Positions 1-48,295 of a DNA stretch of 48,295 nucleotides are shown here, piece after piece. Origin of the DNA: Candidatus Bipolaricaulota bacterium (GTDB lineage: Bacteria > Bipolaricaulota > Bipolaricaulia > UBA7950 > UBA9294); contig JALTFO010000222.1 of NCBI GenBank assembly GCA_027007005.1, forward strand, positions 1 to 48,295, written 5' to 3'. Within the stretch, counting starts at the first letter, position 1. The number at the start of each line of letters is the position of its first letter. A program made the translations under genes and the position numbers. The notes beneath the pieces are model-generated. The model did not search any database and was not told where the DNA came from. It saw only the letters and a program-made list of their open reading frames with translations.

Positions 1-518
1 GTATGATCGGCAATGCAGACGATGTGGGCTCATTGCATGAAGAGGCACAAGAGATTCGCGTTAAGTTACATGCATCTGAACCAATCGTAGTCCCTACCCC
101 AATCGAAGTTTCATTTCGCATCCCGATCGATCTCATGTTAGCAACAGCCGCAAGAGTGCATCAGCAGGGAGAAATCTTTCAGCGCACCGGGGGAACACAT
201 GCCGCCGCGATCTGCGACACGGCTGGAGGGATGGTACTCGTTGAGGACATCAGCCGCACCTGCGCAATGGAAAAGGCAATTGGGAAAGCACTCCTTGCAG
301 GAGGCGACTTCTCCAGTAGCTTCATGTTCCTCTCTTCACGCATCCCCTCCCAAATGCTGGTGAAGATCGCTCGCTGCGGGATTCCGATCGTCGGCTGCAT
401 CTCCGCGCCGACAGCGCAAGCGGTTGACTTGGCAGACAAACTGGGGATTTGCCTGTGTGGGTTCGTTCGCGAAGAACGGTTGAACATTTATTCACACAAG
501 GAGCGGATCATCCTATGA
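1..518 (+). CDS. fdhD: FdhD, formate dehydrogenase accessory sulfurtransferase (5' end cut by window)
   Basis: FdhD transfers sulfur to the molybdenum cofactor of formate dehydrogenases in the cytoplasm. The visible 171 or so residues show the family signatures RTGGTHAAA, EDISR and the C-terminal SSRIPSQMLVKIARCGIP and GFVREERLNIYSH blocks. The frame is open to the left edge, so roughly the first third lies outside the window. It overlaps the next gene by ATGA, so the two are probably co-translated; both serve molybdenum cofactor chemistry. The CxxC-type motif (CGVCG) that usually lies some 50 residues before the THAAA block is not visible in the part that should hold it. The family call is firm; whether it still transfers sulfur in the usual way is not. 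Confidence 0.9.
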   Translation, partial: MIGNADDVGSLHEEAQEIRVKLHASEPIVVPTPIEVSFRIPIDLMLATAARVHQQGEIFQRTGGTHAAAICDTAGGMVLVEDISRTCAMEKAIGKALLAGGDFSSSFMFLSSRIPSQMLVKIARCGIPIVGCISAPTAQAVDLADKLGICLCGFVREERLNIYSHKERIIL

Positions 519-1099
519 GAGAAAGCGCAACCCTCATCATCCTCGCTGGAGGGCAGTCCAGCCGGATGGGACGCCCCAAGCACCTCCTCTACACGCCACA
601 GGGAGGAACAGTCACCGAGCATCTTGTACAGAAACTCGCTTTTCTGTTCACAGAGACGCTAGTGGTGGGCCGCAATTTAACAGTACTGGGTAGCGATATG
701 CGCGCCGTTGAGGACCTCTATCCCGCTCGAAGCCCTATTGTTGGGATCTACAGCGGCCTTCTCTCTGCCAAGACCGACCTCTGCTTTGTCATTGCCTGTG
801 ACATGCCATTCGTGCGCGCATCCCTCGTAGAACACATCCTCTCTCAATCGAGAGAAGCAGACGTCTGCGTACCAATTGTCAACGATTACTACGAACCGCT
901 CTGCGCAGCGTACAGGCGCAGTGCAATTCCTGCAATCTACAGAGCGATCGAGCGTGGCCTGTTCAAGGTAACCGCTCCATACGATGATCTGAACCTGTGC
1001 ACGCTTCCAGAGGAAGAGCTGAGGCGCTTTGATCGAGATCTCATTTCGTTTACCAACCTGAATGTCCCACGCCAGCTAGGTCTGTTGGCCCAGCTCTGA
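515..1099 (+). CDS. mobA: MobA-like molybdenum cofactor guanylyltransferase
   Basis: This 194-residue protein is a nucleotidyltransferase of the MobA/NTP_transf_3 family, which attaches GMP to molybdopterin to make the bis-MGD cofactor. It begins with the nucleotide-binding signature LAGGQSSRMGRPKHLL near residues 10-25 and has the metal-binding ACDMPF motif near residues 95-100. The length matches the family. The start is the ATG at 515, which overlaps the fdhD stop (ATGA) and follows AAGGAG; the longer open frame starting inside fdhD has no support. The pairing with fdhD suggests cofactor supply for a formate dehydrogenase outside the window. Substrate (GTP rather than CTP) is inferred from the neighbour. 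Confidence 0.85.
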   Translation: MRESATLIILAGGQSSRMGRPKHLLYTPQGGTVTEHLVQKLAFLFTETLVVGRNLTVLGSDMRAVEDLYPARSPIVGIYSGLLSAKTDLCFVIACDMPFVRASLVEHILSQSREADVCVPIVNDYYEPLCAAYRRSAIPAIYRAIERGLFKVTAPYDDLNLCTLPEEELRRFDRDLISFTNLNVPRQLGLLAQL

Positions 1100-1108
1100 A
1101 ACACGTCT

Positions 1109-4015
1109 CTACTTCACATCGACCGTGTAAGTAATGGCATCGGTATTGCCGTCGTTGTCAGTGATCGTCAGGGTAACGTCGTAGGAGCCAGCAACAGGGA
1201 AGGATGTCTGTGCCGTCACGCCTTTGGCGTCCGCTTTCCCGTCGTTATTGAAGTCCCACGCGTAGGCGACAACCTTACCATCGAAGTCGAAGGAGTCGGA
1301 ACCATCAAAGGTGATCGTCTCTCCTGCCTTTGGATGCTCCGGGATGAACGTGAAGTCGGCCGTTGGCGGCTGGAAGGTGATCACAACCTCCTTGGGTTTG
1401 ATGAACCCACCAAGCTGTACCGCAGGAGGTGTCTTTGCTCTAACGTCGATCGTCACCGTCTCATCGGTCGTGAACACAAACCGGTCGGGGAGCGACGAGG
1501 GGTCGACTGACACAACATACTTGCCCGGGAGGACGTCGGTGAAGGCAAATCTTCCTTGCACGTCGGTGTAGGTGTCGAGCGTATTTCCGCTCTTATCGGT
1601 GAGGAGCATTCGCACCTGCGCGAATCCTCCTTCATCATCTCCCTTTAGCCCATTCTTGTCCTCATCGTTAAACAACACACCACTAATAATCGTCACCGGA
1701 GTGAGGGGTATGTCAACTTTGACCGTTTTCCCGGCATCAAGTGTGACTGTGGGTTTGGCGGCAAGACGTGCGCTGAGCGGGAGATGGCTTAGATCGAGGG
1801 TGTACGCCCCCGGTGCAAGCGGCGGAAAGCGGAACAGACCGTCGGCATCTGTCGATACATCACTTCGCTCCGTTGACACGACTGCGCCACCGACCGGCGT
1901 GTCCCCCTCATCCATCTTGCCGTCACCGTTCGCGTCGATGAAGACATGCCCAACGATGCGTCCTTTGGTGACGAGGAAGGGAAGAGGCAGATCAAACTGC
2001 CAACTGAACGTCATCGTCCAGCTAAACGTTGCTGGGGTAGCATCTGCGCGATCCCAGCCGATTCTCGCACCGAGATCAAGGTCCAGGTTATCAAGTAGCT
2101 CTGTGCTGATCGTCGCGCTGATGTCAAAATCATCCTTATCGTTTCCCAGGCTGATCGATGCTGAGTGCAATGAACTATCCGCGCGGAAACGCAGGTTGAC
2201 AGTTGTTCCTCCGGAGAGTACATCGCCGGTATTTAGGTCCAGATTCCTCGTGTGAGTCAGCTTGAGAAAGAGATCGATATCTTTAACTGAGAGACCGATC
2301 CCCTCACTGAATGTGAGCGTGCGGTATGATGTGTCGGTTATTCTGTCAATCTGGTCGTTGAGCTTTCCAGAGAAAGAATATGGGAACGACCCGCTCGAAT
2401 TGCCCAGCTCAACGGACATCATGCGACGCACATCGTTCTCTGTCGTCAGATCAGGATCTCGCGTCCACGTGAACTCCACAGTCGAATTGATCGTCGGTCC
2501 ATCCTTGAGCGGCGATGCTGATATATTCAGCCCCAGCTCGTCTTCAATACTAGTCGAGACGGATGGATCCTGACTGAGGTTATCCCAGTGATGGCTTATA
2601 GATGCAGAGAGCGAGAAATTGTTCTGTCGCAGGCGTTGTGACAGCGACAGGCCAGCCGAGTCACGCCGTGAACCGGGGAAGTACGATCCAACGGAGAAGA
2701 CCTGACCGCTCAAGTAGTAAGGAGTAGTGTCGATCTTCGTGTCGAAGAAGAAGGCGCGGCTGGAAAGAGAGTCCTTCAATCCAAGCGCCCCTTCCATGCG
2801 CATTGTCCAGTCGTCAAGCGGCTGTGCACTTGCCGTGAGGCTCCATACCATCTGCTGCGAGGCGGCACTGCGCCTCTCCATGTGCGCGATCCCTAGGCGT
2901 GCGACGGATGGCCCTACAGCAAGCCCGCCCCCTGCACGCGTTTCATCTCCTGATCCGCCTGCAACAAGCGCCAGCCTGTAGTAGTCAGCATCGACCAGCA
3001 GGCTTCCCCCGCGTCCTGACACACTGAGTAAGTCCGTTATCTTCTGCGACACATCGCCAATCTTGTATGTTGATGGATTCAATCGATAGGAGATGTAGAA
3101 CGATCCAAGGTCGAGTGGGTCGTTACCGAATATCGATGAGAAGCGCAGATAAGACGAGAAGTAGCCGCCGAGCACCCCTCCAGAGACAGAAAACGTTAAA
3201 TTGCTGTTGAAGTCACCAGTGAACACGTCTTGCCCAAATGACAGGCGCAAGCGCGCCGGTAGTTCTTGCATCAGCGTGCCTCCCACCGCCTGCGGAGGAG
3301 GAGGGAGAATTGTCGTGAACAGCGTTTCTGCCTTTTTCACCCCCGCGTACAGAGTGGACGAGACTGAGAACGATAACAGATCACGTCCCGAACGAGCGTC
3401 AGTTGGCACGTTGATTGTTACCGTAACGGTAGCTCGCTCCTGCGGCGCCAAGTTAAGGGTGGATTCAGAGACACTTACGGGATATCCATTTGCAGAATTC
3501 GCTTCTACATCCATCGTGTCCTGCGCATTTCCGCGGTTGATAACAATAACATCATAGGTAACCGTCTTCCCGGGAGGCACGCTCTGGGGATCTGGCATGA
3601 TGACGTCAAGCTCATTTACTGGCGTTACCGTCATTGATGCGCTTCCCGTTGCGCTCTGCGTAGGATCATTCTGCGATGTTGCCTTGAGCGCTACGCTGTA
3701 CTCTCCAGCCGTGGCACCCGGGGGCACAGTAACCGTGACAAACAGTGTCCCCTCCTCTCCCGGATCGAGCGATAGCGTCGTTGGCGCACCGAGGATTCCC
3801 CATCCTGGCGGGACACTGAACGAAAGATTGAACGTATCAGCGCTCGCGCTATCGTTGGTAACCGAAAACACGTGCGTGGCGAACTCTCCGGGGGCAACTT
3901 TCTTGGCCGAGGAGAGAACGCTCACCTTCACGGCAGAAAATGCAGACAAAGAGACAACAGCCAACAGACAGAACATGACGGCAAGCACCTGCCAGGATCG
4001 TGATCGTATCATCAT
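1109..4015 (-). CDS. Large secreted multidomain protein: NEW3/CARDB-like repeats, beta-rich core, SdrD_B-like repeats, C-terminal PKD
   Basis: The 968-residue product begins with a basic stretch and a hydrophobic signal peptide (about residues 1-28, ending SAFSA). Two Ig-like domains follow (about 28-235), each with the NEW3-type pattern of DPGEEGT or APQERATVTVT turns. Residues about 240-650 are a long run of alternating short strands (for example SSLHSASISL) that resembles an outer-membrane barrel. Then come two Cna_B/SdrD_B-like domains (about 655-735 and 750-865; FIDANGDGKMDEGD and FNDEDKNGLKGDDEG), and a PKD domain from about 880 to the end (SDSFDFDGKVVAYAWDFN). No sortase or GlyGly-CTERM signal is seen. 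It is probably a surface or outer-membrane anchored structural or adhesive protein; no enzymatic motif was recognised. Confidence 0.85.
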   Translation of the reverse strand: MMIRSRSWQVLAVMFCLLAVVSLSAFSAVKVSVLSSAKKVAPGEFATHVFSVTNDSASADTFNLSFSVPPGWGILGAPTTLSLDPGEEGTLFVTVTVPPGATAGEYSVALKATSQNDPTQSATGSASMTVTPVNELDVIMPDPQSVPPGKTVTYDVIVINRGNAQDTMDVEANSANGYPVSVSESTLNLAPQERATVTVTINVPTDARSGRDLLSFSVSSTLYAGVKKAETLFTTILPPPPQAVGGTLMQELPARLRLSFGQDVFTGDFNSNLTFSVSGGVLGGYFSSYLRFSSIFGNDPLDLGSFYISYRLNPSTYKIGDVSQKITDLLSVSGRGGSLLVDADYYRLALVAGGSGDETRAGGGLAVGPSVARLGIAHMERRSAASQQMVWSLTASAQPLDDWTMRMEGALGLKDSLSSRAFFFDTKIDTTPYYLSGQVFSVGSYFPGSRRDSAGLSLSQRLRQNNFSLSASISHHWDNLSQDPSVSTSIEDELGLNISASPLKDGPTINSTVEFTWTRDPDLTTENDVRRMMSVELGNSSGSFPYSFSGKLNDQIDRITDTSYRTLTFSEGIGLSVKDIDLFLKLTHTRNLDLNTGDVLSGGTTVNLRFRADSSLHSASISLGNDKDDFDISATISTELLDNLDLDLGARIGWDRADATPATFSWTMTFSWQFDLPLPFLVTKGRIVGHVFIDANGDGKMDEGDTPVGGAVVSTERSDVSTDADGLFRFPPLAPGAYTLDLSHLPLSARLAAKPTVTLDAGKTVKVDIPLTPVTIISGVLFNDEDKNGLKGDDEGGFAQVRMLLTDKSGNTLDTYTDVQGRFAFTDVLPGKYVVSVDPSSLPDRFVFTTDETVTIDVRAKTPPAVQLGGFIKPKEVVITFQPPTADFTFIPEHPKAGETITFDGSDSFDFDGKVVAYAWDFNNDGKADAKGVTAQTSFPVAGSYDVTLTITDNDGNTDAITYTVDVK

Positions 4016-4057
4016 AACCCAGTGAGCGTAGAGCTAATCACAAGTCCGCACAAGGAC

Positions 4058-4107
4058 CGACAAATGCAAACTATGTGACGTTTGTCGTGCCCATTCGTGA
4101 CGTTTGT
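4058..4107. promoter_or_regulatory. Repeat cluster upstream of the large secreted protein (candidate operator)
   Basis: GTGACGTTTGT occurs twice in direct orientation at 4075-4085 and 4097-4107, exactly 22 bases apart (about two helical turns). The first copy also forms an inverted pair: CGACAAA at 4058-4064 and TTTGTCG at 4081-4087. The cluster lies 43-92 bases upstream of the leftward gene starting at 4015 and just beyond the upp stop. This is where an activator or repressor of the secreted protein would bind. No convincing -10/-35 pair was found. Confidence 0.4.
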
Positions 4108-4126
4108 TACCGATGGAGATTGCCTG

Positions 4127-4750
4127 TTAAGTACCGAAGATCCTATCGCCAGCATCCCCAAGGCCGGGAAGAATGTAGCCATGGTCGTTTAGCTCGCGAT
4201 CTAGGGCCGCTGCATAAATCGGGACATCGGGGTGAACATCAGAGAATGCTGCGACCCCTTCAGGGGCAGCGACGAGGCAGAGAAATTGAATCTTCCTTGC
4301 GCCCTCGCGCTTGAGGATGTCGATGCCCACAATCGCACTCCCTCCTGTAGCAAGCATCGGATCAACGAGGATCACCTGCGCATCACCAAGCGTTTTTGGG
4401 AACTTAGCGTAGTATTCCACTGGTTGTAGTGTGTCTGGGTCGCGATAGAGGCCGATGTGTCCCACCTTCGCCGTGGGGATCAGATCGAGCACTCCACCGA
4501 GCATGCCTGTTCCCGCGCGCAGTATCGGTACAAGGACCACCGAAGTGTCGAGGATCATTCCCGTGGTCTTCTCAAGTGGGGTTGTGATTGACACCTCTCG
4601 CAGAGGATAATTGCGAGTGATCTCATAGACCATGAGTGCTGTGAGTTCTTCGAGCAATAGCCGGAAATTATGGTTCTTCGTGTTCATGTCTCGCAGCCGG
4701 GTAAGTTTGTTCTGAATCAACGGGTGATCAATGATGTGCAGATTCGCCAT
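4127..4750 (-). CDS. upp: Uracil phosphoribosyltransferase
   Basis: Upp makes UMP from uracil and PRPP in pyrimidine salvage. The 207-residue product has the usual length. It has the PRPP-binding motif LVDPMLATGGSA near residues 128-139, the VPILRAGTGM loop near 74-83, and the C-terminal uracil-binding GYILPGLGDAGDR block. The start is the ATG at 4750, preceded by AGGAGG at a normal distance; the open frame runs 31 codons further upstream without family similarity. It has its own promoter (4772-4800) and is divergent from the flavin-reductase gene. The assignment is secure. Confidence 0.97.
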   Translation of the reverse strand: MANLHIIDHPLIQNKLTRLRDMNTKNHNFRLLLEELTALMVYEITRNYPLREVSITTPLEKTTGMILDTSVVLVPILRAGTGMLGGVLDLIPTAKVGHIGLYRDPDTLQPVEYYAKFPKTLGDAQVILVDPMLATGGSAIVGIDILKREGARKIQFLCLVAAPEGVAAFSDVHPDVPIYAAALDRELNDHGYILPGLGDAGDRIFGT

Positions 4751-4771
4751 TTTGCCTCCTGATTTTCTCAG

Positions 4772-4800
4772 AAGATACCAACACGGGCGCCGCCGGACAA
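4772..4800 (-). promoter_or_regulatory. Candidate sigma-70 promoter for upp
   Basis: Read on the minus strand, TTGTCC (4795-4800) and TATCTT (4772-4777) are separated by 17 bases, about 20 bases before the upp start at 4750. Spacing and location fit; the hexamers match the consensus only in part. Confidence 0.45.
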
Positions 4801-4829
4801 GTGAGATTACCGTTTGATTGATTTGCAAG

Positions 4830-4845
4830 CTATGATTGTTCATAG
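4830..4845. promoter_or_regulatory. Perfect 6-4-6 palindrome ahead of the flavin-reductase gene
   Basis: CTATGA-TTGT-TCATAG is a perfect inverted repeat 15 bases before the ATG at 4861. It contains a TATGAT that could serve as a -10, although no good -35 was found at the right distance. A repressor site or a short 5' leader hairpin are both possible. Confidence 0.35.
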
Positions 4846-4860
4846 AGGTGCAGGAGAATC

Positions 4861-5370
4861 ATGCAGCAAATAGAGTGGAATGAACATGTCGACATGCTGA
4901 AGGCAGCGCTGTCCGGAAGCGGAGCACTTCTCGTCGCGCGTGACAAAATCGGCCGTGCCAACCCGATGACCATCGGCTGGGCGCAAGTGGGCATTGTGTG
5001 GAGCAGGCCGATGATGACTGTGCTCGTGCGCAAGTCGCGCTACACCCACTCCTGCCTGGTTGAAACCCCAGACTTCACGGTGAACGTCCCCGTCCAAGGT
5101 GTACTCAGCGAGGAGCTCCTCTACTGCGGCACTAAGTCGGGGCGTGACGTGGACAAGATCGCCGCCTGTGGCCTCACGCTGAGCCCAGCGCAGAGAGTGC
5201 AGACACCGATCATTGCCGAGTGCCGCGTGCACTATGAATGCCAGATAGTACTGCGCAAACAGCTCTCCGCTGCAGACTTCTCCGCTCCCGATGTCCTGGA
5301 TAAGTATTACGAAGACAATGATCACCACATGATAGTCATCGGCGAGATCGTCGCGGCGTACACCAGCTAG
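4861..5370 (+). CDS. Flavin reductase-like FMN-binding protein
   Basis: The 169-residue product belongs to the flavin reductase-like/FMN-binding split-barrel family. The N-terminal half reads GALLVARDKIGRANPMTIGW, followed by a strand with RPMMTVLVRKSRYTH and then DFTVNVPVQ, the usual FMN-contacting order in this family. A C-terminal HHMIVIGEIV strand closes the barrel. The ATG at 4861 follows GCAGGAGAATC, a good ribosome site. Such proteins bind FMN and reduce flavin or act as small oxygen-sensitive reductases; the partner is unknown. It stands alone between upp (divergent) and the BREX operon and shows no functional link to either. Confidence 0.85.
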   Translation: MQQIEWNEHVDMLKAALSGSGALLVARDKIGRANPMTIGWAQVGIVWSRPMMTVLVRKSRYTHSCLVETPDFTVNVPVQGVLSEELLYCGTKSGRDVDKIAACGLTLSPAQRVQTPIIAECRVHYECQIVLRKQLSAADFSAPDVLDKYYEDNDHHMIVIGEIVAAYTS

Positions 5371-5589
5371 AAGAAGAGCCTTTGGTCTGCAACATAGCTT
5401 GCGCACTTGATGTGCAAGACAAGAGCTTTTGCTACGCAGCGAAAGGCGTTTCACCTTTCTGCTGCAGATGGCGTACAATACAGTACAGTGGTGAACAGAA
5501 GAAGAGCAGCAGAGCGGACGCAAAGAGACACAACAGTTATTTGGGAAACAAGTCTCTTCCAAAGAAAGTACAGTGAAGGCGATAGCAGA
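5371..5589. other. Leader region of the BREX operon with two tandem hairpins
   Basis: This 219-base stretch has no supported gene. It holds two inverted repeats in tandem. CTTGCGCA/TGTGCAAG occupies 5398-5418 (one G-T pair, 5-base loop). GCAGCGAAAGG/CCTTTC-T-GCTGC occupies 5436-5465 (11-bp stem with one bulge, 7-base loop). Neither is followed by a T-run, so they are poor terminators. They could be a weak stop for the upstream gene or binding sites controlling the BREX promoter. GTACAGTG occurs twice (about 5482 and 5567). No BrxR/WYL-type regulator gene is present. Confidence 0.4.
5450..5479 (+). promoter_or_regulatory. Candidate promoter of the BREX operon
   Basis: TTCACC (5450-5455) and TACAAT (5474-5479) are 18 bases apart. 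The -35 overlaps the loop and descending arm of the second hairpin, so hairpin or protein binding there could compete with polymerase. The transcript would carry a leader of about 100 bases before brxA. Confidence 0.4.
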
Positions 5590-6414
5590 ATGCCAATAGC
5601 GAAAGCACCGCAAAGCAGAAGGGCACAAACAACAGGCGGATGTCGCTACAATGCTCGTCTTATAAAGGGAGGAGCCCTTCTGGAAGATATGCGGCTTCTC
5701 GTTCGTAACTGGAAAAGCTATTATGATGAGCAAGTCATAGATATAACCTTAATGGAGAACCTCCTCAGCAGATATGCGCGGTCAAGAGTCAAAGACGTGA
5801 TCTACCGAATTTTCCTCTCTCGATTTGTAAACGGCAGTCCACAAAAAGCCTGGAAAATTGTTCGTGAACTCGAAGACCGCAACGTTTCTATTGAGATTCT
5901 CCGTCCAGTTTACTATTGGATAACTGCGAGAAATGAAAGCCTTATTTACGATTTTGTGTGCGATGAGTTGCTTTTCCAAAACGAGCGACAGGAGCAAAAG
6001 ATTACCACAGATGCCGTGGTTGCGTGGCTTGAGCCCCGGCTTTCTATGTGCGGGAAGACTTGGTCTGAAGCAGTGACTAAACGAGTTGCGCGGGGAATAT
6101 TGGCAACATTGCGAGACTTCGGTATCCTCGAAGGTGCAGTTAAGAAAAGAATTGCTCCGGTGTACACCCCTGTTGAGTCTTTTGTGTATATTGCGTTCGC
6201 GATTTGGCGGGAAGGCAGAACAGGCATTAACCTTGTGAATCACGACGATTGGAAGCTATTCCTACTCCAGCAGAAGTCAGTCGAAAGTATGTTTTTAGAA
6301 GCAGATAGATATGGGTTTCTTCGCTACCAAGCAGCGGGAGGTATAGCACGAGTCGATTTTTCGTTCAATGAATTCCGGGAGATGGCCAATGCTATCGCTA
6401 CAAGAACGTATTGA
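5590..6414 (+). CDS. brxA: BrxA (DUF1819), BREX inner-core protein
   Basis: The product of 274 residues from the ATG at 5590 is recognised as BrxA, a small helical DNA-binding protein of BREX phage-exclusion systems. It shows family blocks such as ARLIKGGALLEDMRLLVRN near the N-terminus and a central region with FVCDELL, WSEAVTKRVARGILATLRDFG and, at the C-terminus, DRYGFLRYQ. The open frame extends 61 codons further upstream, but that part runs through the promoter and hairpin region and lacks similarity, so the start at 5590 is preferred. It is the first gene of a 13-member rightward run and overlaps brxB by 26 bases. It is needed for the type 1 assignment. Confidence 0.87.
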   Translation: MPIAKAPQSRRAQTTGGCRYNARLIKGGALLEDMRLLVRNWKSYYDEQVIDITLMENLLSRYARSRVKDVIYRIFLSRFVNGSPQKAWKIVRELEDRNVSIEILRPVYYWITARNESLIYDFVCDELLFQNERQEQKITTDAVVAWLEPRLSMCGKTWSEAVTKRVARGILATLRDFGILEGAVKKRIAPVYTPVESFVYIAFAIWREGRTGINLVNHDDWKLFLLQQKSVESMFLEADRYGFLRYQAAGGIARVDFSFNEFREMANAIATRTY

Positions 6415-6973
6415 AATTCTGGAAAGAGACCTACTGGCAGAACCGCCGCGGATCAGTGCGTACCATGATCTGCCTTTTGCCATATTACGATATGACCCTA
6501 GCTCGGAGTTTCAGGCTCGCAAACAAATAAGTCTACTTGCTACACGAGTGCGTAATGCCGGTAAAACCGTTCATGTTATCTCAGTTGCGCAAATCCTATG
6601 GGAGACTGTCAAACAGTTCTATGGCATTGAGCTGCTTGCAGAAGGTGAAAAGCAGTTTGGGTTCCAACGTGCGCAGGAAACCGTGTCGACATTGCTGTCC
6701 GACGAAGACTTTGGACCGTTACCCGATGAACTAGAAGAACGGATGAGAGAATTGGACCCAGCGCAGGATGTAGTTTTTCTTGTCCGCATAGCGGCTCTCG
6801 GTCCTGCCATATACCGAACCGCTAAACTTCTCGACGAAATGCACGGCCGAACGATGGTTCCCATTATCTTGTCTTATCCGGGCACCCTCGACGGTGAGAG
6901 CAGCCTTCGGTTTCTGGATTTACCGGAGCGAGAACAGACCGGTGCTTACAACTACAGAGTGCGCATCTACTGA
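6389..6973 (+). CDS. brxB: BrxB (DUF1788)
   Basis: The 194-residue product matches the BrxB/DUF1788 family, a small protein always found beside brxA and brxC in BREX loci; its biochemical role is not established. Recognisable blocks are the N-terminal LQERIEILERDLLAEPPRIS, a central LPFAILRYDP strand, and the C-terminal GRTMVPIILSYPGTLDG with LRFLDL. The ATG at 6389 follows GGGAG and is preferred over the ATG at 6368. The gene begins inside the end of brxA and stops 8 bases before brxC, so translation is probably coupled. Confidence 0.88.
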   Translation: MLSLQERIEILERDLLAEPPRISAYHDLPFAILRYDPSSEFQARKQISLLATRVRNAGKTVHVISVAQILWETVKQFYGIELLAEGEKQFGFQRAQETVSTLLSDEDFGPLPDELEERMRELDPAQDVVFLVRIAALGPAIYRTAKLLDEMHGRTMVPIILSYPGTLDGESSLRFLDLPEREQTGAYNYRVRIY

Positions 6974-6981
6974 GGTGATGC

Positions 6982-9900
6982 ATGAATACTATTCGAGAAC
7001 TGTTTGCTAAGCCGATTGACCGGCAAATCGAGGAAGTCATCAAAGTCGACCAGGCTGATGAAGCTACCGTACGCGACGAGTTAGAGGAATACATCCTTAC
7101 CGAAGCGATTGGAGACCATTTCATCACCGTGTATAAAGCTTTTGCCGATGCTCCCGCCGAGCCTAACGAAGGCATCGGTATTTGGGTGTCAGGATTCTTC
7201 GGCTCTGGTAAGTCGTCGTTCGCAAAGATCCTGGGTTACACGGTCAGCAACCGCAAAGTGCTCGGCCAATCATCGAGCGGGATCATCAAGCAAAAAGCGC
7301 ATCATGAGTTGCCCGGTTCGCAAGCGGAGACGCTAGCGGCTTACTTAGATGTAATCAACGCGAAAATTCCAACTCATGCCATTATCTTCGATGTTTCTAT
7401 GGATCGCGGTGTACGCACTGCTAGCGAACGCATCACAGAGATCATGTACAAGGCTCTGTTACGGGAGCTCGGCTATGCTGAGGATTTCGACCTCGCTGAA
7501 CTGGAGATCAGCTTGGAGGCTGATGGGTTGCTCGACCAGTTCCGCCAGGAGTTTGAAGCGACCCACGGCAAACCTTGGGATAAAAGCCGCAAGCTCGTCA
7601 CTACCGCTTTCAATGAAGCCAGTGCGATAATGCACAAGCTTCGGCCGGATACATACAATTCTCCCGATTCGTGGGTTAAATCGCTCGGAAACGGAAAGGG
7701 TCGGGCGGACATAACCCCAAATCTGTTGGCGGAACGAGCCTTTGAACTTACGGCTAGACGCAAGCCGGGGCATGCCTTGATTTTCATCATCGATGAAGTA
7801 GGGCAGTACGTCTCCCGCAGTGTGGACAAGATGCTTGACCTCCAGGGCGTAGTACAAGCCTTCGGGCGCGAAGGCAAGAACCGTGTGAAACGAGGGGAAG
7901 CACCTGCCCCCTGCTGGATCGTGGTCACCTCACAGGAGAAGTTGAACGAGGTCGTGGACGCACTCGACTCCAAGAAAATCGAGCTTGCCCGCCTGCAGGA
8001 TCGTTTTCCTTACACGATCGACCTGAAGCAATCCGACATCTCCGAGATCACCAGCAAGCGGGTGCTCAAGAAGAAAGGAGAAGGAGAGCGGATCCTGAAG
8101 GATCTGTACGATCAACACGAAGGCCGCATTAAATCGCTCTGTGGCTTGGAGCGAACCGGTCGTAATGTCGAGATCGACAGGAAAAGCTTTATCGATCTTT
8201 ATCCCTATTTACCGTACCAGATTGACCTATCCATCGACATTGTCTCCGGCCTCCGCCTACGGCGCGGTGCCCAGCGGCATATCGGCGGGAGCAACCGGAC
8301 GATAATAAAGCAGGCACAGCAGATGCTGATCCATCCGCGGACCAAACTTGCCGATGCCCCCATCGGGAGCCTCGTTACGCTCGACTTGGTATATGAATTG
8401 CTCTCTGCCGGCGACCTACTTCCTACAGAAGTGACGCGTGAAGTGGATGAGGTTCCCGCTCGCTTGCCGAACGATGAGATGGCTCACAGAGTAGCTAAAG
8501 CAATCGCGTTGCTTGAAGTCGTGACCTATCTACCTCGTACGCCACATAACCTAGCCGTTGTCCTTCATCCACGGGTGGATGCCAACCCACTTTTGCAAGA
8601 GGTCGAAGCTGCTCTTGAGAAGCTGGTTGGGGCGCAGATTATTCGCGAGTCTGACGAGGGATACAAACTTTTAACGATCCAGGAAAAAAACTGGGACACG
8701 ACTAGGCGCGGGTTGGCTCCAAAGCCTGCTGACCGCAATCGCATCAAGAAAGAGTTGCTGAAAGAGATCTTCGCGGAGCCAGGCATACGTGGCTATAGGT
8801 ATCAAAACCGCAAGACGTTCCCTGTATCTTTGACTGTGGATGGAGAAGTAATCGAAAGTTCCGGCCAGATTCCGCTTGAACTTATGACCGCTGATGATCC
8901 TGGTGACTTTGATACGATCTGCGAAGAAGCTCGACGTGCAAGCAGTGAGAAACAAGATGAACTATTTTGGGCGCTTAGTCTTGATAACGAGCTCCATCGG
9001 CTCATGGCAGAACTGTATCGCTCTCGTGAGATGATCGCCAGGCACGAACGCCACGCCGCCCAAGGGAAGCTTTCCTCCGAGGAAGTTTCCTGCCTTGCCG
9101 ATGAAAAAGTGCGCCGCGATCGGGTACAGCGGAATCTACGCAGCAAGCTTACGGAAGCTGTAGCCTCAGGCGCCGGGTTCTTCCGCGGTGTGCGTAAAGA
9201 TGCATCCGCATTAGGGCAGAACATCACCGAAGTTTTCGCCAAGCTGCGCGATGAGGTCATCCCTGACCTATATCCCAAGTTTGAGCTCGGCAACCGACCG
9301 GTCAAGGGCGACGAAGCCGAAAATTTCCTTAAAGCTGCTAATCTAAATGGGCTACCAGCTATCTTTTATGAGCCTCCCGAGGGCCTTGACCTCGTCATCC
9401 GCCGATCTGGAAAGTTCGTGCCCAACCTTAATGCCGACATCTGCCGCGAGGTATTGGACTATCTAAAACGCGAACACTCCTACGGCAATAAGGTGACCGG
9501 CAAGACTTTGGAGGCCCACTTCAGCGGCCTCGGATACGCATGGGATAGGGACATATTGCGGCTGGTGCTCGCTGTCCTTCTGCGGGGCGGCGCCATAGAG
9601 GTTACCTACCAAGGGCGCAAGTATCGCAATCACAACGATCCGGCCTGTCGGCCGCCATTCACCAAGAACAACGCTTTTCGAGTTGCTTCATTTGCACCGC
9701 GTGAGGCACTCGACATGAAAATCCTCGCCGATGCTGCCAGGCGCTACGAGGAGATTACCGGCGATGAAGTGGATATCGAGGAAGAAGCGCTGGCGCAGAG
9801 CTTCAAAAAACTGACCGCTGATGACCGGGAGATGTTGCGACCACTGCGGGAACGGGTGAGGGCTGCGCAGCTTCCAGGTGTAGAAAGCCTTATGGAATTT

Positions 9901-10641
9901 CAGGAAACGATTGACGGGGTCCTGGAAATGCCCACTGACGATTGCGTGAAAACGCTCGCCGGCGAGGGCAAGAGCTACCAAGAGGCAAGATTGCGTATGC
10001 AAAGACTGAATGACGTGCTCACCGAGCAAAACCTGCGTTTGCTCCGCACAGCCCGCCGCGTCCTTGAGGTGAAATACCCGATACTGGAAGCACGTGATCC
10101 CTGCGAGGAGGTTATTCAAGCAGGATCGCAGCTCAAGGATGCACTGGAACATGAAACATTCTATCAGCAACTTGACGATCTCCAGCATGCTACCGATTTG
10201 CTTGCAAGACACTATCGGGATTTGTACAGCAAATTTCATGAAGAGCGGAGAGAGGTTTATGAGAAAGCCGTAGACAACATAAAAGGATTGCCGGAATGGT
10301 TGAATATCGAGGAGGCAAAACGTGAATCCCTCCTTTCTCCCCTCTCGGGCAAGATCTGCGAAACACTCGAGCTAGCGGATGACAAAGAAGCATGTAAGCA
10401 CTGTCGGGCCACAATCGCCCAGATGGAATCCGAGATCACTGCGGTCGGCACCATCAAAGCAAGCGTCATTCGCGAGTTACAGGAATTGGCTTCGCCGGAG
10501 AAGAAGGTCATTCACGTTCGTGTATCGGAAGTTCTCGGAAACGTCGTCGAGACTCCCGAAGACGTTGAGCAAGCCTTGGAACGGCTCAAGGAGCATCTGC
10601 TCAAGCTTTTAGCTGAAGACACCCGGATAATTCTTGAGTAG
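6982..10641 (+). CDS. brxC: BrxC, BREX P-loop ATPase
   Basis: The 1219-residue product is the large AAA-type ATPase of BREX (BrxC/PglY family), essential for defence and host methylation. A Walker A motif GFFGSGKSS lies near residues 71-79 and a Walker B ALIFIIDEVGQYV near 262-274. The N-terminal MNTIRELFAKPIDRQIEEV block is typical, and the C-terminal third is rich in charged helices. The length is usual for the family. The ATG at 6982 follows GAGGTGATGC. It is followed after 9 bases by the SIR2 gene rather than directly by pglX, so the SIR2-HerA pair is inserted at this junction. Confidence 0.95.
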   Translation: MNTIRELFAKPIDRQIEEVIKVDQADEATVRDELEEYILTEAIGDHFITVYKAFADAPAEPNEGIGIWVSGFFGSGKSSFAKILGYTVSNRKVLGQSSSGIIKQKAHHELPGSQAETLAAYLDVINAKIPTHAIIFDVSMDRGVRTASERITEIMYKALLRELGYAEDFDLAELEISLEADGLLDQFRQEFEATHGKPWDKSRKLVTTAFNEASAIMHKLRPDTYNSPDSWVKSLGNGKGRADITPNLLAERAFELTARRKPGHALIFIIDEVGQYVSRSVDKMLDLQGVVQAFGREGKNRVKRGEAPAPCWIVVTSQEKLNEVVDALDSKKIELARLQDRFPYTIDLKQSDISEITSKRVLKKKGEGERILKDLYDQHEGRIKSLCGLERTGRNVEIDRKSFIDLYPYLPYQIDLSIDIVSGLRLRRGAQRHIGGSNRTIIKQAQQMLIHPRTKLADAPIGSLVTLDLVYELLSAGDLLPTEVTREVDEVPARLPNDEMAHRVAKAIALLEVVTYLPRTPHNLAVVLHPRVDANPLLQEVEAALEKLVGAQIIRESDEGYKLLTIQEKNWDTTRRGLAPKPADRNRIKKELLKEIFAEPGIRGYRYQNRKTFPVSLTVDGEVIESSGQIPLELMTADDPGDFDTICEEARRASSEKQDELFWALSLDNELHRLMAELYRSREMIARHERHAAQGKLSSEEVSCLADEKVRRDRVQRNLRSKLTEAVASGAGFFRGVRKDASALGQNITEVFAKLRDEVIPDLYPKFELGNRPVKGDEAENFLKAANLNGLPAIFYEPPEGLDLVIRRSGKFVPNLNADICREVLDYLKREHSYGNKVTGKTLEAHFSGLGYAWDRDILRLVLAVLLRGGAIEVTYQGRKYRNHNDPACRPPFTKNNAFRVASFAPREALDMKILADAARRYEEITGDEVDIEEEALAQSFKKLTADDREMLRPLRERVRAAQLPGVESLMEFQETIDGVLEMPTDDCVKTLAGEGKSYQEARLRMQRLNDVLTEQNLRLLRTARRVLEVKYPILEARDPCEEVIQAGSQLKDALEHETFYQQLDDLQHATDLLARHYRDLYSKFHEERREVYEKAVDNIKGLPEWLNIEEAKRESLLSPLSGKICETLELADDKEACKHCRATIAQMESEITAVGTIKASVIRELQELASPEKKVIHVRVSEVLGNVVETPEDVEQALERLKEHLLKLLAEDTRIILE

Positions 10642-10650
10642 GAGAGGGGT

Positions 10651-11961
10651 ATGAAATTAACATGGAAGACTCACCTTTATAGAGCTGGTTCCAATATGGG
10701 AGCGTTCGACAGCACTCCCGAGGGCACAGAGAAATTACGTAAGAAGATTGAACCATGGCTTTCTGCCGTTTTTCAAAGTGAACATCTATCTCTCATGGTT
10801 GGAAACGGTTTTACACTAGGAATAGCAGATACAGTAGGCGTAACTGCTGCCGATATGAAACCACCTGACTTTCAAGGCAAGTACGCCGGGCGAATCAAGC
10901 AAGCTGCAAACGACGCTGCTGAGAAATCTAATCGCGGAGAGCCAAATTTCGAGGACTGTGTCCGTGTTGCCAATGAACTGCTGAGAGGGCTCGAAGTACT
11001 ACGCAATAAAGAAGACTCACAACAGTTGCGAGGTGAAATCAACAGGATACTTACTGGTTTCCTTCAGTTAATCCTTGAGTCAGAACGATCTATCCATGCT
11101 GCGTTCAGGGATGGTGATGGTAAGTGCCAGAATCTGCTCGTGTCTTTTCTTCTCAGTTTTGCGAGCAGGACTGCCTCCCGAGAGCGTCTTAACATATTCA
11201 CAACGAATTATGATCGATTGATTGAACATGGTTGTGACCTAGCAGGTCTGCACGTTGTAGACCGCTTTGTAGGGATATTAACACCAATCTTTCGCGCATC
11301 ACGACTCAACATAGATCTTCACTATAACCCGCCCGGTATCCGCGGCGAACCACGCTACTTAGAAGGGGTAATCCGGTTGTTCAAACTGCACGGATCGCTG
11401 GATTGGCGATTGGAAGGAAAGCAAATTAGACGATGTGGTATTCCTTTTGGTGCGCCGAAGGATCACTCTGACATCCCCGAAGAGCCGCTGGACTCGGTGA
11501 TGATTTATCCAAACGCGGCCAAGGATATGGAGACCTCCGAATACCCTTATGCCGAGCTCTTTCGGGATTTTGCTGCTGCAATTTGCCGGCCTAATTCTGC
11601 GCTAGTGACCTATGGCTACGGTTTTGGCGATAATCACATCAACCGCGTGATCCACAGTATGCTGACTATCCCCTCTACACACCTGGTTATTATCTCTTAC
11701 GACAGTTCTGGCGGACGCATCGAACGATTCTGCTTCAACGTAGGGCACGAAGCTCAAATTTCTCTCCTGATTGGGCCCCATTTCGGCAATCTGGCGGACC
11801 TGGTGGAGAACTACCTGCCTAAGCCGGCAATCGATCAAATCTCAATAAGAAAAACAAATTTGCAGAAAAGTCGCGAGCTCGACCCGACCAACGCATTCAA
11901 CAACGAGGGTAATGAACTGGAGACTAATCTGGGAAGTGAGGATAATGCAGACGCCTATTGA
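10651..11961 (+). CDS. SIR2-like NADase of a SIR2-HerA defence pair
   Basis: The 436-residue product has the SIR2_2-type fold signatures. These are LMVGNGFTLG (about 49-58), the NIFTTNYDRLIE block (about 180-191), KLHGSLDW (about 245-252) and TYGYGFGDNHINRVI (about 319-333). SIR2-like proteins of this class degrade NAD+ when a partner senses phage. Here the partner is the HerA ATPase gene directly downstream, overlapping by 17 bases, as in described Sir2-HerA systems. The start has GGAGAGGGGT upstream. The gene looks more AT-rich than brxC, which suggests a different origin. It lies between brxC and pglX, so it is transcribed with BREX. The catalytic Asn/His assignment is by eye. Confidence 0.85.
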   Translation: MKLTWKTHLYRAGSNMGAFDSTPEGTEKLRKKIEPWLSAVFQSEHLSLMVGNGFTLGIADTVGVTAADMKPPDFQGKYAGRIKQAANDAAEKSNRGEPNFEDCVRVANELLRGLEVLRNKEDSQQLRGEINRILTGFLQLILESERSIHAAFRDGDGKCQNLLVSFLLSFASRTASRERLNIFTTNYDRLIEHGCDLAGLHVVDRFVGILTPIFRASRLNIDLHYNPPGIRGEPRYLEGVIRLFKLHGSLDWRLEGKQIRRCGIPFGAPKDHSDIPEEPLDSVMIYPNAAKDMETSEYPYAELFRDFAAAICRPNSALVTYGYGFGDNHINRVIHSMLTIPSTHLVIISYDSSGGRIERFCFNVGHEAQISLLIGPHFGNLADLVENYLPKPAIDQISIRKTNLQKSRELDPTNAFNNEGNELETNLGSEDNADAY

Positions 11962-14101
11962 GCAAGTTGCTGCTCTGACCATCGGAACTGTCGAATCCGT
12001 GTCGCCGTCAGAAATACAAGTACTCCTGGCGATCGACGCCCCGCAGACCACTGCCCTAAATACGGGGGCGCCAACTGGTTTCCCCCGTATCAACGGCTAC
12101 GTCCTGATCCCCAATGAGACCGGCGCAGTAGTCGGCATGATTGTCTCACTGCGTGTCGAACGTTCGACTTTTCCTAAACGCACCGGTATGAAAGATTTCG
12201 GACTGATTGACTTACCCTTCCCATTACGTAAACTGGGGCTGACCCCGCTCGGGACACTCATTCAAGAGAAGGAAAAGGGATCGGAGACATATTACTACAA
12301 GCTTGAACGTGGCGTTGTGGCCTTTCCGTCTGTGGGTGACCCGGTTCTATTGCCGACTGTTGCGCAACTCAAGAGCATTATTGAAGCGTCAGAGCCAGCC
12401 GACCGGCGCGTTAGTATTGGTACCTCCCCGCTGGCTGCCGATGCACAGGTAACCGTTGACCCAAACAAGATTTTCGGACGTCACCTGGCAGTGCTGGGGA
12501 ATACCGGAAGTGGCAAGTCCTGTTCCGTCGCAGGCCTGATTCGCTGGTCGCTGAAGAAGGCTAGAGAGGAACGCCAGCGGCAAGGGCGAAATGACAGGGT
12601 CAATGCCAGGTTCATTATTCTCGATCCAAATGGTGAATACTCTTCAGCCTTTACCGATTTGTCGGATGTGCGCCGTTTTCGCGTTCCGCCAGTCAGTAAT
12701 GGTTTCGAGAAACTCGTGCTGCCGGCTTGGATGTGGAACAGCCAAGAATGGTCCGCCTTTACAGAGGCAAAGCCCGGAGTTCAAAGACCCCTACTGAAGC
12801 GTGCTTTGCGGGAACTGCGTGCCACTGATGTTGCGAAGGAAAGCAATTCTGAAGTAGCTCTGTATCTATCCCTGCAGAGTTACTATCGATCTTTAGTCGA
12901 CGACAAAAGTAAAGGTCCGACAGCTTACATGGCTAAGCCGGGAAAGAATGATTTCGGCCAGAAGCTACATGCTATAGGAGATAGCATCGAGGATTATTCT
13001 AAGAAGATCTCAGACCATGAGGAATGCCTCAAGAAACTGTCGGATCGGATTAAGGAAATCGCTGATTCAAAATACAAGACCTTTACGAACGATCAGAATG
13101 AGCAGGTAGAATACTATCAAGCTTTTACGACATCGGACGTTGAAGTTGCAATTGAAGCAATTGACAAAACGCTGGAGTACATACCGGCACCTCCTGAGAA
13201 TCTGGGAATCAATGAAGATTGCCCTATCCCATTCAAAGTGGAGGATTTCGCAATTCGAATTAAAGATCTTGCTTATGAACAGGGACAGATGCAATATGTA
13301 GACAGTCTACTGCTTCGCATAAAGATGCTTCTCTCCGACGAGCGTTTGAAGCCAGTGGTTTCTCCTGCAACTGATGTGGGGCTTTCTCAATGGCTCGATG
13401 AGTTCATAGGTAAGAACTTGGGCGACAATGGATGCATTTCGATAATAGACCTTTCTCTCATATCGTCCGATATTCTCCATACAGTCATTGCCGTGGTTGC
13501 CCGCATTGTCTTCGAGGCTGTTCAGCGCTATCGTCGTATCGAGCAGAAGGAACTACCAACGGTTCTGGTTCTGGAGGAGGCTCATACCTTCATCTACCGT
13601 GGCAGTGACCAAGAGGAAGGCAATCCCACTCCAGCCCAAATGTGCCGTCAAACATTTGAGCGTATTGCTCGAGAGGGGCGAAAGTTTGGGCTGGGACTGG
13701 TCTTATCGTCGCAACGGCCCTCGGAACTCTCGCCAACGGTGCTCGCCCAGTGCAATACCTTCTTATTGCACCGCATGGTAAACGACCGGGATCAGGAATT
13801 GGTTGGCAAACTCGTGCCGGATAACCTTGGTGGACTGCTTAAGGAGCTGCCCAGTCTCCCATCGCGACAGGCCATCCTACTTGGTTGGGCCGCTTCTGTT
13901 CCAACACTTGTAGAGATCACCGAATTGCCTGAAGAACAACGCCCGAAGTCGCCAGATCCGGAATTCTGGAAGGTCTGGACCGGCGAAGAAGAAAGATCAA
14001 TCGACTGGAAGAAAATCGCGGACGATTGGACCCACATAGAGAATGCGACTGGGACCCCGCCGAAGTCAACGGGAAAATCCGATGAGGAGGTGCCCTTTTG
14101 A
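11945..14101 (+). CDS. herA: HerA-like hexameric ATPase/helicase of the SIR2-HerA pair
   Basis: The 718-residue product has an N-terminal HAS-barrel-like domain (about 1-170), a Walker A GNTGSGKS at 185-192, a Walker B TVLVLEEAHTF near 537-547, and the SSQRPSELSP block near 588-597 typical of HerA/FtsK-like ATPases. A mid-region insert of about 150 residues (roughly 320-470) is rich in charged helices and could be a coiled coil. The ATG at 11945 follows AGTGAGG and lies inside the end of the SIR2 gene. Its stop overlaps the TTG start of pglX (TTGA). HerA is expected to oligomerise and assemble with SIR2. The ATPase motifs look intact. Confidence 0.9.
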   Translation: MQTPIEQVAALTIGTVESVSPSEIQVLLAIDAPQTTALNTGAPTGFPRINGYVLIPNETGAVVGMIVSLRVERSTFPKRTGMKDFGLIDLPFPLRKLGLTPLGTLIQEKEKGSETYYYKLERGVVAFPSVGDPVLLPTVAQLKSIIEASEPADRRVSIGTSPLAADAQVTVDPNKIFGRHLAVLGNTGSGKSCSVAGLIRWSLKKAREERQRQGRNDRVNARFIILDPNGEYSSAFTDLSDVRRFRVPPVSNGFEKLVLPAWMWNSQEWSAFTEAKPGVQRPLLKRALRELRATDVAKESNSEVALYLSLQSYYRSLVDDKSKGPTAYMAKPGKNDFGQKLHAIGDSIEDYSKKISDHEECLKKLSDRIKEIADSKYKTFTNDQNEQVEYYQAFTTSDVEVAIEAIDKTLEYIPAPPENLGINEDCPIPFKVEDFAIRIKDLAYEQGQMQYVDSLLLRIKMLLSDERLKPVVSPATDVGLSQWLDEFIGKNLGDNGCISIIDLSLISSDILHTVIAVVARIVFEAVQRYRRIEQKELPTVLVLEEAHTFIYRGSDQEEGNPTPAQMCRQTFERIAREGRKFGLGLVLSSQRPSELSPTVLAQCNTFLLHRMVNDRDQELVGKLVPDNLGGLLKELPSLPSRQAILLGWAASVPTLVEITELPEEQRPKSPDPEFWKVWTGEEERSIDWKKIADDWTHIENATGTPPKSTGKSDEEVPF

Positions 14102-17097
14102 TTCAGGCAGAAACCGGAGACGCTATCCGTGACGTAACACTCCAAGCTCGAAAGCTTCTGATGGAAGAAATCAGCGAGCAGCTCGAAGGGATTTATGGTT
14201 TGCTCCCAGACGGTAAATTCCGTCCCCGCGATCAGTATCCAGTTCTCACCGCCAGTCTCGAAGGGGCGGATACCCGCCGCCGCCTGGAAACGCTGCTTGC
14301 CGAGGAAAGGCGGGCCGGATTGCAGCCAGAGGAAGCGCGGGAAAAGCTGGTCAAAGAGGCTGCATTCACCTGGCTCAACAGATTTGTCGCCTTCAAGATG
14401 CTGGAGGCCCGCAAGCTTCTGCGGCAGACCATCACCAGAGGGCAAGACTCCAATGGCTTTAAGATGTGGCTCACCGAGCCGGGAAGTGAAGCCCATCTTG
14501 CCGACTATGAACGGGGCGATCTGCCTCAGGATGGACTTGGCGAGGGCCCCAGGCAACGGGCGTACCGGCGGTTTTTGTTAGCGCAGTGTGCGAAGCTGTC
14601 CCGCGAAGTGCGCGTTTTGTTCGACCCGGATTCCCTTCCCAGCCGGTTTTGCCCGCGACCAAAGGCACTCCGCAGCTTCATAGACATGCTGAACGTGGAA
14701 GAACTTACTGAAGCATGGCAGCCGGGCAATGAGGAGACGATCGGCTGGGTGTATCAAGGGTTTAACTCCGAGGAGCTTGAGAAAGCTTTCCGCGAGGTAC
14801 GAGTTTCCAAGAAGAAGTTTGAAGCCAAAGACATTCCTGCGGTCACCCAGCTATTCACTCCCAGGTGGATCGTCCGCTTCCTGGTCGAGAACACACTTGG
14901 ACGAATGTGGATCAATATGCATCCTGACTCGCAACTGGCCACCAGCCTCGAATACCTCGTCCCCTTGCAAAACCGGCGGGAGACTGGGCTCAAGTCGGTG
15001 CGCGATATCAGGTTGCTGGATCCAGCCTGCGGGACGATGCACTTCGGTCTGGTCGCTTTCGAGCTGTTCGTGGAGATGTACAGGGAGGAGATGGCGCATG
15101 CCGGCGAGCCGGGCTGGCCTGAGACTCCGCCTGTTGGATCCGAAGAGGAGATTCCTGCAACGATTATTGCCCGCAACATCCACGGTATTGACATCGACCT
15201 GCGCGCCGTCCAGCTATCCGCGCTTACGCTCTACCTCAAGGCAAAGACGGTCAATCCAGATGCCAACTTGACCGAGAGTCGGCTGGCATCCGCCGACATC
15301 CACATGCTGGACGGCGACCGACTGGGGCAATTTCTTGAACAAACCGATTTGAAATCTCGTCCGATCTACGGACGGGTGTTAAGAGCCCTGCAGGGGCGAT
15401 TGAAGGATTCCGAACAACTTGGCTCACTGCTAAGATTAGAACAAGAGATCACTTCTCTTATTGAACAGGAACGAGAACGGTTCGAACGTGAAGGCCGGCA
15501 GCCCGACCTTTACGGTTGGTCTAAGGTGCAATTTGAGAGCGAAGCGGGAAGGGAGGAATTTTGGAAAGTACTCGAAGATCAGATCATTCAGGAACTTCAC
15601 GATTTCGCCTATGATCAAGCCGATCGAGGCTATGACCATTCATTCTTCACCGGTGAGACAGCAAAAGGACTTCGCCTGTTGGAGCTGATGGCGCAGCGTT
15701 ACGATGTGGTTGTAACCAATCCTCCATACATGTCCGCAAGAAAGATGAACGCAAAGCTCAAGAAACTCATCGCTGGTGCCTATTCTGCTGCGAAAGGAGA
15801 CCTTTACGCCGCGTTCATCCAGCGGTGTATTGAATTTGCCGGTGAGACAGGCCGAGTGGGTATGCTCACGATGCATTCGTTCATGTTCATTACATCGTAT
15901 GAGAGGTTGCGCTCCGGAATCCGTGACCACCTGCGAATAGAAACACTTGTCCACACAGGACCGGCCCTTTTCGCAGTGGGAAATCCGGGAACGCTGCAGA
16001 CTGCCGCATACGTTCTCTGTCGCGAGGAGGATGAGAAGACCCGCAACGACTCGGTAGGAACCTACTTTCGGCTCGTGAAGGAGCCTGATAGTGAGGCGAA
16101 ACAAAGGCGGTTCGAGCAGGCCATAGACAACCTATGTGCCGGCCGGGACGATCCCATTGTCTACCGCTACCGTCAGGGTGACTTCGACGCCATTCCCGGC
16201 AGCCCGTGGGTGTATTGGATTACGCCGGGGTTGAGGAGGGTGTTTGAGACTTTTCCCAGGCTGGAGGAGATTGCGCAACCGCGCCAAGGGCTCGCCACAG
16301 CCGACAACTTTCGTTTCCTGCGCTATTGGTGGGAGCCGGGTATTGACCAGATCGGCTTCGGCTGTCGCAACACCGCAGAAGCGCAAGAGACCGGCCAACG
16401 CTGGTTTCCCTATATGAAAGGTGGATCCTATAAGAAATGGTATGGCAATCAATCATTTTGCATCAAGTATGGTAATAATGGATATGAATTGAAGGCCTGG
16501 GCCGATCCTTTATATGGCAATTCCGGCTGGTCTCGGATTATTAAGTCAGTAGACCATTATTTCCGCCGCGGGGTGACGTATAATGCTGTTACGTCAGGTG
16601 GTTTCTCAGCAAGATACATGCCTGAAGGTTTTCCTTTTGATCATGCTGGAAATTGCCTTTTCCCTGAAAAGTATGAGGCGATACTCGAACTGCTCGGATT
16701 GCTTAATTCCAGTTTTTCTAATCTGGTTTTGAAATTAGTCAATCCCACGATAAATTTCTATGTCGGTGACCTCGCCCGCCTGCCCATTCCAGATGCTTCT
16801 AGCGACAAGCTGCGCAGCCTGGTAGAGCAGGCCATCTCGCTTGCCAAAGCTGCCAGCGAGGAGGACGAGACCACCTGGGACTTCATCGCCCCGCCTGATT
16901 GGCCGGACGGTATCCAGAAGGTTGCCGAGCGTCACGCCCGCCTTGCCGAAATCGAGCGTGAAATCGATGAGGAAGTCTATCGCCTTTATGGTATATCAGA
17001 CGAAGACCGTCACGCCATCGAGAGGGAGCTTGCAGAAGCTGGGTCTCTCTCTTACAAACAGGAAGAACAAAGAGAACAAGAGGACGGAGTCACATGA
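14098..17097 (+). CDS. pglX: PglX, BREX adenine methyltransferase, N-terminal and catalytic part
   Basis: PglX methylates adenine at the BREX recognition site and marks host DNA. The 999-residue ORF has motif I LLDPACGTMHFG near residues 304-315 and motif IV VVTNPPYMS near 538-546, followed by target-recognition-like sequence. It starts with TTG, supported by GATGAGGAGG eight bases upstream and a TTGA overlap with herA. It ends just after IEREIDEEVYRLYGI, the point where normal PglX continues into a WISYAVG block. That block starts a separate ORF at 17821, beyond an MNT/HEPN pair. So this is the first part of a split PglX. The catalytic core is complete; activity would need the second polypeptide or tolerate its loss. 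Confidence 0.93.
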   Translation: MIQAETGDAIRDVTLQARKLLMEEISEQLEGIYGLLPDGKFRPRDQYPVLTASLEGADTRRRLETLLAEERRAGLQPEEAREKLVKEAAFTWLNRFVAFKMLEARKLLRQTITRGQDSNGFKMWLTEPGSEAHLADYERGDLPQDGLGEGPRQRAYRRFLLAQCAKLSREVRVLFDPDSLPSRFCPRPKALRSFIDMLNVEELTEAWQPGNEETIGWVYQGFNSEELEKAFREVRVSKKKFEAKDIPAVTQLFTPRWIVRFLVENTLGRMWINMHPDSQLATSLEYLVPLQNRRETGLKSVRDIRLLDPACGTMHFGLVAFELFVEMYREEMAHAGEPGWPETPPVGSEEEIPATIIARNIHGIDIDLRAVQLSALTLYLKAKTVNPDANLTESRLASADIHMLDGDRLGQFLEQTDLKSRPIYGRVLRALQGRLKDSEQLGSLLRLEQEITSLIEQERERFEREGRQPDLYGWSKVQFESEAGREEFWKVLEDQIIQELHDFAYDQADRGYDHSFFTGETAKGLRLLELMAQRYDVVVTNPPYMSARKMNAKLKKLIAGAYSAAKGDLYAAFIQRCIEFAGETGRVGMLTMHSFMFITSYERLRSGIRDHLRIETLVHTGPALFAVGNPGTLQTAAYVLCREEDEKTRNDSVGTYFRLVKEPDSEAKQRRFEQAIDNLCAGRDDPIVYRYRQGDFDAIPGSPWVYWITPGLRRVFETFPRLEEIAQPRQGLATADNFRFLRYWWEPGIDQIGFGCRNTAEAQETGQRWFPYMKGGSYKKWYGNQSFCIKYGNNGYELKAWADPLYGNSGWSRIIKSVDHYFRRGVTYNAVTSGGFSARYMPEGFPFDHAGNCLFPEKYEAILELLGLLNSSFSNLVLKLVNPTINFYVGDLARLPIPDASSDKLRSLVEQAISLAKAASEEDETTWDFIAPPDWPDGIQKVAERHARLAEIEREIDEEVYRLYGISDEDRHAIERELAEAGSLSYKQEEQREQEDGVT

Positions 17098-17414
17098 TGA
17101 ACGAGAAGGATAAGGGCCTGGCACAAGCGTTTGCGCATCGCGTTAGGGAGCTGTTCCCCGATGCAACTGTCTGGGTTTTCGGCTCCAGAGCAAGGGGTGA
17201 CGCAGTCCCAGAGTCGGATCTTGACTGCTTGATAGTCCTTGGTCAACCCACTAGACAGGCAGACATCGCTATCAGAGACATTGCTTGGGAAATTGGCTTT
17301 GAAGAGGGAATCATTATAACCACAGTGATTTTGGGTAAAGAGGAATTTGAGCGCGGTCCTATGTCACAGAGTACCCTTGTAGCAAATGTCCTTCGAGAAG
17401 GAACTTCGATATGA
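17094..17414 (+). CDS. MNT-type minimal nucleotidyltransferase (antitoxin-like)
   Basis: The 106-residue product is a minimal nucleotidyltransferase with the motif VFGSRARGDAVPESDLD (residues 28-44), that is, GS followed by DxD. MNT proteins paired with HEPN proteins form toxin-antitoxin modules in which the MNT modifies or neutralises the HEPN partner. It starts at the ATG at 17094, overlapping the pglX stop; an ATG directly after it at 17097 is better spaced from GGAG. It overlaps the HEPN gene by ATGA. Its position between the two pglX halves is unusual. Motif residues appear intact. Confidence 0.85.
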   Translation: MMNEKDKGLAQAFAHRVRELFPDATVWVFGSRARGDAVPESDLDCLIVLGQPTRQADIAIRDIAWEIGFEEGIIITTVILGKEEFERGPMSQSTLVANVLREGTSI

Positions 17415-17824
17415 TAGATGAAAATCTAAAGGTGCTGATCTCGTACCGGCTAAGGCAGGCGGACGAATCTCTGAAAGCCGGAAAGACTCTTCTGAAAGAG
17501 AGGCTTTATAACTCGGCTGTCAACAGGGCCTACTATGCCATGTTCTACGCTGTCTTAGCTCTCCTTGCATCGGAGAAAAGGGAGACCTCCAAACACAGCG
17601 GCGCTATTTCTTTGTTCGACAAGGAGTATGTCAAAACGGGGATCTTCCCAAAGGGATTGTCCAAATGGCTCCATAACGCTTTTGATCTCAGGCAACGTTC
17701 TGACTACACCGTGAGCTACGAGCCATCCGCGGAAGAAACGGAAGAGACTCTCAACAGAGCGGTCAGTTTCGTGCAGCAGGTGGGCGAAAGGCTGAAGGCG
17801 AAGATGGAAGAGAAAGAGCGATGA
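17411..17824 (+). CDS. HEPN-domain protein, partner of the MNT gene
   Basis: The 137-residue product matches the HEPN domain family: four helices, with NSAVNRAYYAMFYAVLALL (about 34-52), KHSGAISLFDKEYVKTG (61-77) and FDLRQRSDY (91-99). RNase-type HEPN toxins carry RX4-6H near the C-terminal helix; here that place reads RQRSDY. A string RETSKH (57-62) fits the spacing by letter but sits in a loop before the usual position, so ribonuclease activity is doubtful. ATGA overlaps join it to the MNT gene before and the second pglX ORF after, so all four ORFs should be co-translated. Confidence 0.82.
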   Translation: MIDENLKVLISYRLRQADESLKAGKTLLKERLYNSAVNRAYYAMFYAVLALLASEKRETSKHSGAISLFDKEYVKTGIFPKGLSKWLHNAFDLRQRSDYTVSYEPSAEETEETLNRAVSFVQQVGERLKAKMEEKER

Positions 17825-18732
17825 AAGCTGCTAAGAACTCCTTGTCCCGTGAGTCGTTGGCCAAGCGCTGGATCAGCTACGCCGTGGGGATCGTCATGGG
17901 CAGATTTCAGCCGGGAGTGGATGGCGCCCTTGGCCGTGGTTGGTTTCCCGACCTGCCTGCCGCGTCTGCGGCGCAGGCAGGTGAGGTCGCCGCGCGGTTG
18001 CGCGATATGGCCGATGCTGACGGTGTGATGGTTCTTGACGAGGGGCACCCGGATGATCTCGCCGCAAAGGTGTTCCAGGCCCTGCAGACCATGCTTGGAG
18101 AAGAGGCTGCACGAGAAGTCGTCTCCGTTGGGACGGGCAAGGAAGGCGAGCCGGAGGAGAGCCTGCGGAAGTACTTCGCCAGCAAGTTTTTCAAGGAACA
18201 CATTCAGCAATACCGCAAACGTCCGGTTTATTGGTTGCTCCAGTCGCCGCGTAAGAAATACGGCGTGTGGCTCTTTCACGAAAAGCTGACCAGGGACACG
18301 CTCTATCGCATACGCGGGGATGAGTATGTCGGATCGAAGATCAAATTGCTCGAGTCCCACATGGCGGACTTGCGTGAACAAATGAACGCGATCGAGGGGC
18401 GAGAGCGCCGCCGACTGGAAAAAGAAATGGCAGATATGGAAGAAGTGCTCGACAATATCCGGGAGTTCGCCCGACGGATCGATGCGGTTCTCCAGCGCGG
18501 TTACACACCGCATATCGACGATGGGGTGCTGATCAACATCGCCCCGCTGTGGGAACTAATCCCCTCCTGGCAGGCAGAGCCGAAAAAGTGCTGGCAGGCA
18601 CTGGAACGCGGGGATTACGACTGGTCACACCAGGCCATGGACCACTGGCCGGAGCGTGTGCGAGAGAAGTGCAAGACCAACAAGTCATACGCTATCGCCC
18701 ATGGACTTGATGAAGGATACAGTGAGGAATGA
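17821..18732 (+). CDS. pglX: PglX C-terminal part encoded as a separate ORF
   Basis: The 303-residue product corresponds to the C-terminal region of BREX PglX. Near its start it has WISYAVGIVMGRFQPG (residues 18-33), then LRKYFASKFFKEHIQQY, RKRPVYWLLQSPRKKYGVWL, a long charged coiled-coil helix (about 180-230), DDGVLINIAPLWELIP, and the terminal NKSYAIAHGLDEGY. In intact PglX these follow the methyltransferase part without interruption. Together with the 999-residue ORF it rebuilds a full-length protein. It begins with ATG overlapping the HEPN stop (ATGA) and has only a weak ribosome site, so translation probably depends on coupling. A palindromic insert lies at codons 44-54. Separate chains may assemble in trans. 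Confidence 0.85.
   Translation: MKAAKNSLSRESLAKRWISYAVGIVMGRFQPGVDGALGRGWFPDLPAASAAQAGEVAARLRDMADADGVMVLDEGHPDDLAAKVFQALQTMLGEEAAREVVSVGTGKEGEPEESLRKYFASKFFKEHIQQYRKRPVYWLLQSPRKKYGVWLFHEKLTRDTLYRIRGDEYVGSKIKLLESHMADLREQMNAIEGRERRRLEKEMADMEEVLDNIREFARRIDAVLQRGYTPHIDDGVLINIAPLWELIPSWQAEPKKCWQALERGDYDWSHQAMDHWPERVREKCKTNKSYAIAHGLDEGYSEE
17952..17981. repeat. In-frame palindromic element inside the pglX C-terminal ORF
   Basis: CCTGCCTG...CAGGCAGG (17952-17959 with 17974-17981) plus the inner CCGC/GCGG (17960-17963 with 17968-17971) form a 12-bp stem with a 4-base loop and a 2-base bulge. It codes for an Ala-rich stretch (LPAASAAQAG) between GRGWFP and EVAARLRDMA. In PglX relatives as I remember them these two segments are nearly adjacent, so the palindrome looks like a small in-frame insertion, similar in idea to palindromic repeats within genes of other bacteria. 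Confidence 0.5.
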
Positions 18733-18742
18733 GGGAGGATTC

Positions 18743-19080
18743 ATGAGCAGAATAGGCGTCAAACCGGACCGGGAACTGCTGGACACGGCCGTAAAAAGGA
18801 TCGTCGAGATTGCTCGACCTCTCAGGATCATTCTGTTCGGATCCGCAGCCGAAGGGAGAATGGGGCCGGATAGTGATCTGGATATCGTTGTGGTCGTGCA
18901 AGAGGCGTTCATCGCCGGCGCACGGCTCAGGCTATTTACAAGAGCCTCTCGGGGCTCGGAATCTCGAAGGAGATCATCGTTGTTACCGAGAGCGATGTGC
19001 GGGAATATTCAGACAATCCCTCTCTTGTGATCCACCCGGCGCTAAAACGCGGTAAGGAGTTGTATCGTGCAAAGGCCTAA
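18743..19080 (+). pseudogene. Second MNT nucleotidyltransferase, broken by a single-base frameshift
   Basis: From the ATG at 18743 (after GGGAGGATTC) the frame encodes an MNT with LFGSAAEGRMGPDSDLDIVV at residues 31-50, so the catalytic motif is intact. At about 18904 the family continuation jumps frame: the next frame reads HRRRTAQAIYKSLSGLGISK and later NPSLVIHPALKRGKELYRA before a stop at 19080. One extra G after 18905 (VQEGVHRRR) would restore a 112-residue protein, and 338 bases is one short of 113 codons. It is either a pseudogene or an assembly error. It differs in sequence from the intact MNT at 17094, so it is a different family member, not a recent duplicate. Confidence 0.85.
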
Positions 19081-19246
19081 ACATGCCCCAGGTACGCCGG
19101 AGGTAACTGACGCCTCTATCCTGACCGGCTACGCATGGGAGGCACGGTACCCGGGCACGGGTGAGCCAGTCACTGAAGAAGAATACAGAGAGGCGGCCTC
19201 CATGGCGGAGAAGGTGGTTAAGTGGGCGCGAGGGAAAATCGGGTAG
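19067..19246 (+). pseudogene. Truncated HEPN remnant paired with the broken MNT
   Basis: A 59-codon frame starts with GTG at 19067, seven bases after AAGGAG, overlapping the end of the MNT frame as a HEPN partner normally would. After a short N-terminus (QRPKHAPGTPEV) it goes directly into ILTGYAWEARYPGTGEPV and a MAEKVVKWA helix, the C-terminal end of PF05168-like HEPN proteins of about 120-140 residues. The central helices are missing, so an internal deletion has joined start and end. With the frameshifted MNT it marks a decayed toxin-antitoxin unit in front of pglZ. Confidence 0.7.
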
Positions 19247-19257
19247 GGCATTCAGAC

Positions 19258-21876
19258 ATGGGAAAGGTAACGGAGGAGCTCATCAAGCTGATCACAAAGC
19301 AGGTTCAGGACCACGGAATCGTGGTCTGGTATGACCCGGAACGAGTATACACTGATCTTGTCAGTCGGCTTGAAATGCCGGAGACGACGATTCTGCAGTT
19401 CGAGGGAAGTTTTTTCGAGCTCCGCCACCGAATGGAGCCTTTTCTTGAATTTGTGGACGAGAATGGACAGTTTCACACTGATGTCGGGATTCCACCTCGA
19501 CTTCTGGTTTACGTGCCGCGTGATCACGTTACGACACAGCATGCTTTGATTGAGGCGGAATCAGCCGGTGTGGTGATTGAGCCGGGAGCGAACCCGTGGC
19601 AACGAAACACCCGGCTCAAGGTATTGGCCGAGCGGGTATTCAAGCAGATCGCACCGGACCAGGCGAGTTCGATTGCCAAGGATGTGGAAACCGGACGAAT
19701 CACCTTGGAAGAGCTTGACTGGCTGGCCGATCAGACCGGCGACGTTGGAGCCGTTAAACTCATCTTTGGGACAACTGCGGCTGTGAATGTCGCTTTGGCA
19801 TTTCTCAGTTCCGATGAACACGACGAATCTATCGCGAACAAACACGCCCTGCCCGAGCTGGCCAACCTATTTCAAAGTGAATTGGGACTTGAGATCGGCC
19901 CTGACCAGCCAATTGGACAGGCGCGGGAGGCGCTTTACCGGTCACTCCTGTTGGCTGAATTGGCGCTTACGGCTGGTGATGGTGAAGAAGCTCCGGCAAA
20001 GCTTGCGACGATTCCTGTTCCGACCGTGGTGCGGCAACGCGAACAGCTCCTGACGGTCTGCCATGAGTGGCGAAACCGGTTGGATCTGCGTGAGACCTAC
20101 GCCGAGGCAGCTAAGAGGGTTGAGACGCAAGCACAGATAATGAGTCTTGAGCTCGACGCGTCCCAACTGACTGATGTGCAAACCTTTTCCTGTATCGAAG
20201 CGATTCTGCTCAATTGGGCGGAGGCCCAAATCCTCGCCGGTGAAACGGCGGAGGTTCTTGAGTTAGCTAATCACCGCAAGTCGTCGTTTTGGTCACTTCG
20301 CGAAGCGGAATACCAACTGCGCTGGGCTCTGCTTGAGACCGCCACACGGCTCCTCTTAGCTGCCGATCACATCGAGACAGAATTGAAAACTGTGCACAGC
20401 GATGCAGCAGCCATTATCAGAGCCTATACCGATGGCATGCCATCCAGCGGGACCGAAGAGCCCCTGCCGTGGTACATGCTGGACCGCTATCACCGCCGCT
20501 TGGAACATCGCTATGCGCTGCTCGACCTGCCGCTTGACAAGTCGGGCGCACAGCTAGAGCGGGTCATAATTCACGCGCGCCAGCGTTATAGCGAGGTTGT
20601 CGGTAAGTGTGCTGAATGTCTTGCGAACGCGTTTCAAACCGGAGGATTTGAGGTCCAAGGGATGTTCCATCAGTATGACGTATTCCGCAAAAAGGTTCAA
20701 CCGCACTTTTCAGAAGCGAAGACAGCATATATCCTGGTGGATGCCCTGCGCTATGAGATGGGATTAGAACTGATTGAGGGCCTGAAGGACGAGTTTGAAG
20801 CCAATTCAGTTCCGGGTATTGCCCAACCGCCGACGATCACCGAAGTAGGTATGGCGGCACTTATGCCGGATGCCGACAAGGACATGGAGCTGGTCGATGT
20901 CGGCAGTGGCCGAGTCGGCATCCAGATTAGTAATACCTTGCTCAAGGATCGTGCTTCCCGCGTTAAGTACTTCACCACCTCGATCAACGGTAACACACTT
21001 GTGCTCAAGCTAAACGAGTTGATGAAGCCAACCAAGAAGCGGCGTGAAGACATTGCTAAAGCAGATTTGATCTTGGTTACATCGCAGGAGATCGATCGCC
21101 ATGGTGAAGAGACCGAGGACGAGGAGGAGGCACGCCGGTTCATGGATGAAGTCCTGGAGAAACTGCGGCGAGGTATCCGCAACCTCGCCTTCCTTGGTGT
21201 CCGTCATATGGTGGTTACTGCCGACCACGGCTACCTATTTTCCGAACGCTTGGATGACGGCATGAAGATCGACTCTCCAGGAGGACACACAGTGGACTTG
21301 CACCCGCGGGTATGGATCGGTCGCGGTGGAGCCGAACTCCCCGGTTGTCTGCGGACAACCTCAAACCAGATCGGCCTCGGTGGTGATCTTGAACTTGTCT
21401 TCCCGAAAGGGCTTGCATGTTTCAGAACACGTGGGAGTACGCGCGGCTACTTTCACGGAGGGCTCTCACTTCAAGAGTTGCTAGTACCTGTAATCAGCAT
21501 CACTGTGAGTGAATCTCACCCCGCGGACTCGACAAGAGCACACGTGACTATAAAACTGGCAAAACCGAAGATTACCACCCGGTTCTTCTCGGTCGAGCTT
21601 CGCTACACTGTTGGGGGGCTGTTCGGTGACGACAAGAAGAGGGTTAAGGTTGTTGTCCGCGCGGGGCGAACTGACGTGGGAACAGCCGCGATGGCTGCCT
21701 ACGGTTTTGAGGAAGGGACTCAGGAAATCATACTTGAAAAGGACCGGCTCAACGCTATCACCATGATGCTTACGGCTGAGCTCGATACCCCAACGGTTTC
21801 CGTTCATGTGTTGGATGCAACGACCCAAGTGGAGCTTGCCAGAGTGGAGGATATCCCGGTTGAGATATCGATTTGA
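19258..21876 (+). CDS. pglZ: PglZ, BREX alkaline-phosphatase-superfamily protein
   Basis: The 872-residue product is PglZ of BREX. The metal-binding phosphatase-fold motifs are visible: YILVDALRYEMG (about 489-500) and VVTADHGYLF (about 652-661). The N-terminal part reads VVWYDPERVYTDLV (about 22-35) and FEGSFFELRHRMEP, usual for type 1 PglZ. PglZ is essential for BREX and probably contacts PglX and BrxB. The ATG at 19258 is chosen because VTEELIKLITKQV after it resembles family N-termini; the ribosome site (AGGGCA) is weak and the upstream 12 codons belong to the HEPN remnant region. It follows the remnant by 11 bases. Confidence 0.94.
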   Translation: MGKVTEELIKLITKQVQDHGIVVWYDPERVYTDLVSRLEMPETTILQFEGSFFELRHRMEPFLEFVDENGQFHTDVGIPPRLLVYVPRDHVTTQHALIEAESAGVVIEPGANPWQRNTRLKVLAERVFKQIAPDQASSIAKDVETGRITLEELDWLADQTGDVGAVKLIFGTTAAVNVALAFLSSDEHDESIANKHALPELANLFQSELGLEIGPDQPIGQAREALYRSLLLAELALTAGDGEEAPAKLATIPVPTVVRQREQLLTVCHEWRNRLDLRETYAEAAKRVETQAQIMSLELDASQLTDVQTFSCIEAILLNWAEAQILAGETAEVLELANHRKSSFWSLREAEYQLRWALLETATRLLLAADHIETELKTVHSDAAAIIRAYTDGMPSSGTEEPLPWYMLDRYHRRLEHRYALLDLPLDKSGAQLERVIIHARQRYSEVVGKCAECLANAFQTGGFEVQGMFHQYDVFRKKVQPHFSEAKTAYILVDALRYEMGLELIEGLKDEFEANSVPGIAQPPTITEVGMAALMPDADKDMELVDVGSGRVGIQISNTLLKDRASRVKYFTTSINGNTLVLKLNELMKPTKKRREDIAKADLILVTSQEIDRHGEETEDEEEARRFMDEVLEKLRRGIRNLAFLGVRHMVVTADHGYLFSERLDDGMKIDSPGGHTVDLHPRVWIGRGGAELPGCLRTTSNQIGLGGDLELVFPKGLACFRTRGSTRGYFHGGLSLQELLVPVISITVSESHPADSTRAHVTIKLAKPKITTRFFSVELRYTVGGLFGDDKKRVKVVVRAGRTDVGTAAMAAYGFEEGTQEIILEKDRLNAITMMLTAELDTPTVSVHVLDATTQVELARVEDIPVEISI

Positions 21877-21888
21877 TGGAGGGTTGTG

Positions 21889-23916
21889 ATGGAAGTGCTT
21901 GATCAAAAGGCAAATGCGGTATTTGGCGGGAAGTTGGTGCGCAAAGACCTGGTACGGAAGGTTAAGGTGGGTGCCAATGTTCCCGTATATGTGCTCGAAT
22001 ATTTGCTGGGCAAATACTGCGCTACGGATGACCCACAGGCGATCGAGGCTGGTTTGAGGCTGGTTAACACGACATTGGCCAATAACTTTGTTCGCCCCGA
22101 TGAGTCAAACAAGGTCCAATCGTTTGTCAAGGAAAAGGGCGAGCATACGCTGATCGACAAAGTCAAGGTGCGGTACCTTTCCGATGATGATAAATATTGG
22201 GCCGAACTCGTTAACTTTGGGCATAAATACGTCCATGTTCCGGACCGGTACGTGCGCCAATACGAGTTACTGCTCATGGGCGGCATTTGGGCACAGGTCA
22301 AAATCCGACATGAGTACGACGATGAAGCTCGCGGCAAGCGCAGCCCGTTTTGGATCGACGAGATAAAGCCCATACAGCTAGGCTCATTCGATTTGGATGA
22401 TTACTTAGACCGGCGGGGTGAGTTCGATTCCGAAGAATGGGTCGATCTCCTCATCCGCAGCATCGGTCTTGAGCCGACACATTTCAAAAGGCGCACGAAG
22501 CTATTGTTCTTAACCCGTCTCATCCCGCTGTGTGAATCCAACTACAATCTCATTGAACTTGGCCCTCGTGGCACGGGTAAGTCATACGTTTATCAGGAGA
22601 TCAGCCCGTACGCCATCCTGCTAACCGGACCGACAACCGTTCCCAATTTGTTCTATAACATGCGTACAGGAAAGATGGGCCTCGTAGGTCTGTGGGATGC
22701 CATCGCTTTTGACGAGGTCGCTGATCTACAGAAGATGAAGAAGGAGGTTGTAACAACCCTCAAGACCTACTGTGAGTCGGGGAGGTTCGCCCGCGGTAAG
22801 GACGCACTTACGGGGCACGCATCGATTGCCATGTTCGGCAATACTAATCAGCCGGTTGAGGTGATGGTTCGTTCGTCTCATCTGTTCATGCCCCTTCCCG
22901 ACGTCATTCGCGAGGATTGGGCGTTTCTCGATCGCATCCATTTTTACATTCCGGGGTGGGAACTGCCGAAGATGCGAATCGAGTATTTTACTGATCACTA
23001 CGGATTTGTGGTGAATTACCTGGCTGAAGCACTGCGAGAGCTGCGCCGCCATAACTTCACCGAGATCGTCGATCGGCATTTTGCGTTGGGCTCGCACTTG
23101 AACGCCCGTGACGTAAAGGCGGTGCGAAAGACGGTATCCGGTTTGACCAAGTTGTTATACCCTCATGGAGAATTCTCCAAGGAAGAACTGGCTGAGATCG
23201 TTGAAGTTGCCCTGGAAGGACGCCGCCGCGTCAAAGAACAACTAAAGAGAATGGGATCATTTGAGTATTACCAGACTTCTTTTTCATATATCGACAACGA
23301 AACACGAGAAGAGCGATATGTCGGCGTTCCCGAGCAGGGCGGACGCGACACAATCTCAGCCGATCCGCTTGCCCCAGGATCTGTCTATACCGCATCGGTT
23401 GATGACCAGGGCAAGGTCGGTCTCTATCGCATAGAAGTTGGTTGCGCCCCTGGTACAGGTAAACTCCGAATTACAGGCGGCATAGAGGGAACAATGAAAG
23501 AGTCGATTCAACGTGCGTTCGCGTACATTCAGGGCCATAAAGTTGAAATGGGAATCGGGCACTCTGTCGATCTAACGGACTTCAATGTCGAAGCAATCGA
23601 TCTTTTGGGTAATCACGTCCCTTGCGAAGCGGGAATTGCACTGGTTGTTGCGATCTACTCGGCTCTTAAGAAACACTCCCCACTTGCTGCACTCGTAATC
23701 ATGGGGGATTTGAGCATTCAGGGCAACATAAAAGCGATGCGTTCCCTTGCAGAACCACTTCAAATTGCCATGGACAACGGTGCCCGACGCGCTCTCATCC
23801 CTTTAGAAAATAAACGTAATTTCCTTGAGGTCTCAGGGGATGTTATTGAACGAGTCGATCCGATCTTCTTCTCTGATCCGATGACAGCAGCTATGAAGGC
23901 CTTAAGCCTTACATAG
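21889..23916 (+). CDS. brxL: BrxL, AAA ATPase with Lon-like C-terminal domain
   Basis: The 675-residue product is BrxL, needed for BREX phage exclusion but not for methylation. It has the N-terminal family block KLVRKDLVRKVKVGANVPVY, an AAA+ domain with Walker A LGPRGTGKSYVYQEI (about 224-238) and Walker B LWDAIAFDEVADL, and a C-terminal Lon-protease-like fold from about residue 500. At the Lon nucleophile site (PSAG) this protein reads CEAG (Glu at 580), and at the Lon lysine position (GLKEKL) it reads SLAEPL (Ala at 621). The peptidase dyad therefore seems absent. The ATG at 21889 is better spaced from GGAGGG than the GTG at 21886. It is the last gene of the operon. Confidence 0.94.
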   Translation: MEVLDQKANAVFGGKLVRKDLVRKVKVGANVPVYVLEYLLGKYCATDDPQAIEAGLRLVNTTLANNFVRPDESNKVQSFVKEKGEHTLIDKVKVRYLSDDDKYWAELVNFGHKYVHVPDRYVRQYELLLMGGIWAQVKIRHEYDDEARGKRSPFWIDEIKPIQLGSFDLDDYLDRRGEFDSEEWVDLLIRSIGLEPTHFKRRTKLLFLTRLIPLCESNYNLIELGPRGTGKSYVYQEISPYAILLTGPTTVPNLFYNMRTGKMGLVGLWDAIAFDEVADLQKMKKEVVTTLKTYCESGRFARGKDALTGHASIAMFGNTNQPVEVMVRSSHLFMPLPDVIREDWAFLDRIHFYIPGWELPKMRIEYFTDHYGFVVNYLAEALRELRRHNFTEIVDRHFALGSHLNARDVKAVRKTVSGLTKLLYPHGEFSKEELAEIVEVALEGRRRVKEQLKRMGSFEYYQTSFSYIDNETREERYVGVPEQGGRDTISADPLAPGSVYTASVDDQGKVGLYRIEVGCAPGTGKLRITGGIEGTMKESIQRAFAYIQGHKVEMGIGHSVDLTDFNVEAIDLLGNHVPCEAGIALVVAIYSALKKHSPLAALVIMGDLSIQGNIKAMRSLAEPLQIAMDNGARRALIPLENKRNFLEVSGDVIERVDPIFFSDPMTAAMKALSLT

Positions 23917-23939
23917 TGTACACTCAAGTTCCGCGCGGG

Positions 23940-23982
23940 TTGACTTCGCGAACGATTCAGCATTTAATGGTGTTACCAACAC
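23940..23982 (+). promoter_or_regulatory. Promoter and operator-like inverted repeat ahead of the acetyltransferase gene
   Basis: TTGACT (23940-23945) and TTTAAT (23963-23968) are 17 bases apart, a good sigma-70 match. Directly after the -10, GTGTT-ACC-AACAC (23970-23982) is an inverted repeat over the likely start of transcription. A perfect palindrome AGTGTACACT overlaps the brxL stop at 23915-23924. No terminator with a T-run separates the BREX operon from this gene. Confidence 0.55.
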
Positions 23983-24007
23983 TAACAGACAGAGGATTGA
24001 TCGATAG

Positions 24008-24487
24008 ATGATTGAGAAATTCTATGATATACGCAGGATGACCAGCGATGATGCGGATGCAGTGGTGGAGTTATCGCGGCTCTTCGAGCCCGTATCAACC
24101 ACGCTGTGGCGTGGGCTCGACCCGGATGAAGGAGTCGATTGGATACGCGAGCGCCTAGGCCTTCCGGAGTGGGCCGGGTTTGTCGCCGAGGTTGACCACG
24201 ATCTCATCGGGTTTGCCATCTGCAAGGACATGAACGATGACACGCGCGGCTTTATCTTCCCGCAGGCAAATGAGACGGTGCACCTTCTTTATCTGGCCGT
24301 CGATGAGGCTTTTCGCGGACAGGGTGTTGCCCGCGCGCTCCTGTCAGAATGCGAGAAGCTCGCGCACGATTGGGGGCGAAGCGGGCTCCTCCTCGATATT
24401 GCTAGCGACAACCCGTCTCTGCGCATCTACCAGCGATTCGGCTTCGAAAAACTCGGTTCACTTGTCTTTTTGCGCAAGAAACTCTGA
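24008..24487 (+). CDS. GNAT-family N-acetyltransferase
   Basis: The 159-residue product is a GNAT acetyltransferase. It has the acetyl-CoA pyrophosphate-binding motif VDEAFRGQGVARALLSECE (about 98-116) and the C-terminal block ASDNPSLRIYQRFGFEKLG, like RimI-type enzymes. The substrate cannot be told. The ATG at 24008 lies 11 bases after GAGG, a wide spacing. It has its own promoter and inverted repeat, so it is probably not part of BREX. Its end is 7 bases from the convergent lipoprotein gene. Confidence 0.85.
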   Translation: MIEKFYDIRRMTSDDADAVVELSRLFEPVSTTLWRGLDPDEGVDWIRERLGLPEWAGFVAEVDHDLIGFAICKDMNDDTRGFIFPQANETVHLLYLAVDEAFRGQGVARALLSECEKLAHDWGRSGLLLDIASDNPSLRIYQRFGFEKLGSLVFLRKKL

Positions 24488-24494
24488 TCTTCTC

Positions 24495-24905
24495 TTACTC
24501 AGGCACAGGTACGGGAACGGTTATGTTTTGGCTGACCGGGTCGGACATTGCACCTTTTGCATCGACGACGACGAGTTCGACCTTGGAGGAATCATTCGTT
24601 TCCACTGGGTACTTCAGCCTGAGAACTGGATAGGTCACCGTCATTGTTGTGCCTTGTGGTACAAAGGTCGTTACGCCATCTTCAGCCAAAGCCCACATGT
24701 ATTTCACGATCTCGTCTCCATCGGGGTCGGTAGATCCCGATGCGTTGAGCACAACCACAAGCTGATCATCGGGATTCTCAGTATCGACACCACGCGAAAC
24801 GGTGAACGACGCCACTGGTGGATGATTCGGGAAGAGGAAGCAACCACCGACTCCTAGAACCGCAAGCAACAGAATTGCAAGGACAACGAGACGCCATCTG
24901 TTCAT
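24495..24905 (-). CDS. Small lipoprotein with a PKD-like domain
   Basis: The 136-residue product starts with a signal peptide and a lipobox VGGC with the cysteine at residue 22. After it PNHPPVASFTVS and LNASGSTDPDGDEIVKYMWAL show an Ig/PKD-like domain of about 90 residues. It should be a lipid-anchored exported protein. The ATG at 24905 follows GGAGGTGG; the frame upstream is just the translated ribosome site. It lies 46 bases after the FAD-subunit gene at the end of the purine operon, so it could be co-transcribed, but there is no obvious functional link. Confidence 0.75.
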   Translation of the reverse strand: MNRWRLVVLAILLLAVLGVGGCFLFPNHPPVASFTVSRGVDTENPDDQLVVVLNASGSTDPDGDEIVKYMWALAEDGVTTFVPQGTTMTVTYPVLRLKYPVETNDSSKVELVVVDAKGAMSDPVSQNITVPVPVPE

Positions 24906-24951
24906 AAAACCACCTCCACCGATCACAATACCAGAAATCACCCTAGGAATG

Positions 24952-25794
24952 CTAGTGTTTGGCAGCATCTCGCAGGACGCGTGCGACGAGCTCGCCGATC
25001 ACCTCGCGCCGGTACTCTGCGCTTGCTCGCACATCATCGATCGGCGATACGGCAGTGGTGGCAGCTTCCTTCGCTTGCTCGATGAGCTGTGGAGTGATCT
25101 CCTGTCCGCGCAGATCATCCTCCAACTTGTGCAGTCTGATCGGTCGCGGGGCGACTGAACCAGCAGCGAGCCTGATGTCATGAATCTTGTCATCCTCAAC
25201 ATTCATGAGCGCTCCAAGCGATGCGATGGCGATGATCATCGCCTTGCGCCGCCCCACCTTATGGAAGAACGGGGAAAACTTCACACTTGGAATCGGGATG
25301 GAAACGCCCTGCACGAATTCGCCGTTTGCCAGGGCAGTCTTCCCTGGGGCCATAAGAAACTCCTCTACCGGTATGCGACGCTCCCTTTCAGCGCTAGTGA
25401 CGATCACCTCCGCGCCGTAGAGTAGAAGTGGTATTGCGCTGTCTGCAGCTGGGGAAGCATTCACCAAGTTTCCCCCAAGCGTGGCGCGGTTCCTGATCTG
25501 CGTAGAGCCCAGGGTACGTAGCACCGTACTAAGCAGCGGGAGCTTCTCCAAAACAGCAGGATCTGCGATGATCTCGCTCACGGTCGTCGCTGCACGGATC
25601 TCGATACGACCATCCACCTTTCTGATTCCACGCAGCGCCTGCGTGTCTGAGATGTCAAGGAGCACTTGTGGATCGATCGTTCCGGAACGCATTTTTACCA
25701 CCAGATCGGTCCCTCCACACAGAATACGCGCTCCTGGCTCCTCGATGTGTGCTAGAAGCTCCGATACTTCCTTGATCTTTACGTAGTGACGCAT
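24952..25794 (-). CDS. FAD-binding subunit of a molybdenum hydroxylase (xanthine dehydrogenase-like)
   Basis: The 280-residue product is the medium, FAD-binding subunit of the xanthine dehydrogenase/CO dehydrogenase family. It shows ILCGGTDLVVKMRSG near residues 24-38 and the FAD-contacting TLGGNLVNASPAADSAIPLL near 103-122, with the CO-dehydrogenase flavoprotein C-terminal domain after about 170. The ATG at 25794 has GGAGG six bases before it, so it is preferred over the GTG at 25800, which overlaps the upstream stop. It passes electrons from the Fe-S subunit to a carrier. The molybdopterin large subunit is not in this operon. Confidence 0.9.
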   Translation of the reverse strand: MRHYVKIKEVSELLAHIEEPGARILCGGTDLVVKMRSGTIDPQVLLDISDTQALRGIRKVDGRIEIRAATTVSEIIADPAVLEKLPLLSTVLRTLGSTQIRNRATLGGNLVNASPAADSAIPLLLYGAEVIVTSAERERRIPVEEFLMAPGKTALANGEFVQGVSIPIPSVKFSPFFHKVGRRKAMIIAIASLGALMNVEDDKIHDIRLAAGSVAPRPIRLHKLEDDLRGQEITPQLIEQAKEAATTAVSPIDDVRASAEYRREVIGELVARVLRDAAKH

Positions 25795-25796
25795 GT

Positions 25797-26384
25797 TCAC
25801 CCTCCAATAACGTCCTCAGGCCGGTCGATATCGACTGTCACCCCTGGATCATCCACTTCGACTAGTTCCAGTTCATCCTCGTGTTGGGATATGTAGTTGC
25901 GCGCACCGATTTCGCCCACAAGCGTTGGCAGCAGGCCCGCACGGCAGTCAGCTCGCAGGTACACGGGGAACCCCCGCAGCTTTGCGTACATGGGGGCCAC
26001 GATCCTCGCCCCTCCCTGGGCGCGATCTAGGATAGCTCGTACTGTCTCCACTTTGACGTAGGGCATGTCAGCATGAGAGATGAGAAAACCAGCTGCATCG
26101 CGTGCTACAAGGCTCACTCCAAGTGCCAGCGAGCTTGCCATCCCTCTTTCGTACTTGGTATTCACAGCTACGATGCAGTCATCAAGATCGACTCTCTTCT
26201 CTATCTCTTCTGACTCGTACCCCAAGATCACGATCACCCGCTCGATCCCCGCGCCGTGCAGGATATCGATCACCCTCGCCAATGAAGCACGCCCATCGAT
26301 CTCGACGAGCGGCTTTATCCTCCCCATCCGCTCGCCCTTACCGGCAGCAAGGACTATCGCTTCGACCGATGAGGACTGGCTCAA
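25797..26384 (-). CDS. MocA/YgfJ-like molybdenum cofactor nucleotidyltransferase
   Basis: The 195-residue product is a nucleotidyltransferase with VLAAGKGERMGRIKPLVEI at residues 11-29 and SHADMPYV near 102-109. This is the MocA/YgfJ type found in molybdenum hydroxylase operons, which makes the cytosine dinucleotide form of the cofactor or acts as an accessory. It starts with TTG at 26384, with AGGAG six bases ahead, and overlaps the 2Fe-2S gene by 4 bases. It is a different family branch from the mobA-like gene at 515, in keeping with a hydroxylase rather than a formate dehydrogenase client. Confidence 0.85.
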   Translation of the reverse strand: MSQSSSVEAIVLAAGKGERMGRIKPLVEIDGRASLARVIDILHGAGIERVIVILGYESEEIEKRVDLDDCIVAVNTKYERGMASSLALGVSLVARDAAGFLISHADMPYVKVETVRAILDRAQGGARIVAPMYAKLRGFPVYLRADCRAGLLPTLVGEIGARNYISQHEDELELVEVDDPGVTVDIDRPEDVIGG

Positions 26385-26854
26385 TTCTTCTCCTGTCTCA
26401 TCAATTCCGCCGCGTAGCGCACTGCCTCTAGTATCTTCACGTACCCGGTGCAGCGGCAGAGGTTCCCTTCTAGCGCAGCGAGGATCTCCTCATCGCTCGG
26501 ATTAGGATTAACAGTCAACAACGCGTAGGTGGACATGATAAATCCCGGCGTGCAGAAGCCACATTGCACTGCCCCCTTCTCTACGAACGCCCGCTGAATC
26601 GGATGGAGTTTCTCACCAGGCGCTAGCCCTTCAACGGTCAATATGCTCTTCCCATCGACTTGTGGGGCGAGGACGAGGCAGGAGGCGATGGCTTTTCCAT
26701 CGACGAGGACGGTGCATGCGCCGCACTCACCTTCGCCACATCCCTCCTTTGCCCCAGTCAGTTGCAGGTCGTCGCGGATGAGGTCAAGGAGGCGCTCGTC
26801 CTCACGCACATCTCGCTCCTCGACGCGTCCATTCACGGTAAACTTGATCTTCAT
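26381..26854 (-). CDS. 2Fe-2S subunit of a molybdenum hydroxylase
   Basis: The 157-residue product is the small iron-sulfur subunit. All eight cysteines of two 2Fe-2S clusters can be seen: the plant-ferredoxin type CGEGECGACTVL with a later ASC, and the C-terminal QCGFCTPGF with GNLCRCTGY. The length is normal. Its ATG overlaps the stop of the upstream PLP-enzyme gene (ATGA), with AAGGA six bases ahead. It relays electrons from the molybdenum centre, whose subunit must be encoded elsewhere, to the FAD subunit. Confidence 0.94.
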   Translation of the reverse strand: MKIKFTVNGRVEERDVREDERLLDLIRDDLQLTGAKEGCGEGECGACTVLVDGKAIASCLVLAPQVDGKSILTVEGLAPGEKLHPIQRAFVEKGAVQCGFCTPGFIMSTYALLTVNPNPSDEEILAALEGNLCRCTGYVKILEAVRYAAELMRQEKN

Positions 26855-28089
26855 AGGTGTTCCTTTACTACAGCAAGAGTGGGCTCGATCTCAATCGCCG
26901 AACCGGCGACCCGCCGTGCCGTGGCGATGTCCTTGAGCCCGTTTCCAGTAACCATCACTGCCGCGCTCTTCCCCGCAATGTCTCCCTGTGCCGCCAGTTT
27001 CAGCAACCCGGCAAACGGGGCCGCGCCGGCGGGCTCGGGGAAGACGCCAGTTCTTCTTGCCATCGTCGCGATCGCTGCCATGATCTGCTTGTCACTGACG
27101 GTGATGAATCGCCCGCCGTTTGCATGTACGTACGTCACTGCTTTCACGATATCGCGCGGTTTGCCAACGCAGATGCTGTCAGCGACTGTCTCCGCTTCGA
27201 TGTCATCGATGGCGACAGTATTGCCATCGTACTTACTAAACGATGCAGCGATCGGTGCCGAACCTTCCGCTTGCACCCCGATTACCTGCGGAAGGCGATC
27301 GATCAGCCCAATCTTCTGCAACTCAGAGAATCCCTTGCAGATGCCGCTCACCACCGAGCCATCGCCGACTCCAACCAAGACCACATCCGGCGGGTTCCAC
27401 GCCATCTGTTCTGCAAGCTCCAGCGCGCCGGTTTTCTTCCCTTCGACAAGATACGGGTTCACCGCTGCGGAGCGGTTGTACCAGCCGAATTCCTCCGCCG
27501 CTTCAGCGGCGAGGTCGTAGGCAACGTCGTAGGATCCGTTAACGAGAAAGACTTTCGCTCCGTAGATCAGAAGCTGTGTCACCTTCGCCTCGGGCGCGGT
27601 GCGCGGGACGAAGATCATCGTTTTGAGCTTTGTCGCAGCAGAGAAACCGGCAAGGGAACTCGCCGCATTACCAGTAGATGCGGCCGTAACCACTCTTTTC
27701 CCCTTTTCTTGCGCCTTGATCACTGCTACAGAGCTGGCGCGATCCTTGTATGAGGCGGTCGGGTTCTGACCATCGTCCTTGATGTACAGGGCACCCAAAC
27801 CGAGCTCGCGCGCATACTCATCGTACGAGTAGAGCGGCGTGTAACCGACACGCAACGGTTGGATGAACCGCCGGTCCGGGATCGGTAGCAGCGGCAGGTA
27901 GCGCCACATCGTTCGCTCCTGATCGGCTGCCAGCGACTCTCTCGTTAATTGTTTAGCGACCGTCTCGTAATCGTAGATGACCTCCAGCGTACCTCGCCGC
28001 GGTCCGCACTTCGGACATGTGTACTCGACATCATCGGGTGAGTACTCTTTCCCACATGTTATGCAACGTAACGCCTTTACCTCTCCCAT
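26851..28089 (-). CDS. Threonine synthase-like PLP enzyme (fold type II)
   Basis: The 412-residue product has an N-terminal zinc-ribbon (CITCGKEY ... CPKCG, about 9-29) and the PLP-lysine motif NPTASYKDRAS near residues 107-117, then STGNAASSLAG and a glycine-rich phosphate loop GVGDGS. By sequence it would be called threonine synthase. It lies inside a ygfK-ssnA operon, where Escherichia coli carries YgeX, a 2,3-diaminopropionate ammonia-lyase of the same fold. A role in releasing ammonia from a purine breakdown product is therefore possible. No hom or thrB neighbours are present. The ATG follows GGAAGGAG. Confidence 0.85.
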   Translation of the reverse strand: MGEVKALRCITCGKEYSPDDVEYTCPKCGPRRGTLEVIYDYETVAKQLTRESLAADQERTMWRYLPLLPIPDRRFIQPLRVGYTPLYSYDEYARELGLGALYIKDDGQNPTASYKDRASSVAVIKAQEKGKRVVTAASTGNAASSLAGFSAATKLKTMIFVPRTAPEAKVTQLLIYGAKVFLVNGSYDVAYDLAAEAAEEFGWYNRSAAVNPYLVEGKKTGALELAEQMAWNPPDVVLVGVGDGSVVSGICKGFSELQKIGLIDRLPQVIGVQAEGSAPIAASFSKYDGNTVAIDDIEAETVADSICVGKPRDIVKAVTYVHANGGRFITVSDKQIMAAIATMARRTGVFPEPAGAAPFAGLLKLAAQGDIAGKSAAVMVTGNGLKDIATARRVAGSAIEIEPTLAVVKEHL

Positions 28090-28112
28090 CCTTTTCTCCT
28101 TCCTCTAATCTA

Positions 28113-31100
28113 TCATCGCGCGAGGAACGGAAGTGATCCCTCCACCCCGCGCAGCACAGCGACCATTTTCCCCACGTGCAGGAGCGACAGTTTTCCATCG
28201 AATTTGCTCTTCAGTTCCATTCCTGCAATCTCTAGGTTGCGCGACAGAGTCACTTTGACGTGCCTATCCTCGTAGGTGAGCCTTTCACCATCGCGCTTCA
28301 GGCGCACATCCTCGTTATTGTGACGCGCCACGATTCCGTCTTTTTCTATTCTGAACGCATTATTCTCTTGCTGGTGGAAATCGTTCTCATCGATGAACAG
28401 GCGTGGCTTATCTCGTGCAGGGCGGCCGTCGTGCACGCAGAAGGTGGCGCAGACGCCGCACTTGTTGCAGAAATCATCAACGTGCAGGATCTGCCTGTTC
28501 TGCTTCAGCACGAATTCCTCTTTCCCGACCACCTGCAGATCACCGCCGTTGCTGGAAAGGACAGGGAATGTTGCCTCAAATGGGGTGATGCGGTAGGCAT
28601 AGTTCGCACGGTTAGGGCAGACATCGACGCACTTATCGCAGACAGTGGAGCATTGCAGACAGCGCGAAGCCTCACGCTTAGCTTCCTCTTCGGTAAACGC
28701 CTTCTCTACTAGATCGAACCCGGAGCGTGCCGAGAGCGGGAGAACGGAGGGGCGCACCTGCGGCGATTTGCGGGTGCGTACGCGTTCAACTTTGAGAATC
28801 TCCTCCTCAGTGAGAACTGGGTGCTGAGCTTCTAATTGTTTGTAATCGATCCCCAGCTTCAGGCAGATCGCTCTTGCAGCACGACGACCGTCGGCTGCGC
28901 CTTGAATGATTGTTGCCGGACCGCGCGTCGCGTCCCCACCGGCGTAGATACAGTCCACACCAGTATCCCCTGTCGTATCTTCTGCTGCGATGCGACCCTT
29001 GTCTGTGGTGGAGACCCCGCTTCCATCGAGGAACGAAAGCTCGGACCGCTGGCCGATGGCGACGATCATCGTATCGGCGGGGATGTTAATCTCGCTTCCT
29101 TCGATCGGAACGGGGCGCCGCCTCCCATCAGGGCCGGGCTCGCCCAGCTTGTTGCGCACGCACTTGATAGCCACGATCTTGTCATCCTCGCGTATTACGC
29201 GCATTGGGCTCAGCAGCTCCTCGATGGAGTTCCCCTCGGTAACCAGGTCCTCAATTTCCTCCAAATCAGCGGGCATTTCAGCCCTGGTTCGGCGGTAGAT
29301 AACGGTCACCGGGCTTCCAGTGACGCGGGCAGCTGTGCGCGCGGCATCCATCGCTGTGTTTCCGCCACCGATAACGACGATCCGCTCGCCGAGATTGACT
29401 TCCTCGCCGTGTCGCACCCGTTCCAGCATATCGATTGCGGTGAACGTCCCTTCGCCCTGTACTCCCTCAATATTGAGCTGCGCGTCCCTTTGAAAGCCGC
29501 TTGCCACGTAGACAGCGGAGAAGCCCTGTTGCAGTAGGCTCTCCGGAGGGGTGTCCACTGGATGAGAGGTCTCGATCTTCACACCAAGGTCCGCGATCCG
29601 CTTCACGTCCCCATCGATGATTTCCTGTGGCAACCGGAACTTTGGAGCGAGGGCCGGCATCCCGCCGACCGTGTCCTTGGCCTCGAAGATTGTCACATCG
29701 ACCCCATTTAGCGCCAGGAACGATGCCGCGGAGAGGCCGGAGGGGCCACTTCCGACAACTGCCACTTTCTTATCTATCTTTGCGTGCGGCGAAATCGTGG
29801 CATGGCCGTTCTCCACAGCGAAACGCTTCAGATCGCGGATCGCTACGGATTCGTCGTAGTTGTTGCGCGTACACTTCGTCTGACAGACGTGTGTGCAGAT
29901 GTAGCCAGTGATCCCGGGAAGGGGATTTCGCGCAAGGATTACCGACAGGGCTTTGTCGTATTCGCCGTGAGCGATCAGCCAGGCATAGTCGGGTACGTCC
30001 TGCTCCACCGGGCAGGTCGCGCTGCATGGGGCGGTGATGCAGTCAAACATTGGAAGCTCGGAACTGAGCTTGGGAAGACCGAAGCGATGGTACGACTTCT
30101 TGTAACGACGATCGAAGCGAGCCGTCGTAGCCGCGACCTTGAGATTGCTCAACTTATCAACGGCCAGATCAGCAAGACTCTTCGCATCGCGCTCCTCCAT
30201 CGCTTCTTCGATGTTCTCAACAAACTGCAACAGTCGCGAGTAACCGCCCGGTTTCAGCAGCTCAGAGGCGCAAGTCACAGGAAGAGCACCAGAAGAGAGG
30301 ATATCTACCACGTTTAGCGCATCTGCGCCGCCGGCGTAGGAGACGTTCAGATCACCATCAAACTGGCGCATCATCTTGTGAAACAGGGTCATCGTGATCG
30401 GATAGAGCGCGCGCCCGGACATGTACATCTCTTCACCAGGCAGGACATCGCGATGATTGGCCATGGCCAGGGTGTTACTTAGTTTTACACCGAAGAAGAG
30501 ATTACGCTTAGCGGCGGCTTCCTTCATGTCCCTGATTAGGCGTACCGCCCGGTCGTACTGCAAATCGTTATCAAAGACTTTGTCTGGAATATCGATATCA
30601 GTATACCCCAACTCATCGTGCAGGATGTGCAGCACTTCGTCCTTCCCAAGCAACGTCGGGTTGATCTTAACGATCGTGTGTAGGCCTCGTTCCTCGATCA
30701 GGTAGCGTGCGATCTGCTCAATCTCATCGGGCGGGCAGCCATGCATCGTGGATAGGGTAACACTGTTCGTCAGTCGCGTCGGAATATCGATGTCGGAGAA
30801 CTCCGGCCACTTATCGGAGAGGATCTTCTTGATCTTCGCGATCTCATCCGTCGCGTCGACCAACGTATCCATGAATTTGACCATGCGCGGTTGTTTGATC
30901 CCTTCCAGATTGTAGCCGACGCTCATGTTGAAGATCGTCCCGAACGGAACTTTGTTCTCGAAACCAAGGACACGGCGAAGGATATGGATGACGACCCAGG
31001 CGTTGATGTACTCGTCCACCGAATCCTCGAGCTTCAGCTCCTGCGACCATTCGACGTTGTACCCCTCGTCGGCCACATCGATGCACGGCCTAGGAATTTC

Positions 31101-31379
31101 CAGCTCGTCCATTATTTGCACCGTCTTCAGCTCCATAAACCGACCGCCGGATAGCCAAGCAGAGATGATGTTTCGCGCCAGCTGTGTGTGTGGGCCGGCT
31201 GCCGGGCCAATCGGGGTGGTTAGATGGCTTCCGAACATCTCCGTTGCGTACGGATTGTCCGCCTTTGGCACGTAGAAGAGCGACCGGTGAATTCCAAAGA
31301 TGCTCTCGTTGTGCTCATACTCCTGCAGGATTGAACCCAAAAGCTCCTGGAACGATTGAACCCTTAGCTTATCAGACAT
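28113..31379 (-). CDS. ygfK: YgfK-like Fe-S flavoprotein oxidoreductase
   Basis: The 1088-residue product matches YgfK, a marker of selenium-dependent molybdenum hydroxylase and anaerobic purine-degradation clusters. The N-terminal third has a dihydroorotate dehydrogenase-like barrel (TPIGPAAGPHTQLARNI). The middle has GltD-type cysteines (PCSATCPVEQDVP) and two nucleotide-binding loops, VAVVGSGPSGLSAA and IVVIGGGNTAMDAA. The C-terminal part has ferredoxin-like cysteines (CSTVCDKCVDVCP, CNKCGVCATFC). It was once annotated as selenate reductase; work on uric acid pathways assigns it a reductive step. Strong ribosome site GGGGGAG. It starts 11 bases after ssnA. Confidence 0.95.
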   Translation of the reverse strand: MSDKLRVQSFQELLGSILQEYEHNESIFGIHRSLFYVPKADNPYATEMFGSHLTTPIGPAAGPHTQLARNIISAWLSGGRFMELKTVQIMDELEIPRPCIDVADEGYNVEWSQELKLEDSVDEYINAWVVIHILRRVLGFENKVPFGTIFNMSVGYNLEGIKQPRMVKFMDTLVDATDEIAKIKKILSDKWPEFSDIDIPTRLTNSVTLSTMHGCPPDEIEQIARYLIEERGLHTIVKINPTLLGKDEVLHILHDELGYTDIDIPDKVFDNDLQYDRAVRLIRDMKEAAAKRNLFFGVKLSNTLAMANHRDVLPGEEMYMSGRALYPITMTLFHKMMRQFDGDLNVSYAGGADALNVVDILSSGALPVTCASELLKPGGYSRLLQFVENIEEAMEERDAKSLADLAVDKLSNLKVAATTARFDRRYKKSYHRFGLPKLSSELPMFDCITAPCSATCPVEQDVPDYAWLIAHGEYDKALSVILARNPLPGITGYICTHVCQTKCTRNNYDESVAIRDLKRFAVENGHATISPHAKIDKKVAVVGSGPSGLSAASFLALNGVDVTIFEAKDTVGGMPALAPKFRLPQEIIDGDVKRIADLGVKIETSHPVDTPPESLLQQGFSAVYVASGFQRDAQLNIEGVQGEGTFTAIDMLERVRHGEEVNLGERIVVIGGGNTAMDAARTAARVTGSPVTVIYRRTRAEMPADLEEIEDLVTEGNSIEELLSPMRVIREDDKIVAIKCVRNKLGEPGPDGRRRPVPIEGSEINIPADTMIVAIGQRSELSFLDGSGVSTTDKGRIAAEDTTGDTGVDCIYAGGDATRGPATIIQGAADGRRAARAICLKLGIDYKQLEAQHPVLTEEEILKVERVRTRKSPQVRPSVLPLSARSGFDLVEKAFTEEEAKREASRCLQCSTVCDKCVDVCPNRANYAYRITPFEATFPVLSSNGGDLQVVGKEEFVLKQNRQILHVDDFCNKCGVCATFCVHDGRPARDKPRLFIDENDFHQQENNAFRIEKDGIVARHNNEDVRLKRDGERLTYEDRHVKVTLSRNLEIAGMELKSKFDGKLSLLHVGKMVAVLRGVEGSLPFLAR

Positions 31380-31390
31380 TTACTCCCCCT

Positions 31391-32731
31391 TTATGAGATC
31401 CGTGCCCAGAGTGATGCCGCACCCTCGCGCGATTGCGCATATAGCGCATCCTCATCTACGTTGACGAAGTGACCGTCTCTGATCACTATACCGCCGGATA
31501 CAACAAGGTCACAAACGTGCAAATCGTGCACAGCAATCCCGAATAGCAGGTGCCCAAGAATGTTCCCCGCGTCGATCGGCGTGGGAGGATCGTAGTCGAA
31601 CAGCGCGATGTCCGCCGCGTACCCGGGAGCTATCCGTCCGATCTTGCTGCCGAGAAGGAGCGAAGCAATCTGCGGGTTGTCATCGAATAGGATCTTTTGC
31701 AAGTCAGGGAAACCCCCAGCAAGAGAGTCTCCCCTGGACACTTTCTGCAGGATCCCAGCGGTGAATAGCTCACTTAGCATGTTCTCGCCCAGACCGTCCG
31801 TGCCCAAGCCAACTATGATCCCACGCTTGAGGAATCCATCCATATCGAAGACGCCGACTGCGTTGTTCATGTTCGATCTAGGATTGTGCACGACGATTGC
31901 TTTGCTTTCCGCAACCAGATCCTTTTCTTCTTCGTTGATGTGCAAGCAGTGGGCAAGGACAGACCTATCGCGCAGCAGGTTAAACTTGTCCAGACGCTGC
32001 ACGATCCGCATCCCATGTTTGGCTTGGCATTGCTCCTCGTCCTCCGGACCCTCAGCGACGTGTATGTGCACGCCAGCACGCTCGGGGATGCGCTCTGCTA
32101 CCTTACTTAGGCTGCTATCGGAGAGGGTAAACGAGGCATGCAAGCCGAACAAGGCTGTGCTCATCAAATCGCTCGAATCGTCAGTCGAGAGGAAATCCAG
32201 GTTCTCCTCGATTCCCTCATCACGAATCCCCATCCCGTCCCGATCGGAGAGCTCGTAGCAGAACGCCCCGCGCAGGCCGACATCTTTGTTTACCGCCTGC
32301 TTGACCGCTGCAAGACTACCCGTAACAGCGTGTGGACTGGCATGGTGATCGATCAGAGTGGTAACGCCACAGCGCGCGGCCTCCATCGCTCCGACAATGG
32401 CGCTCATCTTCACCGATTCTGGATCGAGCGCCTTGTCCAGCCGCCACCAGAGCTGTTCAAGAATCTGGGTGAATGTTCTTGGCGAGTAGTTCGGCAGAGC
32501 CATCCCGCGGGCAAGGCTGCTGTACAGGTGCGTGTGCGCGTTGATCAGCCCGGGGATCGCCAGCTTTCCGTCCCCATCAATCTTCTCAGCCTCAGCCGGT
32601 ATCTTATACGTATCGCGCTCGCTACCCGTAAGGATTGCTTCGATCTTCCCATCGTCGATGACGATCGTTCCCTTGTCGTGGAATTCGCTCGCCCCGTCCC
32701 AAATCCGTGCTCCATCGATCACCAGTTTCAT
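31391..32731 (-). CDS. ssnA: SsnA-type amidohydrolase
   Basis: The 446-residue product is an amidohydrolase of the SsnA branch. It has the metal-binding NAHTHLYSSLARG motif (His 66 and 68), DHHASP, HIHVAEG, LAHCLHI and GTDGLG in the usual order. Members of the superfamily deaminate or open rings of purines and pyrimidines; SsnA always travels with YgfK. It is the first gene of the operon, preceded by AAGGAGG and by a promoter on the same strand at 32804-32832. No missing catalytic residue was noticed. The exact substrate is inferred from the cluster only. Confidence 0.94.
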   Translation of the reverse strand: MKLVIDGARIWDGASEFHDKGTIVIDDGKIEAILTGSERDTYKIPAEAEKIDGDGKLAIPGLINAHTHLYSSLARGMALPNYSPRTFTQILEQLWWRLDKALDPESVKMSAIVGAMEAARCGVTTLIDHHASPHAVTGSLAAVKQAVNKDVGLRGAFCYELSDRDGMGIRDEGIEENLDFLSTDDSSDLMSTALFGLHASFTLSDSSLSKVAERIPERAGVHIHVAEGPEDEEQCQAKHGMRIVQRLDKFNLLRDRSVLAHCLHINEEEKDLVAESKAIVVHNPRSNMNNAVGVFDMDGFLKRGIIVGLGTDGLGENMLSELFTAGILQKVSRGDSLAGGFPDLQKILFDDNPQIASLLLGSKIGRIAPGYAADIALFDYDPPTPIDAGNILGHLLFGIAVHDLHVCDLVVSGGIVIRDGHFVNVDEDALYAQSREGAASLWARIS

Positions 32732-32769
32732 CCGTCCTCCTTGTTAGAGTGGTGACCGTCGCCCGGTCC

Positions 32770-32832
32770 GTGGCGGCACGCCACCCGCTGTAGGCTGTCT
32801 GACAATATAGCCGATTTACAGACTCCCTACAA
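32770..32832 (-). promoter_or_regulatory. Promoter and leader hairpin of the ssnA-ygfK operon
   Basis: On the minus strand TTGTAG (32827-32832) and TATATT (32804-32809) are 17 bases apart. Between this and ssnA the transcript would carry GTGGCG-GCA-CGCCAC (32770-32784 on the plus strand), a perfect 6-bp hairpin. It may be a regulatory leader; no known riboswitch was recognised. Confidence 0.5.
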
Positions 32833-32861
32833 CCGTCTTGTGCTACATACAACGCGTGTCC

Positions 32862-32890
32862 TTGCTGGACTGGCGTGCCTGTTGTATCGT
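32862..32890 (+). promoter_or_regulatory. Candidate promoter for the 241-residue unknown gene
   Basis: TTGCTG (32862-32867) and TATCGT (32885-32890) are separated by 17 bases, and the gene starts 20 bases further on. The match to consensus is modest. Confidence 0.35.
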
Positions 32891-32909
32891 CTGTCACGGA
32901 GGGGTGCGT

Positions 32910-33635
32910 ATGGACAAGGAAGAGTTGCGTCAGTTGGTCTTTGAGGTGTTGCGCCGCGATCCCCAGACACACCTAAACGCGGTTGAGTACCAGGTGCGCA
33001 GCCTTGCCGAGGACTACGATCGTCACGACGCCCTGAAGATCCAAGAGATCATCTGGGATTTACTTGTGCAGGGTGTGCTCGCCCCGGGGAAGAACTCGCT
33101 CAACCTCAACCTCCCTTTCTTCCACGTTACCGACTACGGGTACGACTGCCTGGAATCAGGAGAGATCATCCTGCACGATTACGATCGCTACCTGCGCGAC
33201 CTAAAGGCGAGCATCGATGAGGTGCTCGATCCAGCACTCCACACCTACGTCCACGCCGCGCAGAAATCCTTCCTCTGCGGAAACTACTTAGCAACGATGG
33301 TTCTCCTCGCCGATGCCGGGGGGAGATGCGCCGACATGATCGAGGCGGCGCTTGGAAGTGACAATAGAACGACTGGAGACTTCTACAAAGCTCAACTAGA
33401 GGAGATCCGCAGCCACCTACCTTCCCTCCGGCTACCCCCTCAGGTTCGCGAAGAGATCGAGCTACACTTGAAGGCCCTGGAGAATCTGATCGATCACACG
33501 CGAGATCACAGAGGCCGTGCGCGTGCTGTCAGCATAACTCATCGCAGCGCGCAGGGAGCACTCCTCGTCTTCCCACAGTACGTGCGCAGCGCCTACCGAC
33601 TGATCGCTGAAATCAGAGATCGTAGTAGAGGGTGA
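32910..33635 (+). CDS. Unrecognised protein, possible winged helix plus helical C-terminus
   Basis: The 241-residue product was not recognised. The first 75 or so residues look like a winged helix (LRQLVFEVLRRDPQ ... LKIQEIIWDLLVQGVLAPG ... FFHVTDYGYDCLESG). The rest is mostly helical, with an FLCGNYLATMVLLADAGGRCADMIEAA helix pair like those seen in HEPN or abortive-infection-type proteins. No catalytic motif was seen. The ATG at 32910 follows GGAGGGG; the longer TTG frame has no support. It is divergent from ssnA and overlaps the tail of the convergent glutamine synthetase fragment by 23 bases. Confidence 0.75.
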   Translation: MDKEELRQLVFEVLRRDPQTHLNAVEYQVRSLAEDYDRHDALKIQEIIWDLLVQGVLAPGKNSLNLNLPFFHVTDYGYDCLESGEIILHDYDRYLRDLKASIDEVLDPALHTYVHAAQKSFLCGNYLATMVLLADAGGRCADMIEAALGSDNRTTGDFYKAQLEEIRSHLPSLRLPPQVREEIELHLKALENLIDHTRDHRGRARAVSITHRSAQGALLVFPQYVRSAYRLIAEIRDRSRG

Positions 33636-34038
33636 ACTCGTGTGGGTGCGGGCGCAATTCAACCGAATCCTGTTCTGCACGTTTCACGCGCGTCCAGTGC
33701 TCAATGTCCTCTTCTGAGAAGACGTCGCCGGCCAATAAGCATTGGTGATCTTCGTCGAGAGCAGTTAGTGCTTCCTCTAGGCTGTGTGTCGTATCTTGCC
33801 CACGTGTCTTTTCTTCCGGCAGGACGGAATCGTGAGGCACAATCAAAAGCTTCCTCGCGTCCAATCTCCGCACGATTCTATCAATTCCAGCAACGGAAAT
33901 CGCCGCATAGGCAAGGTAGGGATTACAGGTGGCATCGAGCGTGCGAAGTTCAATGCGTGTGTCACTTCCCTTGACCCATGCGGGGATGCGGACCCCCCGG
34001 AGGCCGGAAATAACGGCCAGCTCATTTGATTGAAACAT
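33613..34038 (-). pseudogene. C-terminal fragment of glutamine synthetase
   Basis: The 141-residue frame matches only the last third of glutamine synthetase (about 450 residues). It has RIPAWVKGSDTRIELRTLD, CNPYLAYAAISVAGID, a SLEEALTALDEDH helix and the end RPHPHEFTLYYDL. The substrate-binding arginines in the RIELR block are kept, but the N-terminal beta-grasp and the ATP/metal-binding part are missing. Directly upstream lies the nuclease gene, whose stop overlaps the ATG (TAATG), so it might still be translated. It is most likely a remnant left by a deletion or rearrangement. Confidence 0.85.
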
Positions 34039-34517
34039 TACTTATCCGGGCAGAGATCCTCCTTTGTGAGCTTGTTCTCGTTGATCCACGTTGCAAGGTC
34101 AATCGTATCGTCGATTGTTACCGAGCAATCCCAGCGACCGCCGTACTTATCCCAGCTGAGAAACATCACCCGAATACTGTGAGCGCCTGCTAAGAGCTGC
34201 ATAACGGCAGCCTTGGCTTTCTGGCCATTATTCTTGGAGTTACCGGTCATCTCTGGGGTGTCAATATAGCGGCCATCCGGGAACGCAACCCGAACGTCAA
34301 CTGCTGCGATCAATTGTGGGGCTACGTGCAGCAATGCCTCGAACGTGTCCCCGTCGATCACTTCAGTAATTGCTAGCACCGGGTAACCGGGCCCGTTGGG
34401 TGCATACTTCACGGCGTCCTGGTTCCACAAGTCGGAAAACACTTTCACTGGCTCGCTTGCAATGGCAACCGTTACAAGCAAGACAATCAACAAACCAAAC
34501 AACGTAAAACGCTTCAT
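34038..34517 (-). CDS. Secreted staphylococcal-nuclease-like protein
   Basis: The 159-residue product has a signal peptide (about 1-21, ending AIAS) and an SNase-like domain. The visible SNase elements are VIDGDTFEALL (about 53-63), VRVAFPDGRYIDTPEM (about 75-90) with the aspartate and proline of the fold, NGQKAKAAVMQLL, and YGGRWDCSV carrying the second arginine. Such enzymes cut DNA and RNA outside the cytoplasm with calcium. The ATG at 34517 is preceded by GAGGTG within an inverted repeat. Its stop overlaps the glutamine synthetase fragment. Confidence 0.82.
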   Translation of the reverse strand: MKRFTLFGLLIVLLVTVAIASEPVKVFSDLWNQDAVKYAPNGPGYPVLAITEVIDGDTFEALLHVAPQLIAAVDVRVAFPDGRYIDTPEMTGNSKNNGQKAKAAVMQLLAGAHSIRVMFLSWDKYGGRWDCSVTIDDTIDLATWINENKLTKEDLCPDK

Positions 34518-34523
34518 CTATAT

Positions 34524-34540
34524 CACCTCATGAAGAGGTG
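34524..34540. promoter_or_regulatory. Inverted repeat between nuclease and RHH genes
   Basis: CACCTC-ATGAA-GAGGTG is a perfect 6-bp inverted repeat in the 61-base gap between two divergent genes. One arm is also the nuclease ribosome site. It could be an operator for the ribbon-helix-helix protein encoded next to it. Confidence 0.4.
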
Positions 34541-34578
34541 TACATCAAGCACCATAGAGATGTCAAGAAGGTGAACAT

Positions 34579-34806
34579 ATGATGTCCGTTAGTCGTCTTG
34601 ATGGCAGTTCTCGTCCTCCATACCATCGCTATATGTCCACTGAAAGGTTCTACTTACGAGTTGATCAAGAGATGCGCGATAATCGTGTTCTGGAGCGGTT
34701 ACGTGAGATTGGCAAGAAGCGCAAGAGGTCAGTGAGTTTCTTGATTCGAGAAGCTCTCCTGCAATACGTTGAGGATCAAGAAAGCAAAGATCTCTCCGTT
34801 GACTAG
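34579..34806 (+). CDS. Small ribbon-helix-helix DNA-binding protein
   Basis: The 75-residue product has the RHH pattern: a beta strand ERFYLRVDQEM (about 21-31), helix VLERLREIGKKRKR, and helix SVSFLIREALLQYVEDQ. Such proteins act as transcription regulators or antitoxins. The ATG at 34579 has AAGGTG five bases upstream; an internal ATG at 34633 lacks one. No toxin gene could be recognised next to it. Confidence 0.72.
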   Translation: MMSVSRLDGSSRPPYHRYMSTERFYLRVDQEMRDNRVLERLREIGKKRKRSVSFLIREALLQYVEDQESKDLSVD

Positions 34807-35138
34807 TAAGTGTTGCCACCTAATGGCAGAAGATGATCTGCAAGGGCAACCTAGTCTGTCAGAATGGTGGGCCTGCCTGTACTTGAACGAGAGTCTTGCT
34901 GTTTATCAGGCGAGCGCATTAACCAGCTTAATTACAGATGCAGTCATCGGCGTTGTGGTGGCGCTGGCAACAGGAGAGCGTGATCTTGCCCAAAGGGCGC
35001 CCGTTGCCTTCCGCAGCTAGTTTCGCAGAAAAGCGATCTAGCCAAGCACGATTGACAGATCAGTCAAGTTCCTGATAGCAGCAAAGGATACTCCCAGCAC
35101 GATCCCCTGATAGGAGTGCAAGTGATCGTTTCTCAGTG
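34807..35138. other. 332-base stretch without a supported gene
   Basis: A plus-strand frame (from 34823, 65 residues, with one hydrophobic segment) has no good ribosome site and no recognisable family. On the minus strand at about 35041-35150 there is a short open piece (LRNDHLHSYQGIVLG and a hydrophobic run) without a start. Both look like decayed coding sequence. No strong promoter or terminator was seen. Confidence 0.35.
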
Positions 35139-36410
35139 CTAGCTTGCCCTATGCAGATTCCTCGCTGCGACGAACGACAGGCCTGCCTTTGTCAGAGCGG
35201 TAGCCGTGCGGTTCAATGCGTCGTGCTTGTCTAGATAGTTTCGCTCGAGATACGGCATCAACCCCCGCTTCTCTATCTCTTCCTTGGGCAGGAAGTACTC
35301 CAGGATGTCCGATGGGTGTTCGCGCTTCTCGTCTACTTTTGGTCCCGCTCCCTCGTGCTTGGCGGAGATGTTCGCTACGTGGCCTGCGAGCTGAACGAGT
35401 TCATCGGTGCGGTCGTACGGCTGGATGACGATCGACTTGTAGGTCTCTGTGATGTGGTGCTCGAAGCGGACGACATCCTCAAACCCGAGCGCCTGGCGCA
35501 TCGGTGCGGTCGCCTCAATCGTCTCGTTGTTCACGGAGTTCGACCAGTTGAAGCCGATGAGCGACGTCGTTCCATCTGGGCGGGCGAAGAGTTTGGCCCC
35601 GATCAATGTCCATAGCGCGGCGTACGGGTTGTCGTTTCCCATGTAGACAGAGATCTTGAACTCGATGTCGACTCCGAGCTTGTGCAGGAAGTAACCGAGG
35701 AGGACCGTGCCTGGGTTGATGTTCAACACCTGTTTGATCCCGTAGGTGGTGTAATAGTGCAGGTACTCATCGAGCCACTGTACCGCGTGATCGTTTGGCT
35801 GACCGACGCCGCCGAAGTAGCCAGTGATCGTCTCCGGGCCGCCGAGGTGAATGTTCGACCCGTCCGTCCCCTTGGTATCGAGCGTCTCCACGTAGCTTGC
35901 CCCGATGATCTGCATCGCCGCCGCGACCGCGAGGATGTCTCCGTTGTCAGCGACCTGCTCCTTCATGTTGCGCACGCGGATGTAACGGCCAGGCATCAGC
36001 TCGCCGTTTTTTATCGCTTGTTTGGCTTCCGCAATCAGCCAGGGAAAAAACTGCAGCGCGCTGATTTCGAGCGTCACCGCGTCCTTTTCATCGAAGCTTG
36101 TTGTTGCAGCGCGATCACCGAGCACCTTCTCCCGGAAGGCATCGATCGAGGTGAATGCGCCCTTGTCGCGCTGCTCTGTCAACCACTCCACATCGGAAAG
36201 ATACGACGATCCGCTCTCGCGCAGGCGGTCGAGGAGCGAGTTAAGGTCGCGCGCGGTGCGCGCCTTGGCGTTGATTTCTTCAGGTGTTCCGTAGCGCTCG
36301 ACCACCTCCAGGAAGCGGCTCACCACCTCGTTTCTCGGATCGAGGAGAAAGTCGTTGATCGCTCGCAGTTGTTTCTCATCTATCCTCAGTCGGTCACGCA
36401 GGTCACTCAT
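35139..36410 (-). CDS. Conserved-looking 423-residue protein of unknown function, coupled to panB
   Basis: I do not recognise the family. The first 125 residues are helical and charged. From about 130 there are strongly patterned segments: RYIRVRNMKEQVADNGDIL, SYVETLDTKGTDGSNIHLGG, ETITGYFGGVGQPNDHAVQW, NPGTVLLGYFLHKLGVDIEF, and FNWSNSVNNETIEATA. They are rich in Asp, Asn, His and Gly turns, as in a metabolic enzyme. No signal peptide, membrane segment or P-loop was found. The ATG at 36410 follows AAGGAGG and lies 13 bases after panB. The tight spacing suggests a role in pantothenate metabolism or one-carbon supply, which is an inference only. Confidence 0.8.
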   Translation of the reverse strand: MSDLRDRLRIDEKQLRAINDFLLDPRNEVVSRFLEVVERYGTPEEINAKARTARDLNSLLDRLRESGSSYLSDVEWLTEQRDKGAFTSIDAFREKVLGDRAATTSFDEKDAVTLEISALQFFPWLIAEAKQAIKNGELMPGRYIRVRNMKEQVADNGDILAVAAAMQIIGASYVETLDTKGTDGSNIHLGGPETITGYFGGVGQPNDHAVQWLDEYLHYYTTYGIKQVLNINPGTVLLGYFLHKLGVDIEFKISVYMGNDNPYAALWTLIGAKLFARPDGTTSLIGFNWSNSVNNETIEATAPMRQALGFEDVVRFEHHITETYKSIVIQPYDRTDELVQLAGHVANISAKHEGAGPKVDEKREHPSDILEYFLPKEEIEKRGLMPYLERNYLDKHDALNRTATALTKAGLSFVAARNLHRAS

Positions 36411-36423
36411 CGTTCCTCCTTGA

Positions 36424-37287
36424 TCACTCGTAGTCCTTGATCATATCCTCGAACTTCTCTGCCTCGCCTTTAAGCATGTGGTAGCAGTACTCGTCAGTCG
36501 GGAAGGCCTCATCCTTGACGTCCTTGACGTAGGCGCGCATCGCATCTGTGACCACCTGCGCTACGTTGGCGTACTTCTTGACAAACTTGGGGGTGAATGC
36601 CTGGAACTGGCCGATCAGGTCGGAGACGATGAGGAGCTGCCCATCGCAGTACGGGCCGGCCCCGATGCTCAGCACAGGGATCCGTAGCTTCTTGGTGATG
36701 AACCCTGCCACCTCTGGTGGTACGGCTTCAAGTAGGAGGAGTTGTGCTCCCGCCTCTTCGATAGCCAAGGCGTCCTTGATCAACAGCTTAGCCGATTCCA
36801 CAGTGCGCCCCTGCGCCTTATGCCCGCCAAGCTGGCCGGAGCTCTGTGGGGTGAGGCCAATGTGCCCGCAGACGACGATTCCCGCATCGAGGATCGCCCT
36901 TATCCGCGGGATGACACGGACTCCGCCCTCGAGCTTGACGCCGTCCACTCCTGCCTCCTTGAGGAACCTGCCAGCGTTGGCTACCGCGGCCTCATTGCTG
37001 GTTTGGTAGCTCAGGAACGGCATATCTCCGAGGACGAACGCAGTCGGGGCGGCTCTGCGCACCGCCTCGCTGTGCACAATGCACTGGTCCATCGTTACCG
37101 GAATCGTCCCCTCGTACCCGTACACGCACATCCCCAGCGAATCGCCGACGAGGAGCATCTCCAGCCCCGCCTCCTCGGCAAACTGTGCTGTAGGATAGTC
37201 GTACGCCGTTAACCAAGTGATCTTCTCGCTTTGGTCCTTCATCTTCTGCAGATCGAGAATCGATACCTTCTTGCGCGTGTTCGCCAT
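36424..37287 (-). CDS. panB: 3-methyl-2-oxobutanoate hydroxymethyltransferase
   Basis: PanB adds a hydroxymethyl group from methylene-tetrahydrofolate to ketoisovalerate, the first committed step to pantothenate. The product has LTAYDYPTAQFAEEAGLEML, VGDSLGM (metal Asp), GDMPFLSYQ (second metal Asp), VKLEGG, GHIGLTPQ and LLLEAVPPEVA with the catalytic Glu. The C-terminus is about 20 residues longer than in E. coli. The start is taken at 37287 because AGGAG sits 9 bases upstream; the ATG at 37296 would touch the ribosome site. panC and panD are not here. Confidence 0.95.
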   Translation of the reverse strand: MANTRKKVSILDLQKMKDQSEKITWLTAYDYPTAQFAEEAGLEMLLVGDSLGMCVYGYEGTIPVTMDQCIVHSEAVRRAAPTAFVLGDMPFLSYQTSNEAAVANAGRFLKEAGVDGVKLEGGVRVIPRIRAILDAGIVVCGHIGLTPQSSGQLGGHKAQGRTVESAKLLIKDALAIEEAGAQLLLLEAVPPEVAGFITKKLRIPVLSIGAGPYCDGQLLIVSDLIGQFQAFTPKFVKKYANVAQVVTDAMRAYVKDVKDEAFPTDEYCYHMLKGEAEKFEDMIKDYE

Positions 37288-37346
37288 GCCGAGCATCTCC
37301 TTTTGTTTGTTGTTTGCCTCGCGTTTGCATTCTATCTTCGGTCGCT

Positions 37347-37913
37347 TCAGGCGAGCAAGTCTAGGCCTGCTTCCCGCAAGAGTAGAACCAGTCGACAGAG
37401 GGGAAGACCCATGACATTGAAGTAGTCGCCGTCGATCCCAGTGATGAATGCTGATGCAATCCCTTGAATTGCGTACCCGCCCGCTTTATCAACGTACTCC
37501 TTCGTATCGAGGTAATGCTCTATTTCCTGCTCTGTAAGATCACGAAACCACACCCTGGTCTTCTCGCACCAGAGACGCACACTGTTATTTTCGTTGCGCA
37601 GGACGCACAAACCGGTGAGAACATCGTGTCCTCTTCCACTTAACGTTTGCAACATCTCCCGGCCCTGGCCGCGCGAGTGAGGTTTGCCAAGGATGTGCCC
37701 ATCGATAACGACGATCGTATCCGCCCCGATGATCACTCCTGTATGATCGGTTGCTACAGTCCGTGCCTTCTCCTCAGCCAGAGCGAGGACCTGTTCCTCC
37801 GGCGAACCGGCAACGTCCTCAACTATCCGGCTCGGTACGACGATGAAGTCGCGAGTGATGCGGGAGAGGATCTCCGAGCGCCTCGGAGAGGCGGAGGCGA
37901 GGATAAGCTGCAT
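37347..37913 (-). CDS. maf: Maf-family nucleotide pyrophosphatase
   Basis: Maf proteins hydrolyse non-canonical nucleoside triphosphates. The 188-residue product starts with LILASASPRRSEIL, and has GADTIVVIDGHILGKP (about 66-81), YVDKAGGYAIQG and FITGIDGDYFNVMGLPL, the usual order. The start at 37913 matches Maf N-termini exactly but has no good ribosome site. A GTG at 37955 overlapping the upstream stop (GTGA) would add 14 residues and allow coupling. Confidence 0.93.
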   Translation of the reverse strand: MQLILASASPRRSEILSRITRDFIVVPSRIVEDVAGSPEEQVLALAEEKARTVATDHTGVIIGADTIVVIDGHILGKPHSRGQGREMLQTLSGRGHDVLTGLCVLRNENNSVRLWCEKTRVWFRDLTEQEIEHYLDTKEYVDKAGGYAIQGIASAFITGIDGDYFNVMGLPLCRLVLLLREAGLDLLA

Positions 37914-37951
37914 GGGATGATCGATAGAAATATGCTTAGCTTGCGCGCAGC

Positions 37952-39052
37952 TCACTGTGTATTAAATGCTGCACTGCTGGAGCCGTAGAAGACCTTGAAC
38001 GGCTGAGTGACATCGATTCCCCTAGGGAGGCGGATCACGCCCGCAAGGATCTGCCCGGCTGGCACTTCCTTGGCTCTGATGAAACCTTTTGTCAGCTCAA
38101 CGAAGGATGCATCGCTGAAGAAGACGTAGTTGGTACCGTTCTGCTGAATGAAGAAGCTCCACGGGGTGAATGGGCTGCCCGTAGGGGATAGCGCCCACAC
38201 CATCACCGCACCCGTTCCAATAAGCGGTTCAAGTGAAGTCAACAGATCATCGCTAAACGACGCATCGCGTACTGGGTCTTTTAGAAGTACGAGAAGGAGG
38301 CGTAGCTCCGAGCTGCGCATGGTGATGTCGAGCGTTTGCACAAGGCTTGGCGGCAGTGAGAAGAGGGACGCCATGCTCTCGGCGGTGAATTCTCCTGTTG
38401 TTAGTGCATCCTGCAAGTCTGTCACTTGAGAAGGAAGGGGAACATTGACCGGGGCGTGCGCAGGGGAAGAGGCCATCCCAGTTGTTGTGGAGGAAACCGG
38501 AGCTGCGTAGGTACTCTTGATGGAAAAAGTCCCCGACTGGCCAGCGTAGGAAACTGTGAACGGCTTAGTGATGTCGATATGTCCGTCCATGAGGAGCAAT
38601 CCCTCGCTACCAGAACCGTAGGATGCTCCTCCAGGATTCATGACAAATGCTCCGGAGAGGAATCCCGCAGAAATCTCCACCCAGTCGGACGGAGTAGGAA
38701 CGAAGTCTGGCACGCCACTCTGAGTAACCTTGAAATCGCCCGGATGGAACGGAAAACTGGACACAACCGATTCGACCGTAGGGTTCACATACAGGACGTT
38801 CTTCCCTACGTAGGGCCGAAGCGTCTCCAGAAGTTTCTCAGAAATCTTGCTTTGGAGAGCTCGGTCAGTGACGGCAACAACAAACACACCCAGCTTAGTG
38901 CCGTTCACCTCGACGTTTAGTGTCGCAAAAAGATCTTGGTCGAGGCCTGTCTTAGAAGCAACTTGCTCGGGCGTGCCAGCAAGCACAACAAGCTGCACGA
39001 GCAAAAGCATCACAAACAGAACATAACCCCGACCCAAGGTATTATTTCGCAT
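37952..39052 (-). CDS. Secreted protein with two duplicated domains
   Basis: The 366-residue product has a signal peptide (about 1-27) and two related halves joined by a Ser/Thr/Pro-rich linker (about residues 190-215). Each half holds a helix with a similar start (SEKLLETLRPYVG versus SDDLLTSLEPLIG), a Phe/Pro-rich strand region, a GFLSGAFV- or GFIRAKEV-like segment, and an ending HIDITKPFTVSYAGQSGTF versus GIDVTQPFKVFYGSSSAAF. So the protein arose by internal duplication. The function is unknown. The ATG at 39052 follows AAGGG. Its stop overlaps an upstream GTG of maf. Confidence 0.8.
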   Translation of the reverse strand: MRNNTLGRGYVLFVMLLLVQLVVLAGTPEQVASKTGLDQDLFATLNVEVNGTKLGVFVVAVTDRALQSKISEKLLETLRPYVGKNVLYVNPTVESVVSSFPFHPGDFKVTQSGVPDFVPTPSDWVEISAGFLSGAFVMNPGGASYGSGSEGLLLMDGHIDITKPFTVSYAGQSGTFSIKSTYAAPVSSTTTGMASSPAHAPVNVPLPSQVTDLQDALTTGEFTAESMASLFSLPPSLVQTLDITMRSSELRLLLVLLKDPVRDASFSDDLLTSLEPLIGTGAVMVWALSPTGSPFTPWSFFIQQNGTNYVFFSDASFVELTKGFIRAKEVPAGQILAGVIRLPRGIDVTQPFKVFYGSSSAAFNTQ

Positions 39053-39093
39053 TATGTCCCTTTGTATTCGCAATGACTACGCGGAAGCGCTAC

Positions 39094-39183
39094 CTAGCAG
39101 CCGCCACCGCACCAGAAGCCAGCGAACGCAAAGATCGCAAATGCCCAGAAGAAAGAGAGCAGGACCCAAGCGCTAATACACAT
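39094..39183 (-). CDS. 29-residue hydrophobic small protein, Cys/Trp-rich
   Basis: A 29-codon frame starts at 39183 directly behind AAGGAGGTG, the best ribosome site in the neighbourhood, and 24 bases after a -10 TATAGT. The peptide begins MCISAWVLLSFFWAFAIF, has one membrane-spanning segment and ends FWCGGGC, with three cysteines overall. It resembles no family I know. Expression signals argue strongly that it is real. It is the first gene before the duplicated secreted protein (gap 41 bases), so it may be its membrane partner or a leader peptide. Confidence 0.65.
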   Translation of the reverse strand: MCISAWVLLSFFWAFAIFAFAGFWCGGGC

Positions 39184-39206
39184 GGTGCACCTCCTTTTGT
39201 AACTTT

Positions 39207-39235
39207 ACTATAGCACACGAGAGCGAAAAAGGCAA
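39207..39235 (-). promoter_or_regulatory. Promoter for the small protein and downstream genes
   Basis: Minus-strand TTGCCT (39230-39235) and TATAGT (39207-39212) are 17 bases apart, with an AT-rich 5' leader of about 17-20 bases to the ATG at 39183. Confidence 0.6.
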
Positions 39236-39282
39236 TAGCTAGGACTTGATCATCTGGACAATAACGCAATCTTTGGGTGCGC

Positions 39283-39310
39283 TTGCCTATTGCTGCACAG
39301 GCTGTACAAT
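39283..39310 (+). promoter_or_regulatory. Candidate promoter for glmS
   Basis: TTGCCT (39283-39288) and TACAAT (39305-39310) are 16 bases apart, about 47 bases before the glmS start. No glmS-type ribozyme core was recognised in the leader. Confidence 0.5.
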
Positions 39311-39356
39311 CGGCAAGAGTTCAGTAGATATTCGAATTGACACAAGGGGGAAATGC

Positions 39357-41162
39357 ATGTGCGGGATATTTGGCATCGTGAAGGATCATGAAGGACCGTT
39401 GGGAGAGACGCTCGTTGGAGCCGCGCGGCGGCTGGCGTATCGCGGATACGATTCTGTCGGTTGCGCGACGATCGCTGATAATGGGAAGATTGACCTGCGC
39501 AAGGACGTAGGGAAGATCGACGAGGTGAACGAGCGGCTCAACTTCAGCGAGATGCGCGGTCAGCGCGGGATCGTCCAGTTGCGTTGGGCGACTTTTGGAA
39601 GTCCATCAAGCGAGAACGCTCAGCCTCACCTCGATTCGGACGGTGATCTTGTTGGTGTCCACAACGGCAACATTGTCAATCACGTCTCCTTGCGCGATGG
39701 ATTCATCGCCGAGGGAATGACTGTGCGCAGTGCAAACGATGGAGAAAGTATCGTGCACGCGGTGGAGCATTATGTCGATCGCGGTGAGGCAATGGTGGAT
39801 GCCATACGTGCTGCTGCGCATGATCTGCAGGGTGACTACGCATTGATTATTGCCTCCAAGGATGACGCGGGAAGCGGTGCTGCGCTGCATGCAGTGAAGA
39901 GCGGCTCCGGCCTCGTTGTTGGAATTGCTGATGGAGCGACATGCGTCTCTTCTGACCTTCCATCGATCCTCCCCATCACGAACAAGATCCTCCGCCTGCA
40001 GGACGGGGAGATGGTCAGCCTGTGGCACGACCGCGTCGAGCTGCGGCGCTTGAGCGACGGGGAGATCATCGAGCGCGAGCCGGAGGTGTTCACCGAAGGG
40101 ATGGATTCAGCAGAGAAGGGAGGCTACGCCCACTTTATGGAGAAGGAGATCCACGAGCAGCCGAAGGCAGCCGCTGAGTTGCTCCACTGGCTCGATGCAT
40201 CGCCATTCGTTCCCCAGTTCTTAGATGCGCTCACTTCGGCCGAGCACCTGTACTTCGTTGGCTGCGGAACGAGCTACCACGCGTGCATGATCGGTGCGGC
40301 GTACTTCAACCGCATTGCGGACATCCCCGCGATTCCCGTCCTCGCACCGCAGTTTACCGAGACGCTCGCGCCGATCCTTACCCCCAATGACACTGTCGTC
40401 TTTGTCAGTCAGAGTGGGGAGACAAAGGACGTCCTAAATGCGCTCAATGCTGTCCGCCCGACTGGAGCGAAGATCCTCGGAGTGCTGAACGTCATCGGCT
40501 CTGCGCTGATGCACTTAAGCGATCACTACCTTCCCCTTGCCTGCGGTTACGAGATCAGTGTCCCTGCGACGAAGACGTTCTTAAACCAGGTCGTCCTCTT
40601 TCTCTACCTGGCCGACAGACTGCGCGCGCACGGGGCTAAGATCGACTGGGGCACGATCCCCGGGATCATCGAACAGACCCTGCTCTCCACTAAAGAAGGG
40701 GCCAAAGAAGCGGCGATAACCCTCAACCCGCACAATGAGATGTATTACCTCGGCTATGGATTAACGCTCGGGGTGGCGATGGAAGGGGCACTCAAGTTGA
40801 AGGAGATCACCTACGCGCACTGCGAGGGGATGCTCAGCTCGGAGTTCAAGCATGGCCCGCTTTCAGCCGTACAGGACGGTTACCCAATCGTCTTTGTAAC
40901 AGCGCCTGACGATGCGGCGATGATGGTGAATCACGTAAACGAGGTTGCTTGCCGTGGCGGGCATCCGATCGCCATCGCTTGTGAAGACGGCCTGCTGCGC
41001 AAGCACGTTGGCCAGTACATTCCTCTCCCCGATGTCGGACAGGAGATTGCAACACTCGTTGCCGTGCTCCCGCTGCAGCTCATCAGTTACTACATGAGCA
41101 TCGAGCGGGGGATCGACCCCGACTTTCCGCGCAACCTAAGCAAGACGCTCACCGTCGATTAG
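39357..41162 (+). CDS. glmS: Glutamine-fructose-6-phosphate aminotransferase
   Basis: GlmS makes glucosamine-6-phosphate for cell wall and lipopolysaccharide. The 601-residue protein begins MCGIFGIV, so the catalytic Cys is residue 2 after Met removal, which fixes the start at 39357 (with AAGGGGG before it). The glutaminase domain has LAYRGYDSVG, LRWATFG and VHNGNIVNH. Two SIS sugar domains follow (FVGCGTSYHACMIG, FVSQSGETKDV, and SSEFKHGPLS), and the end is FPRNLSKTLTVD. Length is standard. It is followed after 6 bases by the exonuclease gene. Confidence 0.97.
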   Translation: MCGIFGIVKDHEGPLGETLVGAARRLAYRGYDSVGCATIADNGKIDLRKDVGKIDEVNERLNFSEMRGQRGIVQLRWATFGSPSSENAQPHLDSDGDLVGVHNGNIVNHVSLRDGFIAEGMTVRSANDGESIVHAVEHYVDRGEAMVDAIRAAAHDLQGDYALIIASKDDAGSGAALHAVKSGSGLVVGIADGATCVSSDLPSILPITNKILRLQDGEMVSLWHDRVELRRLSDGEIIEREPEVFTEGMDSAEKGGYAHFMEKEIHEQPKAAAELLHWLDASPFVPQFLDALTSAEHLYFVGCGTSYHACMIGAAYFNRIADIPAIPVLAPQFTETLAPILTPNDTVVFVSQSGETKDVLNALNAVRPTGAKILGVLNVIGSALMHLSDHYLPLACGYEISVPATKTFLNQVVLFLYLADRLRAHGAKIDWGTIPGIIEQTLLSTKEGAKEAAITLNPHNEMYYLGYGLTLGVAMEGALKLKEITYAHCEGMLSSEFKHGPLSAVQDGYPIVFVTAPDDAAMMVNHVNEVACRGGHPIAIACEDGLLRKHVGQYIPLPDVGQEIATLVAVLPLQLISYYMSIERGIDPDFPRNLSKTLTVD

Positions 41163-41168
41163 CCTACA

Positions 41169-41759
41169 ATGGACACAAGGAAACAGGCGCTTACCGATAT
41201 CATACGCACGCTCGATGGCCAGGACTACGTCATCCTCGATACGGAGACAACCGGCTTAAGCGATCCGGAACTTGTGAGCATCGCGATCATCGATAACAGA
41301 GGTGGCGTGGTTATCGATGAACTTGTCCGTCCAGCAAAGCCCATCGAACTGGGAGCAAGCCGTATAACGGGTATCACGAACGAGACTGTCAGACACAGCC
41401 CCGAGTTTCCAGCAATCTATGAGCGCTTGAAGGAAGCGGTCACTAACAAGCTTGTAGTCATCTACAACGCTTCCTATGATCTGAAGGTTCTACGCAACAC
41501 CTGCCGCCGCTACAACCTTGAAATGCCGCAATTTGAGCACTGGTGCGCGATGGAGTGGTTCGCGCAAGTCTACGGGAAATGGGACAGCTACAAGAAAGAC
41601 TACACGTGGCAGAAGCTCTCCACTGCGGCAAGATACTTCGCGGTCGACCAAGAAGATGCGCACAACGCATTGGGTGATTGCATCACAACGTTGCAAGTCA
41701 TCGAGGCCGGACTAGAGAGGGCACGCAACCTGAGCCCTCACATGGATCTCCTCTTGTAG
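41169..41759 (+). CDS. DEDDh 3'-5' exonuclease (DnaQ-like)
   Basis: The 196-residue product has the exonuclease motifs of the DnaQ superfamily: ILDTETTGL (Asp24, Glu26), ITGITNE, the ExoII motif YNASYDLKVL, and HNALGDC as ExoIIIe with His and Asp. It stands alone without a polymerase or helicase domain, so it may proofread or trim RNA or DNA. It is in an apparent operon with glmS, six bases behind it, which has no obvious functional meaning. Confidence 0.88.
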   Translation: MDTRKQALTDIIRTLDGQDYVILDTETTGLSDPELVSIAIIDNRGGVVIDELVRPAKPIELGASRITGITNETVRHSPEFPAIYERLKEAVTNKLVVIYNASYDLKVLRNTCRRYNLEMPQFEHWCAMEWFAQVYGKWDSYKKDYTWQKLSTAARYFAVDQEDAHNALGDCITTLQVIEAGLERARNLSPHMDLLL

Positions 41760-41793
41760 AGCGATAGCCGCAGGCAAGCTTCGAGGCTACACG

Positions 41794-41884
41794 TGACCCC
41801 GCTTTTCACAAATGTGACAGTTCATCTGCCAGGTTGCCGTACAACATGTCCCTCGCGCCCACTCGTCTTGACCCCGCTTTTCAC
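41794..41884. repeat. Pair of 16-base direct repeats, possible IS21-like element end
   Basis: TGACCCCGCTTTTCAC occurs at 41794-41809 and 41869-41884, 75 bases apart. Read on the minus strand the outer part is TGTCACATTTGTGAAAAGCG. Multiple internal copies of GTGAAAAGCGGGGTCA-like sequence after a TG terminus are a feature of IS21-type ends. No transposase gene is near, so it would be an isolated end or relic. The stretch 41760-41903 holds no supported gene. Confidence 0.4.
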
Positions 41885-41903
41885 CTCAGCACCATCAGCT
41901 GAG

Positions 41904-42824
41904 CTAGTTGGAACCAATGCAAAAATGGTAGGAAAAACCAATCCCTGCTGACGGGCCACCAGATGCGAATTGGCCCCAGCCGTAGACTGATAGACCCTTA
42001 TACACAACAGTCACCTTCACGTACTCCGAGTTAAACCCAAACGGGAAAAGATCAAATGTGGTCTTGCTAGTAAGGGCGATGCTTCCAATGGAATAAGTGA
42101 TGGTGAACTCTTGTGTGCCCAACACTGCTGGTATTACATCCAAACTCGTGTAGCTTCGCACGCTCAGACCATCCAGAGAGACCGATGCGTCGAGCCAGAG
42201 TGTTGTTGCAAGGGTAGGAAGCATGTCAATGCGAGCCCCAAGCGTTGGACTGTCATCTCCGAGGATCGCGCTGAGAAAGTCGATGCTCAGGTCAAACCTT
42301 TGTGTCTGGAAGGATAATGGCACTATTGACAACACGCTCTTGCTGGAAGCAGATAGTGGGCCGACATTCATACTAAGATAAAGCGTGCCCGTGGAAGAAA
42401 ACGCCGACAAGATGACGGCATCAACCTTGAAGTACCCCCCGAAGCTCGGAGCACCATCTCCTTCTCCGATTGTCGTAGTGGGAAGGTCCAGCCTGGCGTA
42501 AACATCCCATGATTGAAAACCCAATGGGACCACACTGAGACTGGTGGCGGTACCAAGAGTGAGCGCATTCAACGCATATTCCAGAGTGAACGTTTGTGTG
42601 GCGCTCATTGTCGGCCAGACACCAAAGTGCGTATCACTCATCGCAGTCAAATCGCCAGAAGTGAGTACTAGATTAAATCCAAATGAACTCGAAATGCTCG
42701 GCAGAAGATTTGCGCTTCCGTTGAATGTCCCACACAAGCTGATCGCATCATCCTGAGCCGTTGCGCCTACACTCAACATGAACACGATCAGCATGATAAT
42801 GGATAGAACGGTACCTCTCCTCAT
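41904..42824 (-). CDS. Secreted beta-rich protein, outer-membrane barrel-like
   Basis: The 306-residue product has a signal peptide (about 1-23, ending VGATAQ). The mature part consists of alternating strands of 10-14 residues with polar turns and recurring blocks such as SVVPLGFQSWDVYARLDL, SIVPLSFQTQRFDLSIDF and DLFPFGFNSEYVKVTVVY. These suggest a repeated strand unit, as in an outer-membrane barrel. No known porin family was recognised. The ATG at 42824 has AAGGAGGT before it; the 80 codons upstream are not supported. It shares style with the core of the 968-residue protein at 1109-4015. Confidence 0.8.
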   Translation of the reverse strand: MRRGTVLSIIMLIVFMLSVGATAQDDAISLCGTFNGSANLLPSISSSFGFNLVLTSGDLTAMSDTHFGVWPTMSATQTFTLEYALNALTLGTATSLSVVPLGFQSWDVYARLDLPTTTIGEGDGAPSFGGYFKVDAVILSAFSSTGTLYLSMNVGPLSASSKSVLSIVPLSFQTQRFDLSIDFLSAILGDDSPTLGARIDMLPTLATTLWLDASVSLDGLSVRSYTSLDVIPAVLGTQEFTITYSIGSIALTSKTTFDLFPFGFNSEYVKVTVVYKGLSVYGWGQFASGGPSAGIGFSYHFCIGSN

Positions 42825-42917
42825 AATCAGACCTCCTTGTCTGTCGTAGAGATACCAGAATACTAGGTTTATCCGCGCAGTGAGCGCGCGCCACGCGAAA
42901 GGCGGGTGCGACAGACT

Positions 42918-42937
42918 GCTCACTATCTGTGGTGAGC
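42918..42937. other. Hairpin in the gap between the beta-CASP and barrel genes
   Basis: GCTCAC and GTGAGC form a 6-bp stem with an 8-base loop, in the 142-base gap between two leftward genes. There is no T-run. It may weaken read-through from 42967 into the next gene or stabilise an mRNA end. Confidence 0.3.
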
Positions 42938-42966
42938 TATGTCCCATAACGAAGGGAAGACATGAG

Positions 42967-44343
42967 CTACAGATCCACGCTTTCCTTCCACGCTGGGCGA
43001 TGGGTCTCGATCGAGATCTTGTTGCGGATTGCCTGCTCAAAGTCAGGGAGGGTATCTTTTTCACCGTGTACCAGGAAGACCTGCTTTCCCCCTGTCTTTG
43101 ACAGCCAGTTGATCAGCGCCGGTTGGTCGGCGTGCGCGGAGAAGCCGTTCACCGTCCACATCTGTGCTGCTACCGCGGTCTCCTCGCCGAAGATCTTCAC
43201 CCGCTTTGCTCCATCGACGATGATCCGCCCAAGTGTCCCTCGCGCTTGATAACCGACGAAGATCACCCCGGATTCCTCCCGCCACAGGTTGTGCCGCAGG
43301 TGGTGGATGATACGGCCACCACTACACATTCCGCTTCCAGCGATAATGATATTCCCTTCTGGCATGTTATTAATGCGTTTCGACTCATCGGTGCTCTGCG
43401 TGAAGCGCAGAGGAGGGAAGTTGAACGGGTTGGGGGACTTGGAGAAGACTTCCTTGCCTTCCGTGTCGAAGTAGCTGGGGTAGCGAGCGAAGATGCGAGT
43501 GGTAGAGATGGCGAGGGGACTGTCAAGATAGATCTTGCAGTGTGGAAGTTCGTGTTCCTTCCACATTAAGAACAGTTCGTAAAGGACCTCCTGTGTCCGT
43601 TCGAGAGCAAAGGATGGAATAAGGAGGTTTCCACCCCGGCCGATAACCGTGTTCACTGCCTCTTTTAGCTCAGTTACGGATTCGTCCAACGGGCGATGAC
43701 GGCGATTCCCGTATGTCGACTCAATGAGTACGATGTCGGCCTGCGGCGGATCACTCGGATCGCGAACGATCGGGCGACGCTTGTTGCCTAGATCTCCGCT
43801 GAACAGAAGTGTCTTGCCCTCGAGGTGCAGCTCGATTGTCGAGGAGCCGAGGATGTGTCCGGCATCATGGAAGATCGCCTCAACACCCTTGCCAAGACTA
43901 ACAGTTTCCTCATATGGAACCTGATGATGAAAGGCATCGACGCTGTCTAAAACATCGCCCATGTCGTACAAAGCGGGAAGGGCCTGTTCACCGCGACGCT
44001 TGGCGTGCCGCGCATGGCGCTCCGCCTCCTCCATTTGAATGTGCGCTGAATCTGCGAGGATCACTTTAGCGATTGCTGCAGTTGGTGGTGTGGTGATCAC
44101 CTCGCCATGGAATCCTTCCCGCACGAGGCGTGGTATCATTCCCACATGATCGAGGTGGGCGTGGGAGAGGAGGACGTAATCGATCTCCTCAGGCTTGTAT
44201 AGGAACTCCGCGCGATTGCGATCCTCTATCTCGCCTGAACCTTGAAAGAGTCCACAATCGAGGAGGATCTTGAGGCCCTCAGTCTCCACGAGATGATTCG
44301 AACCAGTGACCGTCTCCGCTGCACCGCAAAAAGTGATCTTCAT
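42967..44343 (-). CDS. Metallo-beta-lactamase/beta-CASP ribonuclease-like protein
   Basis: The 458-residue product has the metallo-beta-lactamase motif SHAHLDHVG (His 61, 63, Asp 65, His 66), DAGHILGSS, FSGDLGNKRRPI, the beta-CASP helix region with SFALERTQEVLYEL, and the C-terminal RMMBL part with GSGMCSGGRIIHHL, VNGFSAHADQ and VFLVHGEKD. These match CPSF73-like/RNA-processing exonucleases of bacteria. All zinc ligands seem present. It starts behind GGAG at 44343. Confidence 0.93.
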   Translation of the reverse strand: MKITFCGAAETVTGSNHLVETEGLKILLDCGLFQGSGEIEDRNRAEFLYKPEEIDYVLLSHAHLDHVGMIPRLVREGFHGEVITTPPTAAIAKVILADSAHIQMEEAERHARHAKRRGEQALPALYDMGDVLDSVDAFHHQVPYEETVSLGKGVEAIFHDAGHILGSSTIELHLEGKTLLFSGDLGNKRRPIVRDPSDPPQADIVLIESTYGNRRHRPLDESVTELKEAVNTVIGRGGNLLIPSFALERTQEVLYELFLMWKEHELPHCKIYLDSPLAISTTRIFARYPSYFDTEGKEVFSKSPNPFNFPPLRFTQSTDESKRINNMPEGNIIIAGSGMCSGGRIIHHLRHNLWREESGVIFVGYQARGTLGRIIVDGAKRVKIFGEETAVAAQMWTVNGFSAHADQPALINWLSKTGGKQVFLVHGEKDTLPDFEQAIRNKISIETHRPAWKESVDL

Positions 44344-44420
44344 TATCTACGCTCCTTTAGTTGGACAAAGCGGATTTCATGCTACCCTCGTGAGACCGTC
44401 GGCGCAAGCAGATGAGCGAG

Positions 44421-44449
44421 TTGTCAACTTCACTCGTAAGTGGTACCAT
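44421..44449 (+). promoter_or_regulatory. Promoter of the tRNA-Pro gene
   Basis: TTGTCA (44421-44426) and TACCAT (44444-44449) are exactly 17 bases apart, and the tRNA begins 11 bases further on. Confidence 0.6.
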
Positions 44450-44459
44450 CAAACCATGT

Positions 44460-44536
44460 CGGGACGTGGCGCAGCCTGGTAGCGTGCTTGCATGGGGCGC
44501 AAGAGGTCCCCGGTTCAAATCCGGGCGTCCCGACCA
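44460..44536 (+). tRNA. tRNA-Pro (anticodon GGG), CCA encoded
   Basis: The 77-base gene folds as a full cloverleaf. The acceptor arms are CGGGACG and CGTCCCG, the D stem is GCGC/GCGT, and the anticodon stem is CTTGC/GCAAG. The loop ATGGGGC gives anticodon GGG. The T stem is CCCGG/CCGGG with loop TTCAAAT. It ends with A and an encoded CCA. It reads the CCC and CCU proline codons. Confidence 0.96.
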
Positions 44537-44600
44537 GTCTCTTCCTAAATGTGTTAGTGCGCTGGCCTTAGAATTCGATCTATGCAAGGTAAACCCCTAG

Positions 44601-45059
44601 TTAGTCTTTGCTGCCCATGCGGACGGTCATTACAGGGACCGTTGCCCGATGCACTACTTCGCCAGCCACACTTCCCAACAATAATCTGTTGAGGCCACGG
44701 CGACCATGCGTTCCCATTACTATGAGGCCGATCCCTTCTTCCTTGACGTATTCGAGAATTACATCTGCTGGATGTCCATCACGTACTTTGGTAGTGATCT
44801 TCTTGATTCCATCTTCTTCAAGCTGATTGGCGATTCTTGCTACAGTGTCTTCCCCAACATGATACATACTCTCAACGGCGGATTGCATCTGGGACTGGTT
44901 TGCCATATCTTGGTCATAGCCAATCAATACGTTAGACGACTCAACGACAAACAATATGTGAACTTGTGAGGAGAATTTCCCGGCTAATGCCGCCGCGTAC
45001 TCAATAGCCTTTTCCACTCCCCGAGATCCATCAGTTGGTATGAGAATCTTCTCAAACAT
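44601..45059 (-). CDS. Universal stress protein (UspA family)
   Basis: The 152-residue product starts KILIPTDGSRGVEKAIEYAA and has the ATP-binding block GTHGRRGLNRLLLGSVAGE with VPVMTVR at the end, so it is an ATP-binding type Usp. The ATG has AAGGAGGA before it and lies 15 bases after the permease stop, so the two form an operon. Fusion or pairing of Usp domains with APC or Na+/H+ transporters is common. Confidence 0.93.
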   Translation of the reverse strand: MFEKILIPTDGSRGVEKAIEYAAALAGKFSSQVHILFVVESSNVLIGYDQDMANQSQMQSAVESMYHVGEDTVARIANQLEEDGIKKITTKVRDGHPADVILEYVKEEGIGLIVMGTHGRRGLNRLLLGSVAGEVVHRATVPVMTVRMGSKD

Positions 45060-45074
45060 TGGTTCCTCCTTTGT

Positions 45075-46370
45075 CTACGATGTATTTAAGTGAGCATATC
45101 TATTGTGTACTTCCTTGGTGAATAGACTGGCTAGAAGCCCTATGATGGCATAGAGCGCAACAGCTAACACCAAGCTGGAAGGACTGTGCAGGTATAGGTA
45201 GACCCCCAAAGTAATCAGCGCGATCAAACACAAGATTGCACCCAATCCTGAGGCAATGAGCGAACTGGCTGTCTCCCGATGCAACCTGGCGTTCGAGAGA
45301 TTCACCAAGAAAAAGATAGTTAGAAAGATCATGCTTGATGTTGAAGCAATAGCAGTGAGACTACCAATATTAACGAACACCAAGGTCACCGCTCCCAGCG
45401 CGACAAGACTGGCCCAGGGCACATCCTTCTTCTTTTCTCGTAGCGAGAACATCCGCGGAAGATCCCTGTCCGTAGCCATAACCGCCCCCAGGCGTGCCGT
45501 ACCAAATAGTGTGGCGTTGATTGCCGAAGATGTTGATAGAAGCGCGGCAATGGCGATCAAGACAAATCCAGCCTGTCCCATAAACGGCCGAGCTGCTACA
45601 GCCAAGGCATACTCCTTGCTGTGCACTAGTTGTGCTGCCGGCAGATTGCCTACGGCGACCAAAGCAACCAGTACGTAAAGCACAACGACGCTTCCAATGG
45701 CGATATAGATCGCTCTGGGCAGGGTCTTCGTGGGATTCTTCATCTCCTTTACCGAGTTAGGGATCAATTCAAACCCCTCGTAGGCGACAAAAATCAATGC
45801 TGCTCCCATCAGAGTACCTGAGATGCCGGTGTTAAAGACAGGCAAGAGGTTGCCTTGCTTTACGAAAAAGATACCAGCTATTGTGAACAAGGCCAGGATG
45901 CTCAGCTTAACGCCCACGATTACATCCTCGGAGATGCCCGCCTCCTTCGCTCCAATAAGGTTGATAGCAACAAACACCATGAGTACCAAGGAGGAAAAGA
46001 GATGCTGCAGAATCCAAAGATGCGATCCAAACAGCGAAGCTCCATACGCACCAAAGGCAAAAGCATACAGAGAGAGAGTAGCAATATACCCGAACAACAG
46101 GAGCCAGCCACCGAAGGTCGGCAGATAATTACTACCACGAAAAGCTTTCTCGATATAAGTGAAGCTGCCGCCTTCGGACTCATACTTAACCCCTAGTTTA
46201 GCGTAGGAGTAACCCGTGATTGTTGCGATCACACCACCGACGAAAAAGGAAATATAGCTGGCGTGGCCCGCCATCTATACGGAGAGGCCAAGGACGGAGA
46301 AAATCCCTCCACCGATCATCCCCCCGATTCCCATTGCGACTGCTTCGCGTAGACCGATTTCCTTAGCCAT
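45075..46370 (-). pseudogene. APC-family amino acid permease interrupted by an in-frame TAG
   Basis: Starting at the ATG at 46370, with GGAGGAGATA before it, the frame reads MAKEIGLREAVAMG, then GIGGMIGGGIFSVLG, the first transmembrane helix signature of APC transporters. It hits TAG at 46275-46277 and continues without a shift as MAGHASYISFF to a normal end at 45075. Without the TAG it would be a 431-residue protein with 12 predicted helices. The ATG right after the TAG has no ribosome site and would lose the substrate-binding helix 1. It is a nonsense mutation, an error, or amber read-through. Confidence 0.85.
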
Positions 46371-46802
46371 TATCTCCTCCATCATCTAGCTGGGCTCTAC
46401 TGCATTACTACACAAACCATTAGCGCTCATGATGATCTCTCCATGCCGATTAGTGATGGAGCGACCTTTGCATACGGATATGCCTCCCTCCTCCTCCAGG
46501 CGGACATGCAAGGAGAATCTTATCACGCTTGACTTACTGTATTGCACTACTTACTCATGTTAAAGGACCAAGATCCGGCCGACAAGCATAGTGAACACCT
46601 TTAAGGCAGTCAAGAAAGCCTCCAAATGGATACGCTACCATCTTAAGTCGACTTGATAGCTTCCTAGAATTTCTCCAATACGACCAGACTGAGAGCACAA
46701 TCGATCTTCATTCGAATGGCAACAACGTTGGCTCCGTGGCGTATATCAATCTTCACCAGCCTGTCCAGCTTGAGGGTGCTCTCCATACTCATGGTGAGGT
46801 TA
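46371..46802. other. 432-base stretch without a clear gene, possible transposase relic
   Basis: On the plus strand around 46571-46650 an open piece reads KIRPTSIVNTFKAVKK and ends in a stop; it faintly recalls the middle of IS200-type TnpA (PSKIVN-K). On the minus strand 46664-46792 a 42-codon frame (MSMESTLKLDRLVKID...) has no ribosome site. CTCCAT/ATGGAG forms a weak hairpin at about 46439-46461. The promoter of the permease gene was not found. Nothing here is firm. Confidence 0.3.
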
Positions 46803-47654
46803 TCAGTCCCCCCATACCCGCTCGTCGATGATTCTGCCATCTGGGGTAATCAGGAAAACCTCATCGTCATCATCATTTAGGTACAACCCGTGCGGATCGT
46901 GCGTGGGGTTGTATGTATCGATACACACCTTGTACGGCTCATTCGGCTTCAGAACCGTATCCTGCGGAAAGGCGTAGCTTCCCTCCAGATCACTCAACCT
47001 CCAGCCACTGATGTCAATCGGAGCAGACGAGATATCGAGAAGTTGTATGCACTCGCCGGCAGGGTCGACCGAGTGGATTACCACGGATTGCACATCCGAA
47101 GAGAGCGTAGGCTCACTGACTACGGTTCCTGTCTCTGCGCTCAGTACCTGCCAGAGCTGCTCAAATTCCGCGGCGAATTGCTGCGCTGTATTGCTCCCCG
47201 CAGGGCAGGAGATGAATAGCACATCGTCGTACCTGCTCTTGTCGGAATAGTCCGACCAGTCATAGGAGCCAGTGATGACGGTCCGCTTGTCGATCACAAC
47301 AAATCTGTCGCTGAACAGCACCTCCGATCCAACAATGACTACCTGAACATTGGCCGCCACCAGCTTGTCGCATTCTCCGCCGAGTACTTTGTCTTGACCC
47401 GCTCCCAGGATCGCGCGCACGCTCACCCCACGCCGCGCTGCACGTACAACTGCATCTCCAAGCTGATCATCGGTGAATGAGTGCAGCGCGATGTCCAAAC
47501 TCGTCCCTGCTTCATCGATAGCCTGGATGATGGCTGGCTTGATCGTCTGGTTCTCAGTTGGTGAGCCAAAGTAGGTTTGTACGGTGCATGTCTGCCCCAC
47601 AGTAATTCCAGCTAGTACCACTACGAGAGCCAGACCTAGGATTAGTGTTTTCAT
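46803..47654 (-). CDS. Secreted phospholipase-D-like protein with lamin-tail domain, degenerate HKD
   Basis: The 283-residue product has a signal peptide (about 1-21), a PLD-like domain (about 25-175) and a C-terminal lamin-tail domain (about 185-283; IDISGWRLSDLEGSYAFP, DTVLKPNEPYKVCID). The PLD motif normally reads HxKx4D; here the place reads LFSDRFVVID followed by ITGSYDW, so His is Ser and Lys is Arg. The Asp and the GSYDW strand remain. It may be catalytically dead, or use another residue. The ATG at 47654 is better spaced from GGGAGG than the GTG at 47657. Confidence 0.85.
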   Translation of the reverse strand: MKTLILGLALVVVLAGITVGQTCTVQTYFGSPTENQTIKPAIIQAIDEAGTSLDIALHSFTDDQLGDAVVRAARRGVSVRAILGAGQDKVLGGECDKLVAANVQVVIVGSEVLFSDRFVVIDKRTVITGSYDWSDYSDKSRYDDVLFISCPAGSNTAQQFAAEFEQLWQVLSAETGTVVSEPTLSSDVQSVVIHSVDPAGECIQLLDISSAPIDISGWRLSDLEGSYAFPQDTVLKPNEPYKVCIDTYNPTHDPHGLYLNDDDDEVFLITPDGRIIDERVWGD

Positions 47655-47715
47655 CACGACCTCCCCAAGTTGTAACTAGCAACTGCGCCCTCCATTAGAT
47701 ATTTCTCTTACCTGG

Positions 47716-48078
47716 TCACTCTCTGCTGCGTCCGCGCCCCATTCCCCGACCGTGACGCCCGCGACCTCCTCCTCGTCCTGGGCCACGCACGATGACATGC
47801 TCTGTGTCTTCAACTGTGAGCGCCTTACCGTGGATTACAACATCGATCATCTTGCTGCGCGCCGAATAGATAAGCCGCTGAATCGTGCCCCGCGAAATTC
47901 CCATCTCTTCTGCTGCCTTGCCTTGATCGTATCCTTCCAGATCACACAAACGCATCGCTTCCAACTCATCGAGCGCAATTGTGACCGTCTCGATCTGTGA
48001 AAGCGGTACACCGCTTGGCTTGAACAGGTTGTAGCCCATGAATTCCTGGCAATAGCGAAGCTTCTTATAACGGCCCAT
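47716..48078 (-). CDS. DUF134 helix-turn-helix protein with Gly/Arg-rich tail
   Basis: The 120-residue product is a DUF134 protein. It starts MGRYKKLRYC, has FKPSGVPLSQIETVTIALDE, then the helix-turn-helix AMRLCDLEGYDQGKAAEEMG and SRGTIQRLIYSARSKM, as in sigma-factor region 4. A tail of about 22 residues is almost only Gly, Arg and His. It is probably a DNA-binding regulator. It has its own strong promoter. Confidence 0.92.
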   Translation of the reverse strand: MGRYKKLRYCQEFMGYNLFKPSGVPLSQIETVTIALDELEAMRLCDLEGYDQGKAAEEMGISRGTIQRLIYSARSKMIDVVIHGKALTVEDTEHVIVRGPGRGGGRGRHGRGMGRGRSRE

Positions 48079-48106
48079 CCCAATCTCCTTTCATCGGTAT
48101 CGCATC

Positions 48107-48136
48107 ACTATATCGACACCCGTCGTTCACTGTCAA
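48107..48136 (-). promoter_or_regulatory. Promoter of the DUF134 gene
   Basis: Minus-strand TTGACA (48131-48136, perfect consensus) and TATAGT (48107-48112) are 18 bases apart, 29 bases before the start codon at 48078. Confidence 0.65.
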
Positions 48137-48154
48137 CCGCAACATTAACAGAGT

Positions 48155-48295
48155 GAAGCTCCCCGCCTACAAGGCGGGGCTTCTAAAGGCAACAGCCTCC
48201 ATCAGAAAAGTTCTAGCTGTTTCGGGAATTGCTCCCGCTCTTGGTGATATTGAATGTACCTGCGAATAATGTCCGCCGTGACTTCGTCCCCCACC
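48155..48295 (-). mobile_element. End of an IS200/IS605-type element
   Basis: A hairpin with a perfect 8-bp core, CCCCGCCT-ACA-AGGCGGGG (48161-48179), is extended by GAAG/CTTC with a 2-base bulge (48155-48183). It lies 19 bases beyond the stop of a partial TnpA frame. Bulged subterminal hairpins are what Y1 transposases of this family recognise. The rest of the element lies outside the window. Confidence 0.75.
48202..48295 (-). CDS. tnpA: TnpA, IS200/IS605 Y1 transposase, C-terminal end (cut by window)
   Basis: The last 30 codons are visible: GDEVTADIIRRYIQYHQERE, then a polar tail ending LELF. The VGDVSxETIxRYIE pattern is the C-terminal helix of Y1 transposases, which act on single-stranded DNA and carry the second-half helix near the catalytic Tyr. 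The gene enters from the right edge. Because only the last helix is seen, the family call relies also on the hairpin next to it. Confidence 0.75.
   Translation of the reverse strand, partial: VGDEVTADIIRRYIQYHQEREQFPKQLELF

Follow-up and report, generated by a model that had tools for sequence, protein, structure and literature searches.

A candidate family of tiny aromatic membrane peptides encoded ahead of an exported protein in Bipolaricaulota

CydX, KdpF and AcrZ are small partners of membrane proteins (PMC10903887, PMC6005532, PMC7267776). CydX, CcoQ, CcoS and KdpF share a format in which the operon for a larger envelope complex also encodes a single hydrophobic helix of about 30 amino acids (PMC10903887, PMC6005532), and AcrZ, likewise small and membrane-bound, modulates a large membrane protein (PMC7267776). 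The peptide family described here, which we refer to as the FW-core family, resembles these proteins in format and, like KdpF, is encoded beside a P-type ATPase in some lineages. However, it differs from the CydX, CcoQ, CcoS and KdpF group in matching nothing in Pfam or NCBIfam and no PDB chain, in a much higher content of Trp and Phe and in its partner, an exported protein (c0) without an assigned function. The genes that neighbour it are c0, maf and panB, whereas no oxidase or Kdp genes, as would be expected for CydX or KdpF, adjoin it. AcrZ acts on an RND pump and none was identified among the FW-gene neighbours examined; homology to AcrZ was not detected. We therefore put forward only an analogy, without any claim of homology, in proposing that the FW peptide may work in the manner of CydX, KdpF and AcrZ.

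A 29-codon gene and its expression signals

The founding member of the family is located in a 48,295-nucleotide stretch of DNA, hereafter the window, from Candidatus Bipolaricaulota bacterium (contig JALTFO010000222.1). The gene occupies positions 39094 to 39183 of the minus strand, with an ATG start codon at 39183-39181 and a TAG stop codon at 39096-39094, and encodes the 29-residue peptide MCISAWVLLSFFWAFAIFAFAGFWCGGGC; the original prediction had left the strand unstated, and the plus-strand reading of the same interval is meaningless in itself. The product contains three Cys, three Trp and no charged residues and has a GRAVY of 1.73. Its hydropathy and composition, with approximately 20 uncharged hydrophobic residues, are those of a membrane-spanning segment, and on this basis the window peptide is predicted to insert into the membrane.

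A near-perfect Shine-Dalgarno site (AAGGAGGTG, positions 39188-39196, minus strand) lies ahead of the start codon. Further upstream on the same strand, a promoter scan combined with reading of the sequence located the -10 element TATAGT (39207-39212), which is preceded by TG to form an extended -10 (TGcTATAGT), and the scan placed the -35 element TTGCCT (39230-39235) at a spacing of 17 nt. These are the expression signals that the original prediction had proposed, including a promoter described as consensus-like. The extended -10 is seen again upstream of the peptide genes of relatives, and the TTGCC -35 recurs in several family members, but the promoter scan taken alone is weak and near background (3 sites found against 1.1 +/- 1.1 expected). 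An SD-like site precedes 69 of 70 related peptide genes. The extended -10 would give the small gene a promoter of its own, and translation is probably strong.

Searching with the 29 residues recovered homologues in 23 of the 33 genomes of the host's family, with E-values of 1e-9 to 1e-6 between most genera, and gave zero matches at E<=1 in 27 order- and class-level genomes. The three copies from the host's genus encode identical proteins, the pairs differing at 2, 4 and 6 codons, all of them synonymous. Among 27 unique copies, some of which are paralogues, pN/pS computed over the aligned 20-residue core is 0.17 (mean pS 0.69, pN 0.12), and pN is lower than pS in all 351 pairs, which are non-independent but uniform in direction. 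Positional entropy in these copies is 0.43 bits at the first codon position, 0.18 at the second and 1.00 at the third. Stop codons and frameshifts were looked for in the frames of close relatives and none were found. A frame of 29 codons may be a product of chance, or reflect an overlapping signal that yields no protein product, but such an origin has a negligible probability here given the class-wide amino acid conservation, the purely synonymous changes within the genus, the near-universal SD and the low background in the control described below. The 29-residue frame is confirmed as a protein-coding gene under purifying selection and, with homologues in most of the host's family and a conserved gene order, the original prediction of a real, undescribed small protein is supported.

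The exported protein c0 and its link to the peptide

The genes that follow the peptide in the window are all encoded on the minus strand: c0 (37952-39052), an exported protein with a signal-like N-terminal segment and two copies of a domain of approximately 150 amino acids; maf (37347-37955; PF02545, E 1.3e-61); panB (36424-37296; TIGR00222, E 2.4e-94); and c2 (35139-36410), which encodes a 423-aa protein. The peptide had been predicted to head a group comprising a duplicated secreted protein, maf and panB. This is borne out, since the order peptide, c0 and, in third place, maf, usually followed by panB and then c2 in fifth place, holds across most of the host's family. At class-level loci beyond this family the peptide and c0 are found among varied neighbours. 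Thus, as read from gene order, the constant partner of the peptide is c0 only, with maf and panB following it in the host's family.

Neither c0 nor c2 could be assigned to a family in Pfam or NCBIfam, and nothing was found when a c0 sequence profile was searched against the PDB. AlphaFold2 modelled full-length c0 with a mean pLDDT of 80 and its second domain, which is predicted to have a mixed helix/strand fold, with a pLDDT of 91.5 and a pTM of 0.88. Matches of the full model to antibody Fabs, with a TM of about 0.1, were discarded as meaningless. None of the PDB matches of domain 2 reached significance. The best was to the FlaG/FlaF archaellum stator domains (E 9.5e-3, TM 0.32 for the query), too weak to establish a relationship between the folds, and may serve as a lead only. 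In the rest of the class most c0 homologues consist of just one such domain, followed by a hydrophobic tail at the C-terminus. Homologues from family f4 (for example at loci L095, L106 and L107) have a Cys-rich linker that leads into a short hydrophobic tail, GGFIVPFLLLLLLGL, which lacks a charged end and is possibly a new anchoring signal. For one member of the Bipolaricaulota, a choice between one and two envelope membranes was left undecided (PMC6092417). When genome contigs were searched with a profile of c0, 20 loci were returned, most of which are titled Candidatus Bipolaricaulota or Acetothermia; two contigs titled Neomarinimicrobiota and Atribacteria (L112, L118) carry the operon of the host's family and are likely to be mislabelled bins.

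Homologues of c0 were present in 58 of 120 relatives and, when a profile was used, in 64 of 100 class genomes. Comparison of the two distributions in the 100 genomes showed that 59 contain both peptide and c0, 5 contain c0 only, 1 contains the peptide only and 35 contain neither (Fisher p 2e-20, a value that ignores shared ancestry). The single peptide-only case (G024) lies at a contig end. Among the five genomes scored by profile as c0-only (G008, G030, G057, G079 and G098), the peptide is present in G057 when the locus is read by eye; in G008, G030 and G098, as also in G028, c0 is at a contig end and the presence of the peptide could not be judged. G079 is the sole inspected locus clearly devoid of the peptide and there a diverged c0 immediately follows a promoter and SD of its own. 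In G086 the peptide frame is retained, but a canonical start codon with an SD was not seen. In family f4, genus g16, represented by 12 genomes of which two are single contigs, is naturally devoid of both c0 and the peptide. As a background control, we examined the 320 nt upstream of 452 genes in the fetched loci for SD-preceded hydrophobic frames of 23-36 amino acids, which occurred ahead of 31 of 48 c0 genes versus 9 of 404 other genes. All nine of the latter carry the FW core, eight being known paralogues and one a mis-called c0 locus, and hence similar frames are essentially absent from other genes.

The FW-core family and its paralogues

Beyond the host's family, the regions upstream of c0 homologues were examined both by script and visually. 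At the class-level loci inspected, c0 is preceded by a hydrophobic, Trp/Phe-rich frame of 24-34 amino acids, nearly always with a strong SD, exemplified by MGLLVTIPLWALLFFWWVFWIAAFATWWTRGVLP in f2, MIILDPVLVFLFAFWLIFLVALIIFLAGAGS in f3, MCCGWWLLAFFWFLWLGVFAAWWCCP in f4, MDWWIWLFGFWFWWLVVLLAFLTIP in f5, MEPVTAMVLGFFWSMWAAAFLSFMGCGIC in f6, MKLNSWWFLFFAFWFIFLFVLLAFLVGGL in f7 and MLVTVDAVLLFLFSFWFVFLFSLVSFISF in f9, each located 5' of a c0 homologue. In the alignment, Phe12-Trp13 (window peptide numbering) is at least 90% conserved, making the FW core almost invariant, and conservation spans the whole helix rather than its end alone. Thirty-eight diverse members have GRAVY values of 1.05-2.69, a Trp plus Phe content of 30% and no more than two residues per peptide that are charged or His, and a profile built from 38 peptides was positive in 60 of 100 sampled Bipolaricaulota genomes. 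The window peptide had been characterised as Cys/Trp-rich with a CGGGC tail, which is accurate for its own three Cys and three Trp residues, but the peptides of f2, f3, f5, f7 and f9 contain no Cys and yet keep their position upstream of c0. The Cys tail is therefore lineage-specific, the aromatic FW core being the conserved feature. Searches of the peptide against Pfam, NCBIfam, PHROGs and PDB chains gave nothing usable, only sub-threshold matches of single members; outside the phylum, the searches covered protein-family libraries and the PDB. Descriptions of small proteins of Bipolaricaulota were not found in the literature. On the strength of these comparisons the FW-core family is a previously undescribed family of tiny, predicted membrane proteins.

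The peptide gene has also been duplicated into other contexts. In four genomes (G032, G004, G016 and G028) a paralogue is located upstream of a gene for a heavy-metal P-type ATPase (TIGR01525, E 9e-187 in G032), and in G032 and G028 a CDF transporter gene is found just upstream of the paralogue (TIGR01297, E 9.5e-63 for G028). The ATPase-linked copies have a promoter-like sequence, GAAAC-N15-G(T/G)GTA, with exact spacing, that is unlike the promoter of the c0-linked copies. This motif, reminiscent of an ECF sigma promoter, was observed at G032 C37, G004 C82, G028 C46, G016 C2 and G020 C32 (L033, L037, L039, L038 and L041, respectively), the copy at G020 C32 having the variant GTAAC-N15-GTGTA upstream. 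Four sites in seven genomes combine TGAAAC-N15-GTGTA with a following SD, and three of these precede FW peptides. The fourth is found upstream of an exported, very Cys-rich protein of 188 amino acids (L227:935-1501, minus strand; G004 C81) that is not accompanied by an FW peptide, which hints that this motif may define a small regulon for envelope proteins rich in Cys. Copies in f5 (G037, G065) and in G020 and G031 precede genes for exported proteins with Cys-rich stretches.

Other copies have no gene downstream on the same strand. The next gene after the solitary f6 copies at G051 C95, G039 C96 and G054 C17 is on the opposite strand. Solitary f6 peptides (L213, L216, L217 and L221) have C-terminal Cys clusters (GCGCGLCC, GCGCGPCC), and several of these copies have in common a TTGACA...TCGATGTAT-like promoter distinct from that of the c0-linked copies. 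In G069 an FW-like peptide gene, a weak match at E 0.04, converges on a gene homologous to that of the exported protein found after the f5 paralogues, an arrangement in which adjacency holds without cis-regulatory polarity.

A small membrane partner and competing explanations

The explanation we favour, with a probability of roughly two in three, is that the FW-core peptide is an uncharged single-pass membrane helix that serves exported or transport proteins as a small partner. One uncharged helix spanning the membrane would fit the lack of charge in the window peptide, the 30% Trp and Phe content and the hydropathy range of the family. A protein partnership fits the retention of the c0 linkage while both sequences diverged beyond ordinary recognition, and reuse of one helix fits the copies found beside other exported or transport proteins. 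We infer that the peptide would insert into the cytoplasmic membrane as a single aromatic-rich helix, whose FW face would pack against the partner protein, usually the c0 product encoded next to it; the hydrophobic tail of single-domain c0 homologues could sit beside the peptide. Copies adjacent to the heavy-metal ATPase or to other exported proteins would each be specialised for such a partner, and the role of the peptide may be to anchor, assemble or modulate them. Counting against this model, adjacency is no proof of contact, and the solitary copies lack an obvious partner nearby.

SecM and MifM are leader peptides with a conserved arrest motif at their end, and the FW gene is similar in being a short frame ahead of an export-related gene. 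It might accordingly be a leader (uORF) whose translation, stalling or membrane insertion controls the downstream exported-protein gene. The peptide gene does come first after the promoter, 20-200 nt upstream of c0, its SD is much stronger than that of c0 in the window and the downstream genes often encode exported or membrane proteins. However, the solitary and convergent copies have no such downstream gene to control, residues are conserved along the whole helix in contrast to the terminal motif of SecM and MifM, and the gap between peptide and c0 has no convincing terminator. Moreover, an Rfam search of positions 37000-41500, which covers known RNA families only, gave no match, and a single fold produced ordinary hairpins only. 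A pure leader peptide is disfavoured by the solitary copies together with selection on the protein, and we regard this explanation as unlikely, although the peptide may have a cis role in addition to its role as a protein.

Still less probable is a metal-binding membrane peptide in which the C-terminal Cys pair (WCGGxC) passes copper or zinc to or from a partner. The paralogues that precede the heavy-metal ATPase, with a CDF transporter close by in two genomes, would suit this explanation, as would the Cys-rich nature of other neighbours and of the f4 c0 linker, but the Cys-free families occupy the same place before c0. We have rejected a Cys or metal role for the family as a whole and consider it a lineage-specific addition at most. 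The size and hydrophobicity of the peptide, and the existence of a solitary class, also recall the hydrophobic toxins of toxin-antitoxin pairs of the Ibs or Hok type. Long-term linkage to one exported protein, a strong, ungated SD and strong conservation make a toxin highly improbable, and no known antisense RNA family was detected in the Rfam search. A bolder version of the small membrane partner, which we offer tentatively and hold to be rather doubtful, is a reusable helper helix peculiar to one phylum that would serve several unrelated proteins as a general factor for anchoring, insertion or assembly, each copy having a dedicated promoter. If true, it would mean that a duplicated FW peptide has been attached to c0, to a heavy-metal P-type ATPase and to Cys-rich exported proteins.

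The recovery of this family shows that a genuine micro-gene can be recognised by reading raw sequence without tools, and that homologues too short for ordinary searches can be reached through their linkage to a neighbour that is itself diverging. Since c0 is a constant genetic partner, the function of the FW peptide is directly testable. For the Bipolaricaulota, the comparisons point to a family of about 30 residues, present in about 60% of the sampled genomes and almost always directly before c0, that Pfam and NCBIfam had missed and that selection strongly maintains across most of this phylum, hardly any members of which are in culture.
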